Of a stretch of DNA of 64,000 nt, positions 1 to 64,000 are shown one piece after another. Made by a program: the position numbers and the translations under genes. The notes below the pieces were generated by a model that was given only the letters and a program-made list of their open reading frames with translations, made no database searches and was not told the origin of the DNA. This stretch comes from Caldilineaceae bacterium SB0664_bin_27. GTDB lineage: Bacteria > Chloroflexota > Anaerolineae > Caldilineales > Caldilineaceae. Positions within the stretch are counted from its first letter, which is position 1. Every line of letters begins with the position of its first letter. Where the stretch lies: positions 1 to 64,000 of the forward strand of contig VXRG01000182.1 of assembly GCA_009838625.1 (NCBI GenBank). The letters run 5' to 3'.

Positions 1-2
1 GT

Positions 3-419
3 CGTGAACCAGCCGCGCCCCCCGTCGAAAACCTAGACGAACTGCCCCTGCCCGCCCGCGACCTCATCGACATGGACCGCTACCTCGACACCTGGCGCGA
101 AGAAAACGGCTACTCCTCCCTCACCATCTCCACCTCCCGCGGCTGCCCCTATGGCTGCGACTGGTGCCAGGACTCCGTGCACGGCCAGTCTTTCCGCCAG
201 CGGTCGCCCGAGAGCGTCGCCGCCGAAATGAAGCAGCTCAAAGAGACCTACGATATCGACCGCCTCCGCGTCGTCGATGATGTCGACGGCATCGAGCGCG
301 AATGGGTTGAAGGCTGGGCCGAAGCCGCCGAAGCCGCAGACGCTGCCATCCCCTTCGAGGCCCTCTACGACCTCGAACGCCAAGACCTGCCGATGCTCGA
401 CGTACGCGATACATTGTGA
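3..419 (+). pseudogene. Radical SAM protein, 5' cut by window edge, 3' truncated
   Basis: The reading frame is open from base 3, so the gene starts outside the window. The visible part has the linker typical of B12-binding radical SAM proteins (ENLDELPLPARDLIDMDRY) followed by the 4Fe-4S cysteine motif C-x3-C-x2-C in SRGCPYGCDWCQD. The barrel then runs only to about its third strand (RLRVVDDVDGI) before a TGA at 417-419. Family members normally continue for some 150-250 residues, with a glycine-rich ESGSQ-like motif that is absent here in any frame downstream. The gene therefore looks like a truncated remnant, although a sequencing or assembly error is possible. The metal-binding core alone is unlikely to be active. 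Confidence 0.7.
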
Positions 420-439
420 AAAAAGCGCAATCAGTATCT

Positions 440-456
440 CCCCACCGTGGGTGGGG
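440..456. repeat. GC-rich perfect hairpin
   Basis: Two 7-base arms (ccccacc / ggtgggg) face each other across a 3-base loop, 21 bases after the stop of the truncated radical SAM gene. No T-tract follows on either strand, so a classical intrinsic terminator is not supported. It may be a relic of the event that truncated the gene. Confidence 0.4.
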
Positions 457-500
457 CCCTACATGCACCACCGGATGACGCGGCTGCCGGGAACTGAAAG

Positions 501-1232
501 TTGAATGACTTCTTCTCGGACGGTTCCCCTTTCCTCCGCCATCCCCTGCTGACCGCCGAGCGAACCCGGCAAGAGATCGACTTTCTGGTCAACGCACTGC
601 CCCTGAGTCCCGGCGCACGCGTCCTCGACGTCGGCTGCGGCTTCGGCCGCCACAGCGTCGAGCTGGCCCGTCGCGACTATCATGTCCTCGGCATCGACCC
701 CGCCGCAGCCATGATCAGGGCCGCCAGGCAAAACGCGCAAGAGGCCGGTCTCGAGGTTAATTTCCAGCAGGTAGCCGCAGAAGGGTACTTCGCCGCCCAG
801 CCTTTCGACGCCGCTCTCTGTCTCTTTACAACACTGGGACAGGTCCCGCCGGCGTCAGATGATGACAACCGCGTCCTGCTAACGACCGTATCCAACTCCC
901 TCAAAGAAGGCGGCCGCTTCGCCCTTGAGCTCCCCCAAAAGGAACCCGCCCTCGACGCGCTAAAACCGTCCGACCGCTTCGGCGGCGACGCGAGCTACGC
1001 CGAGGTGCAGCGCAGCTTTGATGCCCAGACCGGTATCGTCACTGAACAGTTTCACATCGTCTCCCCTGAAGGCATCCAGGACTACCATCTGCGCTACCGT
1101 CTTTTCACCCGGCAAGATGTCATCGGCCTCCTTGCCGCGGCCGGACTGCAAATCCTCAAGAGCTATGACGGCTACAACCCCGCCGACCTGACAGGCGACA
1201 GCCCCGCCATGCTCTTTGTCTGCGCCAAATGA
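501..1232 (+). CDS. Class I SAM-dependent methyltransferase
   Basis: A 243-residue protein with a Rossmann-type methyltransferase core. SAM-binding motif I is VLDVGCGFGRH at residues 41-51, followed by the acidic strand-2 end (LGIDPAAAMI). The C-terminal half resembles small-molecule or ubiquinone/menaquinone-type methyltransferases, but the substrate cannot be read from sequence. The start is a TTG at 501; no ATG in frame lies closer to the conserved fold. Its stop overlaps the start of the next gene by four bases (ATGA at 1229), so it is translationally coupled to the ABC permease. It may therefore belong to the transporter operon rather than to the broken gene upstream. Confidence 0.8.
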   Translation: MNDFFSDGSPFLRHPLLTAERTRQEIDFLVNALPLSPGARVLDVGCGFGRHSVELARRDYHVLGIDPAAAMIRAARQNAQEAGLEVNFQQVAAEGYFAAQPFDAALCLFTTLGQVPPASDDDNRVLLTTVSNSLKEGGRFALELPQKEPALDALKPSDRFGGDASYAEVQRSFDAQTGIVTEQFHIVSPEGIQDYHLRYRLFTRQDVIGLLAAAGLQILKSYDGYNPADLTGDSPAMLFVCAK

Positions 1233-1957
1233 CTCCGAATTGGCTTACGCCCGACCTGCTCAATCTGCTCCTGCAGGGCCTCCTCCTCACCGTTGTCCTG
1301 ACCGCCGTCACCGCAGCGCTCGCCCTCATCCTCGGCGTCGCCGCCGGTACCATGCGCATCTCCGGCAACCGCTTCGCCGCCGGCCTCGCCGTCCTCCACG
1401 TCGAGACGCACCGCAACCTGCCCGCCCTCGTGCTGATGATCATCTGGGCTTTCGCTCTCCCAAACCTCTTCCCCGCCGAGCTGAGACGCTCAATCTTCTT
1501 CGATAACGCCTTCCTCAACTGGCTTAACAGCTGGAGCGGGCTCTCCCTGCCCTACTACACGCTCGCTGCCGGCGTTGCTTTGGTTCTCAATACCAGTGCC
1601 TACCTCGCAGAGCTCTTTCGCGCCGGCGTCGGCGCCATTCCCCAGCAACACGTTGACGCCGCCCGCACGCTCGGCGCCTCGCGCCTGAAACTCTTTTGGA
1701 CGGTTCTGCTGCCCCAGGGCCTCCGTACCTCTTTCCCGGCCATCTCGACCCGGCTCATCCACCATCTTAAGAACACCGCGCTGGCCGCATTTGTCGCCAC
1801 GCCTGAATTTTTTCACAGCGCCCAGACTGCGATTACCCGCACTTTCCTGGCGCTCGAATTCCTCATGCTCGCCGCCATCGTCTACCTGCTGCTCGCATTC
1901 GCCTTCTCCGGCCTGCTGCGCTGGGTCGAGAAGCAGTGGCTCGTCGCCGGAGGCTGA
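1229..1957 (+). CDS. Polar amino-acid ABC transporter permease 1
   Basis: A 242-residue inner-membrane subunit of the His/Glu/Gln type (HisM/GlnP family), with about five hydrophobic segments. The cytoplasmic EAA loop that contacts the ATPase is visible near residues 130-155 (GAIPQQHVDAARTLGASR). The family signature NTSAYLAELFRAG precedes it. It overlaps the upstream methyltransferase stop and is followed 42 bases later by a second, homologous permease, so the channel is probably a heterodimer. Confidence 0.9.
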   Translation: MTPNWLTPDLLNLLLQGLLLTVVLTAVTAALALILGVAAGTMRISGNRFAAGLAVLHVETHRNLPALVLMIIWAFALPNLFPAELRRSIFFDNAFLNWLNSWSGLSLPYYTLAAGVALVLNTSAYLAELFRAGVGAIPQQHVDAARTLGASRLKLFWTVLLPQGLRTSFPAISTRLIHHLKNTALAAFVATPEFFHSAQTAITRTFLALEFLMLAAIVYLLLAFAFSGLLRWVEKQWLVAGG

Positions 1958-1999
1958 CATTGCAAGTACTCCACCGCCTCCCCTGGCTCCTGATCACCG

Positions 2000-2722
2000 A
2001 TGAATGACCACATATCCTTCCTGATCGAAAAGCTTCCAGCCCTTCTTTTCGGTTTCTCCGGGCAGCGGCCCGGCGGACTCTTCCTCAGCCTCATCCTCGC
2101 TGTGCTCGCCGTCGCCGCCGGCTTCTGTTTAGCAGTGCCTGTCAGCGGCGCCGAACGGTCGCGTTGGCGCCCGCTGCGCTGGTGCGCCGTCGCCTACGTC
2201 GAATTCTTCCGAGGCATTCCCCTCATTCTCCTTCTAGTTCTCGTCCACCAGGGCGTCGGCGGCGTACGCTTTGGGCTCAACTGGAGCCCCCGCACCTCGG
2301 CGATGGTCGCCCTGGCACTCTATTCAAGCGCCTATCAGGCCGAAATTCTGCGCGCCGGACTCGCCGCCGTACCCCAGGAGCTGGTCGAGTCTGCACGTCT
2401 CATGGGCAGCCGGCCCCGCCAGGTCTACTTCCTTGTCAAACTGCGGTACGCCATCCGCGTCATGCTGCCCGCCTTCACCGGCCAGGCCATAAGCCTCTTC
2501 AAGGACACCTCCGTCGTAGTCGTCATCGGAGTTGCCGAGGTCATGACTGTCGCCCGTATGGCCCTTGGAGCCGACGTCACCAACGCCCCCTATTGGGTAA
2601 CCATGTACAGTTTTGTCGGCATACTCTATTTCGCTCTCGCCTTCACGCTCTCTCGCCTCTCCCAGCGCTGGGAACGGCGCAGCCGACCATCCGATCTTGT
2701 CCACTCTTATTTCAGCTACTGA
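2000..2722 (+). CDS. Polar amino-acid ABC transporter permease 2
   Basis: A 240-residue partner of the preceding permease. It shows the same family pattern: a conserved EFFRGIPLILLLVL segment in the first transmembrane third, YSSAYQAEILRAG, then the EAA loop AAVPQELVESARLMGSRP. The pair of permeases followed by a binding protein and an ATPase makes a complete importer. ATG at 2000 is chosen because it is the first in-frame start upstream of the membrane segments. Confidence 0.9.
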   Translation: MNDHISFLIEKLPALLFGFSGQRPGGLFLSLILAVLAVAAGFCLAVPVSGAERSRWRPLRWCAVAYVEFFRGIPLILLLVLVHQGVGGVRFGLNWSPRTSAMVALALYSSAYQAEILRAGLAAVPQELVESARLMGSRPRQVYFLVKLRYAIRVMLPAFTGQAISLFKDTSVVVVIGVAEVMTVARMALGADVTNAPYWVTMYSFVGILYFALAFTLSRLSQRWERRSRPSDLVHSYFSY

Positions 2723-2846
2723 AGCAGACCCGCCAAAGAGGCTTGCACTCGAAACGGGTACCAGGAACATCCCACAAAAGGCTCTTGCAGCTCCGACTCT
2801 CCGCAGAGAGAACGCGGCGCCAATGCGTACCAGCCCTTAAATTTTA

Positions 2847-2875
2847 TTGACCCACACGGTTGTACGCTTTAAAGA
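2847..2875 (+). promoter_or_regulatory. Candidate sigma-70-type promoter for the binding-protein gene
   Basis: TTGACC at 2847-2852 and TAAAGA at 2870-2875 are separated by 17 bases. They lie in the A/T-rich 299-base gap (2723-3021) between permease 2 and the binding-protein gene, which otherwise shows no gene. A separate promoter would allow the binding protein to be made in excess of the membrane subunits, as is common for such importers. Confidence 0.35.
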
Positions 2876-3021
2876 ATACTCCTTAAGCGTTATTAAATCT
2901 TTGGAGAACAGCAGTCGCACCTATATGACCCCCGCGCTGCGCAGCGCGATTCCGAAAAACACCTCCGTTTTGCCCAACATTGGTGCCATCTGATACACTT
3001 CACAGAAAGGAGCCACATTCA

Positions 3022-3873
3022 ATGAAGAATGCACCGCAATATATCCTCCTTCTCCTGCTCGCTGCCCTTTTACTGGCCGCTTGCCAGGCGATCCCGGCAA
3101 TGCCCTCTGGCGACAGCCTTTCACTGGCTGATGATATAGACGCTCGCGGAACCGTACGCATCGGTGTGCGCAACGACAATCCCCCGTTGAGCTTTGTCAC
3201 CGAAGACGGTGATTGGGTCGGATTCGACGTCGACCTCGCCCACGCCATGGCCGCCCAAATGGGCTTGAAGCCCGAACTGATCGTCGTCGACGGAACCACC
3301 CGCATCAGCTTTCTCCAGGAAGGTCGCGTGGACATATCCATCGCCAGCATGAACCACACTCGCAAACGAGACAACGCTATCGACTTCAGCATCACCTACT
3401 TCTGGGACAACCAGTCCTTTCTCATTCGCGCCGGCGAATACACCTCCATCGATGAGCTGATGGGCAAAAAGGTGGCCGCCAACGCCGGCAGCTCCGCCAT
3501 CCCCTCCTGGATCGCTTACAGCGAGGCCCAGGGCGGCCCGGCCCCCGAAATCGTAGAGTTCAGCGATAAGCTCGCCGCCATGCAGGCCCTTCGTGACGGC
3601 GCCGTCGAAGGCTACACCGAAGACAACATAACCATGTTGGCCCTCGCGGCCGGCGACCCCGCCCTCGTGCTTCTGCCCGGCGGACACAATCCCGTTCAAT
3701 TCGGCATCGGCGTGCCCAACAACCAGTCAACCTGGCGCGATCAGGTCAACTACGCCCTCCAGGAACTCTGGAAATCCGGCGTCTACCACGAAATCTACTC
3801 ACGCTGGTTTGAAGGTCCGGATGCTCAGATTCAGCTGCCATTAGGCGGTCAGATGGAGATCTGGCCGGAATAA
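3022..3873 (+). CDS. Amino-acid-binding lipoprotein of ABC transporter (SBP_bac_3)
   Basis: A 283-residue extracellular solute-binding protein. The start is the ATG at 3022, preceded by a strong AGAAAGGAG ribosome site at 3004-3012. It gives a lipoprotein signal with lysine, a leucine-rich core and a lipobox ending LLLAAC at about residue 21. The mature part has the family-3 fold: GTVRIGVRNDNPPLSF, WVGFDVDLAHAMA, and the ligand-contact region ISIASMNHTRKRDNAIDFS. The ligand is an amino acid or related small molecule. The gene sits between two permeases and an ATPase. Confidence 0.9.
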   Translation: MKNAPQYILLLLLAALLLAACQAIPAMPSGDSLSLADDIDARGTVRIGVRNDNPPLSFVTEDGDWVGFDVDLAHAMAAQMGLKPELIVVDGTTRISFLQEGRVDISIASMNHTRKRDNAIDFSITYFWDNQSFLIRAGEYTSIDELMGKKVAANAGSSAIPSWIAYSEAQGGPAPEIVEFSDKLAAMQALRDGAVEGYTEDNITMLALAAGDPALVLLPGGHNPVQFGIGVPNNQSTWRDQVNYALQELWKSGVYHEIYSRWFEGPDAQIQLPLGGQMEIWPE

Positions 3874-3974
3874 ACTGCTTTCCCTGTTCCTCGTCCCACC
3901 CTGCATGCGCTCGGGGAATAGGGCACCGTGCACCGATTGGCTCGCGACCGCAGCGCCTTACCAACCGTCCAAAC

Positions 3975-5018
3975 ATGACCACCGTCTCACTGCACAAGCT
4001 TACCCACGCCTTCCCATTCAACTCTCCCGTTCTGCACGACGTCTCCCTGACCGTCGGAAAGGGTGAGTTGATGGTCCTGCTGGGCCCGTCCGGCAGCGGT
4101 AAGACCACCATTCTGCGTTCCATAGCCGGACTTGTGCATCCCGGCAAGGGCGATATACGGTTCGACGACCAGTCCGTGCTTGGCGTGCCGCCGGAAAGAC
4201 GCGGCGCAGTCATGGTCTTCCAGGAGCATGCTCTTTTCCCCTTCATGGACGTCGGTGCAAACGTCGCCTTCGGCCTCAGGATGCGCCGGATCGACGCAAC
4301 TACGATTCGCGCCAAAGTCGCACAGGCGCTGGCAGCCGTGCAGCTGGCCGGCTACGAGTCCCGCCGGCCCGACGAGCTGTCCGGAGGCCAGCGGCAGCGG
4401 GTCGCTCTCGCCAGAGCCCTGGTCATTAAGCCGCGAGTCCTCTTGCTGGACGAACCTCTCAGCAGCCTGGAACCCAGCCTGCGCGAGGACCTGCGCGACA
4501 CCATCCGCACGCTCCAGCAGCAAGCTGGAATCACCATGATCTTCGTCACCCATGATCAGACCGACGCTGTCGCCGTCGCCGACCGCATCTGTCTGCTAAT
4601 GCAGGGCGCCGTCCGCCAGGTCGGGGAGCCGCGCAGCTTCTTCGAACGTCCGGTCGACAGCGACGTGGCCCGCTTCTTCGGTGGCATAAACTTCCTGCCG
4701 GGCATCAAGCGCGGCCGCATCGTCGAAACCGATCTTGGGCCGCTCGAAGTCGACGACACCGAAAGGCCCGATGGCGACGTGCTCGTAACCATCCGCCCCG
4801 AAGCAGTCGAGGTCGGAACAAATGGCCACAATAATCTGGTCGGCATGGTCGAGTCCTACAGCTTTCAAGGGCTGGTCGCCCGCTGCGGCGCAGGCATCAG
4901 CGACACGCAGCTGCAGTTGACCGTGACGCCCTATCAGCGCTTTCACCGTGGCGAAGAAATCGTCCTGCACCTGCCGCGAGAACGGATCCATCTCCTGCCC
5001 GCCGAGACCGATCTATGA
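3975..5018 (+). CDS. ABC transporter ATP-binding protein with C-terminal TOBE domain
   Basis: A 347-residue ATPase. Walker A is GPSGSGKT (37-44), the Q-loop is in VFQEHALF, the signature is LSGGQ (135-139), Walker B is LLLDEP (156-161) and the switch histidine is H193. The D-loop reads SSLEP rather than SALD. Residues about 245-345 form a TOBE-like regulatory domain, as in FbpC/PotA/CysA-type ATPases. Partners of His/Gln-type permeases are normally about 240 residues without this domain, so the pairing is unusual. The ATG of the next gene overlaps its stop (ATGA at 5015), which couples it to a DoxX protein. Confidence 0.9.
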   Translation: MTTVSLHKLTHAFPFNSPVLHDVSLTVGKGELMVLLGPSGSGKTTILRSIAGLVHPGKGDIRFDDQSVLGVPPERRGAVMVFQEHALFPFMDVGANVAFGLRMRRIDATTIRAKVAQALAAVQLAGYESRRPDELSGGQRQRVALARALVIKPRVLLLDEPLSSLEPSLREDLRDTIRTLQQQAGITMIFVTHDQTDAVAVADRICLLMQGAVRQVGEPRSFFERPVDSDVARFFGGINFLPGIKRGRIVETDLGPLEVDDTERPDGDVLVTIRPEAVEVGTNGHNNLVGMVESYSFQGLVARCGAGISDTQLQLTVTPYQRFHRGEEIVLHLPRERIHLLPAETDL

Positions 5019-5467
5019 GCCTGCAGGCGCCACTGTGGCCAATTGCCGCGGCCCGCGCCATCATCGGACTCCTGTGGCTCTTTTCATTGCGCTGGAAGCT
5101 GCCGCCCGATTTCATGCCCGCAGAGGGCCGCGGCCTGATGGACTGGCTGCAGCTGGAAGTGGCCCATGCCGCCTTCCCGTTCTACGGCCGTCTTGTCGAG
5201 CAGTTGGTTCTGCCAAATTTTACGCTCTTCGCCTGGATGATCTTCCTGGCGGAGCTGCTCGTTGGCCTCAGTCTGCTTGCCGGCGCATTCACCCGCCTCG
5301 GCGCACTGCTGGGCTTGGGCCTCGCTCTCAACCTCGGCATTGGCCTCCTGGAGGTGCCCGGCGAATGGCCCTGGAGCTACGCCATGCTTGCAATGTGGCA
5401 CGGGCTTTTCTTTGTAACAGGCGCCGGCCGCGTATGGGGGCTGGATGGGCTGAGAAGTAGGAACTGA
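5015..5467 (+). CDS. DoxX-family membrane protein (first copy)
   Basis: A 150-residue protein with about four membrane segments and the DoxX pattern: an N-terminal arginine followed by LLWLFSLRWKLPPDF, the central LAELLVGLSLLAGAFTRLGALLGL, and a C-terminal VWGLDGL. DoxX/DoxD proteins include the quinone-side subunit of thiosulfate:quinone oxidoreductase, but many family members have other or unknown roles. It is translationally coupled to the ABC ATPase and followed by a YeeE/YedE transporter and a second DoxX gene. Confidence 0.8.
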   Translation: MSLQAPLWPIAAARAIIGLLWLFSLRWKLPPDFMPAEGRGLMDWLQLEVAHAAFPFYGRLVEQLVLPNFTLFAWMIFLAELLVGLSLLAGAFTRLGALLGLGLALNLGIGLLEVPGEWPWSYAMLAMWHGLFFVTGAGRVWGLDGLRSRN

Positions 5468-5614
5468 AGTCGCGAACCGGTCTATGGAACTGTCACTCTC
5501 TGTCTGCGCAATGTTTTCCATGCCCTGCCAGGAGAGATTGGCTGCTAAACAGTTGTTGGTTGGCTGGCGGCTGCTCCAACCGGCAACAGAAAATCGCAAA
5601 CGGAACTCTGTCGC

Positions 5615-6646
5615 ATGACCATCCTGCTGGCCCTTGCCGCCGGTCTGGCGCTCGGTTACCTCCTCGAAAGAGGTGATTTCTGCTTTCACAGCACCCTGCG
5701 CGGCCTGATCAGGCGGCCGCCGCAACTGGACCTGTTCCGCGCCTATCTGCTTACGCTGCTCATCGCCATCCCCCTCGTGCAGGGGATGATTGCCCTCGGC
5801 TGGATAACGCCGTGGGTAGCGCCCTGGGCCTGGCAGGCGAACCTCGTCGGCGGCCTCGTTTTCGGCGCTGGCATGGTGATCGCATCCACCTGCGTGACCG
5901 GCATCTTCTACAAACTCGGCCACGGTATGCTTGGCACGCTCGTCGGACTGGCAACCTGGACAATCGGTGATCTGCTCGCTTGGCGCGGACCACTCAACAC
6001 TCTGCGGATCGCATTGAATGAGAATCCTGTGGTGACGGGAGGAATGGCAACGACGCTTCTGAATCTGCTCGGCTCAACATTGGGCATTGGCTTGCTTTTG
6101 GTGTTGCTGGCCGCAGCCGCACTATTCCTCTGGCGCAGCCCCCGTCCCCAGCAGGGCGACTACTGGACCTGGCTGCCCGTTGGTGTGTCCGTTGGCCTCT
6201 TCACCAGCTTGGTCTGGCTCCTGGCCCGCGCCGGAGGCGCCAACTATACCTTCGGCACGTCACGCGTGCCCACCACGCTCTACGAATCCCTGCTGGGCGG
6301 AGGCGAGATGGGAAATCTGTGGATTCCCGTGGCACTCATCGCTCTTCTGCCCGGCTCTTTCATCGCCGCCCGCACGGCCGGCACTTTCTGGGCCAGAGGC
6401 GAAACGTCTGCCCGTTATTCACAGTTGGCCGCCGGCGGTCTGCTCATGGGCGTCGGCGCCGGCATTTCCGGCGGCTGCAACCTGGGCCACTCCCTGGTCG
6501 GCGTCCCCCTCCTCAGCCTGGGCAGCATGACCACCACCCTCGCGATGCTGCTCGGCGTTTTTCTGACCGACCGCGCCGTGGGTCTGCTGAGCCACCGGCA
6601 GCCGCAACCAGATGGAACTTCCACAGGCGCTGCAGCGCCGGGCTGA
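5615..6646 (+). CDS. YeeE/YedE-family sulfur-compound transporter
   Basis: A 343-residue polytopic membrane protein with two homologous halves. The N-terminal half has ERGDFCFHSTLRG and a GGLVFGAGMVIASTCVTG motif. The C-terminal half has GGLLMGVGAGISGGCNLG followed by HSLVGVPLLSLGSM. These paired glycine/cysteine motifs are typical of TsuA-type thiosulfate importers, where the conserved cysteines line the transport path. It lies between two DoxX genes, so uptake and membrane oxidation of a reduced sulfur compound is a reasonable inference, though not proven. Confidence 0.85.
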   Translation: MTILLALAAGLALGYLLERGDFCFHSTLRGLIRRPPQLDLFRAYLLTLLIAIPLVQGMIALGWITPWVAPWAWQANLVGGLVFGAGMVIASTCVTGIFYKLGHGMLGTLVGLATWTIGDLLAWRGPLNTLRIALNENPVVTGGMATTLLNLLGSTLGIGLLLVLLAAAALFLWRSPRPQQGDYWTWLPVGVSVGLFTSLVWLLARAGGANYTFGTSRVPTTLYESLLGGGEMGNLWIPVALIALLPGSFIAARTAGTFWARGETSARYSQLAAGGLLMGVGAGISGGCNLGHSLVGVPLLSLGSMTTTLAMLLGVFLTDRAVGLLSHRQPQPDGTSTGAAAPG

Positions 6647-6687
6647 ACAACGATGATCAAACATCACATATCAATAGGAGCATTGAC

Positions 6688-7173
6688 ATGGGTCAGGTAG
6701 AAAACAGAATGCGGCAGGCTGTCGCCATTCTACGCATTACTCTTGGAGTGATACTGGTCGTCACTTGGTTCAAAAACCTGCAGGACGGAATCTACACGGC
6801 CGACGGCATCGTCGGTCTCTTCAACTATCTCTTTAACGACAATGGCGGCGGGCCCGCTTTCTATCGGGCAATCATCAACGGCACAATACTCCAGGTGCCC
6901 GGCCTCTTCGCGGTTTTTCAGTTGGTCGGCGAGCTGCTACTGGGCCTCGGACTTCTGGTCGGCCTTTTCACGCCTCTGGCTGCCGTCGGCGCAGCACTGT
7001 TTTTCTTCAATCTGTTCCTGGCTTATCTCGGCGGCCATGAGTGGATATGGACCTATGTGCTGCTCACCGTATCGGCCCTGGTGACGGCCCTGACCCAGTC
7101 CGGTCGTGCCTGGGGTTTGGACAGCCTGCTCCTGCGGCGGCTGGGAGAACCCCCGCGCGGCCCTATCTGGTAA
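6688..7173 (+). CDS. DoxX-family membrane protein (second copy)
   Basis: A 161-residue protein with about four membrane segments. The start is the ATG at 6688, with an AATAGGAG ribosome site at 6673-6680; longer in-frame extensions upstream overlap the YeeE gene out of frame and were not used. Family pattern: RITLGVILVVTWFKNLQDGIY at the N-terminus, LVGELLLGLGLLVGLFTPLA in the middle, and a terminal RAWGLDSLL much like the VWGLDGL of the copy at 5015. The pair may form a heteromeric membrane complex. Confidence 0.8.
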   Translation: MGQVENRMRQAVAILRITLGVILVVTWFKNLQDGIYTADGIVGLFNYLFNDNGGGPAFYRAIINGTILQVPGLFAVFQLVGELLLGLGLLVGLFTPLAAVGAALFFFNLFLAYLGGHEWIWTYVLLTVSALVTALTQSGRAWGLDSLLLRRLGEPPRGPIW

Positions 7174-7335
7174 CATGGTCCGATACCTGCGCATGGTCTG
7201 ACTCCGAGGAAGGCGCGATCAGGGCACAAGGTCATGAGCACAGAGATCGAAACACACTCCTGCAGCCGCCTCCTTGCCCCGAGCGAGTACTGACTTTGCA
7301 GTCGGAGACGGCAAACTGAAGGCTGAAATCTGCGT

Positions 7336-8814
7336 ATGACGGTTCTGCAACTTATCTACATCATAGGCGCATCTCTTCTCGCCATCTATGGCCTGCAGGC
7401 GCTGCTGCTGACCCTCATCGCCCGGCGAACCCTCTTCGATGCGGAACCGCCGCCGCCTCCCGACATTCGGGACTACCCTTCCGTAACCGTTCAGCTCCCG
7501 GTCTTCAACGAACGGCACGTCGTGCGGCGCCTGATCGACGCGGTCGCCGCTTTCGACTGGCCCGCAGACCGGCTCCAGATTCAGATTCTAGACGACTCCA
7601 CCGACGATACCAGCCAGATCATCGCCAGCAGCATCGCTTTCCACCGGCGCAACGGCATCGACATTTCCCAATACCACCGAACTGACCGCAAAGGGTACAA
7701 GGCTGGCGCCCTGCGCGATGGGCTCGCCCATGCTCGCGGCGAATTCATCGCCATCTTCGACGCCGATTTCGTGCCCCCTTCCGACTTTCTTCAGCGAACC
7801 ATCTCCCCCTTCGATGATCCCGAGGTCGGCTGCGTCCAGGCCCGCTGGGGACATCTCAACGCCAGTGTCTCCCGACTGACTCTCGCCCAGTCCCTTGGCA
7901 TCGACGGCCACTTCGTCGTCGAACAGCGGGCCCGCAACGAACTGGGGGCACTGCTCAACTTCAATGGCACTGCCGGCCTCTGGCGCCGCTCCTGCATGGA
8001 CGAGGCAGGAGGCTGGCAAGAGGACACGCTCACCGAAGATCTCGATCTCAGCTACCGGGCACAACTGTGCGGCTGGCGCGTCGCCTATCTGGCGGACGTG
8101 ATCGTGCCCGCAGAAATCCCCGTCTCTGTCGACGCCTTCAAGCGGCAGCAGTTCCGCTGGGCCAAGGGCAGTATGCAGACGGCAAGAAAACTCTCAATCG
8201 CCGTCCTCGGCTCCGGGCAACCTCTGTGGCGCAAGTTGCTCGGCATCGCCCATCTGACCGGCTACGCCGTCCATCCCTTGATGCTCCTCAACCTGCTCTT
8301 CCTGCTGCCGATGATGTCCTCTTTCAGCCCGGCACTGAGAATCGCCTCCCTCTTTTCCCTCACCGCCATCGGCCCTCCGCTCATGTACTGGACCGCCATG
8401 CAAAGCCAAGGCGTCTCCGTCCGTCAGCGGATTCGCCGGCTCTTTGTGTTGTTGGGGCTGGGAACAGGGCTCTCCGTCAACAATAGCCGCGCCGTCTTTG
8501 AGGCGCTTCTCGGCGTCCGCAGCGCCTTCAAGCGTACGCCAAAGTTCGCAGTCACCCGCGCCGGCAAGGACTGGCATACCAGCACCTACGTCTTGCCCAG
8601 CGATCCCACAGTCTGGGCCGAAATCGTCCTCGCCCTTTACGCAAACGCGCTCCTGGTGTACAGTCTTCTCAATGGCTTCTGGTGGCTCTTCCCCTGGCTC
8701 TCACTCTATGCCGGCGGTTACACCTATATCTCCTACCTGTCCATCCGCCAGGCCTGGGAAAAACGGGGCGCACTGCGCCACGGACTGGCCGCCGTACGGG
8801 AGGCGGGAGATTGA
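7336..8814 (+). CDS. Processive family 2 glycosyltransferase (cellulose synthase/mannan synthase-like)
   Basis: A 492-residue membrane glycosyltransferase. One N-terminal membrane helix is followed by the GT-A domain with all processive-enzyme motifs: DDSTD (86-90), DAD (142-144), TED (233-235) and QQFRW (271-275, the Q-x-x-R-W motif). Several C-terminal membrane helices follow. Enzymes with this set polymerise and export beta-linked glycans or transfer sugars to diacylglycerol. The exact sugar is not readable. It starts a run of glycosylation genes; the next gene begins at a TTG overlapping its stop. Confidence 0.85.
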   Translation: MTVLQLIYIIGASLLAIYGLQALLLTLIARRTLFDAEPPPPPDIRDYPSVTVQLPVFNERHVVRRLIDAVAAFDWPADRLQIQILDDSTDDTSQIIASSIAFHRRNGIDISQYHRTDRKGYKAGALRDGLAHARGEFIAIFDADFVPPSDFLQRTISPFDDPEVGCVQARWGHLNASVSRLTLAQSLGIDGHFVVEQRARNELGALLNFNGTAGLWRRSCMDEAGGWQEDTLTEDLDLSYRAQLCGWRVAYLADVIVPAEIPVSVDAFKRQQFRWAKGSMQTARKLSIAVLGSGQPLWRKLLGIAHLTGYAVHPLMLLNLLFLLPMMSSFSPALRIASLFSLTAIGPPLMYWTAMQSQGVSVRQRIRRLFVLLGLGTGLSVNNSRAVFEALLGVRSAFKRTPKFAVTRAGKDWHTSTYVLPSDPTVWAEIVLALYANALLVYSLLNGFWWLFPWLSLYAGGYTYISYLSIRQAWEKRGALRHGLAAVREAGD

Positions 8815-9707
8815 ACCCTGGCGGCGAAGAGACGGAGCAATCGAGGGACTGCGTACATAACGCGCCCGACGCCCGGTCCCTGCCCGACGACCACCCAGAC
8901 CTGCAACCGTCCGCCGCCAAAGCCGCCCGCCGCGCTCTGCTCGTCATGGCGAAACAGCCCGTCGCCGGACGCGCCAAGACCCGCCTCGTCCCGCCCCTCA
9001 CCAAAGGCTCCGCAGCGTCACTGTATCACTGTTTCCTCCTGGATATCCTGGCAACCGTGAGGGTCGCCGCCCAACAGGAAGCTTTCATTCCCGGAATCGC
9101 CTATACTCCGGCTGCCGCCCGAGACTTCTTTCGCCAGCTCGCGCCCGACTTCCTGCTGATCCCACAGCAAGGCCCGCCGTCCGCGGCTTCCGGCACTCGG
9201 CCTGAAGCTGCCTCGGGCTCTCTGTCCGACGTACCCCAACAAGCGCCTCCCCTCCGCCGGCCTGAACGCTTGGGCGACCGCCTCCAATACGTCCTCTCCG
9301 TCGCTCTGAACCGCGGCCATCGCCAGGTCGCCGCCATCAATAGCGACAGTCCCACTCTGCCCCCGGACCTGCTGTGCTCCGCCTTTCGACGTCTGGACGA
9401 TCCCTGCGTCGACGCCGTGTTCGGCCCCTGCACCGACGGCGGCTACTACCTGATCGGCGTCAAAAGGCCGCCCGGCCGCCTCGTTACTGACGTCCAAATG
9501 TCCACGCCAACCGTCCTGCGCGACACACTGGCCATCGCCGCCGCAGAAGGCCTGCGCGTCGATCTGCTGCCGGAGTGGTATGATATCGACAGTGCCGATG
9601 AACTCCAGCGTCTGTCCGTCGAACTGAATTCCCGTCCCGAGCGAGCCCCAGCCACCAGCCGCTTCCTGACCACCCAATGGACGTCGACGTCATCATCCCA
9701 GCCCTGA
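8811..9707 (+). CDS. TIGR04282/CofC-like glycosyltransferase (DUF2064)
   Basis: A 298-residue protein with the nucleotide-diphospho-sugar fold of the DUF2064 family. The N-terminal motif ALLVMAKQPVAGRAKTRL is followed by AINSDSPTLPPDLL and GPCTDGGYYLIGV. The start is placed at TTG 8811 because it overlaps the previous stop, follows a GGGAGG-rich stretch and keeps the first beta strand; the internal ATG at 8946 would cut that strand. Some relatives act on arsenosugars beside a radical SAM ArsS protein, but no such partner is present here. The role is probably sugar transfer in the surrounding glycan cluster. Confidence 0.75.
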   Translation: MNPGGEETEQSRDCVHNAPDARSLPDDHPDLQPSAAKAARRALLVMAKQPVAGRAKTRLVPPLTKGSAASLYHCFLLDILATVRVAAQQEAFIPGIAYTPAAARDFFRQLAPDFLLIPQQGPPSAASGTRPEAASGSLSDVPQQAPPLRRPERLGDRLQYVLSVALNRGHRQVAAINSDSPTLPPDLLCSAFRRLDDPCVDAVFGPCTDGGYYLIGVKRPPGRLVTDVQMSTPTVLRDTLAIAAAEGLRVDLLPEWYDIDSADELQRLSVELNSRPERAPATSRFLTTQWTSTSSSQP

Positions 9708-10360
9708 ACGAGGCCGGCAACATCCCGCAACTCGTACGCGAGGCCGCGGCGCAGCCCGTTGCCCGCGTCATCGTCGCCGACAACGGCTCCACCGATGGCA
9801 CAGGTCCTCTTGCCGCCGATGCCGGTGCACACGTCGTGGTTGAGCCGCGGCGGGGCTACGGATACGCCTGCGCCGCCGGTGTCGCCGCCGCCACCGGAGA
9901 CATTCTCCTCTTCCTCGACGGCGACTTCAGCTCACTGCCCGCCGAAATGCCTAGGCTCTTCCTCCCAGTTCAACAAGGACAGGCCGACCTCGTGCTCGGC
10001 TCACGTGTGCTCGGCGACATCCTGCCCGGCGCAATGCCCCCCCATCAGCGCTTCGGCAACTGGCTCACATCGGCGCTCATGCGTCAACTCTACAAGGTGG
10101 CCGTTACCGACCTCGGCCCCTACCGCGCCATCCGCCGTGACCTACTGCAAGAACTCCAAATGCAGGAAATGACCTTCGGCTGGCCCACCGAAATGATGGT
10201 AAAATGCGCCCGCAGGGGCGTCCCTATCCTGGAAGTACCGGTCAGCTTCGCCCCCCGTCGCGCCGGACAGTCCAAAGTCAGCGGAACGCTCCGCGGCTCC
10301 GTCCTGGCCGCCTACTACATACTTGGCGTCACCCTGCGCTACGCATTCACCACCCGGTAG
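9677..10360 (+). CDS. Family 2 glycosyltransferase, DPM1/polyprenyl-phosphate type
   Basis: A 227-residue soluble GT-A enzyme: VDVIIPALNEAGNIP at the start, VADNGSTDGT as the nucleotide-binding motif, and FLDGDFSSLP as the metal-binding acidic motif. FGWPTEMMVKCARRG lies in the C-terminal part. Such enzymes charge a polyprenyl phosphate carrier with a sugar, which a GT39 protein (present at 11420) can then transfer. The start lies 31 bases inside the previous gene, so the two are coupled. Confidence 0.85.
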   Translation: MDVDVIIPALNEAGNIPQLVREAAAQPVARVIVADNGSTDGTGPLAADAGAHVVVEPRRGYGYACAAGVAAATGDILLFLDGDFSSLPAEMPRLFLPVQQGQADLVLGSRVLGDILPGAMPPHQRFGNWLTSALMRQLYKVAVTDLGPYRAIRRDLLQELQMQEMTFGWPTEMMVKCARRGVPILEVPVSFAPRRAGQSKVSGTLRGSVLAAYYILGVTLRYAFTTR

Positions 10361-10443
10361 GACCACGAGCAACAGTGGGCCCGAAAGTTACGTTCCGCTG
10401 CGCGCCGTTGTTCACTGACCACCAGCCATAGACCACTCCACCC

Positions 10444-11361
10444 ATGAGTCACCGTAAAGCGATCTACTGCATGGCTCTGACAGCCATATTTTTCAGCACA
10501 AGTGGACTTCTGATCAAGGTAATATCCGTTGCGCATCTACCCTTGCTGGGAGTCCGCGGCGCCTTTGCTGCCCTGACAATCGCTCTCTTCATGGCACGAC
10601 CGTTCCTGGCCTCGCGTCGGGACCAATCGACCGGTTCGCACACGCGGCACTCGAAGCCCCGGTTCAACTTCCACTGGTCGCTTCCCCAACTTGGCGGGGC
10701 CGTCGCTCTTGTCGCCGCGCAGGCCACCTTCATCATCGCTGCCCGTGAAACCACTGCCGCCAACGCCATCTTCATCCAATACACCGCACCGGTATTCGTA
10801 GCCTTTTTCGGCATTCACTATCTCCGCGAGGCCGTGAGCAAGCTGGACTGGCTTGCCCTCGCGGCAATTGTAGTGGGGCTCCTCTGCTTCTACGGCGACG
10901 GGCTCAGCGCCGGAGGTGCGGTTGGCAACTTCTTTGCCCTCCTTGCCGGCCTGACCTTCGCCTGGTTTCTCCTCTTCATGCGCAAACAAAAGGACTCGTC
11001 CACCATCGAAACCGTCCTGCTTGGCAACGTCCTCGCTGCGCTCCTCGGCCTCCCCTTCCTCTTCGGAGCCGCGCCGACCGCGGCCGACTGGGCTGGCATG
11101 CTCTTTCTCGGCGTCTTTCAGATCGGTCTCCCTTCGATTCTCATCGCCCTCGCTATCAAAGAGTTGACCGCGGTGGGAGCCGTCCTCATCCAGACCTTGG
11201 AACCGGTTCTCAATCCCTTGTGGGTCCTTCTCTTCATCGGCGAGATTCCTACGCCCCTTGCGCTGCTCGGCGGAGCCATCGTTATCGGAGCAGTAACCTT
11301 CCGCTCAGTCCTGGCCAACCGGTTGCGGCGTGTGGCGGCTGCCTCCCAGCCCACAGCATGA
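10444..11361 (+). CDS. EamA/DMT-family transporter
   Basis: A 305-residue protein with about ten membrane helices in two EamA repeats. The first repeat has the typical TAIFFSTSGLLIK start and the second includes FIQYTAPVFVAFFGIHYLREAV and LIQTLEPVLNPLWVLLFIGE. Family members export amino acids, nucleotide sugars or other metabolites. Here the substrate is unknown; its place between two glycosyltransferases makes a glycan-related metabolite possible but unproven. Confidence 0.85.
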   Translation: MSHRKAIYCMALTAIFFSTSGLLIKVISVAHLPLLGVRGAFAALTIALFMARPFLASRRDQSTGSHTRHSKPRFNFHWSLPQLGGAVALVAAQATFIIAARETTAANAIFIQYTAPVFVAFFGIHYLREAVSKLDWLALAAIVVGLLCFYGDGLSAGGAVGNFFALLAGLTFAWFLLFMRKQKDSSTIETVLLGNVLAALLGLPFLFGAAPTAADWAGMLFLGVFQIGLPSILIALAIKELTAVGAVLIQTLEPVLNPLWVLLFIGEIPTPLALLGGAIVIGAVTFRSVLANRLRRVAAASQPTA

Positions 11362-11419
11362 CAACGCAACAAAGACCACAGTGACCCTCCTCATATCATC
11401 CCCCAGGGGCCGCATTGCC

Positions 11420-13426
11420 ATGGCGGCCGCGCGTCTCACAGCGCTCCGTCGGCGCCTCCGGACCACCTCCCTGCCCGAACTGTTCGTCCTCCTCCTGGCG
11501 GCTCTGCCCCGACTCTGGCGCCTGGAATATCACAGCATCTGGTTCGACGAAGCCGTCTCGCTCGACTGGGCAAGGCTCGGCCCCGCCCACATTTGGCCGG
11601 GCACATTCCAGCTGCTCCGAGACAAACATCCGCCCGCCTACTATCTCGCGCTCCACTACTGGCAGACATTTCTCAGCTGGTTTGGCGTCGCCGAACGCGA
11701 CGCCGCTCTGCGCATCTTCGGCGTTCTGATCGGTATTCTTTTGGTCTGGGGGGTCCTTCGCCTTGTAACCCGGCTCAGCGGACGCGCCACCGCCTTGCTT
11801 GCCGGCGCCTTCACTGCGCTCGCACCTGTCCTGGTCTGGTACAGCCAGGAGCTGCGCATGTTTCTGCCCGCAGCCGCCGCGATCGTCTGGGCCGCCTTCT
11901 TCCTCGTCGCTGCCCGCGATCACTTTTCTCCGCAGCCGGCTTCACTTGGGCGGAGCTCCACAGCCTCCCGCACTCTCTGCTGGTTCGGTCTCGCGGCCGC
12001 ACTGGTTTTCGCGCTATACAGTTATCTCTACGCCGCCTTCTTCCTACCTGGCCTCGGACTGACCGTATTTCTGCTCGCCCGCCGCCTCAACACTTTCAAC
12101 AGACGCTACATTCTCGAGGCCGTCGCCGCCTTCGCGTTTGTCATCCTCCTCTTCCTGCCACTGGCCCGCAGCGCCTGGACCGTCAACAGCGCATCGAGCA
12201 CGCCCGGCGCCCCCTTTGCCGACTTCTTGCCAAACCTCTGGCGCCAGCTGCACATCTTCACCGTCTGGTATAGCGGCTGGCCCTCGTCAGTCCGTACCGC
12301 CGCAATCCTTTTCTTCGCCCTGCTCGTCCTCGCCGGCCTGGTCCTCCCCGGAGACCGCGACCGCGACACGCGCCCGTTCCTCTGGCTCTGGGTCGGCGCG
12401 CCCCTGCTGATCGGCAGCGCCTTGCTCGCCACCAACGCTGCCATCTTCCGTGAAGATCGCTACTTCCTCTTCCTCGCACCCTTCGTCCTTTGGGCCGCCG
12501 GCCGCGGTGTGAGCGCGCTTGGACGCTGGCAACCCTCTGTCGGAGCCCTCAGCGGCCTCGCCGCCCTTGTCCTCCTCGCCGCATCGCTGCCCGTCCTCTG
12601 GACGCCCCCGCTCTTTCGCGAGAACTGGCGCGCCGCCGCCGACTATATCAGCGCGTATCAACGGCACAGCCCGCACACGCTCTCCGCCGCGCTTGTCCAC
12701 CCTTACTTCCTCTTCCCCGCCCTCGACTGGTACTTGCGCCAGCAACCCGAGACGGCAGAGATGCCCGTCTACGGAAACTTCAAAGGCCCACTGAACTCCG
12801 AGCAGGACGACACCATCATCGCCGACCATCTGCAGGAGCTGGCTGCGGCCAGTGGCGCAGACACTCTCTGGTTGGTCCAAAGCCATCTCGCCGGCGTCGA
12901 TGATCAGCGGCTGGTCCAATCTTGGCTGGATGGGAGATTCCCTCTCGTCACCGTGCAGTACCCGGCTGGCGTTGAGATGCGAGGATATGCCGTCCGTTAC
13001 AGGTATAAGACCCTGCCCGCACTGTCTGAGACCGCGGTCCTTCCGCAGGTTCAGTTTTTCCCCGGCGTCGAACTCGCCGCCTGCGAGAACATCACCCCGG
13101 TCGTCGCCGCTCGCGACGTCTTATACCATCCGCCCAGCGGCTGGGTCCATTTGCGTTTGTGGTTGAGAACATTCGAAGAAGTAAGCGAGGCGCCCCCGCT
13201 CTACGCTCTGGTCCAGTCAGACGATGGCCAGATCTGGGGACGTTCCCTGGAACACGCCGGCGATGTCCTGTCCGTCTTCCCGCCCACCATGTGGCAACCA
13301 AACGAATTTGTCCGCGTCGAACTCGATGTCAACCTGAATCCCGCGGCCAGCCCCGGCGCCTATAGCGTCAAAGTCGAAGCCGAGGGAGAACCCGGCATCC
13401 CTTGCGGAAGCGTCCAACTTGAATAG
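11420..13426 (+). CDS. Family 39-type membrane glycosyltransferase (ArnT/PMT-like)
   Basis: A 668-residue protein with a GT-C fold: about ten or more membrane helices in the first 430 residues and a C-terminal soluble domain of some 230 residues. The first external loop holds the catalytic-type acidic pair in SIWFDEAVSLDWARLG, followed by KHPPAYYLALHYW, the His-Pro-Pro motif of this family. It would take sugar from a polyprenyl phosphate carrier on the outer face, using the donor made by a DPM1-like enzyme such as the one at 9677. The ATG at 11420 is preferred to upstream alternatives that overlap the EamA gene. Confidence 0.8.
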   Translation: MAAARLTALRRRLRTTSLPELFVLLLAALPRLWRLEYHSIWFDEAVSLDWARLGPAHIWPGTFQLLRDKHPPAYYLALHYWQTFLSWFGVAERDAALRIFGVLIGILLVWGVLRLVTRLSGRATALLAGAFTALAPVLVWYSQELRMFLPAAAAIVWAAFFLVAARDHFSPQPASLGRSSTASRTLCWFGLAAALVFALYSYLYAAFFLPGLGLTVFLLARRLNTFNRRYILEAVAAFAFVILLFLPLARSAWTVNSASSTPGAPFADFLPNLWRQLHIFTVWYSGWPSSVRTAAILFFALLVLAGLVLPGDRDRDTRPFLWLWVGAPLLIGSALLATNAAIFREDRYFLFLAPFVLWAAGRGVSALGRWQPSVGALSGLAALVLLAASLPVLWTPPLFRENWRAAADYISAYQRHSPHTLSAALVHPYFLFPALDWYLRQQPETAEMPVYGNFKGPLNSEQDDTIIADHLQELAAASGADTLWLVQSHLAGVDDQRLVQSWLDGRFPLVTVQYPAGVEMRGYAVRYRYKTLPALSETAVLPQVQFFPGVELAACENITPVVAARDVLYHPPSGWVHLRLWLRTFEEVSEAPPLYALVQSDDGQIWGRSLEHAGDVLSVFPPTMWQPNEFVRVELDVNLNPAASPGAYSVKVEAEGEPGIPCGSVQLE

Positions 13427-13500
13427 GGTTTTTGTCCGAACAGCCGCCCCCGGATGCCAAAATGGCCTCATCTCAGTCATCCTGCGCCACTGACCGCCGA

Positions 13501-15951
13501 TCACTGCACTACCGCGTCCAGCCCGAGCGCCCCCGCCGGCGCCCGCTGAAAGAATCGCCTGTAAGCTCGCACCTCCGCCAGCAGCTCCTTCAACTCTTCC
13601 TGCAGTAACGTACGCTCGTCGCCGTCGCCTTCGCTCCCGTCCCCCTGCACTACGCGTGCGACGTCGCCCTCTTCCCACCCCTGCAATCGCAGCAGCCCCT
13701 TCTTGTCCAACCAGAGTAGACTGCAGCGAATGATCTTCTCTGTTACACCGATGCGGGCCGCCAGCCTGTCAATCGGAAGCCTGCTGTCCTGTGCTGCTCC
13801 GCCCCCGGACCCATTCGCGCTGGGTTGCATCGACCACTTTGCCATCCCTGCTACCTGCTTCAATACAGCGTCCGGCTGCGCTTCTGCCGTGTCGCGGCCG
13901 ATCAGATATATTTCGGACGGCGCCACCGTCTCCACCAGCCAGCGCAGCAGCTCCGGCGACGGCGGACTGCTCCACAGAACCAGCGGCAGTCCCGTCTTCG
14001 CCCGGGCCGCCTCCAGCCGCGACCGGTAGGGAACGCGGCCCAAGCGAGTACCCTCCGCAAACCAGACTGCGTTGTCAACAGTTGGCAGATCGGCTGCAGA
14101 CACACGTTCGCGGCGCAAGTCTTGGAGAACGCACTCTCGCGCCTGCGCGTCAACGAAGCCCGCCGCCTCCACTTCTTCCGCCGACCGCACCGCCTCCATC
14201 GTCAACTGCGACGACCGCTCCCCGCGATACTCGTTTACGCCCAGCGTATAGGCAATGTCTAAGGCGCCGCCCGGCAGGTCCACATCCGCGCTCCGCCACC
14301 AGACCGCGGTCTGTCTCCTCTCCTCCCTATCCTGCAACAGCAGCCTCCGGTGGGCGCCGTCCCGCCCAATCCGCCGGTCCTGGATCACCGTCAGGCCCCG
14401 GCTTACAAATCTGGGCTGCGGGTTGCCGTTGCCGAAGGGTGCCAGCCGTTCTATCTCCTCCGCTAGCGACAGGCTAACCTCGGAGAAGGGCAGCTCCGCG
14501 TCAATGTGCAGACCTTCCGGCCCTGCATCAATTCTGTGCTTCTCCACCTGCCGGCTCAACTCACGTCGAAAACGGTCAATGTTGGCGGCGTCCAGCGTCA
14601 CACCAGCCGCGCCGGGATGCCCGCCATGGTGCATCAGCAGCTCCCCACACCCCGCGATCGAGGCGCCGATATCCACGCCGCTGGTGCTGCGGGCGCTCCC
14701 CCGCGCCGGCTCACCGGGCGGGCTGCACAGTAGTACTGTCGGCCTGTGGTACTCCTCAACCAGACGCGCCGCAACGATGCCGATGATCCCGGCATGCCAG
14801 TTGGGATTTGCCACGACAATCGCATTGAAGTCGAGCAGTACCGGCTCCCGCTCCAGCATGTCGAACGCCGTCTGCGTAATCTGGCTGGTCAGCAGCCGCC
14901 TCTCATTGTTCAGCCGCTCCATCTGCGCCGCCAACTGCCCGGCGCGGATCGCGTCTTCCGTCGTCAGCAACTCCACCGCCACAGTCGCATCATCCAACCG
15001 TCCCAACGCGTTCATGCGCGGACCGATCTGAAAACCGATTGCCTGCGCGTCAACGCTTTCCGGCGACAGCCGGGCACTCTCCATTAACGCCTTCAGACCG
15101 ATCCGGTCCGTCCGCCGCAGCCTGTCCAACCCGATCTGAAGCAGGTAACGCGTGTCGTGCTGCTGCTCGGCCACGTCGGCAACAATGCCCAGTGCAACAA
15201 GGTCCAGGAACTGGGCCGCTCCGTCTGGGTCACCAGCCAGCTCGTACAGCCGTTGCACCAATTTGTAGGCCACGCCCACACCGGGCAGCGTGCGCAGCGG
15301 ATCATCGGCGCGCAGGAACTTGGGGTTGACTATCGCGTCCGCCCGCCGCACGCTCTGCTCGCCGGCAACTTCGCTCGGTTCACCACATGGGGGTTCCGCG
15401 CCCGGCTCCACGTCCTCGAACTCAGCCGGCAAATCATGGTGGTCCGTAACGACGACCGTCAGCCCGGCATCCTTGGCAATGCCAATCCCCTCCCCATCGC
15501 CGATGCCCGTGTCGCACGTCAGCAGCACATGCGGCTTAAAGCTCGCATCCTTGAGCAACTCCTCCAGCTTCGAGGGCTTGATGCCGTGACCTTCACTGAA
15601 GCGGTCCGGCACGTGAAAGCGCACCCGCTGCGTCCCCGCCAGCTCCTGCAGCGCCGCCACCAGCAGCGTCGTGCTCGTCTGGCCGTCCACATCGAAGTCC
15701 CCCCAGACGAGAAAGTTCCTGCCTTGCCTGACGCCATCGATCAACGTTTCCGCCGCTCTATCCAAACCGACCAGCGCACTAGGGGGCGCCGGCGCGTACG
15801 CCCTGCTGTCCAGAAAAGGCAGCGCCTTCTCCGCAGTTTCGATCCCCCGCTGCGCCAGCAACCGCGCCACCAGCGGATGCCCGCCCACCGCAGCCCGCAG
15901 CGCCGGCGAAGGTTCAATTTGAGGTCTCAGGATCCAGGGTTGGGGAGGCAT
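13501..15951 (-). CDS. recJ: Single-stranded-DNA exonuclease RecJ
   Basis: An 816-residue DHH-family 5'-3' exonuclease. Motif I is DFDVDG (85-90) and the DHH motif is at residues 170-172. The DHHA1 region has HHGGHPGAAGV, and an OB-fold domain follows. About 200 extra C-terminal residues end in a winged-helix-like RIGVTEKIIRCSLLWLDKKG and a helical tail, longer than the E. coli enzyme. The start is ATG at 15951. The gene is the last of four collinear genes with nucleic-acid functions and begins 37 bases after the TOPRIM-like gene. Confidence 0.92.
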   Translation of the reverse strand: MPPQPWILRPQIEPSPALRAAVGGHPLVARLLAQRGIETAEKALPFLDSRAYAPAPPSALVGLDRAAETLIDGVRQGRNFLVWGDFDVDGQTSTTLLVAALQELAGTQRVRFHVPDRFSEGHGIKPSKLEELLKDASFKPHVLLTCDTGIGDGEGIGIAKDAGLTVVVTDHHDLPAEFEDVEPGAEPPCGEPSEVAGEQSVRRADAIVNPKFLRADDPLRTLPGVGVAYKLVQRLYELAGDPDGAAQFLDLVALGIVADVAEQQHDTRYLLQIGLDRLRRTDRIGLKALMESARLSPESVDAQAIGFQIGPRMNALGRLDDATVAVELLTTEDAIRAGQLAAQMERLNNERRLLTSQITQTAFDMLEREPVLLDFNAIVVANPNWHAGIIGIVAARLVEEYHRPTVLLCSPPGEPARGSARSTSGVDIGASIAGCGELLMHHGGHPGAAGVTLDAANIDRFRRELSRQVEKHRIDAGPEGLHIDAELPFSEVSLSLAEEIERLAPFGNGNPQPRFVSRGLTVIQDRRIGRDGAHRRLLLQDREERRQTAVWWRSADVDLPGGALDIAYTLGVNEYRGERSSQLTMEAVRSAEEVEAAGFVDAQARECVLQDLRRERVSAADLPTVDNAVWFAEGTRLGRVPYRSRLEAARAKTGLPLVLWSSPPSPELLRWLVETVAPSEIYLIGRDTAEAQPDAVLKQVAGMAKWSMQPSANGSGGGAAQDSRLPIDRLAARIGVTEKIIRCSLLWLDKKGLLRLQGWEEGDVARVVQGDGSEGDGDERTLLQEELKELLAEVRAYRRFFQRAPAGALGLDAVVQ

Positions 15952-15988
15952 TGTAAGCAATATGATTAGAGGAGTTCGACGTACAAGG

Positions 15989-16633
15989 TCAGAGGTACCA
16001 CTTGTATTCCTTAATCGCGTTGCTGATCTCTTCTTCCAGAGCCGCAAAAGCGCTAAGCTGTCTCAACGGCGAAAAATCATCAATAAACTCTGTGACGAGG
16101 CGAGCGTGTTTTGCCACGCGAAAGCTCCTCTGCCGCCGTCTGTTGAGGTCGCAGGCTTGTCTGAGTAAGTCGTTCAAGACACTTTTTGGATCGGCCAATC
16201 TTTCAAGACGGCTGACTACAGGCATTTCTAACCGTCCTGCATATCCCTTGTTCCCAGCTGCTGCCTTGATAGCAGCTTCATCAACCAATAGCCATGCTTC
16301 CTGCATCCTTATAGGGATTACGCAAACATACTTTGGTGACAATTCCTCTGGCAAGCAAGCTACCGCCTCATCAATCTCTTGTACCCGACTCTCGCGGGAC
16401 TCTCTTTCGGCGTCCCGATGAACGAAAAGGAGATCACAGGGGTAGTAAACTAGCCCCAGTCTGATTCGGTCCACCAGTCTTGTTCTGTCAGGAAGGGAAA
16501 GCACACTGAAATCTGCCCATGCAGGCTGAATAGGTCGACCTACCCCATTCTCTATGAGCAGCCAATTCAAAATTGGAATCAAGGCTCTGTCGCTACTGCC
16601 ATCTGTGACTAACGTATACCGAAAACCATCCAT
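15989..16633 (-). CDS. TOPRIM-like/DUF4276-like partner of ATPase
   Basis: A 214-residue protein. The N-terminus LVTDGSSDRALIPILNWLL resembles the glutamate/aspartate-G-x-x-D motif that opens TOPRIM domains (D11, D15). LLFVHRDAERES near residue 70 could carry the second metal-binding acidic motif. IPIRMQEAWLLVDEAAIKAAAG is shared with DUF4276-like proteins. The ATG lies two bases after the ATPase stop (TGA-GG-ATG), with the end of the ATPase gene supplying the ribosome site. ATPase-plus-TOPRIM pairs occur in phage-defence systems such as PARIS and in OLD proteins; this pair matches the plan but not clearly any named system. Catalytic residues are inferred. Confidence 0.65.
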   Translation of the reverse strand: MDGFRYTLVTDGSSDRALIPILNWLLIENGVGRPIQPAWADFSVLSLPDRTRLVDRIRLGLVYYPCDLLFVHRDAERESRESRVQEIDEAVACLPEELSPKYVCVIPIRMQEAWLLVDEAAIKAAAGNKGYAGRLEMPVVSRLERLADPKSVLNDLLRQACDLNRRRQRSFRVAKHARLVTEFIDDFSPLRQLSAFAALEEEISNAIKEYKWYL

Positions 16634-16635
16634 CC

Positions 16636-18069
16636 TCAGTACAAATCCGTATTCTCGATTGGCAACCCGAGTTGACCGCCTCTTTCCGGGATCGGACTCA
16701 AATATGGCAGCAGGCGTCCCATTATCACAGGACTGTCTTCGGGCGAAGCTTTGCTGCGCCAAGTGTTCGGACGCCATCTGAACGCGGCTTTCTGAAAGCG
16801 CTTGCTGTTGTGGATTGCCTGTTCTGTCTCGGCGATCAGCAAGCTATCGGGAGGAATCAGGTTTACGACCCCGGGGGAATGAGTATTGACAATCACTTGG
16901 CGCAATGGGTTATCAGCAGCGACGGGCTTGTGGACGTTGACCGCTATGTCTTGAAGCAACTCCAACATGGCCGAAATGCGGCCAGGATGGATTCCGTTTT
17001 CCGGCTCCTCCAGGCACATGACGCCAAGGGCTGTGGGATCAAGCGCCAAAACTGCTAGTGCCAGAAATCGTAATGTGCCGTCGGACAAAGAACGGGCGGG
17101 ATAGGTCGTTCCATTTTTGTCCTGTACTTGCAGGGTCAGCAACTGCCTCTTCTCGTCTCGGTCAATACTGACCTCGTAGACATCATCGATCAGGTCGGAC
17201 AACCTCAAAGCGATCTGTTCATATACCCAAGTGTCACCACTGTCAGAATTCTCCTGGTTCACAGTATTCGCCAATGAATAGAGCGTAGCAGGCAAGTGGG
17301 ACCCATCAGGCCGCATTCCCGGGGGTGTCATGAACTCGTCAGGTTTGCGCAGCGACGACGGCTCCAATTGGAGCAGTCGCCAAGACTGCATTTCCCTCCG
17401 TGCAAGCAGAGCCGTAGGACTCTCAAGCGCGTTGGCGGTTGACAGTACTGTGCGAGGCAGGTTTTTCGCCGAGAAAGACTGGGGACGTCCGCTGCTGCCG
17501 CCGTCTTGGTGCAAACGGACGACTCTTTGCCCCTCGTGCTCGACGGTTGAAATGAATGGCGCTGCCCTACGACCCTTCACAACTGAATTCCGCCAATCCT
17601 TAGCGCTATGTTGAAACCTGAGGTGTCTAGACGCCTCGCCCAATTTGATGTGTTCCAAGCTCTCTTGCATTAGCTCAAAGGAGCCAGAATACGGCAGACC
17701 CCCGTCAACCTGATAGGCCAGTTCCAAGGAGTATCGCAGAAAAGTGAACGTGGCCTTTGCTTCCTGGCCCAAGTCGTCTACACCTGTGTCCGGAACAATC
17801 ATCTCCGCAGTGAAAGAAATGCTGTCCGCGTATTCGCTGCCAATGCGATGGAATAGACTCTGAACAGATGATCCCTTATCCTCGTCGGCCCGAATCGACG
17901 CAGCGGCATCCACGAAAGTATCGCTGGCAAGCCTGCCCAGAAACTGTATCGCATCAAACAGATTGGACTTTCCCGTCCCGTTCGCGCCTGCGATACAAGT
18001 AAAGGGGCCAAAGCGGACATCGACGTCGACCAGGTTTTTGAAGCCGGACACTTGTAGTCTCGTTAACAT
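16636..18069 (-). CDS. RecF/OLD-like AAA_21-type ATPase
   Basis: A 477-residue SMC/ABC-type ATPase without a long coiled coil. Walker A is GANGTGKSN (about 28-36), after the family start LQVSGFKNLVDVDVRFGPF. The C-terminal half has the ABC-like signature SLSDGTLRFL, Walker B VMCLEEPENGIHP and the H-loop NTHSPGVV. It starts at ATG 18069 after an ACGGAGG ribosome site. The coding sequence is visibly richer in A/T than the recJ and nuclease genes around it. With its downstream TOPRIM-like partner it forms a two-gene unit with its own predicted promoter. Confidence 0.8.
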   Translation of the reverse strand: MLTRLQVSGFKNLVDVDVRFGPFTCIAGANGTGKSNLFDAIQFLGRLASDTFVDAAASIRADEDKGSSVQSLFHRIGSEYADSISFTAEMIVPDTGVDDLGQEAKATFTFLRYSLELAYQVDGGLPYSGSFELMQESLEHIKLGEASRHLRFQHSAKDWRNSVVKGRRAAPFISTVEHEGQRVVRLHQDGGSSGRPQSFSAKNLPRTVLSTANALESPTALLARREMQSWRLLQLEPSSLRKPDEFMTPPGMRPDGSHLPATLYSLANTVNQENSDSGDTWVYEQIALRLSDLIDDVYEVSIDRDEKRQLLTLQVQDKNGTTYPARSLSDGTLRFLALAVLALDPTALGVMCLEEPENGIHPGRISAMLELLQDIAVNVHKPVAADNPLRQVIVNTHSPGVVNLIPPDSLLIAETEQAIHNSKRFQKAAFRWRPNTWRSKASPEDSPVIMGRLLPYLSPIPERGGQLGLPIENTDLY

Positions 18070-18137
18070 TGGGCCTCCGTACGTCTCTAAATCAACCCTC
18101 CGCGCTAATCGGAAACCTGCCCAGAGGAATGTTTCGA

Positions 18138-18166
18138 GACATAAATATGCTCACCTGCATGCTCAA
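18138..18166 (-). promoter_or_regulatory. Candidate promoter of the ATPase/TOPRIM-like pair
   Basis: On the minus strand, TTGAGC (18161-18166) and TATGTC (18138-18143) are spaced by 17 bases, about 70 bases upstream of the ATPase ATG. It would let the two-gene unit be expressed apart from the nuclease gene upstream. The rest of the 179-base gap (18070-18248) holds no gene. Confidence 0.4.
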
Positions 18167-18248
18167 CTGTTAAACTGACAGTCTTACCGCCGGCGTCCAA
18201 TACAAGAAGAAAACTCTCACCTTCATCTTGAGTTTCGGCGAATTCCAC

Positions 18249-19145
18249 CTAGAAAGCCAGCTCCTGTATCTCTTCCAGCGAAAACTCCAGCGCCCTCTCC
18301 AGGTCCTCCTCCGCAAACTCCTCCTCGTCGTACTCGTCCAGGTCACCCGCAGCGATGCCCCGGTCGCAGCGCGAACGGTAGATGCAGTAGCCGCAAAATC
18401 TCTTCCGATTCTCCTCCGTATCGGCCACCTTGGGAAAGTCCCTCTCCCTATCCCCATTGAGAATCTCGTTCAACAACTGCTCGAGCCTGGCACGATTCGC
18501 CGCATGACGTTCGCTGTTGTAGCCGAAAGAGACTGCCTCAGCCGGCGCCGCTGTAAACCAGTAGCGCATCTCCACCTGCTCAGGTGCCAACGGACCCCAC
18601 GGCAGGCCCGCGCTCGCCTCCACCAGCACGTAAGGATACACGAGCGTCTGCATCCGCTGCTGTAAGTTCGAACGCCGCGTCACCCGCTTGTTCGTCTTCC
18701 AGTCGAGAACTACCGCCCGGCGGTCTGCTCCCTCTCCGCCCACTGCGATCAAATCGTAGCGTGCAGCCAGCCGGAACTGGCCTGCTTCCACCGCCAATGG
18801 CGCGCTCAACTCGCGCTCCACTTCAACAACCTCAGTTGGCAGATCGGCCGGCCGGTGGCGCAGATAACTCTCAAACCATTCATCCAGAGGATATTCCAAA
18901 CCTTCCGCCAGCGGATCGGTCGGCATAGACGCTTCCGCCCGTTCGACCAGTTGATGAAACTGCCAGCCCAATCTCAGCAGCTCTTCGTGCTCGTCGTACG
19001 GCGCGGCCTCCAGCGCCGGCCACTTGAGCTGCTCCACATATGCCAGCCAGAATCGACGCGGGCAGCTCACATAGGATTGCAGACTCGACTGGCTGAAAGC
19101 GAAGGTCGAGGGGAGATTCAAGGGCACGGTGAACAGTTCTCTCAA
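18249..19145 (-). CDS. PD-(D/E)XK nuclease with 4Fe-4S cysteines (Cas4/RecB-like)
   Basis: A 298-residue nuclease-like protein. Cys28 in YVSCPRRF plus Cys251, Cys254 and Cys260 at the C-terminus (CGYCIYRSRC) match the four iron-sulfur ligands of Cas4/AddB-type nucleases. The active-site set is D131, D148-x-K150 (VVLDWKTNK) and the QxxxY motif Q166-Y170. An acidic tail follows. The TTG at 19145 is used; GTG at 19127 is an alternative that keeps all motifs. No cas genes are nearby, so a Cas4 role is not supported. It is the first of four collinear nucleic-acid genes. Confidence 0.8.
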   Translation of the reverse strand: MRELFTVPLNLPSTFAFSQSSLQSYVSCPRRFWLAYVEQLKWPALEAAPYDEHEELLRLGWQFHQLVERAEASMPTDPLAEGLEYPLDEWFESYLRHRPADLPTEVVEVERELSAPLAVEAGQFRLAARYDLIAVGGEGADRRAVVLDWKTNKRVTRRSNLQQRMQTLVYPYVLVEASAGLPWGPLAPEQVEMRYWFTAAPAEAVSFGYNSERHAANRARLEQLLNEILNGDRERDFPKVADTEENRKRFCGYCIYRSRCDRGIAAGDLDEYDEEEFAEEDLERALEFSLEEIQELAF

Positions 19146-19520
19146 TCTTTACAGAAGGCCGAATGGCCTTGCGAATCTGCCGTCATTGTAGCACACGGGA
19201 TCGCGCACTCTCAATCGAATCGGTAATTCAGGAACGGGACGATTCCCTGACGAACGGTCCGCAGCTCAAAGTTAACCTGTTGACCGTTCCACCGGGATAC
19301 GGGATCTTACGCCCGCCGGAGGCTCACCCATCCCTGAGAGTCCAGTAGACCCCTTCTAATCACAGCTCAGGCAGGCACTCACATTCGCCACCTTCACGAT
19401 ACCCTTCCCGTTTGCGGGAATCGACTTCTTCGCATACCATCAGAAAACCATCGCGCCCCAAGAAGAGCGGTGCGCGTCCTGTCAGTCAATCCGGATTCAC
19501 GCAGCAGAGGACCCCGCATT
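19146..19520. other. Intergenic region between divergent genes
   Basis: No gene is seen in these 375 bases, which separate the nuclease gene (-) from the RraA-like gene (+) and should hold both promoters. Two small hairpins are visible: aaggcc/ggcctt near 19153-19168 and ttcccg/cgggaa at 19405-19420. Neither is followed by a T-tract. Confidence 0.5.
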
Positions 19521-20318
19521 ATGAGCAGACCCACCCACGACTACGCGGCCATCGAGGTCCCATCTGCCGGCGTACCCTTGCCCATCGACGGCGGCCCCGT
19601 CACCCGCCCGCAGCCGGAGCTGATCGAGCAGTTGCGGCAGGTTAGCACAGCCACTGCCAGCGCCACCATGCACCGCTTCGGCATCCGCCACACCTTCATC
19701 CAGGGGCCGCTTCCCCGTACGCCCGGCGCCAAAGTTGTGGGCCCTGCCGTCACACTGGCCTTCATGCCCCAACGCGAAGACGTCTTTTCCGGCGCGGCCC
19801 AGGAGGGCGCCGAAAAACGCGGCGCGCTGTGGGCTGTCTTTGAGACCGTCGAAAACGGCGACGTGCTCGTCATCCAGGCCTTCGCCAGCCGCTATACAGG
19901 CTGCGTCGGCGAAATGCTCGCAACCTACTTCAAAGGCCGCGGCGGCGCAGGTATCGTCGTCGACGGCTGCGTTCGCGACTGGCCCAACATCCAGCAGATC
20001 GGCGTGCCCCTCTGGACCGTCGGCTTCACACCCAACTATGCCTCCCAGGCCGAACTCTTCCCCTGGGGCCTCAACGTGCCCGTAAACATCAGCAATGTGC
20101 TCGTCCTGCCGGGCGACGCCATAATCGCTGACGACGACGGCGCCGTCGTCGTACCCCGGCAGATGATCCCCCTCGTACTTGAGCACACACTCGAGCACGA
20201 AGAGTGGGAGGTCTTCAGCCGCATCAAGCTGGCCGAAGGCGGTGCTCTCAGCAAGTACTACCCGCTAAATGATGAAGGCTGGGCCGAGTATGAGGAGTGG
20301 AAGAAGAGCAACGGATAG
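19521..20318 (+). CDS. RraA-like / 4-hydroxy-4-methyl-2-oxoglutarate aldolase-like protein
   Basis: A 265-residue member of the RraA/HMG-aldolase fold. Visible family features are the ATMHRFGIRHTFIQG start of the core, KVVGPAVTLAF, and the conserved loop GRGGAGIVVDGCVRDWP, whose R-D pair contacts the ligand and metal in class II aldolases. ISNVLVLPGDAIIADDDGAVVVP closes the core. The ATG at 19521 gives a 40-residue lead before the core. Because the next gene is an FAH-family hydrolase, a role in breaking down a 2-oxo acid is more likely than RNase E control, but the substrate is unknown. Confidence 0.8.
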   Translation: MSRPTHDYAAIEVPSAGVPLPIDGGPVTRPQPELIEQLRQVSTATASATMHRFGIRHTFIQGPLPRTPGAKVVGPAVTLAFMPQREDVFSGAAQEGAEKRGALWAVFETVENGDVLVIQAFASRYTGCVGEMLATYFKGRGGAGIVVDGCVRDWPNIQQIGVPLWTVGFTPNYASQAELFPWGLNVPVNISNVLVLPGDAIIADDDGAVVVPRQMIPLVLEHTLEHEEWEVFSRIKLAEGGALSKYYPLNDEGWAEYEEWKKSNG

Positions 20319-20361
20319 CCCGGCAACCGCAACCCGTACAACCGAGAAGGAGCAAGCGTAA

Positions 20362-21177
20362 ATGTATCTCACCCGACACAGTACATCTGCCGGGCCGTGC
20401 TGGGCAGTCGATGGAAAGCTGTTGCCCGCCGGCGTGACGCTCAGCACGCTGTTGGCCCTCCCCGAAAGTCGACTGTCCTCGCTCCTGACCGAATTGGCGA
20501 CGGACGAAGAGGCCTGCGGCGCCCTGCTTGCGCCGCTCGACGACCACCAGGAAGTCTGGGGCAGCGGCGTCACCTATCTCCGCAGCCGTGACGCCCGCAA
20601 AGCCGAATCAGAAACAGCCTCCGACGTCTATCAACAGGTCTACGACGCCGCACGCCCGGAGATCTTCTTCAAGCAGGTAGGTTGGCGCACCGTCGGCCAC
20701 GGCCAGATAGTTCGCATCCGCGCCGACACCACCTGGAACGTGCCCGAGCCCGAGCTCTGCCTCGTCATCAATGCCGCTGCGCATATCGTCGGCTACACCG
20801 TCGGTAACGACATGTCCAGCCGCGACATCGAGGGCGCAAACCCCCTCTACCTGCCCCAGGCAAAGACCTACGACGGCTCGGCCGCGGTCGGCCCCGGCAT
20901 CCGCCTGGCTCCCGCCGACGCCCTGACCGATCTTGCAATAAACCTGGAAATCGAGCGCAACGGAGCAATCGCATTCGCCGGTGAAACCTCCACCAGCCAA
21001 ATGAAGCGCACCTTTCCGGATCTGGCCGAATACCTGATGCGCGAGATGACTTTCCCACATGGCGCCCTGCTGATGACCGGCACCGGCATCGTACCGCCGG
21101 ACGAGTTCACCTTGAAGAACGGCGACCTGACTCGTATAATCATCGACGGTCTGACGCTGGAAAACTCTGTTGCCTAG
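20362..21177 (+). CDS. Fumarylacetoacetate hydrolase-family protein
   Basis: A 271-residue protein with the FAH fold in its C-terminal two thirds. Metal-binding and active-site signatures are VPEPELCLVIN (two glutamates), GYTVGNDMSSRDIEG and the lysine in LPQAKTYDGSAAVGPGI. The family hydrolyses or dehydrates 2-oxo-3-deoxy acids and diketo acids; the layout resembles 2-keto-3-deoxy-sugar-acid dehydratases. A strong AGAAGGAG site (20345-20352) precedes the ATG. It follows the RraA-like gene by 43 bases and is likely in the same operon. Confidence 0.85.
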   Translation: MYLTRHSTSAGPCWAVDGKLLPAGVTLSTLLALPESRLSSLLTELATDEEACGALLAPLDDHQEVWGSGVTYLRSRDARKAESETASDVYQQVYDAARPEIFFKQVGWRTVGHGQIVRIRADTTWNVPEPELCLVINAAAHIVGYTVGNDMSSRDIEGANPLYLPQAKTYDGSAAVGPGIRLAPADALTDLAINLEIERNGAIAFAGETSTSQMKRTFPDLAEYLMREMTFPHGALLMTGTGIVPPDEFTLKNGDLTRIIIDGLTLENSVA

Positions 21178-21322
21178 GTATTGCAATGGCAACGAGCGCT
21201 TGCAGCCACTCACAAACGATCCGCATGAGTTCTGCCTTCGGCAGCAACTGATTCCGTTTCACGAAGAAAGAAGACGCAGTCCGTGTGTTGAAAGATGGAG
21301 CTTTCAAGGGAAGATTAGTTCA

Positions 21323-21580
21323 ATGGCTACCAAAGATCGCAATAGCATAGAGTTAGCGAAAGTGGTCTCCCGTGATCCCGATGTCCATAGCGGAGATTTG
21401 GTATTCGCCGGCACGCGAGTTCCAGTCCAAACGCTGGTGGACTATCTCACAGGAGGGGCTTCAATCGGTGAATTCTTGGAGTCCTTTCCCACAGTCGAAC
21501 GCTGGCAAGTTGAATCTTATCTTGACTACTCCCCCGAGGCGATAGATCACTTGCGGACAGAAAATGCGAGTCCTGCTTGA
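21323..21580 (+). CDS. DUF433-family antitoxin
   Basis: An 85-residue protein with the DUF433 core: SRDPDVHSGDLVFAGTRVPV followed by a helix pair (TLVDYLTGGASIGEFLESFP) and SYLDYSPEAIDHL. Family members are small winged-helix antitoxins that usually precede a PIN-like DUF5615 toxin, as here. The ATG at 21323 is chosen over longer in-frame openings because the conserved domain starts just after it. Its end overlaps the toxin start by 17 bases. The base composition is richer in A/T than that of the flanking catabolic genes. Confidence 0.82.
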   Translation: MATKDRNSIELAKVVSRDPDVHSGDLVFAGTRVPVQTLVDYLTGGASIGEFLESFPTVERWQVESYLDYSPEAIDHLRTENASPA

Positions 21581-21893
21581 CGAGGACATTGACATTCACT
21601 TCAGGAAGCATTTTCCCGGTGGGTTGACAGTAGAGACTGTCGAGTACCGGGGCTGGAAGGGTCTCAAGAATGGTGCCCTATTGCGTGTCGCCCAAAACCA
21701 TTTTGATGTTCTTGTGACACTGGATAACAACATTCCGAATCAGCAGCCGCTGCAACAATTCGACATTGCGGTTGTGGTTCTACGCCCGTCGCGTTCACGC
21801 TTGAAGGAACTACTGGAGTTGATTCCTGAGATCCGGCGAATTCTTGAGGGAATTCGGCCAGGTCGTGTGGAACGGGTATTTCCTCCCGGGTAA
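21564..21893 (+). CDS. DUF5615 PIN-like toxin
   Basis: A 109-residue protein opening with MRVLLDEDIDIHFRKHFPG, the acidic motif of DUF5615 PIN-like domains. A second acidic site lies in DVLVTLDNNIPNQQ. Proteins of this family are putative ribonuclease toxins, by analogy with VapC. It overlaps the DUF433 gene, the usual translational coupling of a toxin-antitoxin pair. The function is inferred from family pairing. Confidence 0.8.
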   Translation: MRVLLDEDIDIHFRKHFPGGLTVETVEYRGWKGLKNGALLRVAQNHFDVLVTLDNNIPNQQPLQQFDIAVVVLRPSRSRLKELLELIPEIRRILEGIRPGRVERVFPPG

Positions 21894-21971
21894 TGTAAGA
21901 ATCAGCCTCGACCGCCAAAACTCCACCTTCGAGAACTCAGCACGACCGTCCAATCCCACAGGAAAATTTAA

Positions 21972-23396
21972 ATGGCCCGTCCCAACATCCTCCTCTTCTT
22001 GACCGACGACCATGGGCAGTGGGCCAACGGATGCTACGGCAACAGCGAACTGCAGACACCCAACCTGGACCGGCTCGCAACTGAGGGCGCCCGTTTCGCC
22101 GATGCCTTCACGCCCTGCCCCGTCTGCTCACCCGCTCGCGCCTGTCTCATGACCGGCCGCACGCCCTCGCAAGTAGGCATCCACGACTGGCTTCAGGAGG
22201 CCGAACCGGTCATCGGTGACCACGACTGGCTGGCCGGGGAAGTGACTTTGCCGCAGCTCCTCTCCGGCGCCGGCTACCACTGCGGTCTCTCTGGCAAGTG
22301 GCACATGGGTCGCTCACACCGCACGCCGCCCGGTTTTGATTGGGCCTTCGGCCTCCCCCGCTGGCAGGGCGCCCACAACGGTGACTATACTTACCACCTC
22401 AACGGCCAACCCCGGGAACTGACGGGAAACAAGAGCACACTCATCACCGATCACGCACTCCAATTCCTCGACAACGCGCCGGCAGATCAGCCCTTTTTCC
22501 TCAAGGTAGGCTACATCTCAACCCATTCACCCTACCAGGCCGAAACCCACGACCCGGCTCTGACCGCCCAGTTCGAAGACGCCGCCTTCACCGACATTCC
22601 CCCCTACCAACCCCATCCCTGGCAGCGCAACGAGGGTCTGGCCGGCGGCTTCCAACCTACCGACCAGCAGATCCGCACTCGCTACATAGGCTACTACACC
22701 GCCGTAACCGAAATCGACCGCGAGGTAGGCCGCCTGTTGGACCGGCTGGAGCGGGACGGCACCCTCGACAACACAGTCGTCATCTACACATCCGACCATG
22801 GCTGCTCAGTAGGCCAGAACGGCTTCTGGGGCAAAGGCAACAGCACACGCCCCCTGAACATGTATGAGATTTCAACACGCGTGCCGCTCATGGTCCGCGC
22901 TCCGGGACTCGTGCAACCCGGCCACGTCAGCCAGCGATGCGTGGACCATTACGATACCTTCAGCACCATCTGTGACTGGGCTGGAATCGAGCTCGACGAG
23001 ACCCGAAGCTACGCCGGCGCCAGCTACGCCCGCCTGCTCGACGGCAGCGGTCCCGACACTTGGGACGATACCCGCTACGGCGAATACGGTGATTTGCGGA
23101 TGATTCGCACACCGCAGCACAAATTCGTCAAGCGCTATCCCGACGGCCCCCACGATCTCTTTGAGCTGGACTCAGACCCCGGCGAACAGCTCAATCGGGC
23201 CGGCTGGGACGAATTCGCCGCACTGCAGGACGGGTTGGAACAGCGTCTGGAAGAATGGTACAGCCGCCGCGAGGAGTCGACCAGCTCCGGCCTGCGCATC
23301 AAGTTTCAGCGCACCCACAACCGAAACGAGGCATGGCGCGACGGCATCCGCGAGCGACGCGGGCTCCAGGTGTATGAGAAGTGGCAGAATGCCTGA
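21972..23396 (+). CDS. Type I sulfatase (Cys-type)
   Basis: A 474-residue sulfatase-family hydrolase without a clear export signal. Metal ligands D12-D13 are in NILLFLTDDHG. The formylglycine motif C-x-P-x-R is C52-S-P-A-R56, so activation needs a formylglycine-generating enzyme, which is not in this window. LSGKWHMG and TSDHGCSVGQNGFWGKG complete the active site. It would remove sulfate from a sugar or other ester. It lies downstream of the RraA-like and FAH genes, interrupted by the toxin-antitoxin pair; a shared pathway for a sulfated sugar is an inference. Confidence 0.88.
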   Translation: MARPNILLFLTDDHGQWANGCYGNSELQTPNLDRLATEGARFADAFTPCPVCSPARACLMTGRTPSQVGIHDWLQEAEPVIGDHDWLAGEVTLPQLLSGAGYHCGLSGKWHMGRSHRTPPGFDWAFGLPRWQGAHNGDYTYHLNGQPRELTGNKSTLITDHALQFLDNAPADQPFFLKVGYISTHSPYQAETHDPALTAQFEDAAFTDIPPYQPHPWQRNEGLAGGFQPTDQQIRTRYIGYYTAVTEIDREVGRLLDRLERDGTLDNTVVIYTSDHGCSVGQNGFWGKGNSTRPLNMYEISTRVPLMVRAPGLVQPGHVSQRCVDHYDTFSTICDWAGIELDETRSYAGASYARLLDGSGPDTWDDTRYGEYGDLRMIRTPQHKFVKRYPDGPHDLFELDSDPGEQLNRAGWDEFAALQDGLEQRLEEWYSRREESTSSGLRIKFQRTHNRNEAWRDGIRERRGLQVYEKWQNA

Positions 23397-23489
23397 ATCA
23401 GAGGGAAAAACTAACGATCTGAGCGGGCGCCCTCCTCGCCGACGGGGACCAATTCATCTGCAGCGGGAGAACGCTTGAAGTGACCGCTT

Positions 23490-23966
23490 CTACAGGCCGT
23501 GCCAGTTGCCGCCCTTAGACCAGTTCAGGAAAACCTCTCGATCTTCCTTTTCGGCAATGGCATTGCCGGCAACCTGCGCTTGTTGTCTGGCTTCGCGTGC
23601 TGCCGTCGCATCTCCGGAGGCCGCGTAGGCCCTGGCCAGAGCGTCATAGGCGAAAGCCCTGTCCCAATCTTCCAACGCATCGGGGTTGGCTTCTATCAGC
23701 TCCAAATAACGGCGGGCGTGACGCAGCGCAGCCTCGCCCAGCCCTGCCGCCGCATACACGCTCGCGACCGCAAACTCTCCACGGCCATGATTGGCAACGG
23801 TTCCAACCTGCATCCAGTGATAGCAGCTGGCATGAGCCGCATGAATATACGGCTCACACGATTCCGGTGTCACCAGCCCGGCGTCCAGCGCGTCCATCGT
23901 GCTGTTGTTCAGATCGATGCCAAACCAGCGGTGAGCTCTTTCGACTTCAAAGGGCGCTTCAGCCAT
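23490..23966 (-). CDS. Small TPR-like helical protein, unknown function
   Basis: A 158-residue protein I do not recognise as a named family. Its middle and C-terminal parts are helical, alanine-rich and spaced like tetratricopeptide repeats (ASVYAAAGLGEAALRHARRYLEL and AFAYDALARAYAASGDATAAREA). The N-terminus AHRWFGIDLNNSTMDAL has several aromatic residues. The ATG at 23966 follows a good GGAAAGGAAG ribosome site, so the gene appears real. It stands alone on the minus strand downstream of a methyltransferase gene. Confidence 0.65.
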   Translation of the reverse strand: MAEAPFEVERAHRWFGIDLNNSTMDALDAGLVTPESCEPYIHAAHASCYHWMQVGTVANHGRGEFAVASVYAAAGLGEAALRHARRYLELIEANPDALEDWDRAFAYDALARAYAASGDATAAREARQQAQVAGNAIAEKEDREVFLNWSKGGNWHGL

Positions 23967-24114
23967 CGCTCTTCCTTTCCCGGCACTCCTGGTTTCGCCC
24001 GCCTCCTGCGAAATCTCCTGAAATCCTGCGGCGGAAATCCTTTTTCTTTAAGCGCAATAGCGCCGCGACCCGTGTAATGATTCTGTCGTCACTTAACACG
24101 CCTGAAATATTCTC

Positions 24115-24765
24115 TCAATTGATTCCCAGCAGGCAGGCGTAGTTCTGGGACGACGTCGGCGCCTCAAGCTCCTCCTCCCACAGATGCAGACAGCGTCTGT
24201 CGGAAAATCCGGCTTCCTCGAGCAACTCCAAATGACGGCCGATCAGAAACCGCCCCGGTTCAAACGGAAGGCGCGTTCCGTCCGGCTTTACAAAGTCACC
24301 ATTGAGCAGAATCCCACCAACTGGCAGCGCCGCCGCACAGGCCCGATACACATGTGAAGTCTGACTCTGGCCCCCCAGATCGTGCAACGCCCAGGTAGAT
24401 ACGATCGCCGCCGCTGGACGCGTCAGATCGCGGACCCAGCTGTCGCCCAGCAGATCAGCCTGCTGACACTGTACACGCTCGTCAAACCGCGCCAGACGCG
24501 TGGCCGCCTGCTTCAGCATCGGCTCCGAAAAGTCGACCCCTTCATAGGAAATGTGCGGCATGCGCGCTAGCAGATATTCCGCCAGATAGGCAGGCCCTAT
24601 ACCCAGCTCGACTACATGACCATCGGCCGGTACAGTGCTCTGCAACTGCTGAAGAACTGTCTCGAAAAGATGTAGCCGCTCCGGCGTCGGCTTGAACCGC
24701 CGCGCCCAGTCCTCAGCGTATTCCGCATCGTGAAACTGATGCGTTGCGCCAACAACCTCGGTCAT
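24115..24765 (-). CDS. Class I SAM-dependent methyltransferase
   Basis: A 216-residue methyltransferase. The SAM-binding motif is VVELGIGPAYLAEYLL, followed by EGVDFSEPMLKQA and the post-I motif VSTWALHDLGG. The ATG at 24765 is supported by GGAAGGAAG just upstream and removes a 32-residue non-conserved extension. The C-terminus has a conserved-looking LWEEELEAPTSSQN. Substrate unknown. Confidence 0.8.
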   Translation of the reverse strand: MTEVVGATHQFHDAEYAEDWARRFKPTPERLHLFETVLQQLQSTVPADGHVVELGIGPAYLAEYLLARMPHISYEGVDFSEPMLKQAATRLARFDERVQCQQADLLGDSWVRDLTRPAAAIVSTWALHDLGGQSQTSHVYRACAAALPVGGILLNGDFVKPDGTRLPFEPGRFLIGRHLELLEEAGFSDRRCLHLWEEELEAPTSSQNYACLLGIN

Positions 24766-24924
24766 CGGTCTTCCTTCCGGACTCTGAATTCCGTTGAAAT
24801 TGATTGCCAACCGCCTGCATACGGGCGCGCGGTGTTCACTGCCCTGTCCAAATAACCACATGCCTCACAATTCAGACAAATGAAAACATGACTGAAAACG
24901 ATGAAGATCCCCCTGAAATAGCGA

Positions 24925-24951
24925 GGAGCCGGGCGTCATTGACCCGGCTCC
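24925..24951. repeat. Perfect inverted repeat
   Basis: Nine-base arms (ggagccggg / cccggctcc) flank a 9-base loop between the methyltransferase and htrA genes. No T-tract follows on either strand, so it is recorded as a hairpin rather than a terminator. Confidence 0.45.
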
Positions 24952-24987
24952 CCACCTGCAATATTGGAGGAAGTATCTGTCAGCTGA

Positions 24988-25027
24988 AAGAAAAGGCGGC
25001 ACGCGCCCCTGGCAAAGCAGGGGCGCG
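24988..25027 (-). terminator. Intrinsic terminator of htrA
   Basis: A 10-base perfect stem (25002-25011 with 25018-25027) and a 6-base loop lie 15 bases past the htrA stop. On the minus strand the hairpin is followed by a TTTTCTTT stretch. Confidence 0.75.
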
Positions 25028-25041
25028 CCAAACCCCACTAC

Positions 25042-26442
25042 TCAATTGCCGCCGTTCAATTCCAGGCTCAGTACTTCTCCGCTCAAGGCGTCAACTAACA
25101 CTGTAGCCCTCTGCCCATCGCCTTCCAGAGTCACGATCCAGACTCTGACGCCGCCCCGAATCCCGCCCCGGGCCGAACTCCTCTCCAAACGTCCGATTTC
25201 CTCTGACACTTCATCTGCCGCGATCCCGATAGCCTCCGCACTGTTTATCATCTGCAGTGCAGAACTATTGCTCTCTGCTTCGGGCCGCGTTCCCAGTTCC
25301 ACCTCAAATGTGCGGCTCCTGCCTCGGCGTTGTACACCGATCTCCACCGTCTCGCCGGGCGACTTCTGCATCACCAGGTAGCTGATTACGTCCTCGAAAT
25401 TGCGCACCTCGAACCCGTCGATACTTACGATAATATCGCCGTTCCGCAGACCGGCTTCAGACGAGGGCCCATCTGGCAACACCCGGTTCACCTGGACGCC
25501 AAGAACATCTGAATCCAGGTTTAATGCACTGGCGACCGGCGCTGTAATCGTCCTGCCCGCGATTCCGAGAAATGGATAGCGATACGCCCCGTCCTCAATC
25601 AGGGCCGGTACGACCCGCTCCGCCACCAGAATCGGTATCGCGAAGCCAACACCCGAGTTGACCCCGGTTCCGAGGGGTGAACGCTCCTCGGTCCGGATCG
25701 CGAAGTTGATACCCACCACTTGACCGCTCAGGTTCAGCAGCGGCCCTCCCGAATTGCCGGGATTGATGGCCGCGTCAGTCTGAACTACCTCAGGCAGCGA
25801 ATAACGATTCGCGAGGCCAGGATTCCCTACCGGCAGGCTGCGCCCCAGCGCGCTGACGATGCCCAGCGTCATTGAATTCTCAAGGCCAAAAGGACTGCCC
25901 AGGGCTATCGTGTAGTGGCCGACTTTGGGCAGTGCAGCCGCTCGCTCCAGGGGCCGTAGACGCATGCCTCGAGGCGCATCCACTTGCAGCACGGCCAAAT
26001 CCGACTGCGGATCGTGAGCGATCAGATCGGCCTTTGCCCAAATGTCATTGTCAAAAGTCACGTAAATGTCGGCCGCGCCTTCCACTACGTGGCTATTTGT
26101 CACGATATGACCCTCTTCATCCCAGATCCAGCCGCTGCCTTGCCCCCACATCCCTTGCTCTGGATCCTGACTACGAGACCCTGATCGCCGCACCTGAATG
26201 CTGACGACCGACTGGGTTGCCTCTTCATATATGTTGGACAGAAGCGCCTGATCCGGATGATCAGGTCCCTCTTCCTGCGTAATGTATGTGTACTCTTGCG
26301 GTCGGTACTGCGACGTTGTGGCGTCTACCGTCGCAGGCGCAATCTCTATCCTGCCGATACCGGCCAATCCAATCACGAACGCCACCGTCAGGATCCCGAC
26401 CACGATCAGAAATGTTCGTAGACTCACGGTCCTCGGTTGCAC
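25042..26442 (-). CDS. htrA: HtrA/DegP-type serine protease with PDZ and C-terminal PepSY-like region
   Basis: A 466-residue membrane-anchored envelope protease. One N-terminal membrane helix (about 10-30) and a linker lead to the trypsin-like domain with triad H118 (TNSHVV), D148 (SDLAVL) and S231 (NPGNSGGPL). A single PDZ domain spans about 300-385 (NRVLPDGPSSEAGLRNGDIIVS). The last 75 residues read like a PepSY fold (RVWIVTLEGDGQRATVLVDALSGEVLSLE), an unusual addition to HtrA. The gene follows a histidine kinase and regulator on the same strand but has its own upstream direct repeats and a terminator. Confidence 0.9.
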   Translation of the reverse strand: MQPRTVSLRTFLIVVGILTVAFVIGLAGIGRIEIAPATVDATTSQYRPQEYTYITQEEGPDHPDQALLSNIYEEATQSVVSIQVRRSGSRSQDPEQGMWGQGSGWIWDEEGHIVTNSHVVEGAADIYVTFDNDIWAKADLIAHDPQSDLAVLQVDAPRGMRLRPLERAAALPKVGHYTIALGSPFGLENSMTLGIVSALGRSLPVGNPGLANRYSLPEVVQTDAAINPGNSGGPLLNLSGQVVGINFAIRTEERSPLGTGVNSGVGFAIPILVAERVVPALIEDGAYRYPFLGIAGRTITAPVASALNLDSDVLGVQVNRVLPDGPSSEAGLRNGDIIVSIDGFEVRNFEDVISYLVMQKSPGETVEIGVQRRGRSRTFEVELGTRPEAESNSSALQMINSAEAIGIAADEVSEEIGRLERSSARGGIRGGVRVWIVTLEGDGQRATVLVDALSGEVLSLELNGGN

Positions 26443-26523
26443 TTGAATTCTTCCTTGTATCTGAAAACATCTTCCCCGAAAAATCAGGGAAACTGTTCTT
26501 CGTCGACACTGCTTAGCCCATAT

Positions 26524-26590
26524 AGCATAGCAGGACGCGCGATGGGAGTCCTTAACGAAGTCCTATGGCAACTTTAACGCTACCTTAAAT
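26524..26590 (-). promoter_or_regulatory. Candidate regulator-activated htrA promoter with phased direct repeats
   Basis: On the plus strand, TTAACG occurs at 26552-26557 and 26574-26579 and TTAAAT at 26585-26590. Their offsets of 22 and 11 bases correspond to two turns and one turn of the helix. OmpR/PhoB-type regulators bind such repeats. Reading toward htrA, a TATGCT -10-like box lies at 26524-26529. The expected -35 position holds a poor match and abuts the first repeat, as in activator-dependent promoters. The adjacent OmpR-type regulator (28001-28720) is the natural candidate. Confidence 0.45.
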
Positions 26591-26610
26591 GGTGTGACCA
26601 ATCTTGGTAG

Positions 26611-28020
26611 TTACTCCATTGGGAGCGAAAGCACAAATCGGGCGCCCGTACCCGCTGCGCGTTGACGGGCGGTCAGCGTGCCCCTCTGCGCCTCTGCCAG
26701 TCGACGGGAGAGCGCCAAACCGATACCCATTCCTTCCCGGACACGCTCCTGGCGCGGAGAACGATAGAGAAAGTCGAAGATGCGTTCAAATTCAGAAGGA
26801 TCGATGCCCGGCCCCGTATCCTCGAACGTCAGTACGGCTTGGTCCGCCTCTGAACCCACCACGATCTCGATCTGCCCTCGGTTCGGTGTGTACTTGATGG
26901 CGTTGTCCAACAGGTTGCCAACAATCTGGCTCAAACGCATCGGGTCTGCTGCCGCCTGCGTCGCCTCCTGCGGAATGTGCGTGACGAGTTCGATCTCCTT
27001 CTCCTTAATGCGCTGGTCATAGCGGCGGCACTCTTCCAGAACCAACTCCCCCACATCGGTAGGGACGATGTCAAGCGCAAGATTCTGTACATCGTTCCGC
27101 GCCAGCAAAGCCAGATCGTCCAAGAGACGGCGCAACTGATCGACCTGGTCGTCAATGCCGGAAGAAAGTTCGACCACCAGCTCCGAACTGCTTTCGTTCT
27201 GCCCAAGGACCTGGGCAGCCGCCTTGATCGCACCCAGCGGGCGGCCCAACTCATGCACCACCGAGCTCAGCAACCGCCTTCTTCCCTGCTCCAACTCATG
27301 CAGCCGCTCAGACATCTCGTTGAACGTACGCGCAAGCGTGCGCACTTCCGTCGGCCCTTCCTCCTCTACCTTGCTCGGCGGGGCGTCGAAATTCACGGCG
27401 CGGCTGGCAGTTGTCAATCTCTCAAGGGGCTGATTAAGTGAACGACTGAGAACGAAGCTGAGAAACACCGATACCAACAGGCCGGCGCTTACCGCTCCCC
27501 ACACGGTCCACCGCAAAACCGCCAGCCGATTTGTCACATCCGTCAGCTGCTGTGACAGATGCACCGCCCCGACAACCTCTTGCTCCTCGTTGCGTACAGG
27601 TACGGCCACGTCCGCGTTGCCCATATGTACCTGCCGCGCGATTTCGCCGGCCAGTGCCTTCTGCAAGAGCTCGGGATCTGGTGGTCGAATCGGCACCTCA
27701 GTCGATGCAGTGGCCAGACCCGGTCTGACTACAATGTTCCCGTTCTGGTCCACCAGATAAAACAGCGTTGGAATCCGCACGCGCAGCCGTGCGAAGAGTG
27801 AACTGGCCTGCTCAGGATCCTCCTGCGCCGCCAGCTCAGCCTGATAGAGCCGTGAGATCAGTTCGCCCTGCCCAGCCAGTTCCGCGGTTGCTTCATCCAG
27901 CACAAAGCGAGCTTCTATCAGATAGAAGAGCAGGAAGCTGAGCAAGGGGACAATGACCAGAAGTGGAAGAAGATGGCTGATCGTCAACCGGCTGCGCAGG
28001 CTACGCCACATACGCTTCAT
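26611..28020 (-). CDS. Membrane sensor histidine kinase
   Basis: A 469-residue kinase. Two membrane helices (about 15-36 and 172-192) bracket an external sensor domain of about 135 residues. HAMP follows at about 193-245, then the HisKA box with phospho-acceptor H256 in SSVVHELGRPLG. The HATPase domain has the N-box LLDNAIKYTPN, the G1 motif FEDTGPGID and GMGIGLALSRRL. Its start lies 20 bases inside the response-regulator gene, so both are translated together. The neighbouring HtrA protease suggests envelope-stress sensing. Confidence 0.92.
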   Translation of the reverse strand: MKRMWRSLRSRLTISHLLPLLVIVPLLSFLLFYLIEARFVLDEATAELAGQGELISRLYQAELAAQEDPEQASSLFARLRVRIPTLFYLVDQNGNIVVRPGLATASTEVPIRPPDPELLQKALAGEIARQVHMGNADVAVPVRNEEQEVVGAVHLSQQLTDVTNRLAVLRWTVWGAVSAGLLVSVFLSFVLSRSLNQPLERLTTASRAVNFDAPPSKVEEEGPTEVRTLARTFNEMSERLHELEQGRRRLLSSVVHELGRPLGAIKAAAQVLGQNESSSELVVELSSGIDDQVDQLRRLLDDLALLARNDVQNLALDIVPTDVGELVLEECRRYDQRIKEKEIELVTHIPQEATQAAADPMRLSQIVGNLLDNAIKYTPNRGQIEIVVGSEADQAVLTFEDTGPGIDPSEFERIFDFLYRSPRQERVREGMGIGLALSRRLAEAQRGTLTARQRAAGTGARFVLSLPME

Positions 28021-28720
28021 CCTCTCCTGCAGGAGTCAACCGGTACCCCACGCCTCTTACCGTATGAAGACGGCGCGGTCGAGCCGCATCCTCCTCGATC
28101 TTGGTGCGCAACCAGCGAATATGGACATAAACTGTCTGCGATTCGCCGACCCAGTCCGGCCCCCATACATTCTTCAAAATGTCGTCAACTGCCACAACCT
28201 CACCTGCTCGGCTGGCCAGAAAGGAGAGCAGCTGAAACTCCCTGGGCGAGAGTTCCACACTCTGTCCACCGACACTGACCTCGTGCGCTGAACGGTCCAA
28301 CTCCAGATCGCCGACGACGAGATTCTGTGAGTCAGTCCCACGACCCCGTTCCTCGCTCCCCCCGGCCCGCCGCAAAACGGCCCTCACCCTGGCCAGCAGC
28401 ACATCCATATCGAAAGGCTTCGTCACGTAATCATCAGCGCCCAATTCCAGTCCGACGATTTCGTCCAGTTCCCGCCGCCGCGCCGTGACGAAGATTACAG
28501 GAGCGGCTAACGAATGCCTCAGCGCCCGCAACGTTTCCTTACCGTCCATTCCCGGTAGACCTATATCCAGCAGCACCAGCTGCGGTTGCGATTTGCGGGC
28601 CTTTTCCAGCGCCTCCTCTCCGCTCCCGGCAGTCTCGGTACTGTAGCCCGCCTCCTTCAGCCCGATCGAGACGCTGCGTCTCATCAAGCGATCGTCGTCC
28701 ACCACGAGAATGGTCGTCAT
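28001..28720 (-). CDS. OmpR/PhoB-family response regulator
   Basis: A 239-residue two-domain regulator. The receiver has the acidic pocket D8-D10, phospho-acceptor D52 (LVLLDIGLPGMDG), T79 and K101 (YVTKPF). A winged-helix DNA-binding domain follows with the usual LSPREFQLLSFLASRAGEVV and TVYVHIRWLRTKIEED helices. It overlaps the kinase gene that phosphorylates it. Probable targets are the phased repeats upstream of htrA. Confidence 0.92.
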   Translation of the reverse strand: MTTILVVDDDRLMRRSVSIGLKEAGYSTETAGSGEEALEKARKSQPQLVLLDIGLPGMDGKETLRALRHSLAAPVIFVTARRRELDEIVGLELGADDYVTKPFDMDVLLARVRAVLRRAGGSEERGRGTDSQNLVVGDLELDRSAHEVSVGGQSVELSPREFQLLSFLASRAGEVVAVDDILKNVWGPDWVGESQTVYVHIRWLRTKIEEDAARPRRLHTVRGVGYRLTPAGEDEAYVA

Positions 28721-28795
28721 AGATAGTTCAGTGAATCAACCTACCCGAAGAGTAATTGGATAGAATCAGGAACGCTTCCCCCTTCTCGCATTCCG

Positions 28796-29278
28796 TCAGC
28801 GCACACCCGCGCCGAACTCATAGACCATCTGTCCTCCCAGCCAGCCACTAAGGATGACCAGCCCGATTCCCAATAGGAGTTGCGCAGTCATACGCCCCCT
28901 CCCTCCGCGTCCGGTCGGAAAATCTTCCGTCCAATTCCAGCCTTCCCCCTTCGACCTTTTGACTCGCGTCCAATGGAGCCAACCCCGGTAAATCAGGTCA
29001 CCATAAAGTACTGCCAGAGCCAGGCCGCTGCCGGTGTGCCAGTTGAGCAGGGGGCGGTAGGGCGCATCCGGCGGCAGAGCCCCTTGCGAAACGAGGCCGC
29101 TGACAATGGCCGCCAGCAAAGTCAACCATCCTGGCAAGAGCAGCCCCCAACCTATGATACGCAGTTCAAATCGCGGCCAACGGTGGAGAGTTCCCAGCAA
29201 GGCAAGGCTGCCGCAGATCAACAGCGCGATGGGAAAATGGACCACGGCCGCATGAATGAGTGAAGGATTCATTACCAT
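28796..29278 (-). CDS. DUF2231-family membrane protein
   Basis: A 160-residue protein with four predicted membrane segments. The start IHAAVVHFPIALLICGSLALL holds the conserved His-Phe-Pro motif, and a second conserved histidine is in LLNWHTGSGLALAVLYG. Conserved histidines in this family could bind haem or metal. Function is unknown. It lies 75 bases upstream of the two-component pair on the same strand; MVM at the start leaves two possible ATGs (29278 or 29272). Confidence 0.75.
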   Translation of the reverse strand: MVMNPSLIHAAVVHFPIALLICGSLALLGTLHRWPRFELRIIGWGLLLPGWLTLLAAIVSGLVSQGALPPDAPYRPLLNWHTGSGLALAVLYGDLIYRGWLHWTRVKRSKGEGWNWTEDFPTGRGGRGRMTAQLLLGIGLVILSGWLGGQMVYEFGAGVR

Positions 29279-29599
29279 TCAGTTTAGATGCGTTCTGACT
29301 GCTCCGAAGTAGCAGCGATTCCCGTTCCAGGAAATTCGCTGCGCTGCAAGAGATGGCCCCTCTCATTCAGGATTCCGCAATCAGAACTGTAATCCCCGAA
29401 TCGGCCTCTCCGCAACTCCGCGCCGACATGTCCTGTGAACTGCAAGGTTCTGGAGTGATTCTACCCTGTATTTCAATTATCGATAACGATCTGATAATAT
29501 TTGGGGCAATAGTTACATAATAAACGAGGTCTATAATGGATGATGTAAGTATATTCATGGGACCGAAACCGGCTTGGCTGGTAAGCGCATGGCGAAAGG
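29279..29599. other. Divergent intergenic region with candidate msrP control elements
   Basis: No gene is supported in these 321 bases. Near msrP the region becomes A/T-rich. It holds a perfect palindrome TTATCGATAA (29477-29486) with a related GATAAT just downstream, and a consensus -10-like TATAAT at 29532-29537 without a convincing -35. A short open frame starting at 29536 overlaps msrP in another frame and is a shadow. Confidence 0.35.
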
Positions 29600-30592
29600 A
29601 TGAGAAAAATGGCTCGCATACAGATTCCCAAGATCCCCTGGCAAGAGATTACACCCGAAGAGGTCTTCCTGAATCGGCGCAAATTTATGAAGGGCGCAGG
29701 ACTGGCATTGGGATCGGCAGCTATCGCAGCATGTTCGATGCCTGAAATGGAGGAGATGGCCGCCGAGGGTGATACCGAGACCGTCGCCCAACCCGAGGCG
29801 GACTCAGCAGAACTCGGAACCACAGACGAACTCGGCGACCCGCTCAACACATTCGAGCAGATCACCAACTACAACAACTATTACGAGTTCTCCACCGACA
29901 AGCAGGCCGTCGCCCGTTTGGCCGAAGGTTACCCCACTTCCCCCTGGACCGTTGAGATCGGTGGGATGGTCAACAATCCCGGCACCTATGATGTCGACGA
30001 TCTTAAGCAGATGTTCGATATCGAAGAACGCATCTACCGGCTGCGCTGCGTGGAAGCCTGGTCCATGGTGATCCCGTGGATGGGGTTCCAGCTCTCCGAC
30101 CTGCTTGATGTCATCGAGCCGACGTCCGACGCGAAGTATGTGCGCATGGAGACGGTTCTCGACATGGAGGGAATGCCAGGCCAGAGGAACAGCAGCTGGT
30201 ACCAGTGGCCCTACGTCGAGGGCCTGCGCATCGATGAAGCGAGGAATCCGCTCGCGATTCTCGCCACCGGCCTCTATGGCAAAGACCTCCTGCCCCAGAA
30301 CGGCGCACCGATTCGTCTCGTTGTCCCCTGGAAATACGGCTTCAAGAGCGTCAAGTCGATCGTGAAACTCGATCTCGTCGACGAGCAGCCGACCTCGCTC
30401 TGGATGGCCGCGGCCGGCCACGAGTACGGCTTTTATGCCAACGTCAACCCGGAAGTCAATCACCCCCGCTGGTCGCAGGCCACCGAGCGCCGCATCGGCG
30501 AACGGGGCCGTCGAGAAACCCTGATGTTTAATGGGTATGAAGAACAGGTCGCCTATCTCTATGAAGGCATGGACCTGGTTGCAAACTACTAG
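29600..30592 (+). CDS. msrP: Protein-methionine-sulfoxide reductase, molybdopterin subunit MsrP
   Basis: A 330-residue member of the sulfite-oxidase fold that repairs oxidised methionine in exported proteins. A Tat-type signal NRRKFMKGAG (25-34) leads into a hydrophobic stretch ending AIAAC (Cys45), which also reads as a lipobox. The molybdenum-ligand cysteine is C150 in YRLRCVEAWSMVIPW. ATG at 29600 is used; ATG 29609 is an alternative. It is followed by its membrane partner MsrQ. Its cofactor could depend on the Mog-like protein encoded at 44876-45490. Confidence 0.92.
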   Translation: MRKMARIQIPKIPWQEITPEEVFLNRRKFMKGAGLALGSAAIAACSMPEMEEMAAEGDTETVAQPEADSAELGTTDELGDPLNTFEQITNYNNYYEFSTDKQAVARLAEGYPTSPWTVEIGGMVNNPGTYDVDDLKQMFDIEERIYRLRCVEAWSMVIPWMGFQLSDLLDVIEPTSDAKYVRMETVLDMEGMPGQRNSSWYQWPYVEGLRIDEARNPLAILATGLYGKDLLPQNGAPIRLVVPWKYGFKSVKSIVKLDLVDEQPTSLWMAAAGHEYGFYANVNPEVNHPRWSQATERRIGERGRRETLMFNGYEEQVAYLYEGMDLVANY

Positions 30593-30676
30593 AGTTTCCG
30601 TCGCGTCAGCAGCGGCAGGCGATCGGTACCCCTGCCGACCGTCGGCCAGCTGTGTCAGAAACGTAGAAGGTGAAGC

Positions 30677-31333
30677 ATGAATCTCGATAAACTGCTGACC
30701 AAAGGGCAGATACTTTGGCTGACCCATATCGGCGCCTTGATCCCGCTGGCGTGGCTGCTGTACCAGGACTACACGAACGGGCTGAGTGTCAATCCAATCC
30801 AGGACTGGACCCTCCGCACCGGCAAACCGGCACTCGTCCTGCTCGTCCTTTCTCTCGCATGCACGCCTCTCAATGTCATACTCGGATGGCGTAACATCAT
30901 CCCGGCCCGCAAGTGGCTGGGCCTATATGCCTTCGGCTACGCGGCCGTCCATTTCTACATCTTCATCGGTGAAGACTACGGCTTTCAGTGGATCTACATC
31001 TGGCAGGATGTCGGCACCAAACTCTATATCATCGTCGGATTCTGTGCCCTACTGATTCTGCTTCCTCTTGCTCTCACCTCGTCTAAAGGGTGGATGCGCC
31101 GCCTCGGCAAGTTGTGGAAGAAACTCCACCAGTGGGTCTATGTCGCCGGCGTCCTTGCAGTATTTCACTATATCTGGGTCGTGAAGGCCGACTACCGCGA
31201 ACCGGTCGCCTGGGGTGTTCTGCTCGGCATCTTCCTGATCGTCCGCATCCCCGTCGTTCGCAAGCGTATCGCCAGATGGCGTTCCAAGCTGCGCGGCCCA
31301 ACCTCTCCCAGGGCGAGACGATCTCCGGCCTGA
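30677..31333 (+). CDS. msrQ: Haem-binding membrane subunit MsrQ
   Basis: A 218-residue ferric-reductase-type membrane protein with about six helices. It passes electrons to MsrP. Histidines in THIGALIPL, AAVHFYIFIG, KLHQWVYV and VFHYIWVV are the expected haem ligands, and NPIQDWTLRTGKPAL is typical of the family. The ATG follows a GAAGGTGAAG ribosome site. The gene lies 84 bases after msrP, in the usual order. Confidence 0.92.
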   Translation: MNLDKLLTKGQILWLTHIGALIPLAWLLYQDYTNGLSVNPIQDWTLRTGKPALVLLVLSLACTPLNVILGWRNIIPARKWLGLYAFGYAAVHFYIFIGEDYGFQWIYIWQDVGTKLYIIVGFCALLILLPLALTSSKGWMRRLGKLWKKLHQWVYVAGVLAVFHYIWVVKADYREPVAWGVLLGIFLIVRIPVVRKRIARWRSKLRGPTSPRARRSPA

Positions 31334-31387
31334 TGCCGGCGCGACGAGCCGCCTCGACGAACGATTCGACCGGAAGTTCCCGAAGGG

Positions 31388-31429
31388 GGGTGTTCCTGTA
31401 AGTCCTCAAAGGACCGGAACACCCTCTTT
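31388..31429 (+). terminator. Intrinsic terminator after msrPQ
   Basis: A 9-base perfect stem (gggtgttcc 31388-31396 with ggaacaccc 31416-31424) encloses a smaller internal stem (gtcct/aggac) and is followed by TCTTT. It lies between the convergent msrQ and Cys-rich genes. Confidence 0.65.
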
Positions 31430-31739
31430 ACTCTGCTGTTTCCTCGGCGCACTGGGGACAGAACTGGGGGTCCTCTAACTCGAGCAGATGCTTACTGCAG
31501 ACTGAGAATGTAACCTCTACACGCTCAGACAGAAATCGCTTCTTGACCTCGGCTTCCAGTACAAGAGAGCGGCAGTTGCTTGTCAGCAGAAAGAGGGGCA
31601 CCGGACAACGGTTGCACAGCTTGCGTTTCCAGGGACGTTCATTGCGCGGGCTTTCCTCGAGCAACCTGCATGTCTCCCGTTCGTTGCCGCGGTGATAGTC
31701 CCCATAAAAGTACCGACAATTTACCGGTTGTGGCATCAA
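31428..31739 (-). CDS. Small cysteine-rich protein, unknown function
   Basis: A 103-residue protein that I do not recognise. It has eight cysteines (8, 24, 42, 45, 56, 81, 94, 97), including two C-x2-C pairs (LCNRCP and FCPQCAEE), which suggests zinc or iron-sulfur binding. The N-terminus CRYFYGDYHRGNERETCRLL is distinctive. The second methionine (31736) is an equally good start. It stands alone, convergent with msrQ. Confidence 0.6.
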   Translation of the reverse strand: MMPQPVNCRYFYGDYHRGNERETCRLLEESPRNERPWKRKLCNRCPVPLFLLTSNCRSLVLEAEVKKRFLSERVEVTFSVCSKHLLELEDPQFCPQCAEETAE

Positions 31740-31806
31740 GTTCTACCGGGTAAGGCCGCCCTACCCAAACAGTCTGCAAGGCTGGCAAAAAAAAGTGAGA
31801 AAGAAT

Positions 31807-31839
31807 GAAAAAACGAAGCCGCCGACACTGATCGGCGGC
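31807..31839 (-). terminator. Intrinsic terminator after the HARE-HTH-like gene
   Basis: An 8-base perfect stem (31818-31825 with 31832-31839), 6-base loop and a run of six T on the minus strand (31808-31813), 38 bases after the stop at 31877. Confidence 0.85.
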
Positions 31840-31876
31840 CCTTTCACCTGATTGTCAATACGGCGCCCATCGGCGC

Positions 31877-33112
31877 CTAGTTGTTCCAGTACGGGACATC
31901 ACCGTGGTCGTCCTGGTCCCAGTCACCGCCCAGCAGATAATCAGGATCGATGAATAGCCGGTCAGCCAGTTCGTTCTTTCGTCTCTCCTGCTCCGGCATC
32001 AGAAATCCAAACTCGTGTTCCAGGCTGACAAGCATCTCCAACTCCGCCTCCAGCAGGTGGAACTCCGTATGGTTGAGAGGCGTCGTGTCCGGAGCGCACT
32101 CCTTGAGTTCGTTCAGGTACGCCTGGTACGCTTCACACGAATCCTCTTCACCATCCGACGCCGCAAACTCCCCTCGCCCCCACTCCAGTGACGGGAGCTC
32201 CGGATGACCATTCCCATGGAATATCTGATCATAGCCTGCGCCGTCCCCGTTCTCGAATAGAAAACCGAATCGGCTCTTGGGCGGACTCTCTGCTTGGGAG
32301 GGTGTCTCTCGGCCATGTGGCGCCGGATCATCCTGGCTGGCGGTCGTATATCCGGCGTCCTCGATCAGGCGCAACCCGCTGCACTTGTGCAACACGAAGT
32401 GCATATCGTCCGGCGGTATCTCGTCGCCATACACGCTCTGCCCGATCAGGGCCCCGGCAAGCTCCCACACTGGCATCGCTTCACGGGACTTCCTGTCTCT
32501 ATCTACGATCTGCTCCGCAACCTTGGAAAGTTCGACGTTGCGCTTCCGAATCAAGGCCTCCTGCCGGGATTCCTTGGGCTGCAATCGCATCCCATATTCG
32601 CCGCCGACCGCATCCTTCACCTGAATCAGCAGATCGTCCTCCGCTGACCCGCCGGCCTGATCAACCCATTTCACAAACGCCTGACCAAGCCGCAGTGCCC
32701 ACGTGCCTCGTTCTATCTCGGCGTGCACCTGCAGCGTCGGGCCCCCCATCAGCTCAACTGAAATCAGCCGCGTGTCGGGCCGGTGCGTCTGAAAGAACTG
32801 GGGAAAAAAGACAGCATGTTCCAGTTCGTCCAGCAGCAGCGTCCCCTTCCGGACTTCGCTGCGGGCGAGGGGATGTCGAAAGCGCTGATCTGACAGCAAA
32901 CAGGAGAGCCATCCGAAGCGTCCGGACCCGACTGGGATCGCCTGATACAGCTTTCCCACAGCCTGATAGACTGCGCTGCGGGCACCGCTGCCGACCGGTC
33001 GCTTTCGCGCTACATGGGAAACCAGGGTATCGACACTGAGGGGTGTAGGGGAGTTGCTCAGAATCTCGGCAACACAGGTCAAATAGCTGGGATATTCTCT
33101 ATCTCTCGCCAT
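31877..33112 (-). CDS. Unknown protein with HARE-HTH-like N-terminal winged helix
   Basis: A 411-residue protein. Residues about 8-68 (YPSYLTCVAEILSNSPTPLS to GSGRFGWLS) match the HARE-HTH pattern seen in RNA polymerase delta subunits and in restriction or chromatin proteins. The middle part (about 110-260) is a mixed alpha/beta region with LISVELMGGPTLQVHAEIER and KVAEQIVDRDRKSREAMPVW. A low-complexity acidic linker and an acidic C-terminal helix (EFHLLEAELEMLVSLEHEFG) end in DWDQDDHGDVPYWNN. I cannot assign a function; DNA binding or transcription control is an inference from the N-terminus only. It is a single gene with its own terminator. Confidence 0.65.
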   Translation of the reverse strand: MARDREYPSYLTCVAEILSNSPTPLSVDTLVSHVARKRPVGSGARSAVYQAVGKLYQAIPVGSGRFGWLSCLLSDQRFRHPLARSEVRKGTLLLDELEHAVFFPQFFQTHRPDTRLISVELMGGPTLQVHAEIERGTWALRLGQAFVKWVDQAGGSAEDDLLIQVKDAVGGEYGMRLQPKESRQEALIRKRNVELSKVAEQIVDRDRKSREAMPVWELAGALIGQSVYGDEIPPDDMHFVLHKCSGLRLIEDAGYTTASQDDPAPHGRETPSQAESPPKSRFGFLFENGDGAGYDQIFHGNGHPELPSLEWGRGEFAASDGEEDSCEAYQAYLNELKECAPDTTPLNHTEFHLLEAELEMLVSLEHEFGFLMPEQERRKNELADRLFIDPDYLLGGDWDQDDHGDVPYWNN

Positions 33113-33267
33113 TCAATATGCCTCCTGGAAATTATTATCCCATACGAGGCCTCGTTTGTCCACCATATGCGCCTGCGCCGTAACAAACAGTTTCGGTATC
33201 ATTCACGTTGCCGGGGCACATTTGAACTGCTCATCGTTCCGGCAGACGGTTCTCGCCAAAGCGCGCC

Positions 33268-33672
33268 TCAGTCGGCCGCTGCGAATACAGGCCGGAACTT
33301 GTATCCGTAGACGATTTCGCCGCTATCACCTTCCTCGCGCAGCTTTCGTGTCACCATCTCCACCGGCATGCCAATCTCTACTTCCTCATCAGAGATATCG
33401 GTCAACTGCGCCGTCACCATCGGGCCTTCTTCCAGTTTGACCAGCGCTACCGTGTATGGACGTTGCGCCAGAAAACCATCCGGCACATTGAACATCTTTG
33501 TATAGCTGTAAACCTCGCCGCGCCCGCTCATCGTGTGCAGAGGGCCCGCGGCCTCGCTGCAGTACGGGCAGACATCGCGCGGCGGAAAGATCGCCTGATG
33601 GCAGTCAGGACAGGTTTCACCCTGAAGACTGTACCGCTGCTGTCTTGTGCGCCAAAGGCTGGCAATACTCAT
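33268..33672 (-). CDS. Zn-ribbon/OB-fold protein (DUF35 family)
   Basis: A 134-residue protein with a rubredoxin-like zinc ribbon (C21, C24, C35, C38 in CPDCHQAIFPPRDVCPYC) followed by an OB fold (GRGEVYSYTKMFNVPDGF, YTVALVKLEEGPMVTAQL). DUF35 proteins act beside thiolases, where they help channel acyl-CoA intermediates. The thiolase gene lies upstream on the same strand, 155 bases away. Confidence 0.88.
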   Translation of the reverse strand: MSIASLWRTRQQRYSLQGETCPDCHQAIFPPRDVCPYCSEAAGPLHTMSGRGEVYSYTKMFNVPDGFLAQRPYTVALVKLEEGPMVTAQLTDISDEEVEIGMPVEMVTRKLREEGDSGEIVYGYKFRPVFAAAD

Positions 33673-33827
33673 GGCATCCTCGCTGATAAAATCCGATCAA
33701 CTCCGTTCTTACACTCAGATCCTATGCCTGTTTACCTATCAAACTCTACCTGACGGCGGTTGGTGTACAGTGCTGATAGCTTCTGACAGCCGTTTGACTC
33801 CTGGATCCGCAGTCGCAGTCCGCCCTC

Positions 33828-34991
33828 TCACCCGCCCAAAATATGCGTAACGATCGTCGCGCCGCTGCCGCCTATGTTCTGTGCCATCCCAACCGACGCA
33901 TTCGCGATCTGACCCTGCCCTGCCTCCCCCCGCAACTGCTGCACCGTCTCGACAATCTGGTACATTCCCGTCGCGCCAACCGGATGTCCCCGGCTCTTCA
34001 GTCCTCCCAACGTGCTGATTGGAATACGTCCCTCCGGACTGATCGCATCGTCGGCTGCCAGATGCCAGCCCTCGCCTCGCCTCGCATAGCCGGTCGCCTC
34101 CAGGCTGAGCGCGCTCATGATTGTGAACGCATCGTGGAGTTCAAAGAAGCTGATGTCCGCCGGCGTCACCCCGCTCTGCATATATGCCTTCTGGCTGCTG
34201 ACATAGGCGGCTTCAAGAAACAGCGGGTCTCTGCGGTCGTGCAGAGCGACTGTATCGTTCGCGCTGGCGCTTGCCAGAATCTGCACTGCGCCGGGATGAT
34301 GGCCTGATGTGTATTGTCCCGCCTGCTCCGAAGCCACCAGAACCGCCGCCGCCGCGCCGTCGCATACAGGACTACTGTCCATCATATTGATCGGTGTCGC
34401 AATCATGGGCGCATTCAGGTATGTGTCCAGAGATATCGGCTTCTGGAACATGGCATTGGCGTTTCTGGCCCCGTTCCGATGTGCATTGATGCTGAAGCCC
34501 GCAAACGCATCGACAGGTACGTCGAACTCGTACATATACCGCTGCATGATCAGCGCATTCAACCCCACAAAAGAGACGCCGTGCGCCGCTTCATATTCGG
34601 CGTCCGCAGCCGTGGCTAGGCCGGCCGTCGTGCCTTCTCCCGTCGTGTCCGTCATCTTCTCCACGCCGCAAACGACGACAACATCGTGCATGCCGCTTGC
34701 GACCGCCATGTGACCGATGCGAAGCGCAGAAGCGCCGCTCGCGCAAGCCGATTCTATCTTCGCCGCTTCGACGTTTCGCAGTCCACTGAAATCTGCGATC
34801 AGCGTCGCCAGGTGTTCCTGGCTCAACAGGCTGCCGCTTAGCATGTTACCGACGAACAGTGCGTCTACCTGTCCCGTGCCGGCCTCCGCCAGCGCTTCTG
34901 CAATCGCATGATGGGCGATATGACGGATGGACAGGTCCCAGTGTTCACCGACGGGCAGCTGACCTATTCCAACTATCGATACTTCGCGCAT
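33828..34991 (-). CDS. Thiolase-family protein (acetyl-CoA acetyltransferase-like)
   Basis: A 387-residue protein of the SCP-x/archaeal-type thiolase family. The nucleophilic cysteine is C83 in ESACASGASAL. HDAF and the C-terminal GHPVGATG supply the histidines of the active site. The ATG at 34991 follows GAAAGAAAG and begins at the usual REVSIVGIGQLPVG strand. It pairs with the DUF35 gene downstream. An HMG-CoA synthase, often the third partner, is not present, so the product could be used in fatty-acid or steroid degradation rather than in mevalonate synthesis. Confidence 0.85.
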   Translation of the reverse strand: MREVSIVGIGQLPVGEHWDLSIRHIAHHAIAEALAEAGTGQVDALFVGNMLSGSLLSQEHLATLIADFSGLRNVEAAKIESACASGASALRIGHMAVASGMHDVVVVCGVEKMTDTTGEGTTAGLATAADAEYEAAHGVSFVGLNALIMQRYMYEFDVPVDAFAGFSINAHRNGARNANAMFQKPISLDTYLNAPMIATPINMMDSSPVCDGAAAAVLVASEQAGQYTSGHHPGAVQILASASANDTVALHDRRDPLFLEAAYVSSQKAYMQSGVTPADISFFELHDAFTIMSALSLEATGYARRGEGWHLAADDAISPEGRIPISTLGGLKSRGHPVGATGMYQIVETVQQLRGEAGQGQIANASVGMAQNIGGSGATIVTHILGG

Positions 34992-35405
34992 GGTTCTTTC
35001 TTTCGGTAAAGCCTTCAAAGATCTGCATACCGCTTGAAGGGATGCTCTGAGTGGCAACTCCCTTCCAGCTCCTGCTGGGGCCCCCGCACTCTATCTATCT
35101 TGACCCAATCTGTGTTTCAATAGCTACCGGACGGCACGCCTGACCTGCCAAAACCTATCGCGCTGCCTGTTTCGCATCCTGATTTGCCTACCAATACCGG
35201 CGCGCAAACAGGATTCCCCACCATTTCACAGGAAGCGCCGGTCCACGCAATACACAATACGCTCTGCGCACCGTTTCGATGCGAAAAAACATGAGTTGTC
35301 AGTTTGGTATGAGGTAATCGCTGCTGCGCCGACTACAGACCACCGTGGGAGGCGGCCTGTGTAGTGCGCCAGTTTAGAAGCAAGCCAACGAAGTGCAGAC
35401 CCACA
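34992..35405. other. Intergenic region without detectable gene
   Basis: These 414 bases lie upstream of the thiolase gene and downstream of the lipoprotein gene, both on the minus strand. Short A/T-rich patches are present, but no tRNA fold, convincing open frame or strong terminator was seen. It should contain the promoter of the thiolase/DUF35 pair. Confidence 0.45.
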
Positions 35406-36689
35406 TCAACCCCGTTGCTCCACACTTATGATCAACCACTGATCAGTCGTCCTGTTGCTCAAGTCAGAGGGGACGTGCTCCAAGGTAAATGCATAGAGTC
35501 TGCTCTCCAGTGCCGCGTCGACCTGAAAGACGAGGGCTGCCAAGACTTCCGTCGTAATCCTTTGAGAGGTGGCTGCCTGACCGGCAAACGTAGGTATCGT
35601 CGAATAAGTTTCCATCGCATCCACCCAGGCGAACCCTTCCAATGCCCGCGGCACATTCTGGCGTGCTTCCTCGCTCAGTAGCTGAGAATTACCGTCGGGT
35701 TGCAGTAGATAGGCTAACACGACCGCTTCCGGGTAAAACGGGGATTGGGGAATGCCATAACAGAATAACAGTTTGCGCGGGCCCTCCTCATAATAGATGG
35801 CCGCACGATACGCACCAGCGCTGGTCAAGTCTGTATCCAGTCGCCGCTCAAAGCGGGACTCCTTGCAGAGTAGGCTACGGTCATGCGCCGGATAACGGGC
35901 ACGTATAGTCCGCATAGGGGAACGATCCGCCGCGCCGTCCCACTCCTCGACGTACAGTCCGCCCGGCGCCGAGATCTGTGTGCTGCCGTATCCTTCGCTG
36001 ATCGTACTCCACCAGAAGATGCTGATATAGGTCGGGCCGCCGATCGGGCTGTGGCCGCCGTACACGATCAACTCATCGTGAACCGGCAAATCACCCGGCG
36101 CCTCGCCTACCGCCTGTCCGCTGACAGATGCTGGCATCTGCTCCGCCAGAACTTCAAAGTACCGGTTCTCAGTCTCTCTCGGATCTTCACGCCTGACCAC
36201 GATCCACTCGGGCCGACCGGTCTGCCGCGGCGGCGCCACAAAACCAAAACCGGCACCTTGCCAGTAGTTGGGTAGCAGGGCATACGGCTGAAGCCAGGGG
36301 GCCGGCGGCCTTGAACTATCTTCCGTCTCCTCAGGCATACCGATCGGCGTTTGCGAGTCGTAGATCACCGCCCCAATCGGACCGCTGATCTCTTCGCCGT
36401 CGGCAGTCTTACTGGCATCGTAACGGTAGAAGAGAAGGTACTCCTCCTCAGCGTCCGCGTCGATGTTGATCGACTCCCATGTGGAGACGGCCTTCCATTC
36501 CTCCGGCAAAATCATCCCCAGGTCGATGTTCAGCTCGGGGCTCGGCTCCGGAGGTTCACATGCATTCAAAAGGATCAGCATGCAGAGCATGCACAACACA
36601 ACTGCCCGCGTTCTCAACTTCCGATGGAAGTAGGCGCCGCCGGCTTTTCTTCCAAAGCCGTTTAGAACACGAGAGCGGAGGTCAGGCAT
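35406..36689 (-). CDS. Predicted lipoprotein, unknown function
   Basis: A 427-residue protein. The ATG at 36689 follows a strong GGGAGGAGG ribosome site. A long basic N-region, a hydrophobic stretch with LCMLCMLILLNAC (lipobox, Cys near 44) and an acidic/proline-rich stalk indicate an exported lipid-anchored protein. The body is mostly beta with repeated tryptophan/tyrosine-rich strands and two clusters that recall FG-GAP or VCBS-like ligand domains (INIDADAEEEYLLFYRYD), but the match is weak. It starts 57 bases after the folC stop and may be read from the same transcript. Confidence 0.65.
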   Translation of the reverse strand: MPDLRSRVLNGFGRKAGGAYFHRKLRTRAVVLCMLCMLILLNACEPPEPSPELNIDLGMILPEEWKAVSTWESINIDADAEEEYLLFYRYDASKTADGEEISGPIGAVIYDSQTPIGMPEETEDSSRPPAPWLQPYALLPNYWQGAGFGFVAPPRQTGRPEWIVVRREDPRETENRYFEVLAEQMPASVSGQAVGEAPGDLPVHDELIVYGGHSPIGGPTYISIFWWSTISEGYGSTQISAPGGLYVEEWDGAADRSPMRTIRARYPAHDRSLLCKESRFERRLDTDLTSAGAYRAAIYYEEGPRKLLFCYGIPQSPFYPEAVVLAYLLQPDGNSQLLSEEARQNVPRALEGFAWVDAMETYSTIPTFAGQAATSQRITTEVLAALVFQVDAALESRLYAFTLEHVPSDLSNRTTDQWLIISVEQRG

Positions 36690-36746
36690 GCCCCCTCCTC
36701 CCGAAAGCAGCTTGCTGAAGGGCAGTGACTTCATGGAGTTCATCGG

Positions 36747-38135
36747 TCAAGTGGCGCCGTAACCGGGCGGCAGCGGCGCCAGCGGCGGGTCTGTGTTGGC
36801 TTCATGAATCCAGTCATCCGCCGGCAAGAGACCGGGGTGCAACCTGTTCCATGCCTCTCGCAGCTCTGCGGCGACAAATACCGAACCGGTCCCGACGATG
36901 TAGCCGTCTGCAGGAGTAATCTCCCGCGCGGTTCCGATCGCCGCGTCCATTGACGGCGCCGCAACCACCGTTCGTCCTTCTTCCACAGGCATAGATCCGA
37001 TGGCCGCGCGCAGGTCCGGCACGGACAACGCCCTCGGATGGCGACTCTGCACCAGCACAATGCGCGGCGACGCGGCCATGGCCAGCTGCAACATCGGCCC
37101 GATATCCTTGTCGCTGTTGACCCCGAAAACGAAGGTAAAGGGTCTCTGTTCGTGGGTTGTTGCCAGCGTCGAGAGCAGTATCTCCAGGCTGTCTCTGTTG
37201 TGCGCGCAGTCCACAACCACGGGCTTGCCCTCTTTGGCCGGCTGAGGCAGCCATTCAATCCGGCACGGCCACCTTGTATGGACCAGTCCGTTGTCTACAA
37301 GTTGATCATCCCACCGGGCCAGGCCGGCTCGATGCAGTTCCCGCACCATCTCGTAGGCGATCCCGGCATTGATCTTCTGGTGTTGCCCAACCAGCGGCAG
37401 CGTGGCCCGCCGGTAAGTCTGCGCCTCTGACAGAGGCGCCTCCAATTCCGCAGCTACACGCCGCAGTATCTCGTCCGCTCTCCGATTCTGCGGCGCACTG
37501 AATACCGGCGTATTTCGCTTGATGATCCCGGCCTTCTCCGCTGCAATCTCCTCCAGGCTGTCACCGAGAATATGCATGTGGTCTTTGCTGATATGGGTGA
37601 TGCCGCACACCTCTGGCAGCACAACATTGGTGCTGTCCAGACGCCCGCCTATCCCCACTTCCACCACCGCCCAGTCGACCCCGGCCTCCGCAAAAAAAAG
37701 AAAGGCGATCACCGTGATACGACCAAAAACGGTCAGATCAGGGGTCGTCTCCAGATGGGGTAATGCTCGTTGGATCAGTTCAGCACACTTTTCCTGGGAG
37801 ATTAACTGTCCGTCAACGCGTATGCGTTCCCGAAAAGTGTGCAGGTGGGGGCTTGTAAACAGACCGGTGCGGTAACCCAGATGACGAAGAATCGATTCAG
37901 TATAGGCGCTGGTGCTTCCCTTGCCCTTTGTGCCCGTCACATGGACAGTTCGAAAGCACTCCTGGGGGTTGTCCAACCCTGCCAGCACCGCCCGCATGCG
38001 GTCCAATCGGCTTTCAGGGTCCTTCGAACGGGGAGCGCGGCCGTCGAATCTGGCATCGTGAAAAAGTATGCCGATCGCCTCTTCGTATGTAAGCCGCCCT
38101 GTGGAAATGAACTTTGGCGCCGGCCCTTTCGACAC
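36747..38135 (-). CDS. folC: Folylpolyglutamate synthase/dihydrofolate synthase
   Basis: A Mur-ligase-type enzyme (462 residues) that adds glutamate to folates. The P-loop is TGTKGKGS (67-74), with the family TYEEAIGILF at the start and ITHISKDHMHILGDSLEEIAAEKAGI in the central domain. The C-terminal domain has VVDCAHNRDSLEILL and FVFGVNSDKDIG. The GTG at 38135 is preferred because AAGGAG lies five bases before it; GTG 38141 and ATG 38162 are alternatives. It is divergent from gap. Confidence 0.9.
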   Translation of the reverse strand: MSKGPAPKFISTGRLTYEEAIGILFHDARFDGRAPRSKDPESRLDRMRAVLAGLDNPQECFRTVHVTGTKGKGSTSAYTESILRHLGYRTGLFTSPHLHTFRERIRVDGQLISQEKCAELIQRALPHLETTPDLTVFGRITVIAFLFFAEAGVDWAVVEVGIGGRLDSTNVVLPEVCGITHISKDHMHILGDSLEEIAAEKAGIIKRNTPVFSAPQNRRADEILRRVAAELEAPLSEAQTYRRATLPLVGQHQKINAGIAYEMVRELHRAGLARWDDQLVDNGLVHTRWPCRIEWLPQPAKEGKPVVVDCAHNRDSLEILLSTLATTHEQRPFTFVFGVNSDKDIGPMLQLAMAASPRIVLVQSRHPRALSVPDLRAAIGSMPVEEGRTVVAAPSMDAAIGTAREITPADGYIVGTGSVFVAAELREAWNRLHPGLLPADDWIHEANTDPPLAPLPPGYGAT

Positions 38136-38286
38136 GGACACTCCTTGATTCTGCAGATGCACACTCTGACATTGATTGTAAACTCTGTCCCTGATGCACG
38201 CAAACGATTGCCGGAAAGTTACCCCTGCTCACAGCCAGAACAGCGGCAGTCTTCCGGCCGCGCAAACTTCAGTTCCGACACGGGGA

Positions 38287-38318
38287 TTGTCAGCGATCCC
38301 GGCCCGATATGGTAAAAT
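38287..38318 (+). promoter_or_regulatory. Candidate promoter of the glycolytic operon
   Basis: An extended -10 box TGGTAAAAT ends at 38318, 44 bases before the gap ATG. A TTGTCA motif at 38287-38292 is 20 bases further up, longer than ideal, but the TGn extension can compensate. AGGAGA precedes the ATG. Confidence 0.4.
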
Positions 38319-38362
38319 TGCCAGCACTAATTATAGTCCAAACTCGCCTAGGAGACTCTTAA

Positions 38363-39373
38363 ATGACCACGAGAATCGCCATCAACGGCTTCGGTCGTAT
38401 CGGTCGTCAGGTAACCAAAGCTCTGTTCGAGCACCACAATGATACATTCGACCTTGTCGCGATAAACGATCTGGGTGATGTGCAGACCATGGCCCACCTG
38501 TTCAAATATGATACCAACTACGGCGTCTTTGAAGGCACCGTTGACATTGACGATGGCGATCTTACAATCAACGGAGACCGGCTGAAAGTCCTAAGCGAGC
38601 GCGACCCGAGCCAACTGCCGTGGGGCGACTTGGGCGTTGACATCGTCGTCGAGAGTACCGGCGTCTTCCGAGATCGAGAAACGGCCGCTCTCCACCTCGC
38701 CGCCGGCGCAAAAAAAGTGATCATCAGCGCCCCGGCCAAAGGCGAAGACATCACCATCTGCATGGGCGTCAATAACGATCAGTACAACCCCGGCAGCCAT
38801 CACGTCATCAGCAACGCCAGCTGCACCACAAACTGCCTGGCCCCCGCAGCCAAAGTCGTCAACGACACCATCGGCATCGAGCAGGGGCTCATGACCACCG
38901 TCCACGCCTACACCACCGACCAGCGCATCCTCGACTTAGTGCACGAAGACCTGCGCCGCGCCCGCGCCGCCGGCATGAACATCATTCCAACCACCACCGG
39001 CGCCGCCAAAGCCGTGTCACTCGTTGTGCCGGAGTTGGAGGGCAAGTTTGACGGCATGGCCATGCGCGTTCCGACTTCCACGGTCAGCGTAGTCGACTTT
39101 GTGGCCAAAGTCAGCACCCCGGGCAGCACCGAAGACCTGCTGGACGCTTTCTCCGAAGCTGCGTCCGGACCTATGAAGGGCATCCTCGACATCACCTATG
39201 AGCCCCTGGTCAGCTCGGACTTCCAGGGCAATGCTCATAGCAGTGTGATCGATGCCGAATTTACAGCCTGCTACGGCGATCTGGTCAAAGTCGTCACCTG
39301 GTACGATAACGAGTGGGCGTACAGTGTCCGCGTTACCGATCTCGCCGCCTTTGTGGCCGGCCAGGGCGTCTAG
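38363..39373 (+). CDS. gap: Glyceraldehyde-3-phosphate dehydrogenase, type I
   Basis: A 336-residue NAD-dependent glycolytic enzyme. The N-terminal [12 protein letters not shown]-type Rossmann motif is present as [12 protein letters not shown]. Asp36 in AINDLGD favours NAD over NADP. The catalytic cysteine is C154 in [12 protein letters not shown]. The C-terminal [15 protein letters not shown] is standard. First gene of the gap-pgk-tpiA operon; pgk follows after 31 bases. Confidence 0.97.
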
Positions 39374-39404
39374 ATCAACTGCCACCCATCTAAGGCACTG
39401 GACC

Positions 39405-40589
39405 GTGTCGCGCAAAAGGACCATCCGGAATGTCAACTGGCAAGGCAAGCGCGCCCTCGTCCGCGTAGACTTCAATGTGCCTGTAGATGCCGACGGGTGC
39501 GTAGGCGATGACACCCGCATCCGCGCCACGCTGCCCACCCTGGATTTCCTGCGTTCGCACGGCGCATCACTTGTCCTGATGAGCCACCTTGGCCGGCCCG
39601 ATGGCGAACCCGATCCCCGCTACAGCCTGCGGCCCGTCGCCCAGCGGCTCAGCCAGCTCCTTGACGCAGACGTTCAGTTCCCCGGCGCCGTCACCGGTCC
39701 ACATGTCGAAGCCGCCGCAGCCGACCTCGACCAAGGGGAACTACTGCTGCTCGAAAACACACGCTTTGACCCAGGTGAAACCAGCAATAATCCCGCGTTG
39801 AGCGAATCTCTCGCCCGCCTCGGCGATCTCTTCGTCAACGACGCCTTCGGCAGCGCTCACAGGGCGCACGCAAGCACAACCGGCGTGGCCGCCCATCTGC
39901 CTTCCGTAGCCGGTCTGCTGATGGAAAAGGAGTTGACCTACCTCGGTGAAGCGCTTGAGGACCCCGAACCTCCCTTCATCGCCATTCTCGGCGGCGCCAA
40001 AGTCAGCGACAAGATCGCCGTCATCGAGCAGCTCATCCGAAAGGTAGATGCCATCCTCATCGGCGGCGGCATGGCCAACACCTTTCTTGCGGCTGCCGGC
40101 TGCCGGATGGAAGCAAGCCTGGTCGAAACGGAAGTGCTTGACACCGCCCGGGCTCTGTGCGGCATCGGTGAAGAAGTTATCCAGCTGCCGGTCGATCTCA
40201 CTGTTGCCGACAGCTTCTCAGCGACCGCCGACTCTCGCACGGTCAGTGTGACCGAGATTCCGGCTGGCTGGATGGCCCTTGACATCGGTGAGGCCACCGT
40301 CGCACACTTTGCCAATCGCCTCGCCGGCGCCCGCACCGTTCTCTGGAACGGTCCTATGGGTGTCTTCGAATTCCCCCGCTTTGCCCGCGGCACCTTTGCC
40401 ATCGCCGAAATGCTGGCTGGGCTGTCCCAGGCCACCACAATCGTTGGCGGCGGCGACTCGGCCGCTGCTGTGCAGCAGGCCGGACTGGCCGGGCGAATGT
40501 CCCACGTGAGTACCGGCGGCGGCGCCAGTCTGGAGTTCCTGGAAGGGAAGCTCTTGCCCGGCGTGGCTGCCCTGAACGAGGAGGCGTGA
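39405..40589 (+). CDS. pgk: Phosphoglycerate kinase
   Basis: A 394-residue glycolytic kinase. RVDFNVPVD, the substrate-binding [22 protein letters not shown] and the nucleotide-domain [17 protein letters not shown] and [11 protein letters not shown] motifs are all visible. The GTG at 39405 gives the normal length and follows AAGG by nine bases; longer in-frame versions would run into gap. The next gene begins three bases after the stop and takes its ribosome site from the end of pgk. Confidence 0.96.
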
Positions 40590-40592
40590 TCT

Positions 40593-40964
40593 ATGAGTTT
40601 TCTACAAAGGCTGGCATCGCTCTTTACAGGCGGCGGAGGCGGCGACAATCGCGCCTTCCCAATCTATGTATTCAGTAACCGCTGCCGGGAACCGATCATG
40701 GCCGAAATCGACCTGGTCAACAGTCTCAGCCGTGATGAGGAAAATGACGACAAGTATTACACCCGCAAAGTGCTGCAGGGGAGTGGCAAGAATCGCTGTT
40801 TTACCCAAGTCGAAGTCGAAATCTGGTTCGACCGCGGCAAAAAGGTCTCCCATTACGAAGTCAGCGGCGGTCGTTGGCTTACCCTGGAGGAGTACGAAGA
40901 GGAGCTGGTACGCTTCGAAGCTCCCCCCGAAGATGAAAACTCGGCAGACGACGATGCCCAGTAA
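40593..40964 (+). CDS. Small conserved-looking protein in the glycolytic operon, unknown function
   Basis: A 123-residue acidic protein that I cannot assign. After a glycine-rich lead it has [23 protein letters not shown], a [17 protein letters not shown] segment with a second cysteine, and a beta strand pair ([22 protein letters not shown]). The tail is strongly acidic. It begins three bases after pgk with GAGGAGG upstream, so it is clearly co-translated with the glycolytic genes. No catalytic motif is visible. Confidence 0.75.
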
Positions 40965-41170
40965 GGCTGGAACAGTGCAGCAGCCGCCAAGGGCCCGATT
41001 CAGTTGTCGTCTGCCAAGAGCAGTTTATCGGGCGACAGTAGCTGTACGCTTGTAAGCAGATTCTGGCTGTCCTTCACACGGCAAGAAATAGTTCGCCCTT
41101 TTCCCCCCTCATTCACACGACCTGTCGAGGCCTCGCCGCCTGACACAACCCCCTGCGGAGAATACCCACA

Positions 41171-41938
41171 ATGCGTAGACCGATGATGGCTGGCAACTGG
41201 AAAATGAATATGACCGTGGCCGAGGCGCTCGCCCTCGCGCGGCAGATATACCAGTTGGTCGGCGACACGTCCGTGGTGGAACAGCTGCTGTGCCCGCCTT
41301 CAGTCTGTCTGCACCCTCTGAAGGCGGCTTCAGACGGCATGCCCTTCCTGCTCGGCGCCCAAAACTGCCACTGGCAGGAAAGCGGCGCCTTCACCGGCGA
41401 AATCAGCCCAACCATGTTGCGCGGCCTCGCCGACTATGTGATCCTCGGGCACAGCGAGCGCCGCCAGCTCTTCGGCGAAACCGACAAAACCGTAAACAAG
41501 AAGACCCATGCCGTCGTGGCGAATCAACTAAACCCAATCGTCTGCGTAGGTGAAAGTCTTGAGCAGAATGAGCGCGGGGAAACCTCGTCAACCATAACTA
41601 CACAGGTGCGAGCCGCGCTCGACGGCCTGAACGGCGGGCAAATTCAATCCCTTGTTATCGCCTACGAACCGATCTGGGCAATCGGCACGGGCAGGGCCGC
41701 CACCGCTCAGACAGCTGGCGACATTTGCGGCCTTGTGCGCGCCATCCTGCGCGAAATGTACGGCGCCGCCGTCGCCGACACGACTCGCGTCCTCTACGGG
41801 GGCAGCACCAAACCGGACAATATCGGCGCCATTATGGAACAATCCGACGTCGATGGCGCGCTGATCGGTGGCGCATCGCTCGAGGCCGACAGCTACGCCG
41901 AGATGGTGAAGATCACCGCAGGGGTCTACGGCGACTGA
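41171..41938 (+). CDS. tpiA: Triosephosphate isomerase
   Basis: A 255-residue TIM-barrel glycolytic enzyme. Catalytic residues K11 (MAGNWKMN), H94 (ILGHSERR) and E166 ([11 protein letters not shown]) are intact, and the phosphate-binding [10 protein letters not shown] is present. It is third of the glycolytic enzymes, 206 bases after the unknown gene; that gap shows no gene and could hold a secondary promoter. Confidence 0.97.
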
Positions 41939-41986
41939 CCCGCGCCTCGCTCCTCTTCACTCTCTCCTCGCCCGTCGCCCTTCCCC

Positions 41987-42742
41987 ATGTCTCCGTTCTC
42001 CCCTTATCTCTTTTTCGTCCTCTTCTTCATCCTTCTCGCCTCTCTCTGGTGGCTTAGCTGGCGAATCGGTCTGCTAATCCAGGAGATAGTCTATCTGATC
42101 ACCGGCTCAGATGACTTGGCGATGGTGATCCTCTTTCTGGTCTACCTGCCCGGCATCCTCGTCCACGAGGCCTCCCACTGGTTGGTAGCCAGGATTCTGG
42201 GCCTGAAGACCAGCAAGTTCCGCGTATGGCCCAAATACACGCGCAATACCATAGGCTTGGGGAGCGTGACCGTTTCGTCTGGTGGCGTGGTGTGGGATAG
42301 CCTCGTGGGGCTGGCCCCCCTTCTGATTGGGTCCGCACTGATCGTACTGATCGGTGAGCAAGTCTTCGATACGCAAACACTCGCCTTCGCCTGGCGCACC
42401 GGCCGGCTGCTGGACGGTCTGAACTTTGTCCTGACCGGTCTGGCCCAAAAGCCGGACAGCCTGCTGTGGAGCTATCTCCTCTTCGCCATTGCCAACGCGA
42501 TGATGCCCAGCGCCAGCGACCGTGCGCCGCTCAAGTCACTGGGCATCTATTTCGTCCTTATCGTCGCGGTGTTCGTCCTGATCGATCAGTCCGGCCGCAA
42601 TATGCTGCTCCTGTTGGATCTCCTCTTCGGTCCGATTCAGCTGCTGACCGGCGCCTTCTTCCTGGTCACAGCCATCGATCTCGCCGTCATTCTGCTACTG
42701 CTCGCTTCGAGAGAACTGTCTAAACTGTTTTTCAGCCAATAG
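41987..42742 (+). CDS. M50/site-2-protease-like membrane protein
   Basis: A 251-residue protein with about six membrane segments. LPGILVHEASHWLVARILGL contains an H-E-x-x-H zinc motif inside a membrane helix, as in M50 intramembrane proteases. A later ANAMMPSASDRAPL could supply the third ligand of the N-x2-P-x4-D type. Its role may be cleavage of membrane regulators, but many members of this family are uncharacterised. It starts 49 bases after tpiA. Confidence 0.7.
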   Translation: MSPFSPYLFFVLFFILLASLWWLSWRIGLLIQEIVYLITGSDDLAMVILFLVYLPGILVHEASHWLVARILGLKTSKFRVWPKYTRNTIGLGSVTVSSGGVVWDSLVGLAPLLIGSALIVLIGEQVFDTQTLAFAWRTGRLLDGLNFVLTGLAQKPDSLLWSYLLFAIANAMMPSASDRAPLKSLGIYFVLIVAVFVLIDQSGRNMLLLLDLLFGPIQLLTGAFFLVTAIDLAVILLLLASRELSKLFFSQ

Positions 42743-42790
42743 CTGCCTTCCGCTCAACTTTCGCGCCCGTGATCCGAAACCAAAGCGCGC

Positions 42791-44161
42791 CTAAAGCGAA
42801 GGCACCTTTTCCAGGCTCGTCCGGATAGCCTCCTCCGGGTAGTCGAAGTCCTCCAGGTTGCCGGCCAGATGCTGCTCATAGGCAGCCAGGTCGAAGTGCC
42901 CGTGGCCGCACATGTTGAAGACGATCACCTTGCCCTCGCCCTTCTCCTTGCACGCCAGCGCCTCCTGCATCGCCCCCCAAATCGCATGGGCAGGTTCGGG
43001 CGCCGGCAGGATCCCCTCCGCGCGCGCAAATGACAACGCGGCCCCGAATATCGCCCGCTGCTGAACATTGACCGCTTCGATCAGCCCCGCATCATGCAGC
43101 GCGCTGACCTGTGCGCTCATGCCATGATAGCGCAGTCCGCCTGCGTGGATCGGCGCCGGCACAAAGTCGTGGCCAAGCGTGTGCATCTTGATCAGCGGCG
43201 TCATCTGTGCCGTGTCACCGAAATCATAGGTGTACACACCTCGCGTCAGGCTCGGCGCAGCCGAAGGCTCCACCGCTACCACGCGGGCGTTCCTGCCGCC
43301 GCTGATGTTCTCCTTCAGGAAAGGGAAAGCGAAGCCGCCAAAGTTGCTGCCGCCCCCCGTACAACCGACCAGCACGTCCGGCCAGTCCTCCCCGAACGCC
43401 TCCAGCCCGCTGATCACCTCCTGCCCTACCACCGTCTGGTGCAGGAGCACATGATTCAGAACCGATCCAAGCGAGTACTTCGTATCCTCACGCGTGGCCG
43501 CATCCTCTACCGCCTCGGAGATCGCAATCCCCAGGCTGCCTGTGCTGTCAGGACTCTCCGCCAGAATCTGGCGGCCCGCGTTCGTGTCCGGGCTGGGGCT
43601 CGGCACAACCTCAGCGCCCATCGTCTCCATCAGAACCTTCCGGTAGGGCTTCTGCTCATAGCTGACCCGCACCATATAAACCTTGCATTCCACGCCGAAG
43701 ACCTGGCAGGCGAAACTGAGCGCACTTCCCCACTGTCCCGCGCCTGTCTCCGTCGCCAAACGGGAGACGCCCTCCTCCTTGTTATAGAAGGCCTGCGGCA
43801 CCGCTGTGTTCGGCTTATGGCTGCCGGACGGGCTGACACCCTCATACTTGTAATAAATGCGGGCCGGGGTATCCAGAGCCTTCTCCCATTCATACGCACG
43901 GATCAGAGGCGTTGGCCTCCATATCCGGTACACATCCTGCACCTGCTCAGGAATCTCGATGTAGCGTTCGGCGCTCACCTCCTGCAGGATCAGCGACATC
44001 GGAAAGAGAGGCGCCAAGTCGTCCGGACCAATCGGCTGACCTGTACCCGGATGCAAAGGCGGCGAGAGTTCAACACCGGCCGCGGGCAAATCCGCGTTTA
44101 TGTTATACCAGTGGGTCGGCATCTCCGACTCGTTCAGGATTACCTTTTTCTGTCTGCTCAT
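42791..44161 (-). CDS. TrpB2-type pyridoxal-phosphate enzyme (tryptophan synthase beta-like)
   Basis: A 456-residue protein. It has the TrpB2 N-terminal extension ([13 protein letters not shown]), the catalytic lysine K116 in [11 protein letters not shown] and the PLP phosphate-binding [11 protein letters not shown]. The ATG at 44161 follows GGGAGAG; the longer frame includes terminator sequence and is not used. TrpB2 enzymes make tryptophan from indole, usually without a TrpA partner. No trp operon genes are nearby, so it may serve indole salvage. Confidence 0.9.
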
Positions 44162-44250
44162 TTCTATGCTCTCCCTGTGATGGTGAGATTTCCGTTGCAA
44201 TGATGCGTCGGCTTCGCTACGCCGACGCTGCCCAGTGCGCCGCCCGGTGA

Positions 44251-44285
44251 TAAAAACAAAAGAGCCTGCCGCAATCGCGGCAGGC
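44251..44285 (-). terminator. Intrinsic terminator after thioredoxin gene
   Basis: A 9-base perfect stem (44264-44272 with 44277-44285) and a 4-base loop are followed on the minus strand by TCTTTTGTTTTT. It lies between the trxA stop and the trpB2 start. Confidence 0.88.
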
Positions 44286-44313
44286 CCTGTCACGAATCCA
44301 CTTCAATCTTTCG

Positions 44314-44643
44314 TCAGTTCAGGTGCGCCTGAATCTTGCCTAGCAGTTGGGCTTTTTGCTGAAAACCAACGATCGTCTCTACCTGCTGACCGTCCTTAAA
44401 CAGCATCAGCGTGGGAATGCTCATCACGCCAAATGCCATCGCCGTGCTCTGATTCTCGTCCACATCGAGTTTGCCGATCGTCAGTTTGCCGTCAAGCTCG
44501 GTAGCAATTTCATCCAGAACCGGTGCGATCATCTTGCAAGGACCGCACCACTCCGCCCAGAAATCCACCAGTACCGGCGTTTCCGATTGGATGACCTCAT
44601 CCTCAAAATTCGCATCTGTGACTACAACCGTGTTCTCGCCCAT
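44314..44643 (-). CDS. trxA: Thioredoxin
   Basis: A 109-residue cytoplasmic disulfide reductase with the active site WCGPC (32-36), the conserved [13 protein letters not shown] strand-helix and the cis-proline loop in [11 protein letters not shown]. The ATG at 44643 follows AGGAGA, and a strong terminator follows the gene, so it is probably a single transcription unit. Thioredoxin can feed reducing power to repair enzymes. Confidence 0.95.
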
Positions 44644-44875
44644 TTTCTTGTCTCCTACTCCTGTATTCGAGCGTACAAACTGCAACTATCCGGCGGATCC
44701 GTCCTGTACTTGCCAGTCATTTTCTATCTCAACATGCGATGTCTGGCAGGGCTGTAGACAAATCTACAAAAAATATAGTACGCCCAACGGAAGCCAAAAG
44801 TCAAAATACCAGCCCTTCGATTCTTACTATTCTATGCCTAAGTTCCTTTCGTAGTTGCCATGCCGTGGCGATCTT

Positions 44876-45490
44876 TCATTCACTCTTCTGCCGACTTTGC
44901 AGAAAAGCCGCGAACTCCTCCTTGTCCAGGGTCCCGGAACGGGGCCTTTCATTCTCCTGTCCGGGTTCTACCGGCGCGTCCTCTGCGACAGGTTGTTCAT
45001 CTTCCCCGCCAATCCGCGCCATCACCGCAGGGATCACGCCTGAAATACCTTCCAGAAACGCCCCTGTCAACGCCTGTCCGCCAGGCAGGTTGACTATCAA
45101 CGTCCGACCCCGAATACCTGCAACCCCTCTATCCAACATCGCCATTGGATTCTTCTCGACGGCCCTGGCGCGCATCGTCTCTGGCAATGACGGCATCAAC
45201 CGCTCCAGTACGGAAGTCGTCGCTTCTGGCACGATCTCCTCCGCTGAAGGTCCCGGAGCAGGGAAAGTGCCTCCTACCGTCAGAATCAGGTCCAGCTCCT
45301 CTTCATCGCACCACCGCCGCAGGGTCTCCTCCAGCTGGTAGCGAGGAGGCTCTCTGTAAACGTGACTGACGAGGGGCAGCAGTCCATCCAAAGCACCGGC
45401 CAGCTTTCTCTGCACATCAGCCAAAACCGCATCCGCGTCAACGTATTCAGTCGAATCGACAACTGCAAGAAACCCGCACCGGATCACCAT
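44876..45490 (-). CDS. MoaB/Mog-like molybdopterin-binding protein
   Basis: A 204-residue protein with the MoCF fold: LDLILTVGGTFPAPGPSAEE (the family TVGGTG motif is altered to TVGGTF) and GIRGRTLIVNLPG. An acidic, low-complexity tail of about 40 residues follows. Family members adenylate molybdopterin before molybdenum insertion, which MsrP (29600) would need. It follows the rpsI terminator. The changed glycine in the motif and the tail leave the activity uncertain. Confidence 0.72.
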   Translation of the reverse strand: MVIRCGFLAVVDSTEYVDADAVLADVQRKLAGALDGLLPLVSHVYREPPRYQLEETLRRWCDEEELDLILTVGGTFPAPGPSAEEIVPEATTSVLERLMPSLPETMRARAVEKNPMAMLDRGVAGIRGRTLIVNLPGGQALTGAFLEGISGVIPAVMARIGGEDEQPVAEDAPVEPGQENERPRSGTLDKEEFAAFLQSRQKSE

Positions 45491-45545
45491 TGATGTCGGA
45501 CTCTCCTTCCCCGTTACCCGAACTCTGTCTGGCCCAAATCGTCAG

Positions 45546-45587
45546 AAAAATGAAAGCACAAAAAGCGATGGCTTGGCCACCGCTTTT
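45546..45587 (-). terminator. Intrinsic terminator at the end of the ribosomal superoperon
   Basis: Twelve-base arms (45561-45572 with 45576-45587) form a hairpin with one G-U pair and a 3-base loop, followed on the minus strand by TTTTTGTGCTTTCATTTTT. It lies about 30 bases after the rpsI stop. Confidence 0.85.
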
Positions 45588-45616
45588 GTATTGCCTCGAT
45601 TTCTGACAGGCGTTTC

Positions 45617-46006
45617 TCACCGCTTGGTGTACTGCGGGGCCTTGCGCGCCCGTTTCAGACCCGGCTTCATCCGTTCCTTCACGCGCGCGTCGCGCGTGAG
45701 GAATCCCGCGGCCTTCAAGGTAGCTCTCAGATTCGGATCCGCTGCCACAAGTGCGCGCGACAATCCGTGCCGCGCTGCGTGAGCTTGACCGCCTTCACCG
45801 CCGCCATGAACCTTTATGCTGATATTGAAGCTGTTCTCAGTTCCCGTCAGTGTCAGCGGTTGCCGAATTACCATCTGGTCCAGAGCGCGCCCGAAATAAC
45901 CATTCATCGGCAGGCTGTTGACGATGATCTCACCGTCTCCCTCATACAGCCGCACACGTGCCGTCGCGCTCTTGCGTCGTCCAACCGCCTCAATGTACTC
46001 ACTCAT
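45617..46006 (-). CDS. rpsI: 30S ribosomal protein S9
   Basis: A 129-residue protein with [20 protein letters not shown] at the start and the conserved C-terminal RKAPQYTKR tail that reaches into the ribosomal P site. Its ATG overlaps the end of rplM by eight bases, the usual L13-S9 pair. Last gene before the superoperon terminator. Confidence 0.97.
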
Positions 46007-46451
46007 ATCTGCTCTCCTGCAGTTCCAGCACCTTCGGCTTCTGCGCCTTGTGCGGGTGATCCGGACCAGCGTAGACTCTCAACTTTTTCATTTGGGCGCG
46101 GCCGAGCCGGGTCTTGGGAACCATACCTTTGACCGCTTCAAAAATGATCTTCTCCGGTTGTCTCTTCAACTGTTCGCGCATCGTTCGGCTCTTCAGGCCG
46201 CCGGGATAGCGCGAATGCCGGTAATAGCGTTTCTCATCCAGGCGGTTGCCCGTTACGTGAAACTTGTCGCAGTTGATGACAATTACGAAGTCACCGCAGT
46301 CCACATTGGGCGTGAAACTCGGCTTGTGCTTGCCGCGCAGGACCTGCGCGATCTCCGAAGCAAGCCGGCCGAGTGTCTTGTCCGTCGCATCTACGACATA
46401 CCACTCACGTCCACTCTTGGCCTCTTTATAACTCAGGCTCAGTGTCTTCAC
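45999..46451 (-). CDS. rplM: 50S ribosomal protein L13
   Basis: A 150-residue protein with [37 protein letters not shown] and the terminal [11 protein letters not shown]. The start is GTG at 46451 after a GAGGAG site. It is coupled to rpsI by overlap and follows truA, as in Bacillus-type order. Confidence 0.97.
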
Positions 46452-46506
46452 CCTGTAATCTCCTCGTTCGCACCTGCAAGTAACTCTCTGCTATCTGCGG
46501 TCAACT

Positions 46507-47322
46507 TCATGAATGCGCAGAAAACAGATCAGGATACTCGGCATAGAGTACTCGTTCCAGAACAAGCCCATTGGGGGGGAGCGGCGGGGCTGAGCGGCTG
46601 CGGTCTTTCGCCTTCAATGCCGCGACCATTTCATCCGCCTGCCATACACCCAGACCTACTGCAAGCAACGAGCCAGCCAGATTTCGCGCCATCCGTCTCA
46701 AAAATGCGTTGGCGGTAACGGTCAAAACCAACCGCTCGGCTGCAAACGGGTCCAGCGTCGGTAGCGACTCCTCGACCCGTTCCCAAAAGAGCGACACGAT
46801 TCGGCGAACCGTATTCTCTCCTTGGGGCGCCTGCCCAAACGTGGCAAAGTCATGCGTCCCGATCAACAGGCCGGCAGCGCAATTCATCGCATCCAGATCC
46901 GGCCGTCTGGGCAGCACCACTGCAAACCGGTCCGCCAGAGGAAAACGTCTCTCGCCCATTCCTCCGTCCACCGGCGCCCACGTCGTGTAACGGTAAGTCC
47001 GCTCCGAGGCGCTGAATCGCGGATGGAACCCCGGCGGCGCTTCCGTCAGGCTGCGAATGAGTATCGAATCAGGCAACCGTTGGTTCCAGGCCTGTCTCAG
47101 GGCTTCCAGCGAATGTCTCCACGGCGCTTCCACCGCAATAACTTGCCCTTTGGCGTGAACGCCCGTGTCCGTCCTTCCCGAGCCGCTTACCCGGCAACTC
47201 GCACCGGTCACGTCCTTCAGCGCTTCCTCCAACGCACCCTGGACTGTCGGCGCCTCCCTCTGTACCTGGAACCCAAAAAAGTCTGTGCCGTCGTAAGCGA
47301 TCAGACCGGCGACCCTCGGCAT
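46507..47322 (-). CDS. truA: tRNA pseudouridine(38-40) synthase TruA
   Basis: A 271-residue enzyme that modifies the tRNA anticodon arm. It has the catalytic aspartate D52 in SGRTDTGVHAKGQV, GLIAYDGTDFFGFQ at the start and FLRRMARNLAGSLL in the C-terminal domain. The ATG at 47322 follows GGTGAGGAG. It lies between rplQ and rplM in the ribosomal operon. Confidence 0.95.
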   Translation of the reverse strand: MPRVAGLIAYDGTDFFGFQVQREAPTVQGALEEALKDVTGASCRVSGSGRTDTGVHAKGQVIAVEAPWRHSLEALRQAWNQRLPDSILIRSLTEAPPGFHPRFSASERTYRYTTWAPVDGGMGERRFPLADRFAVVLPRRPDLDAMNCAAGLLIGTHDFATFGQAPQGENTVRRIVSLFWERVEESLPTLDPFAAERLVLTVTANAFLRRMARNLAGSLLAVGLGVWQADEMVAALKAKDRSRSAPPLPPNGLVLERVLYAEYPDLFSAHS

Positions 47323-47420
47323 TCGCTCCTCACCGGCGTGGCGCACGCGGCCACAAATCTACTGCCCTGCCAACTGCCGCCCAACCGGCATAAGCTTGAC
47401 TTGGGCGGCAACTTGCCCGG

Positions 47421-47807
47421 CTATTCGTTGCTGCCCTCCGTCACCAGCTCGATGACCGCCATATCTGCCGCATCGCCGAACCTTTTTCCCAACTTGACAA
47501 TGCGAGTATAACCGCCATTCCGCTCCTCATAGCGGGGGGCCAGCTCATCGAACACCTTTTTCGCGACCGCCTTGTCATTGAGGTACGCCACAACCTGGCG
47601 TTGCGCATGTACACGATCTACCTTACCTGCCAGGCCGTGCTTGGCCTTCGTAATCAACTTTTCAGCATCCCCGCGCATTGCACGCGCTTTGGCCTGCGTA
47701 GTCGTTATCCGTTCGTGAACATAAAGTTCTCGAATCAGGTTGCGAAACAGGGCCTTGCGTTGCGCCGCATTCCGGCTCAACTTCTGGCCTGCGATCCGGT
47801 GTCGCAT
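47421..47807 (-). CDS. rplQ: 50S ribosomal protein L17
   Basis: A 128-residue protein: MRHRIAGQKLSRNAAQRKAL at the start, then LIRELYVHERITTTQAKA and a C-terminal YTRIVKLGKRFGDAADMA. The ATG lies four bases after rpoA with a GAGGAA site at the rpoA end. Confidence 0.97.
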   Translation of the reverse strand: MRHRIAGQKLSRNAAQRKALFRNLIRELYVHERITTTQAKARAMRGDAEKLITKAKHGLAGKVDRVHAQRQVVAYLNDKAVAKKVFDELAPRYEERNGGYTRIVKLGKRFGDAADMAVIELVTEGSNE

Positions 47808-47811
47808 CGTG

Positions 47812-48930
47812 CTATTCCTCCGCTAGCGGCGATAAATCCGCCTCTTCGACGATCTCGACTGCTTCAGCCGCTTCGGTCTCAGCGACTTCGTTGTCTGTTA
47901 TCTCACTCTCAGGTACTTCGGTTTCAGCGACTTCCGCCAGTATCTCCTCAACTTCGGTACCGTTGCCTCCACCCAGGTAGGCGCTGAGATCGACCCCTAC
48001 CACGTTCATGTATCCCTTCTCACTCAGCTTCTCGACCAGTTCATCCAACGACTTCTTGCCAAAGTTGCGGATGGCAAGCATCTCGTCCTCGCCCTTCTCC
48101 ATTCGCTTCAGGATCTCCCCTACTTTCGTGATGCCTGCCCGCTTCAGGCAGTTGTATGCCCGTACCGTCAGCTCGAGCTCCTCTATCGGCGCCTCGGCAA
48201 CACGACTGGGGATGCTTTCTTCCTCCTCCTCCGGCAGCTCGACCATAGTCGTGCGGTCGCCCACAAACAGCGTCAGATGCTGTAAGAGAATGTCAGCCGC
48301 CTGCCGCATCGAATCTTCAGGAGAAATCGTGCCATCGGTCCACACTTCCAGATTCAACCTGTCATAATCGGTCTGTTGGCCGATGCGGGTTCGTTCGACC
48401 CGGTAGGATGCCTTCTTGACCGGACTGAATATCGCATCCACTGGGATCTCTCCCAGCGGCAGCTGCATCCGTTCCTCAGCCGGGCTGTAACCCCGGCCCT
48501 GCTCCACCACCATCTCAATGTCCAGGTCTACCTCGTTCGAGTCGGCGAACAACAGGTACAGGTCTGGGTTGACGATCTCAACTTCCGGAGGGCAGTTCAA
48601 ATCTCCCGCCGTTACCGGACCTTCATGGTACACCTCAACCGATACCCGAACAGGTTCAGCGCTCTCGCTCCTGAATCGAATCTGCTTTACATTCAATATC
48701 AGTCGAGTGGCATCTTCCAGTACATGATCGATTGTCGAAAACTCATGATGTACACCGCTGACCGAAATTGAAGTTACGGCGGCGCCAGGCAAACTCGAAA
48801 GCAATACCCGGCGCAATGAGTTCCCAAGCGTAATCCCATAGCCGCTTTCCAGCGGACTGATCACAAAGTGGCCGTAGTTCCGAGAACTGGCCTCTACTTC
48901 TATCTTCGGCAATACTAGATTGTTAAGCAA
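47812..48930 (-). CDS. rpoA: RNA polymerase alpha subunit
   Basis: A 372-residue subunit. The N-terminal assembly domain has GITLGNSLRRVLLSSLPGAA. The C-terminal domain has AYNCLKRAGITKVGEIL and RNFGKKSLDELVEKL. About 50 acidic residues follow the C-terminal domain with repeated EVAETE-like units, longer than the usual alpha subunit. The start codon is TTG at 48930, preceded by GGGAGGGG seven bases upstream; no ATG is nearer. Confidence 0.96.
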   Translation of the reverse strand: MLNNLVLPKIEVEASSRNYGHFVISPLESGYGITLGNSLRRVLLSSLPGAAVTSISVSGVHHEFSTIDHVLEDATRLILNVKQIRFRSESAEPVRVSVEVYHEGPVTAGDLNCPPEVEIVNPDLYLLFADSNEVDLDIEMVVEQGRGYSPAEERMQLPLGEIPVDAIFSPVKKASYRVERTRIGQQTDYDRLNLEVWTDGTISPEDSMRQAADILLQHLTLFVGDRTTMVELPEEEEESIPSRVAEAPIEELELTVRAYNCLKRAGITKVGEILKRMEKGEDEMLAIRNFGKKSLDELVEKLSEKGYMNVVGVDLSAYLGGGNGTEVEEILAEVAETEVPESEITDNEVAETEAAEAVEIVEEADLSPLAEE

Positions 48931-49054
48931 CGGCTACCCCTCCCGGCTATATAGCAGTCTCAACCAAACAACGTGTGGCGACAGACAATCGTTGCAGCCC
49001 TGCCGGTCCTCCCTGCATCCGGCCTCTAAAGGCAACGAACCCGTACCTTGTCAG

Positions 49055-49690
49055 CTAACGACTGTAGTACTCAACGATTAACTGTTCATTTAGGAGTACG
49101 CCGATCTCGTCCCTTTCCGGCGCAGAAGTCACCGTACCGTTGAGATTGGTCGCATCCAGACTGAGCCACGTAGGGGGGGACGCACTGCCGAGAATCTGGG
49201 CGCGTTCACGAAAATAAGTCTTGGTCCGACTCTTCTCGCGAACGGAAATCTGGTCGTTCGGCGAAACCAAAAAGGATGGGATATTCGTCTTGCGGCCATT
49301 CACGGCAAAGTGACCGTGTCGCACAAGCTGACGCGCCTGCGCCCGGCTATCGGCAAACCCGAACCGGTAAACCACATTGTCCAACCGGCTTTCAAGTAGC
49401 TCCAATAAAATACCGCCGGTCTGCCCTTTGCGCCGTGATGCTTCCCTGAAATAGCGGCGGAACTGCCGTTCCATTACCCCGTACATGCGACGCGCCTTCT
49501 GCTTCTCGCGCAGCTGGATTCCAAAATCCGAAACCTTTCGCCGCATCACATTTCGCCGGCCTGCTTCGCCCGGCGGGAACGGACGCCGATCAACCGCGCA
49601 CTTGGGGCTGACACAGCGTTCGCCTTTCAGGAATAACTTCTGTCCTTCTCGTCGACAGAGTTTACAAACCGCATCTGTATATCGTGCCAT
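49055..49690 (-). CDS. rpsD: 30S ribosomal protein S4
   Basis: A 211-residue primary 16S-binding protein. Four N-terminal cysteines (CKLC and C-x4-C in [11 protein letters not shown]) make it the zinc-binding form. The S4 RNA-binding domain has [30 protein letters not shown]. The ATG at 49690 directly follows GGAGGAG. A short extra loop ([18 protein letters not shown]) is seen near the C-terminus. Confidence 0.96.
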
Positions 49691-50018
49691 CTCTCCTCCA
49701 GGTCCACTTTCGCACGCGGCCCTTTGCCCCATTCAAGACCGCATCGTAGCTTGGTGTGCCGGTCAATTTTGCCTGAATAGTGATCGCGTCCCCAGTGAAC
49801 GCGCCTTCCGCATCGTCACCGCCCAGCGGACTCCCGCGTCACAATCCGATCACCGCTCTGCATTGTCACTGCAGCACTCTCACTGCAGCGTCTTCACTCC
49901 ACTGCAAAACAAGCGGCATCGCGCCGAAACACGATGCCTCTCTTCTTCCGGCAGGTCAATCCCGTTGTCGCGCAACCCCTCCATTCTCGACATCTGAGGC
50001 AACGCTTTGTCTGTTCTC
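49691..50018. other. Long gap between rpsK and rpsD
   Basis: A gap of 328 bases is unusually long for this operon, where most spacers are under 70 bases. No gene is visible on either strand. The unit CACTGCA occurs three times, at 49867, 49881 and 49900. The gap may hold an internal promoter or a leader to which S4 binds to control rpsD and rpoA, as known in other bacteria, but no such fold can be demonstrated by eye. Confidence 0.4.
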
Positions 50019-50423
50019 CTATACTCTTCGCTTGCTCGGGGGGCGTACCCCGTTATGCGGAATCGGTGTTATGTCCGCGATCGACGTAACCGTCAGACCG
50101 GCCGGGTTCAACGCCCTTAATGCACTCTCGCGGCCCGGTCCCGGACCCTTTATGAATACCTCGACCTCTCGCATATTGAATTCACTCACGGCCTGGCGAG
50201 CCGCCGCCGACGCCGCTAGCTGCGCCGCAAACGGTGTACTCTTGCGGCTCCCCTTGAATCCGGCTGTGCCCGAACTGGCCCAACACAAAACCTCCCCTTG
50301 GGGATCCGTTACCGTGATGATCGTATTATTAAATGTGGCGCGGACGTGAATCTGCCCGCTCGGCACGTGCTTCCTCTCCCGACGGGACGACCGACCACCC
50401 CGGCGGCGCTGTGTTCGAGCCAT
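50019..50423 (-). CDS. rpsK: 30S ribosomal protein S11
   Basis: A 134-residue platform protein: basic N-terminus [20 protein letters not shown], then [20 protein letters not shown] and the C-terminal [17 protein letters not shown], which is nearly invariant in the family. It is between rpsM and the long gap before rpsD. Confidence 0.97.
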
Positions 50424-50480
50424 CGTTTCTCCCTAGCCTGATCTTCCGGTGTAACAACTGTCCAAAACGATAACCTGCCG

Positions 50481-50858
50481 CTACTTCCGCGCTCGCTTCT
50501 TCCCGGCGACCGTCTTCTTTACACCGCGGCGCGTGCGTGCATTCGTGCGCGTGCGCTGCCCCCGGCTCGGAAGATTGCGCCGGTGGCGCAGGCCCCGATA
50601 GCTGCCAATCTCCATGAGGCGCTTGATGTTCATGTTTACTTCACGCCGCAAATCCCCTTCAACCCGGCAGTGGCGCTCAATGTAGTCCCGCAAGGCGACC
50701 AATTCATTCGTGTCCAGGTCCTTGACGCGCTTGTCTACGTCAATCCCCGTCGACTCCAGAATCTCCTGGCTGACTGAACGGCCAATCCCGTATATGTAGG
50801 TCAGGGCGATAACGACCCGCTTGTCCCGTGGAATGTCGACGCCTGCAATACGTGCCAT
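50481..50858 (-). CDS. rpsM: 30S ribosomal protein S13
   Basis: A 125-residue protein with [31 protein letters not shown] and the C-terminal [23 protein letters not shown] at 50858 is the conserved start, after AGGGGGC; the longer frame overlaps rpmJ and is not used. Confidence 0.97.
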
Positions 50859-50878
50859 GGAAATTGCCCCCTGGGTTT

Positions 50879-50992
50879 CTAACCCTGTCTCTGCTTGTGC
50901 TTCGGGTTCTGACAAATCACATATACAACGCCTCGCCGTCGAACGACGGAACACTTCTCACACATCTTCTTGACCGAAGGTCGTACTTTCAT
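50879..50992 (-). CDS. rpmJ: 50S ribosomal protein L36
   Basis: A 37-residue gene read directly from the minus strand: start [17 protein letters not shown], then [20 protein letters not shown]. The zinc ligands C-x2-C, a third Cys and His are the usual L36 set. A GGGAGGGAGG site precedes the ATG. It sits between map and rpsM; infA, often found here, is missing. Confidence 0.95.
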
Positions 50993-51046
50993 CCTTCAAC
51001 CTCCCTCCCCAAAGTCTGTACGCAATTCCACCAGTGTATCATAGGC

Positions 51047-51895
51047 CTATGGCCGCGTCAAGATTTCGGGGCCTCTGTGAGTGACGGCTACTGTATGCTC
51101 AAAGTGGGCGCTCAAGCTGTGATCGTCGCTGATAACGGTCCACTTGTCCTTTAATGTCTCCGTCCGCCATGTACCTATCTGGACCATCGGTTCAATCGCA
51201 ATTACCAGCCCAGGGCGCAGTACAACCCTGCCATCCGTGTCGTCAGACACATAGTTCAGCACTTGCGGCCCCTCGTGCATCTCCCGACCCACGCCGTGCC
51301 CCGTGTACTCCCGCACCACATGAAAGCCGCTCGGCTCTACGCTGTCCTGCACCGCCGCGCTGATATCCAGTACACGGCCGCCCGAACGCATCGCCTGTAT
51401 GCCGGCGTTGAGGCTCTCCTCAGTAACCTGCAGCAACCGTTCGGCCTCAGGCTCTATCGCGCCGACAGGATATGTCCAACCGCTGTCGCCCACAAAGCCG
51501 CGGTAGAACACGCCTACGTCGATACTGATGATGTCGCCCTCTTGCAGCACCCGCTCACGGCTCGGAATGCCGTGCACAAGCTCCTCGTTGATGCTCGTGC
51601 AAATGTTAGCCGGGTAGCCGCGATAGCCAAGAAAACTGGACTTCGCACGATGGCTGTGTATCGTCGCCGCAGCCAGCTCGTCCAATTCCCACGTGCTGAT
51701 CCCCGGCCGAATTGCCTCCCGAAACTCCTGATGAACTCTCGCAACGATGCGCCCGGCTTCCCGCATGATCTGGATCTCACGCGCGTTCTTCAAGATCGGC
51801 GCAGGGCGTTCCTGTACTTGTCTGGCTCTGAGACGCGGCCGCCCATTACCGTGCAGCCTGCGCCTGAGTCTCGTCATCATGCTCTCGTCGTTCAC
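51047..51895 (-). CDS. map: Methionine aminopeptidase, type I
   Basis: A 282-residue enzyme that removes the starter methionine. Metal ligands: Asp in ISIDVGVFYRGFVGD (two), His in GHGVGREMHE, Glu in IAIEPMV and Glu in FEHTVAV. A basic lead of about 30 residues precedes the usual first helix (LKNAREIQIMREAGRI), if GTG at 51895 is the start; internal ATGs at 51880 and 51877 would shorten it. It lies between adk and rpmJ. Confidence 0.95.
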   Translation of the reverse strand: MNDESMMTRLRRRLHGNGRPRLRARQVQERPAPILKNAREIQIMREAGRIVARVHQEFREAIRPGISTWELDELAAATIHSHRAKSSFLGYRGYPANICTSINEELVHGIPSRERVLQEGDIISIDVGVFYRGFVGDSGWTYPVGAIEPEAERLLQVTEESLNAGIQAMRSGGRVLDISAAVQDSVEPSGFHVVREYTGHGVGREMHEGPQVLNYVSDDTDGRVVLRPGLVIAIEPMVQIGTWRTETLKDKWTVISDDHSLSAHFEHTVAVTHRGPEILTRP

Positions 51896-51934
51896 CTTGC
51901 ACCTGCCGCCGGCGACATCCGGTCCTCGAACTCG

Positions 51935-52621
51935 TCAGGCGGATACAGTGCTCCTCTCCGCCTTGATATTTCTGGTCGCCAACCGCTCCAGGAGCTGTTC
52001 CTGCATCTCCTGGATCGACCTCGCGCCATCAACCTCCTCCAGCAATCCCTTCGCGAAATAGTACCCTATCAATGGCGACGTCTGCTTGTAGTAGATATAC
52101 AACCGGTTCTGGACCGTCTCCGGCTTATCGTCATTGCGCTGGTACAACTCGCCGCCGCAACTGTCACAATCTTCACCCTGGGGCGGATTGAATGTCAGGT
52201 GGTAGACCCTGTCGCAATTGCGGCATACCCGCCGCCCGGTGATTCGCGTCGTCACGACATCGTCTTCCAACTGGAAAAAGGGCACCACATCAATGCCCCC
52301 GTACCCAGCCGTCATCTCGTCTAGCGCCTGGGCCTGAACCAGATTGCGAGGAAAGCCATCCATAATGGCCCCCTTTGCGGCATCATCCTGGGCTAGGCGC
52401 GCTTCCACCATTCGGATCGTCACTTCGTCTGGAACCAGCTCGCCTTTATCGTAGTAGCTCTGCGCAAGCTGCCCGAGTTCTGTCTGGTTCTTTAAGTTGT
52501 AACGGAAAATCTCGCCCGTCGAAATCTGCGGAATCTCCAAACTCTCTTCCAGCAACTGGGCCTGTGTGCCCTTGCCGGCTCCAGGCGCTCCCAACAACAC
52601 CAGATACATACGGTCGCTCAT
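51935..52621 (-). CDS. adk: Adenylate kinase, zinc-LID type
   Basis: A 228-residue enzyme that balances AMP, ADP and ATP. The P-loop is GAPGAGKGT (11-19), AMP binding is in ISTGEIFR, and DGFPRN is present. The LID carries four cysteines (C133, C136, C152, C155), the structural zinc site seen in Gram-positive-type enzymes. The start is ATG 52621; a second ATG at 52609 is possible. It lies between secY and map as usual. Confidence 0.96.
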   Translation of the reverse strand: MSDRMYLVLLGAPGAGKGTQAQLLEESLEIPQISTGEIFRYNLKNQTELGQLAQSYYDKGELVPDEVTIRMVEARLAQDDAAKGAIMDGFPRNLVQAQALDEMTAGYGGIDVVPFFQLEDDVVTTRITGRRVCRNCDRVYHLTFNPPQGEDCDSCGGELYQRNDDKPETVQNRLYIYYKQTSPLIGYYFAKGLLEEVDGARSIQEMQEQLLERLATRNIKAERSTVSA

Positions 52622-52663
52622 TGGCAACGATTCCTTGCGCTGCGAAACAAAGAAAGCGGTGGG

Positions 52664-54001
<1,338 letters not shown>

Positions 54002-54070
54002 AGAGATTCTCCGGTAGAGCTTCGCCCGGTTCCGACCAGCTGTCTGGCCGCAAACCCGACCTCTCTACAG

Positions 54071-54550
54071 TTAAGACCGCGGCAGATTCCTGTTGACTTC
54101 GAAGGGCAGAATGTCGACCGTGCCGCCCGCGGCCTCTATTTTCTCCCTTGCGCTCTTGCTGATGCGATGTACCTGCAAATGGAGAGGCTTATCAATCTCG
54201 CCCCGCGCCAGAACCACCACGGGCTGCTTGCTGTTGCCAAGTAGCCCGGTGTCGAAGAGCGCCGCTGGTGTCACCTGCGCATCCGCTTCAAAACGTTCGC
54301 CCATTCTGTCAAGGTTAACCGGCGTATAGGTAACTTTGAAGCGATTGTTGAATCCGCGCATCCTGGGCAATCGGCGCAGAAAACTCAACTGACCGCCTTC
54401 AAAGCCTCGCAGGCCCCCGTTGGCGGCACGGGCATTCTGGCCCTTTGTACCCCGTCCGGCCGTCTTGCCTCGTCCCGATCCTGTGCCGCGGCCAATGCGC
54501 TTTCGGTTTCTCGTGGCGCCCCCGTCGGGACGCAAATCGTGCAGTTTCAT
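54071..54550 (-). CDS. rplO: 50S ribosomal protein L15
   Basis: A 159-residue protein: LHDLRPDGGATRNRKRIGRG, the glycine-rich GSGRGKTAGRGTKGQNAR, and the conserved GFEGGQLSFLRRLPRMRGF. It is located between rpmD and secY, the spc-operon order. Confidence 0.97.
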   Translation of the reverse strand: MKLHDLRPDGGATRNRKRIGRGTGSGRGKTAGRGTKGQNARAANGGLRGFEGGQLSFLRRLPRMRGFNNRFKVTYTPVNLDRMGERFEADAQVTPAALFDTGLLGNSKQPVVVLARGEIDKPLHLQVHRISKSAREKIEAAGGTVDILPFEVNRNLPRS

Positions 54551-54622
54551 ATTCCGTTTACTCCAGCCAGATGGAAAGGCCGTAACAACCTGGTATAGCT
54601 CCGGTCCGCAGGTCCTGCTTAC

Positions 54623-54814
54623 TTACGCCTCCGCCTCCTCCACCACCTCAACAAGGTGAGAGACTTTGGCGATCATCCCCCGTACTGTAGGACTGTCAGC
54701 CTTCTCGACGGTCTGATTCATCCTTCGTAGTCCCAGGGCCTCAACAGTTGCCTTTTGCCGTTTGTGGTAACCGATCGGACTCTTGACCAGTTTCACGGTG
54801 ATCGTCTTTTCCAT
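54623..54814 (-). CDS. rpmD: 50S ribosomal protein L30
   Basis: A 63-residue protein beginning [20 protein letters not shown], followed by [19 protein letters not shown] and a short acidic tail. The ATG at 54814 lies four bases after the rpsE stop; longer frames overlap rpsE. Confidence 0.96.
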
Positions 54815-54818
54815 AGGT

Positions 54819-55361
54819 CTAATCTTCCTCATACCAGAAAGGACGCAGCTGCTCGGGATCGACACCCCGCCTTTGCGCCTCGACTCTGTAATCCTGCAAC
54901 TGTCTGAGCGACGCAAAGGTGGCCTGAACTACATTCAAAATATTGTCGCTCCCCAGCGACTTGGACAATATGTCCTTAACGCCCGCGGCCTCAACCACCG
55001 CGCGGACGCCCCCACCGGCAATGACGCCGGTCCCCGGGCTCGCCGGCCTCAACAGCACTTCGCCGGCTCCAAATCGGGCCTGGCTCACGTGCGGAATCGT
55101 CGTGCCCAGCAGATTTACCTCGACCATCGTCTTGCGGGCCGTTTCACTCGCCTTGCGGATAGCATCCGGGACCTCGCGCGCCTTGCCTACACCAACGCCG
55201 ACTCGTCCGTTGTTGTCTCCCACGACCACCACCGCGCGAAATGCAAACCTGCGTCCACCCTTCACCACCTTCGCCGTGCGCGCGATGTGAACGACCTTCT
55301 CATCTAGTTCATCCTTCTCTTCTTCCTGCTCGCGGTCCCGTCGACGGTCTCGACGTGCCAT
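54819..55361 (-). CDS. rpsE: 30S ribosomal protein S5
   Basis: A 180-residue protein with an acidic/basic lead, then [20 protein letters not shown], the [18 protein letters not shown] loop and [20 protein letters not shown]. It takes part in decoding accuracy. Confidence 0.97.
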
Positions 55362-55382
55362 TTCCTACTCTCCTTGCTCTGT

Positions 55383-55748
55383 TTAGAAGACGAGACCACC
55401 CTCTCGACTGCCATCGGCCACCGCCTTCACGCGGCCGTGATAGCGGTACCCGCCCCGATCGAAGACCACCTGCTCAATTCCGGCCTCCTTGGCGCGTTCC
55501 GCAACAATCTTGCCGATCTCTTTTGCCTGCTCCACCTTCAACTTGTCGGCCAAAACCTCCTGCAAGTCGGCCTCCATTGTCGAAGCGGAAACGAGGGTAT
55601 GGCCGGCCTGGTCGTCGATTACCTGTACATTGACGTTCTTCAGGCTGCGAAATACATTCAACCGCGGCCGCGCCGCCGTCCCTGAAACCTTGCGCCGCAC
55701 ACGCTTGTGCCGGCGCCTTCGCGCATCTGTCCGTGTGACTTTCGCCAT
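55383..55748 (-). CDS. rplR: 50S ribosomal protein L18
   Basis: A 121-residue 5S rRNA-binding protein: [40 protein letters not shown] and the C-terminal [20 protein letters not shown]. Start ATG 55748. Confidence 0.97.
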
Positions 55749-55768
55749 AATTCTCCGTCCCTGCCCGG

Positions 55769-56323
55769 CTAAACCGCTGCAGCCCCGGCCTTGCCTGCCT
55801 TGGACCGCACGTATTCGCCCTGATACCGGATGCCCTTGCCCTTATATGGCTCCGGCGGGCGCTCCTTGCGAATCTTCGCAGCCAGCTCGCCTATCTGTTG
55901 CTTGTCGATACCTGAAATCGTCACCGTCCGCCCATCTCGAGACACTTCAAACTCGACTTCCGGGCTTGGAGGCGCATATTCCACAGCATGACTCTTCCCG
56001 ACCTGCAATAGCAGGTTCTTGCCCTCTTGTTGGGCTCGGTAGCCAACACCGTGGATTTCCAGGGTCCTCTTGAAACCGTCCGTCACGCCCAGCACCATAT
56101 TGTTGAGCAACGACCTCGTCAGCCCGTGCAACGCTCGATGCTGGCGCTGGTCTGTGGGTCGGGTCACCACGATCTCGCCGTTCTCTCTCGAAATCCTCAT
56201 GTCCCGGTTGAATTTCTGGCTCAGTTCCCCTTTCGGGCCCTTAACCGTTACCACATTGCCTGTCACAATATCTACCGTCACACCGGCAGGCACAGAAATC
56301 GGCATCTTCCCGACTCGTGACAT
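55769..56323 (-). CDS. rplF: 50S ribosomal protein L6
   Basis: A 184-residue protein of two repeated domains: [18 protein letters not shown] at the start, [16 protein letters not shown] in the middle and the C-terminal [17 protein letters not shown] signature. Confidence 0.97.
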
Positions 56324-56338
56324 ATTATCCTCCCAACA

Positions 56339-56734
56339 TTACCAAACGTTGCACAGTACCTCGCCGCCAACCCGTTCGCGCCGGGCCTGCCTTCCACTCA
56401 TGACACCTTTGGGCGTCGAAACTATGTTGATCCCCAGCCCGCTCCGTACGAGCGGTATGGTTCGATAGCCCAGGTATGTCCGCCGCCCGGGCCGGCTCAC
56501 CCGCTCTATCCCCGAAATGACCGGTTGCCCCTTGTCGGAATACTTCATCCCAACGATCAGATTCGGTCGGGCCTTGTCGCCCGTGACCGAATAGCCGCTG
56601 ATAAAGCCTTCCTCCGCCAGAATCTTGGCAATCGCGACCTTTAATTTAGAACTGGGCATCACCGCACGGCGATGTCTCGAGTTTGACGAATTGCGGACTC
56701 GCGTGAGAAAGTCCGCGATTGGATCGGTCATCAT
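56339..56734 (-). CDS. rpsH: 30S ribosomal protein S8
   Basis: A 131-residue 16S-binding protein: MTDPIADFLTRVRNSS, KVAIAKILAEEGFISGY and the C-terminal GLGINIVSTPKGVMSGRQAR. Two adjacent ATGs (56734 and 56731) are possible starts; the longer frame upstream is not conserved. Confidence 0.97.
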   Translation of the reverse strand: MMTDPIADFLTRVRNSSNSRHRRAVMPSSKLKVAIAKILAEEGFISGYSVTGDKARPNLIVGMKYSDKGQPVISGIERVSRPGRRTYLGYRTIPLVRSGLGINIVSTPKGVMSGRQARRERVGGEVLCNVW

Positions 56735-56813
56735 AACCAGTGCTTCCTCTTCACTCTTGCAGCGCACCCGGCGCCGGCAATGGCGGCGGCAGAAACGCCG
56801 ATTTTTGGTCCTT

Positions 56814-56996
56814 CTACCAGCTGGACTTGACTACGCCAGGCAAGTGGCCCTCTAGGGCTTCTCGACGAAAACAGATGCGGCAAAGGCCAAAACGGCGCAT
56901 GAACGCCCTCGGGCGGCCGCACTTCGTGCAACGGTTGCGCACCCGCACTTCATACTTCCGCTTGGACTCCCGCAAAACGATACTTTTCTTAGCCAC
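56814..56996 (-). CDS. rpsN: 30S ribosomal protein S14, type Z
   Basis: A 60-residue zinc-binding form with C-x2-C pairs in [11 protein letters not shown] and [11 protein letters not shown] and the conserved end PGVVKSSW. The start is GTG at 56996. The short zinc form is typical of Gram-positive and several deep-branching phyla. Confidence 0.96.
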
Positions 56997-57049
56997 AGAC
57001 CGCCCTCTCCTTCATCTTCGTAGCCACCGTCTCTCTATGGTTACTGTCT

Positions 57050-57622
57050 CTATCGTCGTTGGAACGGCATATCCATCATTGCCAGCAGCCGCCGCCCCTC
57101 TTCATCTGTCCCCGCTGTGGTCACGATCGTCACTTCCATCCCTCGCACCTTGTCGATCTCATCGTAGTCGATCTCCGGAAAGACAAGCTGCTCGCGCAGG
57201 CCCAGGCTGTAGTTGCCTCGTCCGTCGAAAGAGTCCGGCGAAATGCCGCGAAAATCGCGCTGCGCCGGTAACGCAATACTGATCAGGCGGTCCAGAAAAT
57301 CCCACATGCGCCGGCCCCGTAGCGTCACCTTCACGCCAATCGGCATCCCTTCCCGCAACTTGAACGTAGCAATCGACTTGCGCGCCCGCGTCACAATCGG
57401 CTTCTGACCCGTAATAATCGTCAGATCTTGGCTGGCGCGCTCAATCGTCTTGCCATCTGTGATCGCCTCTCCCATGCCAATGTTGACGCTGATCTTATCA
57501 ACCCGCGGCACCTGCATGATATTCGTATAACCGAATTCCGTCATCAGCGCCGACGCAATTTCGCCGTCAAATCGTTCCTTCAACCGGGGCTTCTGCGCCC
57601 GTGCTCCATTCGCTTCACTCAT
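57050..57622 (-). CDS. rplE: 50S ribosomal protein L5
   Basis: A 190-residue 5S rRNA-binding protein: [56 protein letters not shown] and the terminal [19 protein letters not shown]. Confidence 0.97.
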
Positions 57623-57688
57623 CGTTTCTCACTCCTCGCCCGCAACTGCCGCCCACGGCGGCATCTGGCCGTCTTAAGGACCTTTGAA

Positions 57689-58048
57689 CTAACCCTCTCC
57701 TGCAACTGGCAGCGGCTCACCGGTGCGCCTGTCGATCCGGATCTTGTCCTCGCCTTCAAGCCGGTAACCGGCGCGAGTTACTTCGTTGTCCGTCCCCACC
57801 AGCGCCACATTGCTGATGTGTAACGGCGCCTCCAGCTCGATCCGTCCAGTCTGTGTACGCACCGTCGGGCTGCGGCGCTGATGCTTCGTAACGAAGTTCG
57901 CCCCCGCCACAACAACGTATACACGATTGGGATCTTGCCGTCCCTTCTTGTCCTTCTTGCGTATTACGCTCTGGACTTCACCGCGGTGCCCCTTGTCATT
58001 GCCGGCGATCACTTCGACGACGTCACCCTTCCTGATCTTTACGCCCAT
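57689..58048 (-). CDS. rplX: 50S ribosomal protein L24
   Basis: A 119-residue assembly-initiating protein with the KOW motif KIRKGDVVEVIAGNDKGHRG and the later VAGANFVTKHQRRS. The C-terminal part EGEDKIRIDRRTGEPL is typical. Start ATG 58048. Confidence 0.96.
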   Translation of the reverse strand: MGVKIRKGDVVEVIAGNDKGHRGEVQSVIRKKDKKGRQDPNRVYVVVAGANFVTKHQRRSPTVRTQTGRIELEAPLHISNVALVGTDNEVTRAGYRLEGEDKIRIDRRTGEPLPVAGEG

Positions 58049-58122
58049 CCCCTCTTCTCCTCAAATCCTGAACGACACCCTCAGCCTGCACGCCCAACCA
58101 CAGGTCAGACCACCAGCGCTCC

Positions 58123-58491
58123 TCAGAGTACCTCCGGAGCCAGGGATACGATCTTCATATACCCGTGGTCACGCAACTCACGTGCTACCGGCCCAAAAAT
58201 ACGAGTGCCGCGTGGATTCCTGTTGTCATCAATCAGTACAGCAGCATTCTCGTCGAATCGAATATAGCTGCCATCCTTCCGTCGCACCGGACGTCGCGTA
58301 CGCACAATAACCGCCCGCACGATCTCACCCTTTCTAACCGACGCCGTCGGACTGGAGGATTTGACCGTCGCCACGATCACGTCGCCAATCCCTCCATAAC
58401 GCCGGGTACTACCCCCTCGGACTCGAATCGTCAGTAACTCTTTCGCGCCCGTGTTGTCGGCAACCCGTAGGCGGCTCTCTTGTTGAATCAT
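58123..58491 (-). CDS. rplN: 50S ribosomal protein L14
   Basis: A 122-residue protein: [20 protein letters not shown] at the start, then [20 protein letters not shown] and the C-terminal [20 protein letters not shown]. Confidence 0.97.
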
Positions 58492-58527
58492 AGCTCCACA
58501 CCTCTTCTCTTACCGGCGCGCCTCGAC

Positions 58528-58785
58528 TTAGACAACAGCCGCATGGTCCAGAATCTTCGAGACATAAAATTTCTTGTGTTTACTGATCGGCCGGCATTCA
58601 CGAATCTGGACCGTGTCTCCGACCTGGCAGGCATTATCCGGATCGTGCGCTTTGTATTTCTTATGTGACTTGACGACCTTGCCGTACAGGGCATGGCGCG
58701 CGGCCCGCTCCACTTCCACGACCACTGTCTTGTCCATCTTGTCGCTGGTCACCACGCCAACCAGCTCGCGTCTTCGCTCGCGCAT
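58528..58785 (-). CDS. rpsQ: 30S ribosomal protein S17
   Basis: An 85-residue OB-fold protein: RRELVGVVTSDKMDKTVVVE, YGKVVKSHKKYKAHDPDN and GDTVQIRECRPISKHKKF. The start lies six bases after the rpmC stop. Confidence 0.97.
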   Translation of the reverse strand: MRERRRELVGVVTSDKMDKTVVVEVERAARHALYGKVVKSHKKYKAHDPDNACQVGDTVQIRECRPISKHKKFYVSKILDHAAVV

Positions 58786-58791
58786 TTCCCT

Positions 58792-59001
58792 TTACTCCTC
58801 GTCCTCTTCGGCCATCAACTCCCGCTCACGCAATATCGTCTTGATTCGCGCAATCTCACGGCGGACCTGACCCTTGCGTGCCGTATTTGTCAACTGTCCC
58901 GTTGCCTTCTGAAAACGCAGATTAAACAGTTCCTGATACCCCTCGTCCAACCGCGTGTATAGTTCACTCTCCGTGAGCGGGCGTAGTTCATGTGCTCTCA
59001 T
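58792..59001 (-). CDS. rpmC: 50S ribosomal protein L29
   Basis: A 69-residue helical protein at the exit tunnel: [40 protein letters not shown] and an acidic tail. Confidence 0.96.
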
Positions 59002-59025
59002 CTTGCTTTCCTCCTCGCCTTCACG

Positions 59026-59439
59026 TCAGATATCCTGCCGGGCGACGAACTGTGTTCCCATCGGCAGCTTATGTGCGGCCAACCGGAATGCCTCGCGCGC
59101 CTGCGTCTCATCCACGCCGGCTATCTCAAAAACCATCCTGCCCGGCTTTACCACCGCCACCCAGTGTTCGACATTGCCCTTGCCCGAACCCATCCGGGTC
59201 TCGGCCGCCCGCTCCGTCACCGGCTTATCCGGAAAAATGCGAATCCACAACTTGCCGCCGCGCCGCACATATCGAACAATCGCTCGGCGGGCCGCTTCTA
59301 TCTGCCGGCTAGTTACCCAGGAGGGCTCAGTGGCCTGTAGTCCGAACGTGCCAAAATCGATCTTGTTGCCCCGTGTCGCCATTCCCCGCATCCGGCCGCG
59401 GTGCATCTTGCGATATTTTACCCGCTTAGGCATCAACAT
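59026..59439 (-). CDS. rplP: 50S ribosomal protein L16
   Basis: A 137-residue protein at the A-site tRNA elbow. The start [19 protein letters not shown] is canonical, followed by [20 protein letters not shown] and [19 protein letters not shown]. Confidence 0.97.
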
Positions 59440-59497
59440 TTACGAATCTCCATCCCGCTTCCTATGGTCCGGCCCCGCCCATACTTCGCAGAGGCCG

Positions 59498-60172
59498 CTA
59501 CTCGGTCAGTGCCATCTCCGCATAGCGGGCATGGTACTCCTCACCCGGCAGCACTTCCCCGTGATAGACCCATGCCTTTACGCCAATCACGCCGTAGGTC
59601 GTGTTCGCCTCCGCGGTTCCGTAGTCTATCTCGGCCCGCAGCGTATGGCGCGGCACCTGCCCGTCGCGAATCGTGTCGACCCGCCCCATCTCGCTGCCGC
59701 CCAAACGTCCCGCCACCTGAATCATGACGCCTTCGGCTCCGGTCCGCATCGCCCGTCCCGCGGCCTGCTTCATCGCCCGCTTCCAGCTGATGCGGCGCTC
59801 CAGCTGCTCTGCCACGTTCTCAGAAACCAGTTGGGCGTCCGTTTCCGGCTTATCGATCTCGCGTACGTCGATCTTGACCTTCTTGTTTGTCAGTTCCTGC
59901 AGGTTTACCCGCAACACATTTACATTCGCGCCCTTGCGTCCAATGATGATCCCGGGCTTGGCCGTGTTGATGATTACGTGTACCTGGTTGGGCTGACGTT
60001 CGATCTCGATGAAGCTGATGCCTGCACGCGGAGCATCTCGATGAATCATGGCCCGGATCTCCCGATCTTCGGCCAGCTGACTCACGTATTCATACCCCGT
60101 GGCGAACCATCGGCTCTTATGTTCCTTTATAATGCCCAGGCGAAAACCGGTCGGATGTACTTTGCGTCCCAT
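59498..60172 (-). CDS. rpsC: 30S ribosomal protein S3
   Basis: A 224-residue protein with [20 protein letters not shown], the KH-domain motif [18 protein letters not shown] and the C-terminal [20 protein letters not shown]. It lines the mRNA entry tunnel. Confidence 0.97.
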
Positions 60173-60232
60173 TGGGCCTCCTTGTGCAGTGCCTGCTGTC
60201 TGAACGGACCGTCAGGCGCCGCTGTTCGTCCA

Positions 60233-60577
60233 CTACTCCGCGTCCAAACGCTCTTCCAGCACAACCGTGATGTGGGAGGAACGCCGAATCCATGGCTTGA
60301 AACGACCGCGCGCGCCAAAACGCCGCCAACGCCGGTTCGGCGCCTGATCGGCATAGATCTGGCTGATGTAAAGCTCATCAGCCTCCAATCCGAAATTCTC
60401 GACCCCGTTTGCGATCGCGCTCTTCAGCGTCTTTGCCACCACCTTGGCCGCCTGCTGAGGCATGAACTGCAACAGTGTCAAAGCCTCTTCCGCTTGCCTA
60501 CCCCGCATTTCGTCCAGTACCAGGCGCGCCTTCTGCGGGCTGATCCCTGTGTATTTGGTAACTGCTCGAACTTCCAT
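60233..60577 (-). CDS. rplV: 50S ribosomal protein L22
   Basis: A 114-residue protein: YTGISPQKARLVLDEMRGRQ, AAKVVAKTLKSAIANGVEN and the tunnel-loop sequence RFGARGRFKPWIRRSSHITV. Start ATG 60577. Confidence 0.97.
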   Translation of the reverse strand: MEVRAVTKYTGISPQKARLVLDEMRGRQAEEALTLLQFMPQQAAKVVAKTLKSAIANGVENFGLEADELYISQIYADQAPNRRWRRFGARGRFKPWIRRSSHITVVLEERLDAE

Positions 60578-60640
60578 CGTACTTGCTCCCCAATCTCCAG
60601 GATGGAGGAAGATAACAACTCTCGACCTGAATCCGCGATT

Positions 60641-60922
60641 CTAAACCCTGCGCGTGCTTCTCTCCGACCTTACATGACCCCGAAAAAAACGGGTCGGCGC
60701 AAACTCGCCCAGCTTGTGCCCCACCATGTTCTCCGTTATATAGATCGGTACATGGCGGCGGCCGTCGTGAATCGCCAGCGTATGTCCGACAAACTGCGGA
60801 AATATCGTCGAAGCCCGGGACCAGGTCTTGAGCACCTTCCGCTCACCGGCCCGGTTCATGTCTTCGATCTTCTTGAGTAGCCGCGGCTCGACAAACGGTC
60901 CCTTCTTCAGACTACGTCCCAT
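60641..60922 (-). CDS. rpsS: 30S ribosomal protein S19
   Basis: A 93-residue protein: [40 protein letters not shown] and [17 protein letters not shown], nearly invariant in the family. Confidence 0.97.
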
Positions 60923-60946
60923 CGGATCTCCTCCACATCTGCACTG

Positions 60947-61780
60947 CTATCGACGCTTACCGCCGCGCCGGACAATATACTTTCCCGTTCTCTTGTTGCG
61001 ACGCGTTCGCTTGCCCAAGGCTGGCTGCCCCCAAGGCGTCTTCGGCCCGGGCATGCCAATCGGCGAACGCCCCTCGCCGCCGCCATGAGGATGGGACGCA
61101 GGATCCATCGCTACGCCGCGCACTGACGGTCGTATTCCCATCCAGCGGCGCCGGCCGGCCTTGCCCAACGAAATATTGCTGTGATCTGGGTTCGACACCT
61201 GGCCTACCGTTGCCAGACAGTCCATCTCAATGTAGCGAACCTCGCCGCTCGGCAGTCGCACCTGCGCACGCGGCCCCTCTTTGGCCACCAATTGCGCCGA
61301 AACGCCTGCGCTGCGCACCAGCTGGGCGCCCCGCCCCGGATACAACTCAATGTTATGTATCTGCGTGCCCGGCGGGATGTTGCGGATCGGCAGCGCATTT
61401 CCGGGCCGAATGTCGGCGCTAGGGCCCGACTCCAATACGTCGCCAACCTGTACGCCCAAAGGCGCCACAATATACCGCTTCTCTCCATCCTCATAACTGA
61501 GCAGCGCGATGCGTGCACTGCGGTTCGGGTCGTACTCAATCGACGTGACCCGCGCAGGCGCTCCCCATCTTTCCCGCCTGAAATCAATGATGCGGTAGCG
61601 TCGCTTGTGCCCCCCGCCGCGGTGACGGACAGTGATCCGCCCTTGGCTGTTGCGACCGCCCTTCCTGTTCAGAGCAACCGTCAGCGAACGCTCGGGCTTG
61701 GTGCGCGTTATCGTTTCAAATGTCGAGACACTCATGTCCCGCCGTCCCGGAGATGTGGGACGGTATATCTTTACAGGCAT
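60947..61780 (-). CDS. rplB: 50S ribosomal protein L2
   Basis: A 277-residue peptidyl-transferase-centre protein: [40 protein letters not shown] and the conserved [20 protein letters not shown] with the histidine near the catalytic centre. Start ATG 61780. Confidence 0.97.
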
Positions 61781-61853
61781 AAAAAGCTATCTCCGTTCGA
61801 GCAGAAAAAGATGGGAATGAACTGCTCCCGCTTCTTCCTCCTGTTAACGACCG

Positions 61854-62144
61854 TTACACACCTTCAAAGAACTGGATGCTGTCACCTTCACCCAACGTAA
61901 CTACCGCCTTCTTCCACGGCGACTTCCGCACAACTTTGCGCCGCCCGCGCATCCCCGTCTTTGCCGGCATCATCATGACCCGCACGTCCAACACACTTAC
62001 TCGGAATGCGGTCTCCACTGCATCACGAATCTGGTGCTTGTTGGCTCGCGTGTCGACCTCAAAGGTGTACTGATTGTTGAAATCGGCCGCATCGTATGAC
62101 TTTTCTGTAATGACTGGGCGCTTTATCACTTCATAAACGTGCAT
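61854..62144 (-). CDS. rplW: 50S ribosomal protein L23
   Basis: A 96-residue protein: VIKRPVITEKSYDAADFNNQ, TFEVDTRANKHQIRDAVE and the C-terminal RKVVRKSPWKKAVVTLGEGD. It docks trigger factor and SRP at the exit tunnel. Confidence 0.96.
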   Translation of the reverse strand: MHVYEVIKRPVITEKSYDAADFNNQYTFEVDTRANKHQIRDAVETAFRVSVLDVRVMMMPAKTGMRGRRKVVRKSPWKKAVVTLGEGDSIQFFEGV

Positions 62145-62222
62145 CTGGTTCTCTCCGTATCAGACGCCGGCTACGTCTTCCCAACCGCCGCCAACAACCC
62201 GTCTCGCAGGAAATGACAGCCG

Positions 62223-62846
62223 TCAAGCTAGCCAGTCGTGAATGTTTTCGACCGAAGCCTGCGGCAATAGAAGCCTGTCATAGCTCAACAGGTCCTGTAT
62301 GTTCAGATTACTGCTGAGAAGCGATTTCGCCTGTGGCAGGTTGCTGATCGACTTCTCGACAGCCACGTCCCGCTCCGGCAAAACGACGAGTACGCTGCCG
62401 CTGTCCAGCCCCAGATCAGCCAGCGCCTGTACGAAGACCTTGGTCTTCGGTGCATCCATCGCCAACGCATCCAGCACCACAATCTGGTCCGCACCGGCCT
62501 TGACGCTCAGCGCGCTCCGCAACGCGGCCCTGCGCATCTTCTTGGGCATCTTCTTCGTATACTTGCGCGGTGTGGGGCCGAATGCCGTCCCGCCGCCTAC
62601 CCAAATTGGAGACCGGATCGAGCCATGCCGCGCCCGCCCCGTGCCCTTCTGACGCCACGGTTTGCGGCCGCCCCCGCGAACCTCGCTGCGCGACTTCGTC
62701 TTGTGCGTACCCATACGCGCGTTCGCCAGCTGCCTCACCAAAGCCTGGTGCATCAGCCCCCGATTGATCGGTGCGGCAAATACCGTATCCTCCAACTGTA
62801 TCTGACCGGTCTCTTCACCGGCCATATTTCGAATTGTTACTTCCAC
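62223..62846 (-). CDS. rplD: 50S ribosomal protein L4
   Basis: A 207-residue protein with the tunnel loop TKSRSEVRGGGRKPWRQKGT followed by GRARHGSIRSPIWVGGG. The start is GTG 62846, preceded by GGAGGCG. In many bacteria L4 represses this operon by binding its leader, which would lie outside this window. Confidence 0.97.
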   Translation of the reverse strand: MEVTIRNMAGEETGQIQLEDTVFAAPINRGLMHQALVRQLANARMGTHKTKSRSEVRGGGRKPWRQKGTGRARHGSIRSPIWVGGGTAFGPTPRKYTKKMPKKMRRAALRSALSVKAGADQIVVLDALAMDAPKTKVFVQALADLGLDSGSVLVVLPERDVAVEKSISNLPQAKSLLSSNLNIQDLLSYDRLLLPQASVENIHDWLA

Positions 62847-62906
62847 CGTTTCGCCTCCGTACCGGTAGCTGCCTGTTCGTCAACCTCTGAACCGGCGGCC
62901 CCCGTC

Positions 62907-63536
62907 TTACGCCTTTGCCGCCGTACGAACGATCACCAACCCTTTGTTTGGGCCGGGTATCGCGCCCTGTACGGCAATGAGATTGCGCTCCGCATCAACC
63001 AGAGCAACCTTCAGATTCTGCACGGTAACGCGTTTGTTACCCATCTGTCCCGCGCCCTTCGTGCCCGGAAAGGTGTGGCCCGGTGTCGTGCCCGCGCCGC
63101 GTGCGCCTGGCGCCCGGTGTCGGTCCGACTGCCCATGGGTCTTCGGCCCGCCTCGGAATCCGTGCCGCTTGACTCCGCCGGCAAAGCCCTTCCCCTTCGA
63201 GGTGCCGGTTACATCCACAAGCTCGCCCTCGGCAAATACGTCCGCCTTGATCACGTCGCCCAGCGCATGTCCCGCCTCGCTTGGCAATCGCAGCTCGCGC
63301 ACAAATCGCAGCTTCGGCACGTTGGCCTTCCTCAGATGACCGAGCTGCCCCTTGGTCAACTTACGCTCCACCACCTCTTCGAAGCCCAATTGGATTGCGT
63401 TGTAACCGTCCGAATCTTCAGCTTTCACCTGTGTGACATAACAGGGACCAGCCTCGATGACCGTAACCGGCGCCACCGCGCCGCTGTCATCAAACAGCTG
63501 TGTCATCCCTACCTTGCGGCCCAATATCCCCTTCAC
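62907..63536 (-). CDS. rplC: 50S ribosomal protein L3
   Basis: A 209-residue early-assembly protein: KGILGRKVGMTQLFDDSG at the start, GKGFAGGVKRHGFRGGPKTH and the C-terminal FPGTKGAGQMGNKRVTVQNL. The start is GTG 63536 with GGAGGAG upstream. Confidence 0.97.
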   Translation of the reverse strand: MKGILGRKVGMTQLFDDSGAVAPVTVIEAGPCYVTQVKAEDSDGYNAIQLGFEEVVERKLTKGQLGHLRKANVPKLRFVRELRLPSEAGHALGDVIKADVFAEGELVDVTGTSKGKGFAGGVKRHGFRGGPKTHGQSDRHRAPGARGAGTTPGHTFPGTKGAGQMGNKRVTVQNLKVALVDAERNLIAVQGAIPGPNKGLVIVRTAAKA

Positions 63537-63671
63537 TTGCTCCTCCAGGACTGACAGTCCGCATCAACGACATTCTGACCGGCTGTCACTTTGCCCAACC
63601 AGGCCCGTGCCTGACCGCCCGGCGCGGATCCAACCTGCACGATCCTCTCCGCCCGCGGCCGCAACTGGGCC

Positions 63672-63980
63672 CTATAGCTTAATCTCGATATCGACACCGG
63701 CGGGCAAATTCAGACGGGTGAGGTTCTCAATCGTCTTGTTGCCTGGATCCACCACATCGATCAAACGCTTGTGAGTCCGAATCTCGAACTGCTCACGGCT
63801 GTCCTTGTCGATGAACGGCGATCGCATCACCGTGAACTTCTCGATCCTCGTAGGCAGAGGCACAGGCCCAACCACCTGGGCGCCCGTCTGCTCAGCAGCA
63901 GTGACGATCTGCTGTGCCGACGCATCCAGGACGCGGTGATCGTATGCCTTGAGCTTGATACGGATCTTTTGCTTGGCCAT
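63672..63980 (-). CDS. rpsJ: 30S ribosomal protein S10
   Basis: A 102-residue protein, first of the S10 cluster in this window: [40 protein letters not shown] and [18 protein letters not shown]. It also forms part of antitermination complexes with NusB. Genes upstream (tuf/fusA in most bacteria) would be beyond the window edge. Confidence 0.97.
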
Positions 63981-64000
63981 GTACTCTTCTCACTTGTCGT

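Follow-up and report, generated by a model that had tools for sequence, protein, structure and literature searches.

Two adjacent genes in a 64,000-nucleotide stretch of a Caldilineaceae bacterium contig (the window) are, judged by profile matches, a copy of HEC-01, a candidate anti-phage family already catalogued in PADLOC. The HEC-01A profile covers residues 1–438 of the 477-residue ATPase (A; E = 3.5e-101, 337 bits), and the HEC-01B profile matches the partner protein (B) encoded 2 bp downstream (E = 1.2e-24, 85 bits). With HEC-01 already catalogued, the pair is not the possible new defence system proposed in the initial annotation. PMC12988326 gives HEC as Hma-embedded candidate, citing a guilt-by-embedding preprint (Payne et al. 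2024), and states that antiviral activity was seen for some HECs, with HEC-06 named. No report of anti-phage activity for HEC-01 itself was found in the literature searched. We favor, with moderate confidence and by analogy to characterized systems, a reading in which the pair is a HEC-01-type immune or abortive module, where A would sense infection and restrain B, and B would be a toxic Toprim-like nuclease. The unit and its surroundings are as follows.

13501..15921, minus strand: recJ (DHH, DHHA1, RecJ_OB), flanking context outside the unit
15989..16633, minus strand: HEC-01B (B), 214 aa ORF, DUF4276-like, proposed Toprim-like nuclease effector
16292..16300, minus strand: E112-A-W114, conserved DUF4276-type E-x-W motif of B
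16406..16420, minus strand: H72-R-D74-A-E76, end of strand 3 of B, HxDx[DE] signature
16589..16603, minus strand: D11-G-S-S-D15, acidic motif after strand 1 of B (in relatives, position 11 is D or E)
16636..18069, minus strand: HEC-01A (A), 477 aa ORF, ABC/OLD-type ATPase (AAA_21), proposed sensor and restraint
16639..16869, minus strand: C-terminal tail of A (residues 401–477), its most variable part
16873..17088, minus strand: ABC signature LSDGT (328–332), Walker B CLEEPENG (352–359), and H-loop NTHSP (395–399) of A
17962..17988, minus strand: Walker A GANGTGKSN of A (residues 28–36)
18070..18248, minus strand: gap between the PDDEXK gene and A, with an N-terminally truncated DUF2283-like remnant (18070–18251)
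18249..19145, minus strand: PDDEXK_1 nuclease gene (PF12705, 101.8 bits), flanking context outside the unit

ORF reading of the window places both genes on the minus strand at 15989–18069. The initial annotation's description of an ATPase followed two bases later by a 214-residue partner was confirmed, with both frames present here and adjacent in every full-length relative examined. The pair is also A/T-richer than its surroundings, as had been noted (GC of 0.50–0.56 versus 0.61–0.67 in the flanking coding sequence). Its supposed own promoter fared less well: the match at 18144–18173 is at chance level, with 2 such sites found and 1.3 ± 1.1 expected. Median dN/dS values for the two genes are 0.07 and 0.12, and by this measure both are under purifying selection. 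Longer forms of the DUF2283-like gene in the upstream gap are kept in relatives, including a copy in G011 that lies behind a DUF4258-like fragment (DUF4258 assigned by eye). Elsewhere in the window, at 21320–21893 on the plus strand, a DUF433-like antitoxin gene is followed by a DUF5615/PIN-like toxin gene (both assigned by eye).

The larger protein is a clear ABC-type ATPase, with a match to AAA_21 of 98.7 bits against a cut-off of 27. The Walker A motif, SLSDG signature, and NTHSP H-loop described earlier are all present, and an alignment of 10 homologues shows invariance at G28, N30, G33–N36, L328–G331, C352, E354–G359, and N395–P399. No profile match indicated a Toprim domain in A, which ends about 80 residues past the H-loop. 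Across all pairs compared, the divergence of its C-terminal 77 residues follows that of B best (Spearman 0.80), making this tail a candidate docking site for B. The predicted structure of A was poor (pLDDT 53) and was set aside.

In all full-length relatives examined, the gene immediately upstream of B encodes an A-type ATPase; two relatives of B (L077 and L080) showed only fragments. Genomes with a complete B and an upstream A belong to the Chloroflexota, Acidobacteriota, Cyanobacteria, and Verrucomicrobia and to Proteobacteria-type lineages. The boundary between the genes is usually a short overlap or gap, suggesting co-translation. Of 400 genomes of the phylum, 20 have close relatives of the pair, and the closest match to B of the window (L002) is 88% identical. 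Relatives of B were found in no viral contig or phage genome searched; the plasmid collection contained a single relative, carried by a cyanobacterial replicon of 1.2 Mb. On a deltaproteobacterial contig (L004), the pair sits in a defence-like neighbourhood, between two TIR + FGE-sulfatase proteins (1612–2874 and 5676–6842) and near a reverse transcriptase fragment. In an endosymbiont contig assigned to Candidatus Thiodictyon intracellulare (L012), A and B are both broken, as one would expect where a genome is reduced and freed from phage pressure. A distant second HEC-01 pair, with B about 22–24% identical, is found in four members of this genus (L046, L047, L048, and L050 in G005, G007, G013, and G012). 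It occupies another recurring site, adjoining conserved metabolic genes (dehydrogenase/corrinoid-type by eye).

The pair occupies a fixed chromosomal site. The PDDEXK_1 gene and recJ are neighbours in nearly all of the 46 family genomes searched, and in several relatives they are separated by an empty gap of 32 bp. Those of the 17 genus members studied that carry the pair have it between the PD-(D/E)XK gene and recJ, and two genomes of a second genus carry it at the same junction. Other family members hold different genes here: PIN toxins with antitoxin-like partners (VapBC-like) in G025, G043, and G031, an AbiEii/DUF6036-like nucleotidyltransferase in G035, a YhgA-like protein in G033, and DUF2283 genes or remnants in G011 and G005. 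Given this variety of small genes, the junction takes up small accessory modules, and "hotspot" would be a purely descriptive term for it. The locus does not lie in a large defence island.

Comparisons within the genus show exchange of alleles of the pair independently of its flanks. Between the window and G007, flanking genes are 90%–95% identical and recJ 92%–95%, versus 64%–71% for B, and silent divergence is 0.20 for recJ, 0.52 for A, and 0.74 for B. The reverse was seen between G006 and G016, with silent divergence of 0.18 for recJ, 0.08 for A, and 0.02 for B. Divergence of B does not track that of recJ in the genus (rho = 0.14, from 36 non-independent pairs).

Partial loss within the genus falls on B. 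The pair is intact in 10 of the 17 genomes and absent from three (G005, G011, and G015). Single stop codons cut B at three different positions in G019, G009, and G017, all of which have a full frame for A. The remaining genome (G012; L055 on G012:C40) retains the full 477-codon frame of A, but unrelated DNA of about 200 bp replaces B. Because the stop codons differ and two of the three assemblies consist of a single contig, assembly error is an unlikely source of them. A broken A beside an intact B was seen nowhere in the genus; if the four disabling events fell by gene length, the probability that none struck A is about 0.009 (a post hoc calculation). A counter-example exists outside the genus, in a Nostoc MAG (L006) with a frameshifted A and an intact B. 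From this pattern, B would seem to be the costly member of the pair; alternatively, A may have a further role. An immune module that is costly to carry would be expected to show such exchange, loss, and disarming at one fixed spot.

The same pattern would suit an addiction or toxin-antitoxin-like module that is chiefly self-maintaining, with B as a growth-inhibiting nuclease, A as its ATP-dependent antitoxin, and phage defence incidental. Loss of B with A kept in four genomes, never the reverse in the genus, is in line with such a module, as are the VapBC-like pairs at the junction in relatives. We nevertheless consider it unlikely, as A, a large ABC ATPase, has every catalytic motif conserved without exception, as infection sensors do, and the architecturally similar PARIS system is not a simple toxin-antitoxin, deletion of its ATPase gene ariA being non-toxic (PMC9122126).

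Less probable still is a housekeeping accessory of DNA repair, in which A, like RecF or SMC proteins, would partner recJ and the neighbouring PD-(D/E)XK nuclease. In its favor are the purifying selection on A and B, the four genomes in which A persists without B, and the constant placement of the pair between two repair-type genes across one genus and in two genomes of another. Against it, the flanking genes form an empty junction in other relatives, relatives of the pair from other phyla have no recJ beside them, the distribution is patchy, and alleles are swapped.

Profile evidence places B near DUF4276 (PF14103), a term not found in the literature searched. Its own match scores 20.7 bits, under the Pfam gathering cut-off of 30.2, yet 10 of 10 aligned homologues match the family (best E = 4e-5), so B is a divergent relative and not a formal member. 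Profile comparison connects B to a remote HEC-01B group whose motifs read EGxTD and HADAD (99%, 1e-18), and that group to DUF4276 members with full acidic motifs (79%–85%). Comparison of B with DUF4435 and OLD-Toprim sets by hhalign gave no link, these sets being thin and mostly single sequences from the phylum, and a profile search of PDB sequences with B gave no match. More DUF4276 matches occur in the window's own genome (L096, L100, and L104 on G000:C25, C121, and C65), two of them over the cut-off and one a fragment.

The DGSSD motif near the start of B and the HRDAE motif are both present, as initially described. Among 22 diverse aligned homologues, H72, D74, E112, and W114 do not vary and D15 hardly does; relatives nearly always have an acidic residue at positions 11 and 76. 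The initial annotation had taken HRDAE as a sign of a variant or inactive protein. With the His at the first-Asp position invariant in all 22 homologues, followed by the Asp and the third acid, the motif is instead a family-wide signature and not decay.

An AlphaFold2 model of B (pLDDT 88.9, pTM 0.86) has four strands alternating with helices. D/E11-G-x-x-D15 follows strand 1, H72-x-D74-x-E76 closes strand 3, and E112-x-W114 follows strand 4. Toprim proteins are expected to show this arrangement of strands, helices, and acidic motifs. The Toprim pattern comprises an acid after strand 1 and a DxD ending strand 3; B has the former (D/E11), but its strand 3 carries HxDx[DE] and not DxDx[DE]. A Foldseek search of the model against the PDB returned no match at E ≤ 0.001, and all hits had E > 0.05. 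VIA aligned the model with AriB of PARIS (8ux9_A) over 171 residues (Z 6.3, rmsd 5.7) and with the Toprim region of Xcc OLD (6njv) over 162 residues (Z 6.1, rmsd 4.7). Both are among the longest VIA alignments, with Z scores level with those of generic Rossmann-like folds. From the model and the motifs, B likely adopts a Toprim-like nuclease fold, with no library match decisive. It is quite improbable that B is a degenerate, non-catalytic DUF4276 adaptor regulating A, with A itself the effector, since the replacement of the usual first Asp of DxDxE by His and the want of a confident Toprim match are set against an active-site-like pattern of conservation in B and an A without a nuclease domain.

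Known defence systems share parts of this plan. HEC-01 has both genes in identical order, and no difference excludes membership; in Caldilineaceae, the copy described here is tied to one chromosomal site. PARIS likewise pairs an ABC/OLD-type ATPase with a separate Toprim effector (a probable one in B). The AriA profile matches A weakly (99 bits), and the AriB overlap of the B model was given above. Unlike AriB, B has no DUF4435 (PF14491) or AriB profile match, carries an HxDxE motif, and is about 210 aa long, compared with 306 for the AriB chain. OLD and GajA of Gabija share the OLD-type ABC ATPase and the Toprim-type chemistry, for which B is a candidate. OLD carries ATPase and Toprim in one chain; here the ATPase and the proposed effector are separate proteins, and no UvrD-like helicase (GajB) adjoins the pair as in Gabija, its neighbours being PDDEXK_1 and recJ. 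The ATPases of AbiL (AbiLi/AbiLii) and MADS are related to A (AbiLi 60 bits; mad3 82 bits in PADLOC), but B matches the partner family of neither. The MAD3 NCBIfam profile scores 150.9 bits on A, under its cut-off of 420, and no other MADS genes are nearby. The window's own genome also encodes an ATPase-DUF4435 fusion, a PARIS-like single gene (L108 on G000:C103). For the plan of an ATPase with a TOPRIM/DUF4276 partner, the PARIS-like two-gene architecture and defence-like evolution stood up, and the Toprim fold is likely rather than proven.

In PARIS, a hexamer of the ABC ATPase keeps the Toprim tRNase AriB sequestered until binding of a phage trigger (PMC12409363), and the restraint and trigger proposed here for HEC-01 are drawn from that analogy. 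The harmless loss of ariA in PARIS (PMC9122126) counts against this reading as well. A single mRNA would yield A and then B. Without a Toprim domain of its own, A would probably form an ATP-dependent oligomer that binds B and keeps it inactive, perhaps through its variable C-terminal tail. A phage-derived trigger would alter A so that B is released or activated. With its Toprim-like metal site (D/E11, D15, and H72-x-D74-x-E76), B would then cut nucleic acid, either host RNA such as tRNA or DNA, and growth would stop. More tentatively, HEC-01B may represent an effector class of its own, in which a strictly conserved His replaces the first Asp of a Toprim-like metal site (HxDx[DE]) and the nuclease chemistry or target is altered. 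This class would occupy an accessory site next to recJ that is shared across the family, where alleles are exchanged whole and the effector is the first component to be lost.

HEC-01 is already in defence catalogues. What the genus offers is a natural experiment, in which a single chromosomal site is found with the pair intact, with the ATPase alone, with swapped alleles, or empty. It leads to the prediction that B would be the costly effector, A its restraint, and the tail of A their point of contact, and the conserved HxDx[DE] site of B provides clear residues for testing.
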